10,000 nucleotides of DNA from Treponema sp. GTDB taxonomy: Bacteria; Spirochaetota; Spirochaetia; Treponematales; Breznakiellaceae. The notes below the pieces were generated by a model, which worked only from the letters and a program-made list of their open reading frames with translations, ran no database searches and had not been told where the DNA came from. Shown here piece after piece: positions 1 through 10,000 of this stretch. The stretch covers positions 1-10,000 of the forward strand of contig JAIWNU010000001.1 of NCBI GenBank assembly GCA_020216655.1, read 5' to 3'. Position numbers and translations under genes: made by a program. Numbering within the stretch: position 1 is the stretch's first letter; the number at the start of each line of letters is the position of its first letter.

Positions 1-6
1 ACCACA

Positions 7-1359
7 ATGAATCCTGAAACCTGGGGGTGGAAGGGTATATTTCACGGCTTCTGGCAATCCGCATGCCACGAAGATGGCAGAAAATACATTCCCGGCCGCG
101 TAATCCGGCGGGAATATCATCAATATGATGTGGTCATACCCCACTATATTGATGAAAATCCGATGCTCGCGTCTGCTTGTACGGCGGGTCTGTACCGCAA
201 CATACGGGTAAGCGGCGCTTTTGCATTCCGGACCACAGGAGGCGCTGATTACCCCGTCACCGGCGACTGGGTGCTCCTTGATACGGAAGAAGACAGCCTG
301 CGGATTCACCGGGTTCTAGAACGGCAAACTTCCTTAAGCCGGGGCGCGGCGGGGGATAAAACGGAAGAACAGGTGCTGGCGGCTAACATCGATACGCTGC
401 TTCTCGTGTTTGCCCTGGACGGGGGCCGGAATTTTCTCCGCACCTTTCTTGAGCGGGCCCTAGTGGTTGCCCGCAGCGCAGGCTGCGGGGTTTGCATAGT
501 CCTTAATAAGGCGGACCTAGCGGATGCTGAAACGCGCCGGAACGCTTTAGCTACCGCTGCTCTGGCCGCTCCGGGAAGCCCCGTAGTGGCGGTCAGTGCG
601 AAAACTGGAGAGGGTTTAGAGGAACTGAGCCGTTACTTCTCTGCCGGAGAAACCCTGGGTGTGCTTGGTAAAAGCGGGGTAGGGAAGTCTGCCCTGATCG
701 GGGCCCTAAATGGTGTTAAGGGCGCCCCTCTGGCGGCCACAACTTTGCCGGGCGCCCCATTGCCGGACACAACTTTGCCGGGCGCCAGCGCATCCATCTC
801 GTCATTTGAAGAACTCCCCTGGGACGCCCTGGACGCCCCGAAGTCCCTGGAGGCCCAGAATACCCCGGACGCCCCGCAGACCCTAGAGGCTCCGGAGGCA
901 CCGGACGCCCACCTGGGCGGCCCCGGCGCCTTGGCCGAAGAAGCCACACCCCGGGAAGGGGCTGTCCGGGAATCGGACCGCAAAGGACGGCATACTACTA
1001 CTTCAAGCAGGCTCTACCGGCTTGAGTCAGGACTTCTCATTATTGACAGCCCCGGAATCCGGGAACTCAAGCTCTGGGCCGATGGGGATGATCTGGCAGC
1101 GAGCTTTTCCGATATTGCAGGACTAGCGGACCAATGCCGTTTCTCCGACTGCAGCCACGAGGGCGAGCCGGGCTGCGCGGTCCAGGCTGCCCTGGCTTCT
1201 GGTGAGTTAGATGAGGGCCGTTACCGCTCCTACCTGCAGCTTAAGCGGGAACAGGCCTGGCTGGACCGCCGGCTCGATGACCAGGCCCTGCGGGCGGAAA
1301 AGGCCCGCTGGAAGCAGATTGCCAAATTCCAGAAGAGCCTGCAGAAAAGCCGGCGTTAG
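7..1359 (+). CDS. rsgA: RsgA: circularly permuted ribosome small-subunit-dependent GTPase, with a repeat insertion
   Basis: RsgA (YjeQ/YloQ) is a cytoplasmic GTPase that binds the 30S subunit late in its assembly and is released on GTP hydrolysis. The 450-residue product shows the family's permuted motif order: an N-terminal OB-fold region (about 30-90), G4 NKAD at 167-170, G5 SAKTG near 199, the P-loop GKSGVGKS at 221-228, switch I RHTTT at 328-332, G3 DSPG at 347-350, then a zinc-binding knuckle with C377, C382, H384 and C390 and a basic C-terminal helix. Family members are usually about 300-370 residues. The excess lies in residues 239-317, a Pro/Ala/Asp-rich repeat insertion between the P-loop and switch I. 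All GTPase motifs are intact, so it is probably functional. The MNPETWGW start resembles the N terminus of this RsgA subgroup, but only six bases precede it and the ribosome binding site is out of view, so an earlier start cannot be excluded. The identification is very secure. Confidence 0.95.
   Translation: MNPETWGWKGIFHGFWQSACHEDGRKYIPGRVIRREYHQYDVVIPHYIDENPMLASACTAGLYRNIRVSGAFAFRTTGGADYPVTGDWVLLDTEEDSLRIHRVLERQTSLSRGAAGDKTEEQVLAANIDTLLLVFALDGGRNFLRTFLERALVVARSAGCGVCIVLNKADLADAETRRNALATAALAAPGSPVVAVSAKTGEGLEELSRYFSAGETLGVLGKSGVGKSALIGALNGVKGAPLAATTLPGAPLPDTTLPGASASISSFEELPWDALDAPKSLEAQNTPDAPQTLEAPEAPDAHLGGPGALAEEATPREGAVRESDRKGRHTTTSSRLYRLESGLLIIDSPGIRELKLWADGDDLAASFSDIAGLADQCRFSDCSHEGEPGCAVQAALASGELDEGRYRSYLQLKREQAWLDRRLDDQALRAEKARWKQIAKFQKSLQKSRR
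721..786 (+). repeat. 30-base tandem repeat inside rsgA (two full units plus a stub)
   Basis: Two adjacent 30-base units (721-750 and 751-780) each begin GGCGCCCC and end ACAACTTTGCCG. A third unit breaks off after GGCGCC (781-786). In frame they encode the 10-residue repeat APLAATTLPG / APLPDTTLPG. The units differ at only a few bases, so the duplication is probably recent. The length is a multiple of three, so the reading frame is kept. Confidence 0.9.
832..909 (+). repeat. 36-base tandem repeat inside rsgA (two units plus a stub)
   Basis: Units at 832-867 and 868-903 both begin GACGCCCCG and encode DAPKSLEAQNTP and DAPQTLEAPEAP. A third copy starts at 904 with DAH and then diverges. The units are more diverged than the 30-base pair just upstream, so they are likely older. 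Together the two repeat blocks make up most of the extra sequence between the P-loop and switch I of this GTPase. Confidence 0.8.
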
Positions 1360-1422
1360 TTTTGGGGAGTGGCGGGTAGCGGGTATTGAGCCGGGTCGGG
1401 GCTTGGCCTTCGGGCTCCCTTA

Positions 1423-1445
1423 GCCAGGCCGGGGCTGGGCCTGGC
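1423..1445. repeat. 8-bp perfect inverted repeat (possible RNA hairpin)
   Basis: The arms GCCAGGCC (1423-1430) and GGCCTGGC (1438-1445) flank the 7-base loop GGGGCTG. Transcribed, this would form a stable GC-only stem 64 bases past the rsgA stop codon. No T-run follows, so it is not a canonical intrinsic terminator. It could still act as a 3'-end-stabilising hairpin or be part of an intergenic repeat element. Confidence 0.6.
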
Positions 1446-1582
1446 GGACGAGTTTTGGTCGCGGCTTGGGCCAAAACCGGCTGTCCGCTTGCGTGCCCGC
1501 CGCCAGCCCTTACGGCCAGCCAGCGCCCTAAAAGCCGCTGCAATTGCATTCTCCATCAATCTGTACGAGACTCTTAACGAAT

Positions 1583-1588
1583 AAGGAG
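1583..1588 (+). promoter_or_regulatory. Ribosome binding site fixing the helicase start
   Basis: AAGGAG lies ten bases before ATG 1599. An in-frame TAA at 1575-1577 with no start codon between it and 1599 makes this the first possible start. Confidence 0.85.
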
Positions 1589-1598
1589 CATCGTACTG

Positions 1599-4500
1599 AT
1601 GGAAAGCTTGTACAGGATTTTAAAAACCAACATTCCGGAGCCAGGCCCGGAAACAGACCCGCAACCCAGTTTAATAACAGACCCGCAGCCTGACGTGGTC
1701 GCAAGCCCGCAGCCTGGCGCGGCAGCAGGGTATGCCGCGGGGCTCTTCCTCCTCCCCGGGGCTACCGGCACCGGCAAATCCCATGGGGTGTGCCAATACA
1801 TCGCGCGGCATGCCGGGGAATGGAAACAAGCGGGGTTAAAAATTTATTTTACCACCCGCATGCTCAAGAATATCCCCGATAATCACTCATCATCGAACAA
1901 AATAAATCAAGACGAAGAGGATCTGGACTTTTTTTCTACCACCACCCTGCGCCGGGCCTATGAAGCGGCGGGCCGGAAAAAGGATTACGAAAAAGAAGTC
2001 CTGGTGCTCCGGGGCATGCACACCCATCTTACAGAGTCCTGGGAGAAACTCAGTCCAGAAATCGACTCTGGGGTAGCTGCAATTGCAGAAGATGCCAAAG
2101 AACCAGAACTGGTACCGATCTATGAACAGTACAAGCGGGAAGTAGAGTTTTTTATCAAATATGGGAAGGACGACAAAAACGACGAAGCCGCGAGTTTCTA
2201 TGCCGCCCAGCGCCGCTTTCTTGCGGCCCTGCACCGGATCCTGGAACAAACAGTTCCCGAGAAAGAGAACCGCACCCGTGAAGAAATAATAAAGGAAAGA
2301 GAACAGCTTCTGTTCAAGAAAAATTCCCCCTGGGCCTGGATCCCTGAGCTCTGGCCCGATCACCGGGTATCCCGCTCTACGGTGATACTCCTTTCCCTCC
2401 GTAAATTTTCACTCCCCCTCATTTCGGTCCTGGAACGAAACGGGCCGGTAAAGGACAGCCTCAGCGAAGGGTCCCTCGTGTTTATCGACGAATTCGATGA
2501 TGCAAAAACGGCGTTTCTGGACTTTGTTATAGAAGAATCCTTACAGCACAAAGTGGACCTTATGGAGCTGGCCCGAACCGTAGGTGCTTCGATACTGCAA
2601 AATACCTTTATTCCTCCCTTTCTTTTGACCCATGCGTCGGGAAACAAAGAAAAAACAGAACAATGGATAAAAGAGAAAAATGAACAGTTTGATAAACTCA
2701 GAAAGCAATATAGTGATATAGCAGCTCGCTATCATTTAGCGGCGAATCCCAAGCTTCGCCATACGGGGCAAAGCCAGTCCGTCTTTTTATGCCGATCCTG
2801 GCAGCCCTTTATCTGGAGCGGCAAAGGAACGGAAAAAGTAATTAACTATTCCCCGGAAGATCAGCTTAACTGGATAGAGGATGCAAAAACGAAGCAGCAG
2901 AGTGAGGACCAAAAGGTTGATGAACAAAAAGATGATGTAGAAAATGCCCGTGGGGAGCCAAGCCTCCAAAAATTTGTGCAGGACCTCCTCTGGTTCATCA
3001 ATCATTTCCTGCAGCTTTGTAATGATATTGTGCTCAATAAAAAATACTATCTTGCCCATGTCCGGCAAAAAGCCGGAGAGAACAATTTGATAAACTGGAG
3101 CCTCGAGGATTACATCTCCAGCGTGGTGCGCCATTTTGTACCCGAAAACGCCACCATCGGCGAGTACCTCCAGTATCAGCTTGCGAGCCTGCAGTACGCA
3201 GCTCCCCACTGGAAAATCCATCCCGGCTGGTTCGACGGGGATTCCTTTTATACCAACGGCTTTACCGAGTTCTTTCTGGAAGACTCCCCCCGAAACGAAG
3301 CCCGGACCGCAATTAACATGATAAGCCTGAGCGCCACCCCGGAACTCTGGCTGAGTAACCTGGCCAGGCGGGCCTTTGTCGTGGGCCTTTCTGCCACAGC
3401 CTATGTGGACCAGCCCCTTACCAACTTTGATCTGGGCTACCTGCGGAGGACCCTGGGGGCACAATTTAAAACCATCTCAGAATCTGATATGCGCCTGCTG
3501 CAGAATCTCTATGATTCAGCCACGAAGGGATACGACAACATAACATTCCTGCCAGAGAAGCCCGCCCTGGAATACTACGAAGAGACAACACAGGAACAAA
3601 CCATCGAACGGTGGGCCCGCTGGCTGCACAGGGATAAAAATATGGCAGTATCAGTGAGGAATGAGATTGGCTTGGCCAGCGATAAAATCAATAAAAACGA
3701 CATACCATTTGTAATCCGCCGCTATGATATGGTCTTTCAAGCCATGACCTATTTTGCCAGGACTGCGAGTAATCGGATCATGTATTGTGTAAATCCAAAT
3801 CTGTTCGGCGAGGATAGGTTTTATTCGTCTAAGCCTTTAGAAATATTCAAAGATGGCTTACCGGCCGCGTCTAGCACATATAGCCCCCAGGGAAGCGGCG
3901 GATGGAACCTGATCTGCATGGATTCAAAAAATTATGAACTACTACAGAAAGAGATAAAAGAAGGTTTGGCAAAAGGGGAGCGGTATTTTGTGGTCACGAG
4001 CTTTCCTACCATTGGCCGGGGGGTAAATCTGCAATACCGGTTGGACCCAGAACAGCCTGCAGCCCCAGCCCTAGCACCGGACATTGTGGCAGTGCATGAA
4101 CACCCCCGGAACGATGAAACCGAAGTCGACGCGGATGGAATCTGCATCGCCAAACCCACCAATATAGTAGTCTCCAATGCCGGTGCCTTTTGGTCAGAGA
4201 AAAACACCTTTCAGCGCCTCGTGCAACTCCATTACCTTGCAGCGGCAGGTTACATTACCCATCAGAAACTCAAAGAGTATATCATCAGAACCGTATCAGG
4301 GGTGCCCTTCTCGCTGGAAGATAGCAGCGCAAAGGATGCAATCAATCTTGCGGTCGCATCGACCGTGCTCCAGACCTTGGGAAGGATTACTCGGACCGGG
4401 AAACGGATGCGCCAGGTGCATATACTCTGCGACCCGGAAATTCCCGGCCTGCTTGCGCAAACCTATCTCCCTCAGGAAGTTATTAAAACAAAAGAGTATC

Positions 4501-5339
4501 TCCACATGTGCGACCATAAAGAAAACACCGATCGGTCCTATGACAAGGAAGCCCGCTTCATCGAAGCCGAAACCCTGTCCCTACAGGGGATAATTAAAAA
4601 TCTGATCGCCAATTTTGATAAAGAACAAAACCGGAAAGACTGGCAAAATCTCAGGCGCTATTTATTAGCCCACCCCACATTCAATCACATGAATGAAGCG
4701 GAATTTAAGCGCTGCTATTGCGAAATCCCCGGCGGCAAAAACCGCTACTATTTTGAAACGAATGGCGATTTTGCAAGCTGCCGTGTTGCTTTTGAGCAAA
4801 GCCCAGGGACCACCTGGGCTGAGGTGTCAGAAGAGAGTTCAGGGCTCCCCAGATTGATGAACATAGCCGGCGTCCAGGACTTTTTAACGAACAAAGGGTA
4901 TGCCACATCCTGGGCTCCTGGGGCAGTATTTATGAATCCCGTGGCCTTTACGAATATCTACCGGGGGGCTCTGGGAGAGGCGGCGGCGGAGTTCTTCTTT
5001 AGTAAGATCTTTGGGATTAGATTGCAGGAAGTTGAAGCAGAACATTTTGAGTCTTTTGATTTTAAGTTTATCAATGCTCAAAACCAGGTGTGGTATGTGG
5101 ACGCAAAGTTCTGGAAAATAGGCCCCCAGCTTCCTGATGAGGAAGAGCAGCAGCGAATTGCGGAGAAATTACACCGCTGCGGCGGAACGCGGGCAATCGT
5201 TATCAATTTTTATCCCGCCGAAACAGAACCTGAACGTTGCCTGCTTCCTTCACTACCCGAACTCGTTATTATTCCCGCCGCCTTTGTCGGCGATAAACCG
5301 TGGCAGGCGGCAGTCGATGCAATCAAAGGGGTACTGTGA
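1599..5339 (+). CDS. SF2-type helicase with C-terminal PD-(D/E)xK nuclease, DdmD-like
   Basis: This 1246-residue cytoplasmic protein probably translocates on and cuts DNA. Helicase motifs: Walker A GATGTGKS (54-61, K60), Walker B DEFD (297-300), SAT-type motifs SLSATP (576-581) and GLSATA (596-601), motif V near TIGRGVNLQ (804-812), and motif VI Q925-xx-GR-xx-R932. The C terminus has a PD-(D/E)xK nuclease core: E1127, D1154 in FDF, then D1168-A-K1170. All expected active-site residues are present. A charged, helical stretch of about 230 residues separates Walker A from Walker B. It has only one cysteine (C64), so there is no Fe-S cluster of the XPD/DinG type. A Lys/Gln/Asp-rich linker lies near residues 430-450, and a Pro-rich repeat near the N terminus. 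The stop overlaps the next gene's start (TGATG), so the two are co-translated. Order, length and active-site placement resemble DdmD of V. cholerae, about 1,190 residues from memory. Helicase-nuclease is well supported; the DdmD assignment is inference. Confidence 0.88.
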   Translation: MESLYRILKTNIPEPGPETDPQPSLITDPQPDVVASPQPGAAAGYAAGLFLLPGATGTGKSHGVCQYIARHAGEWKQAGLKIYFTTRMLKNIPDNHSSSNKINQDEEDLDFFSTTTLRRAYEAAGRKKDYEKEVLVLRGMHTHLTESWEKLSPEIDSGVAAIAEDAKEPELVPIYEQYKREVEFFIKYGKDDKNDEAASFYAAQRRFLAALHRILEQTVPEKENRTREEIIKEREQLLFKKNSPWAWIPELWPDHRVSRSTVILLSLRKFSLPLISVLERNGPVKDSLSEGSLVFIDEFDDAKTAFLDFVIEESLQHKVDLMELARTVGASILQNTFIPPFLLTHASGNKEKTEQWIKEKNEQFDKLRKQYSDIAARYHLAANPKLRHTGQSQSVFLCRSWQPFIWSGKGTEKVINYSPEDQLNWIEDAKTKQQSEDQKVDEQKDDVENARGEPSLQKFVQDLLWFINHFLQLCNDIVLNKKYYLAHVRQKAGENNLINWSLEDYISSVVRHFVPENATIGEYLQYQLASLQYAAPHWKIHPGWFDGDSFYTNGFTEFFLEDSPRNEARTAINMISLSATPELWLSNLARRAFVVGLSATAYVDQPLTNFDLGYLRRTLGAQFKTISESDMRLLQNLYDSATKGYDNITFLPEKPALEYYEETTQEQTIERWARWLHRDKNMAVSVRNEIGLASDKINKNDIPFVIRRYDMVFQAMTYFARTASNRIMYCVNPNLFGEDRFYSSKPLEIFKDGLPAASSTYSPQGSGGWNLICMDSKNYELLQKEIKEGLAKGERYFVVTSFPTIGRGVNLQYRLDPEQPAAPALAPDIVAVHEHPRNDETEVDADGICIAKPTNIVVSNAGAFWSEKNTFQRLVQLHYLAAAGYITHQKLKEYIIRTVSGVPFSLEDSSAKDAINLAVASTVLQTLGRITRTGKRMRQVHILCDPEIPGLLAQTYLPQEVIKTKEYLHMCDHKENTDRSYDKEARFIEAETLSLQGIIKNLIANFDKEQNRKDWQNLRRYLLAHPTFNHMNEAEFKRCYCEIPGGKNRYYFETNGDFASCRVAFEQSPGTTWAEVSEESSGLPRLMNIAGVQDFLTNKGYATSWAPGAVFMNPVAFTNIYRGALGEAAAEFFFSKIFGIRLQEVEAEHFESFDFKFINAQNQVWYVDAKFWKIGPQLPDEEEQQRIAEKLHRCGGTRAIVINFYPAETEPERCLLPSLPELVIIPAAFVGDKPWQAAVDAIKGVL
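1656..1727 (+). repeat. 24-base tandem repeat near the helicase 5' end (three units)
   Basis: Three head-to-tail 24-base units (1656-1679, 1680-1703, 1704-1727) encode DPQPSLIT, DPQPDVVA and SPQPGAAA at residues 20-43, just before the Walker A motif. The CCGCA(A/G)CC core is shared by all three. The stretch looks like an in-frame expansion in a flexible N-terminal tail, in the same style as the repeats in rsgA. Confidence 0.8.
5325..5331 (+). promoter_or_regulatory. Ribosome binding site inside the helicase gene, deciding the downstream start
   Basis: AAAGGGG lies in the last codons of the helicase gene, seven bases before ATG 5339. It supports that start over the in-frame ATG at 5300. The start codon shares its A with the upstream TGA stop, a classic translational-coupling layout. 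Confidence 0.75.
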
Positions 5340-7672
5340 TGATAGAAACTAACAAACTAATCTACACCTATAACGCAGAAGCAATTAACCGGGATTATCA
5401 GCTCATCAAGCTAAACTCAAAAGAATATGGGCCAGATGAGAAGCCAAAATTTATTGGCTATGTGGATTTTTATGAGGCCCTTGAAAACACCCCCGGTGTG
5501 GCCGCCCTGGTGGGAAAATGGAGATACTGGTATCTATTGGCCGATAGAAAGGTCGTTACCCCAGAGGAGGTTATTCGCACCCTTTCTCAGCACCGGGACT
5601 TACAGGCCATGGAAATAGTCCCCGCCCAGGTCGTACGTGAAGAGGAATTTGCATCAACCAAAAATAAGGAGACCTCGCTGTACGGATATTATGTGGTCCA
5701 GCTTTTGTTGGATCTCCTTGGTTATAGACATTTCGGCTTAAAAGAATACCAGTTTTCCAATATCACCTCTGAACTGCTCCTTGTCCCAAAGGATACTCCC
5801 GCAAAAAGCATACTCGATGTCTGGTGGATACGGCTGAAAAAGCCGCAGAGTCTTGTCATATCTAAAACACGTTTAAGCCGGGTAAAAGACAGGAAATACA
5901 TCTTAAACAGCACTAATCCCCTTTTTACGATTAACACCGCCACAAGGACCCTTAAAAGCATCAGCCGAAGCAGCGCCCTCACGTTGGATAAAAATAAACC
6001 CCTGTACGAATGGCGCAATCCTTTTGATTCCCGGCCGGTGGTTCCCTTTGCCGATCTGGAAGACCCCCTGTCGGATCAAACCAGAATCGGTATTTTTGCC
6101 GATGTGTTTTCCCTCATCGAAGGAGAACTAGCTCCCTATGTGAGTGTAAGCCGGGACCCCCTTGGCTCCTGGCAGATGGTCCATGGTCTCCAGGTGTTAA
6201 AAAAGACAGCCCCAGGCAGGGCGGACAGCGAAAAGGACTACGAAGGCCGGGCTAGAGAACTTATCGGTTCGGTTACTCTTACATCGGAGCCAAAAAACGA
6301 AAACGCCGAAGAGCAGCTTGCGGCGCTCATGTCTGCAAAGGGGATCCGGGTAACAAAAAAAGCCAAGCTCGGTCTTGCAATTGTGCCTTCCAAAGAAAGC
6401 CTTGCCGAAGATGATGAGGATCCCTATGTCAGGGAACGGGGGGTGCAGCATATTACGTTTGATTCCCTGGGAAATGGAAATGAAGAAAAGGATTCGAGGG
6501 AACTAGATTCTATCATCACTAAAATACTGTTTGAATTGGCGGTCAAGCAGGATTGTATGACCAACACGCTCCGTTTTGGCAAAGAACTTGCCCTTTCGGA
6601 ACCCTATCGCCTGGGGTTCTTTGTACAGAAAGCCAGAAAGAACCGCACGCAAAAGAGCATCCCCGAACTGCTTCATATCCCGGTGCTCGATGTGTTCCCC
6701 GATGGGTCTATTAAATTCCAAACCCTGCATCACGAGGCGAGCCTCTTAATCCAGCAGCCCGATTTTGACCGCTATGCCCATGCTTTTACCCAGGCCATCG
6801 ATGAGAAATTCATGGAAGAGGCTGGATATGCTTACTATCAACTGATTGGTTTTGTAGAAAATGCGAGAAAAGAAATTACCCTGCTCGCCCAGACCGATTA
6901 TTGCTCTCTTATGAATATGGACATCCTGCGAAGCAGGGGCGAACAGCTTGCAAAGCCGCTGCCCGAAGTCTGGACAACCTTCGCGGGTATAGGTAAAAAG
7001 TTGGCGGACCTTAAAAATGCAGCCTCTGAGAGCGGTGCGCCCCATCAGGCTGATAAGCACCACCGGACTGACGCGTCCCACCGTGAAGCGGAAATCGCCT
7101 TTTTTACGCTGGACCATGAAAAAGCCTGCGCCGCTTTGGCTGAACTTGAGTCTGCAAAGACTGAAAAAACTAAATCCTTGCCTGAAAAACTTAAATCCTG
7201 GATTGCCGCTTTCCGTCAGGATCCCCGTGCCCCGCTTGATAAGGACACCCTCCGGACCTTGCTTAATGCGCAATTCGGCGCCGCATCCCAGGCACGGGAC
7301 TTTGTTGCTGAAGCCCTCGAACGGGAAGGGGTACTCCTTAACCTACCCCGCTCCCAGGAGGCAAAGCAAAAGGAGCTTTCGTTTAAGTCGGGGCTTCAGG
7401 TGTGTCCGGTTACCATAAAGAGCAAGAGTGCCCGCTATTATTTTACCGGCTTTCCTGTAGGAGCGGCCCTTAAAACCATAATACCCCGCGCCTCGGTGAT
7501 CCGCGTTGCCATACCTGCGGGGGACCATGAACCGTTTTTTGAAGAGCTGGCCCCGACCTTTCTTCCCTGGATTCGGGTCGATGAAGGGACCGTGCTCCCC
7601 GGAGCCTTTAAGTACCTCCGGGAATATGCCCTCATGGAGGGGGTGGCCCTGAGGGATTCCCTTGCCGATTAG
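5339..7672 (+). CDS. Large helicase partner; possible catalytically inactive Argonaute-like (DdmE-like) protein
   Basis: I do not recognise this 777-residue protein by overall sequence. The centre has a pattern like an Argonaute MID domain: a hydrophobic strand (LGLAIVP), then RERGVQHITFDSL (365-377), then an amphipathic helix ending ELAVK (K403). The MID counterpart would be a strand, a short motif with a conserved Gln, and a helix with a conserved Lys. Next come two PIWI-like strands, YRLGFFVQK (423-431) and HIPVLDVFPDGSIKF (446-460). The first strand lacks the Asp expected of a slicer, so any PIWI fold is probably inactive. No signal peptide, membrane helix or Walker motif is visible. A His/Lys-rich, low-complexity stretch lies at about 560-585. 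The start at 5339 is chosen over 5300 because of the ribosome binding site and TGATG overlap. Coupling to a helicase-nuclease suggests the DdmDE pair, where DdmE is an inactive Argonaute of about 690 residues. A pPIWI_RE-type relative is the main alternative. Confidence 0.9.
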   Translation: MIETNKLIYTYNAEAINRDYQLIKLNSKEYGPDEKPKFIGYVDFYEALENTPGVAALVGKWRYWYLLADRKVVTPEEVIRTLSQHRDLQAMEIVPAQVVREEEFASTKNKETSLYGYYVVQLLLDLLGYRHFGLKEYQFSNITSELLLVPKDTPAKSILDVWWIRLKKPQSLVISKTRLSRVKDRKYILNSTNPLFTINTATRTLKSISRSSALTLDKNKPLYEWRNPFDSRPVVPFADLEDPLSDQTRIGIFADVFSLIEGELAPYVSVSRDPLGSWQMVHGLQVLKKTAPGRADSEKDYEGRARELIGSVTLTSEPKNENAEEQLAALMSAKGIRVTKKAKLGLAIVPSKESLAEDDEDPYVRERGVQHITFDSLGNGNEEKDSRELDSIITKILFELAVKQDCMTNTLRFGKELALSEPYRLGFFVQKARKNRTQKSIPELLHIPVLDVFPDGSIKFQTLHHEASLLIQQPDFDRYAHAFTQAIDEKFMEEAGYAYYQLIGFVENARKEITLLAQTDYCSLMNMDILRSRGEQLAKPLPEVWTTFAGIGKKLADLKNAASESGAPHQADKHHRTDASHREAEIAFFTLDHEKACAALAELESAKTEKTKSLPEKLKSWIAAFRQDPRAPLDKDTLRTLLNAQFGAASQARDFVAEALEREGVLLNLPRSQEAKQKELSFKSGLQVCPVTIKSKSARYYFTGFPVGAALKTIIPRASVIRVAIPAGDHEPFFEELAPTFLPWIRVDEGTVLPGAFKYLREYALMEGVALRDSLAD

Positions 7673-7676
7673 GAGC
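7671..7676 (+). promoter_or_regulatory. Ribosome binding site of the DUF2200 gene
   Basis: AGGAGC overlaps the TAG stop of the upstream gene (7670-7672) and lies eight bases before ATG 7685. This placement supports a shared transcript and possible translational re-initiation. Confidence 0.8.
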
Positions 7677-7684
7677 TAATAAGT

Positions 7685-8035
7685 ATGAACAACGAACGAC
7701 TATACCGGATGTCCTTTAGCCAAGTGTATCCTCTGTATGTTGCCAAGGCGGAACGCAAGGGGCGCACCAAAGAGGAAGTAGATCAGATTATTTTTTGGCT
7801 CACCGGTTATGATGCGGAGGGGCTTGCCGCTCAGATACGGAAATCAGTAGATCTAGAAACTTTTTTTGCCGAAGCTCCCCAGTATAATCCCAACGCGGAC
7901 ACTGTTACCGGAGTTATCTGCGGCGTTCGTGTAGAAACTATTGAAGACCCCCTTGTGCGCAAGGTGCGTATTTTGGAAAAGCTTATCGATGAACTTGCTC
8001 GGGGAAAAAAGCTAGAAAAGGTTCTGAAGCTCTAG
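7685..8035 (+). CDS. DUF2200 family protein
   Basis: The 116-residue product matches the DUF2200 family (Pfam PF09966, from memory) along its whole length. Family-typical stretches are ERLYRMSFSQVYP at the N terminus, KAERKGRTKEEVDQIIFWLTGY (residues about 20-41, where a helix ends in a conserved Trp-Leu-Thr-Gly-Tyr), ETFFAEAPQYNPN in the middle, and ICGVRVETIEDPLVRKVR near the end. The function of the family is unknown to me, and the protein is usually encoded as a small stand-alone gene. It is soluble, with no signal peptide or membrane helix. It begins 12 bases after the helicase partner gene on the same strand, so it is probably co-transcribed. That may mean it works with the helicase-nuclease pair, or only that it shares a promoter. 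The family call is firm; the role is open. Confidence 0.92.
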   Translation: MNNERLYRMSFSQVYPLYVAKAERKGRTKEEVDQIIFWLTGYDAEGLAAQIRKSVDLETFFAEAPQYNPNADTVTGVICGVRVETIEDPLVRKVRILEKLIDELARGKKLEKVLKL

Positions 8036-8066
8036 GCCGGTTTCAAAATTCTGCCGCTGTTATTTT

Positions 8067-8094
8067 TTGCAATAAAAAATGATACCCATATACT
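8067..8094 (+). promoter_or_regulatory. Sigma-70-type promoter for the histidine kinase gene
   Basis: TTGCAA (8067-8072) and TATACT (8089-8094) are separated by 16 bases in an AT-rich 66-base gap between DUF2200 and the kinase. Transcription would start near 8100-8103, right at the first ATG (8102), so the message may have almost no leader. A T6/A6 hairpin-like stretch lies within the spacer region but is too weak to count as a terminator. Confidence 0.5.
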
Positions 8095-8104
8095 ATAAGG
8101 TATG

Positions 8105-9892
8105 ATGAGTCCAAAAGGGTCCCTGATTTGTATAAACCTTTTTCTCTGGACCGGCATACTGCTCTTCGGAGCGGAGGACCCATTAAAGGTCTTAATTCTC
8201 CATTCCTACCAGACCGATTACCCCTGGACGGGGGCAATACAAAGAAGGATAGAAACCGTACTGAGTGAAGGAAGTTCTATCAATGTAATCATTAAGACTG
8301 AACACTTGGATACTAAGCGCCTCTGGACTGAAGCAAGAAAGACCCTGTTTGTACGCTACCTGGAAGAGCAATACAAGGCTTATAAGTTCGATGCTGTCAT
8401 CGTGAGCGACAACGATGCCTATAATTTTATGATCCAATATGGAGACACTCTCTTCGGCCAGATTCCGTGGGTTTTTTGCGGAGTAAACGATCCAGACCTT
8501 ACTGTGCTTAACCAATACAGATCCCGCGTAACAGGGGTTATAGAATATGTAAATTATGAAAAAACTTTACACTTAATACAAAGCCTTTTGCCTGATCTAC
8601 AAACCTTATTTGTGCTTGCGGACGAAACCACAACCGGGATATTGAACAAAGCCGAATTTAAATCCCAAATGGCAGCCATGGGACAACCAGTGCCCTATGA
8701 AATACTCGCCCCTGCAAGCTTTCAAGAAATTCTTAATCAAGTATGCCGCCTCCCAGAACATACTGCAATCCTCCTGCTTGCCTATTCTCAGGATAGCAAT
8801 GGAACCTATATCCCCTATAAAAAGGTTGTTCGTTCTGTAAGCGCAGCTGCCTCCGTTCCGGTTTTCGGTGTTTGGGACTTTAACATGGGGCAGGGTATAC
8901 TCGGCGGAGCCATCACTTCGGGTTTTGAACAGGGCAAGCAGGCAGCGGGCATGCTTATAAGGATACTGGAGGGCACGGAACCGCAGAATATTCCTTTACT
9001 ACATCTAAAAGATACGCCTCTTATGATAGACTGGCAGCAATTACAGCGCTGGAGTATACCGAAAAACAGGCTGCCCAATGGGACCGTTATTTTGAACAAA
9101 GCGCCCAACATCATTGCAGAAAATCCACACATTGGAATTATCATCGTATTTCTCTCATTTATAATTGTTATACTTGGTGTATTTATAATTCTATTAAAAA
9201 GAGCCCAGAGTACTTTAAGAGCATCCCAGATCAAACTGAAACAAGAACTCCAGGAAAAGGAAATGCTCCTTCGGGAGGTACACCACAGGGTTAAGAATAA
9301 CCTTCAAATAGTGGCAAGCCTGCTTCATTTGCAGCAAAGCTATACGACTAATCCCGAAACCCAGTCGGTATTGCTGGATACCGAGAACCGGATCCGTAGC
9401 ATGGAACTGGTTCACGAAGAGTCCTATGAACAGGAGAGTTTTGAAAAAGTCGATCTGGTACAATATCTTTGTTCTCTAGGCAGTTATTTAAGTTCCATTT
9501 CATCAAACGAATTCACCTGTACTTTTGAGTGTTCTGGTCATGAGAATTGCGAATCCATATATGTGCCGCTCGAATGGGTAATCCCTTTTGGCCTCCTCAT
9601 GAACGAACTGATCACCAACTCAATTAAGTATGCCCATGGAGAACAGGAGTTATGCGGTATTTATGGCTATATTGAGCGGATTGATGAGCATGTGGTGCGC
9701 TTAACCTACTGGGATTCAGGTCCGGGGATACCAAAGGAGTATTCCTTTGATAAACCGGAAACCCTAGGATTCCAGTTGATGAATGTCCTTGCCCAGCAGT
9801 GCAATGTCCGGCTTCTCCGGGACGAAAAGAACCTCAGTAAAATTTATATCCTCATTACAATCGATCAAATTACAAAAGCCGGTAACATTTGA
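8105..9892 (+). CDS. Membrane sensor histidine kinase: ABC_sub_bind-like periplasmic sensor, HisKA_2 and HATPase_c
   Basis: This is the sensor half of a two-component system. Residues are counted from ATG 8102. A signal peptide (about 1-24, hydrophobic LICINLFLWTGILLF, likely cut after FGA) is followed by a periplasmic region (about 28-340) resembling the ABC_sub_bind fold (PF04392), with the typical VLILHSYQTDYPWT opening. One membrane helix (344-365) and a short coiled coil lead to a HisKA_2 dimerisation domain, EVHHRVKNNLQ, with H395 as the probable phosphorylated histidine. The HATPase_c domain has an N-box with N506, G1 DSGPGIP (538-544) and G2 LGFQL (555-559). All kinase motifs are intact. 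No response regulator lies within the window, so the partner is downstream or elsewhere. The ligand is unknown; a small molecule bound in the periplasm is likely. ATG 8102 and 8105 are both possible. I chose 8105 because AAGG (8097-8100) sits four bases before it and only one before 8102. It appears to be transcribed separately from the upstream operon. Confidence 0.9.
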   Translation: MSPKGSLICINLFLWTGILLFGAEDPLKVLILHSYQTDYPWTGAIQRRIETVLSEGSSINVIIKTEHLDTKRLWTEARKTLFVRYLEEQYKAYKFDAVIVSDNDAYNFMIQYGDTLFGQIPWVFCGVNDPDLTVLNQYRSRVTGVIEYVNYEKTLHLIQSLLPDLQTLFVLADETTTGILNKAEFKSQMAAMGQPVPYEILAPASFQEILNQVCRLPEHTAILLLAYSQDSNGTYIPYKKVVRSVSAAASVPVFGVWDFNMGQGILGGAITSGFEQGKQAAGMLIRILEGTEPQNIPLLHLKDTPLMIDWQQLQRWSIPKNRLPNGTVILNKAPNIIAENPHIGIIIVFLSFIIVILGVFIILLKRAQSTLRASQIKLKQELQEKEMLLREVHHRVKNNLQIVASLLHLQQSYTTNPETQSVLLDTENRIRSMELVHEESYEQESFEKVDLVQYLCSLGSYLSSISSNEFTCTFECSGHENCESIYVPLEWVIPFGLLMNELITNSIKYAHGEQELCGIYGYIERIDEHVVRLTYWDSGPGIPKEYSFDKPETLGFQLMNVLAQQCNVRLLRDEKNLSKIYILITIDQITKAGNI

Positions 9893-9918
9893 AAATTACG
9901 TCTCCCTGCATTTTTTTC

Positions 9919-9946
9919 TTGACAAGCTGGAAAAGTATGCTATTCT
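9919..9946 (+). promoter_or_regulatory. Strong sigma-70-type promoter for the gene past the window edge
   Basis: A consensus TTGACA (9919-9924) is followed after 16 bases by TATTCT (9941-9946), in AT-rich DNA just after the kinase stop. A T7 run (9911-9917) sits directly upstream. Transcription would start near 9952-9954, inside the first palindrome. Confidence 0.8.
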
Positions 9947-9949
9947 ATG

Positions 9950-9975
9950 TTTAACCGGTTAAATAAACCGGTTAA
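9950..9975. promoter_or_regulatory. Pair of AACCGGTT palindromes, probable LacI-family operator
   Basis: TTTAACCGGTTAAA (9950-9963) is a perfect 14-bp palindrome. A second copy, TAAACCGGTTAA (9964-9975), keeps the AACCGGTT core with one arm mismatch. The centres are 13 bp apart, and both lie over or just after the predicted transcription start. Palindromes with a central CCGG and A/T arms are typical of LacI-family repressor sites. A bound repressor here would block initiation or early elongation. The regulator itself is not in the window. Confidence 0.7.
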
Positions 9976-9986
9976 AAAGCTATTCC

Positions 9987-9993
9987 AGGAGGA
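9987..9993 (+). promoter_or_regulatory. Ribosome binding site of the next gene
   Basis: AGGAGGA is a near-perfect Shine-Dalgarno match. With usual spacing, the start codon should begin at about 9998-10003, so the final A of the window may be the first base of an ATG. No residues of the protein can be read here. Confidence 0.85.
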
Positions 9994-10000
9994 ATTTTTA

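Follow-up and report, generated by a model that had tools for sequence, protein, structure and literature searches.

A deep-branching, probable DdmDE plasmid-elimination pair in a Treponema genome

Two overlapping genes in a Treponema sp. genome (2.66 Mb in 251 contigs, 89.6% complete) raise the question of whether they encode a DdmDE system, a functionally diverged form of it, or a separate pairing of a helicase with an Argonaute. They lie on contig C139, whose listed length is 10,000 bases; this stretch was analysed as a whole and is called the window here. A first-pass annotation had proposed a possible DdmDE-like pair, with a distant branch of the family or a separate helicase-Argonaute system as further options. 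As described in the available parts of PMC12409362 and PMC12904381, DdmE, a long pAgo without catalytic activity, locates plasmids by means of DNA guides and recruits DdmD; the inactive DdmD dimer then dissociates, and DdmD moves along the non-target strand, with nuclease-dependent cleavage. In the available part of PMC12904381, the names DdmD and DdmE are swapped in one sentence. The two genes of the window very probably form such a system, encoded in a coupled operon, and most likely eliminate plasmids under the direction of guides, as the Vibrio and Lactobacillus systems do.

The genes of the window are arranged as follows.

7-1359, forward strand: gene for an RsgA-type GTPase
1599..5339, forward strand: ddmD (ORF1), SF2 helicase with a C-terminal PD-(D/E)xK nuclease, 1246 aa (PADLOC, PDB 9ix4, profile A1, tree)
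5337..5341, forward strand: overlap of the ddmD stop and ddmE start, TGATG (sequence)
5339..7672, forward strand: ddmE (ORF2), Argonaute-like protein, 777 aa from its ATG
7685-8035, forward strand: gene for a DUF2200 protein (Pfam PF09966, E 1.3e-50)
8102-9892, forward strand: gene for a sensor histidine kinase with an ABC-substrate-binding-like part

Both open reading frames have the coordinates and sizes given in the first-pass annotation, and the overlap it described was confirmed: the TGA of ddmD (5337-5339) and the ATG of ddmE (5339) have one A in common, an arrangement that suggests translational coupling of the two genes. An AAAGGGG just upstream of the ddmE start looks like a ribosome-binding site, and a longer in-frame version of ORF2 begins at a GTG at 5300. 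With ddmE directly following and overlapping ddmD, a single operon is predicted from the sequence. Scans for promoters and terminators gave 8 hits against 6.3 in shuffled sequences and 16 against 10.4 (sd 4.2), respectively, near or somewhat above chance, and no call was made. The DUF2200 gene, which begins 12 bases after ddmE, was considered as a third component and rejected, since tblastn detected no DUF2200 in L003, L004, L113, or L114, and since DUF2200 is present in 12 of 58 genomes of the family sample versus 1 of 58 for DdmE.

Elsewhere in the window, residues of about 240-310 of the RsgA-type GTPase have a low-complexity look and lie between two pieces matched in the relatives G263 and G194. 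A stretch of 55 bases at 9941-9995 matches G194 at 93%, just upstream of an opposite-strand gene, and is perhaps the common upstream region of the next gene.

For ORF1, the DdmD model of PADLOC gave a match with E 2.1e-35. A single-sequence search of solved chains returned DdmD of Lactobacillus casei (9ix4) at E 7.7e-43 and that of Vibrio cholerae at about 2e-32, and profile A1, built from ORF1 and seven relatives, matched 9ix4 over profile positions 7-1145 (E 9.5e-123). By family model and solved-structure sequence, ORF1 is DdmD. Its motifs were compared across an alignment of 81 DdmD rows, consisting of the window, 7 database proteins, and 73 loci; this alignment and the DdmD tree omit the 7 of 80 loci in which the longest DdmD piece is at most 900 aa.

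1776..1778, forward strand: lysine K60 of Walker A (ATGTGKS); K in 80/81 rows
2487..2498, forward strand: Walker B DEFD, residues 297-300; D297, E298, and D300 in 81/81 rows, F299 in 80/81
4371..4394, forward strand: helicase motif VI QTLGRITR, residues 925-932; Q925, G928, R929, and R932 in 81/81 rows
4977..5108, forward strand: PD-(D/E)xK core E1127, D1154, D1168, and K1170 (D1168-A-K1170); each in 81/81 rows

The exception at K60 is L024, which has a gap at this position and whose locus begins at a contig edge. The named residues read as the first-pass annotation had claimed, and their conservation across the alignment indicates that the motifs in ORF1 are not there by chance. Its description of the pair as extended stands only in small part: ORF1 has 1246 aa versus 1190-1220 for the solved DdmD chains, a slight difference that comes mainly from an N-terminal insert at about residues 15-45 and an insert near 430-460.

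Searches with ORF2 against Pfam, NCBIfam, and PADLOC passed no model; DUF6907 (Pfam) reached E 0.82, below the cut-off, and the PADLOC DdmE model gave no match. This model matches 26 of 70 aligned DdmE rows at E 0.01, ORF2 not among them, and so misses much of the DdmE family. A single-sequence PDB search gave a best DdmE at only E 0.069, while a search of 5.8 billion proteins recovered five close homologues among the best 7999 word-sharing candidates scored. The same five proteins were returned by a second protein-database search with profile A4, which found no DdmE partner for the DdmD-type proteins P0009 and P0010 among its best 7999 word-sharing candidates.

Genes adjacent to distantly related DdmD proteins first gave the link to DdmE. 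When 644 sequences were searched with a profile that combined 65 DdmE proteins and excluded the window's clade, ORF2 scored 152 bits (E 5.7e-46), and every match belonged to the DdmE set. Alignment of the window clade with the other 65 DdmE proteins by hhalign gave E 2.4e-49; a comparison of profiles A4 and A3 was set aside as circular because A3 includes members of A4. Against solved DdmE, the clade-only profile matched only the C terminus of 9iw3 (E 4.1e-5). The predicted structure of ORF2 (pLDDT 85, pTM 0.86) has an Argonaute fold, and in the structural comparison that the first-pass annotation had suggested for this protein, ranks 1-6 were all DdmE chains, with loose fold matches (rmsd 4.6-7.8, identity 14-16%). 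Taking the outside-clade profile and the predicted fold together, ORF2 is DdmE. It is 16% identical to DdmE of L. casei (DdmDE structures 9iw3, 9ix4, and 9ixm), and 14% identical to that of V. cholerae (8u0j, 8u3k, 9bgk, and 9ezy, with DdmD in 8u0u and 9bf1). The L. casei proteins are 715 aa (DdmE) and 1192 aa (DdmD) long, compared with 777 and 1246 aa in the window. Upstream, the window has rsgA where the Vibrio operon has a WYL-domain gene, according to the available part of PMC12409362.

The failure of ORF2 to pass any family model would fit a separate helicase-Argonaute system that arrived at the same gene order by convergence, such as a pair of the ApsAB type. ApsAB of Escherichia coli ST38 likewise joins a helicase-nuclease to an Argonaute-like protein and, as the available part of PMC11096173 has it, acts against plasmids. 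According to the same part of that paper, ApsB and DdmE are not similar in sequence, and ApsB has a MID motif, Y-x3-K-xn-QG-xn-K, which is absent from ORF2: the protein has no QG at all, and its sole Y-x3-K is at residue 20. The motif speaks against an ApsAB pair, although it is a weak test, as its loose form matches 3 of 70 DdmE rows (L031, L043, and L051). Both genes, on the other hand, match DdmD and DdmE in sequence and fold. A separate system, as the first-pass annotation had allowed for, found no support from the ApsB motif or from these matches and is very improbable. The window pair is better placed within a system type already known, since a broad DdmD/ApsA family has already been described in the available part of the ApsAB paper.

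The DdmDE reading is also borne out by gene order. Loci were sampled by a pattern-based search of genome_contigs with the DdmD alignment, which gave at least 100 confirmed loci, of which 80 were kept; the sample is no census. With an iterated profile, a DdmE-family gene was found after DdmD in 72 of the 80 loci listed, the repeated co-occurrence that had been proposed as a check on the pair. Among 639 ORFs of at least 120 aa, 48 matched a profile of ORF2 and its five homologues (E<1e-3); they come from 47 of 87 loci, including two that are pieces of the window itself. Most of these ORFs (44/48) begin within 300 bases of the DdmD end; the other four lie farther along, in loci whose gene downstream of DdmD is fragmented. 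The best match of the window-clade profile outside Treponema was in Methanoculleus (L022, E 1.1e-16). Among the 80 listed loci, eight are without a DdmE-family gene after DdmD. Four of these (L019, L065, L068, and L082) run into a contig edge; the other four (L015, L018, L040, and L079) lack a DdmE in the 300 bases past DdmD with no contig edge as a cause, a point against the DdmDE reading.

Several individual loci deserve mention. L018:5827-11555 and L040:5866-11264 encode DdmD-like proteins from Firmicutes that pair together in the DdmD tree and have no adjoining DdmE. A gene for an N6 methylase follows DdmD in L018, and one for a C5 cytosine methylase in L040; possibly, a DdmD effector works here with a modification partner in place of an Argonaute. 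By eye, DdmD lies beside an ABC-transporter-like ATPase gene in L015:2166-5705 and beside an unrelated ORF in L079:5935-9396. In L009:9440-14082, DdmE-family matches flank two minus-strand genes (9993-12301), as if the gene after DdmD had been split by an insertion. Archaeal DdmDE pairs were seen in methanogens and Methanoperedens (L007, L013, L020, L022, L049, and L074).

A tblastn search of phages gave no match, and of 53 stretches in viral_contigs that fit two peptide patterns, none was confirmed. Three plasmid records had a DdmD match (L129, L130, and L131). On Nostoc pn2 (L129) and Lactobacillus intestinalis unnamed2 (L130), the 65-sequence profile identifies the gene that follows DdmD as DdmE, which puts an anti-plasmid system on plasmids. 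With this profile, the corresponding gene of Persicobacter pPP11 (L131; 762 codons including the stop) gave no DdmE match, and may represent a further type of partner.

The window groups with six other rows of the DdmD tree (P0007, P0008, L003, L004, P0009, and P0010), forming a clade with SH-aLRT 100 whose stem measures 1.84 changes per column. Its counterpart in the DdmE tree comprises eight rows and has SH-aLRT 100 as well, with a stem of 2.02. Both trees come from quick searches with SH-aLRT support only, neither includes the V. cholerae or L. casei sequences, and the DdmE tree omits DdmE pieces of at most 500 aa. The tree tool warned that long branches meet; in the DdmD tree, those concerned include the window clade, L077, and one other. 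Members of the clade occur in three Treponema-type genomes and as unplaced proteins, and the nearest named loci to the window among those listed are two Treponema MAGs (L003 and L004). The spirochaete placement suggested by the first-pass annotation thus held, and among its options it is the distant branch that fits.

DdmE of methanogens and Methanoperedens (L007, L013, L020, L022, and L074) groups with the window clade (SH-aLRT 98) across a long branch (2.02), but the DdmD tree lacks this grouping, so the sisterhood is unsure. Distances in the two trees correlate with r 0.886 over 65 pairs, above 2000 of 2000 permutations (best 0.40), and with r 0.844 when the window clade is left out, in both cases ignoring kinship; part of this correlation can stem from common host history. 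Other Treponema pairs (L025, L033, L038, and L055) have the same two genes in the same order, from the same phylum, yet fall in different branches of both trees, suggesting that DdmDE probably entered the spirochaetes on more than one occasion. Three of these loci belong to Treponema bryantii NK4A124: L025 and L038, which are related to one another, and L033, which branches elsewhere.

How far the window clade has diverged in function was considered from alignment A3, in which two segments of ddmE stand out.

6446..6547, forward strand: ddmE residues 370-403, likely the MID guide-end motif (the MID assignment is inferred); Q370, H371, and K403 kept
7589..7627, forward strand: C-terminal TVLPGAFKYLREY motif of ddmE, residues 751-763

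At least 75% of the 65 other DdmE proteins agree in 69 columns; across the five clade members compared, 31 of these columns are retained, 29 are replaced throughout, and 9 are mixed. The replaced positions include the family's H350 and Y356, just before the segment from Q370 to K403, and the C-terminal motif, which has GA in place of FP. With so many conserved columns replaced clade-wide, function could have shifted, for example from plasmids to phages as the target or to other guides, with the architecture unchanged; the long stems in both trees point the same way. Against such a change, Q370, H371, K403, D405, and the KYLRE of the C-terminal motif are retained in 5/5 clade members, and the active residues of DdmD are unchanged. 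Loss of the tyrosine need not mean a new function either, as DdmE of L. casei also lacks it in the printed alignment. A DdmDE-derived pair with a changed target or changed guides is therefore, in our estimate, unlikely. As regards the acidic residues of the PIWI active site, viewed through alignment columns only, E762 is the sole acidic position after residue 410 kept in at least 90% of the 70 rows; of seven further acidic columns that reach 60%, three hold a gap, N, or G in the window.

The replacements in the MID segment and the C-terminal motif nonetheless leave room for a functional variant. More specifically, the spirochaete clade might be a distinct DdmDE subtype, with a remodelled MID pocket and C-terminal motif serving a guide end, guide type, or target class different from those of Vibrio and Lactobacillus, and with the same DdmD effector; we put this forward tentatively, as a rather doubtful proposal. 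The reading we prefer is that of a deep-branching DdmDE of a system type already known, with a modest chance of a functional variant.

Comparison with relatives bears on the history of the operon. At its rsgA end, the window shares 90-91% identity with the relative G263 up to position 1377, 18 bases past the rsgA stop. Beyond this breakpoint, blastn of the window operon against 9 kb of G263 gave no match, and whole-genome searches of G263 detected neither DdmD nor DdmE.

1378..7684 (approximate, right limit inferred), forward strand: DNA absent beside rsgA in G263 (blastn)

Conversely, blastn similarity between the window and L003 covers 1738-7657 only, i.e. the operon without its flanks. The two comparisons suggest that ddmDE is a cassette that moves as a unit. 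Within the phylum sample, a DdmD match was found in only 3 of 392 genomes, and in the family sample the single genome with DdmE was the window's own, which is also among the three. This rarity among relatives might be expected of a decaying or inactive remnant. Both ORFs, however, are full-length without internal stops, the named DdmD residues are retained, and dN/dS against L003 is 0.21 and 0.20 for the two genes at a dS of about 1 (against L004, dS is saturated). Both genes are under purifying selection, and a remnant seems hardly credible.

All parts needed for the DdmDE mechanism appear, from the sequence, to be present in this pair. By analogy with the work on V. cholerae and Lactobacillus casei, DNA guides, recruitment, and plasmid destruction would operate here as well. 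DdmE, the long Argonaute-like protein, would bind short DNA guides and pair them with plasmid DNA. Once bound to its target, it would recruit DdmD, which would otherwise be kept inactive. DdmD would load on the displaced strand and move along it by its SF2 motor, and cutting by its C-terminal PD-(D/E)xK nuclease would lead to loss of the plasmid.

In the openly licensed papers searched (CC0, CC BY, and CC BY-SA), we found no report of DdmD together with DdmE and Treponema, and none of DdmDE with spirochaetes. The window pair adds a divergent, intact spirochaete branch to DdmDE, and its ORF2, missed by PADLOC together with most of the aligned DdmE rows, illustrates that current DdmE models miss deep branches. 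Comparing so distant a pair with DdmDE of Vibrio and Lactobacillus would reveal which features of DdmE are needed for guide loading. An anti-plasmid system in spirochaetes could also bear on how easily plasmids are kept in these bacteria.
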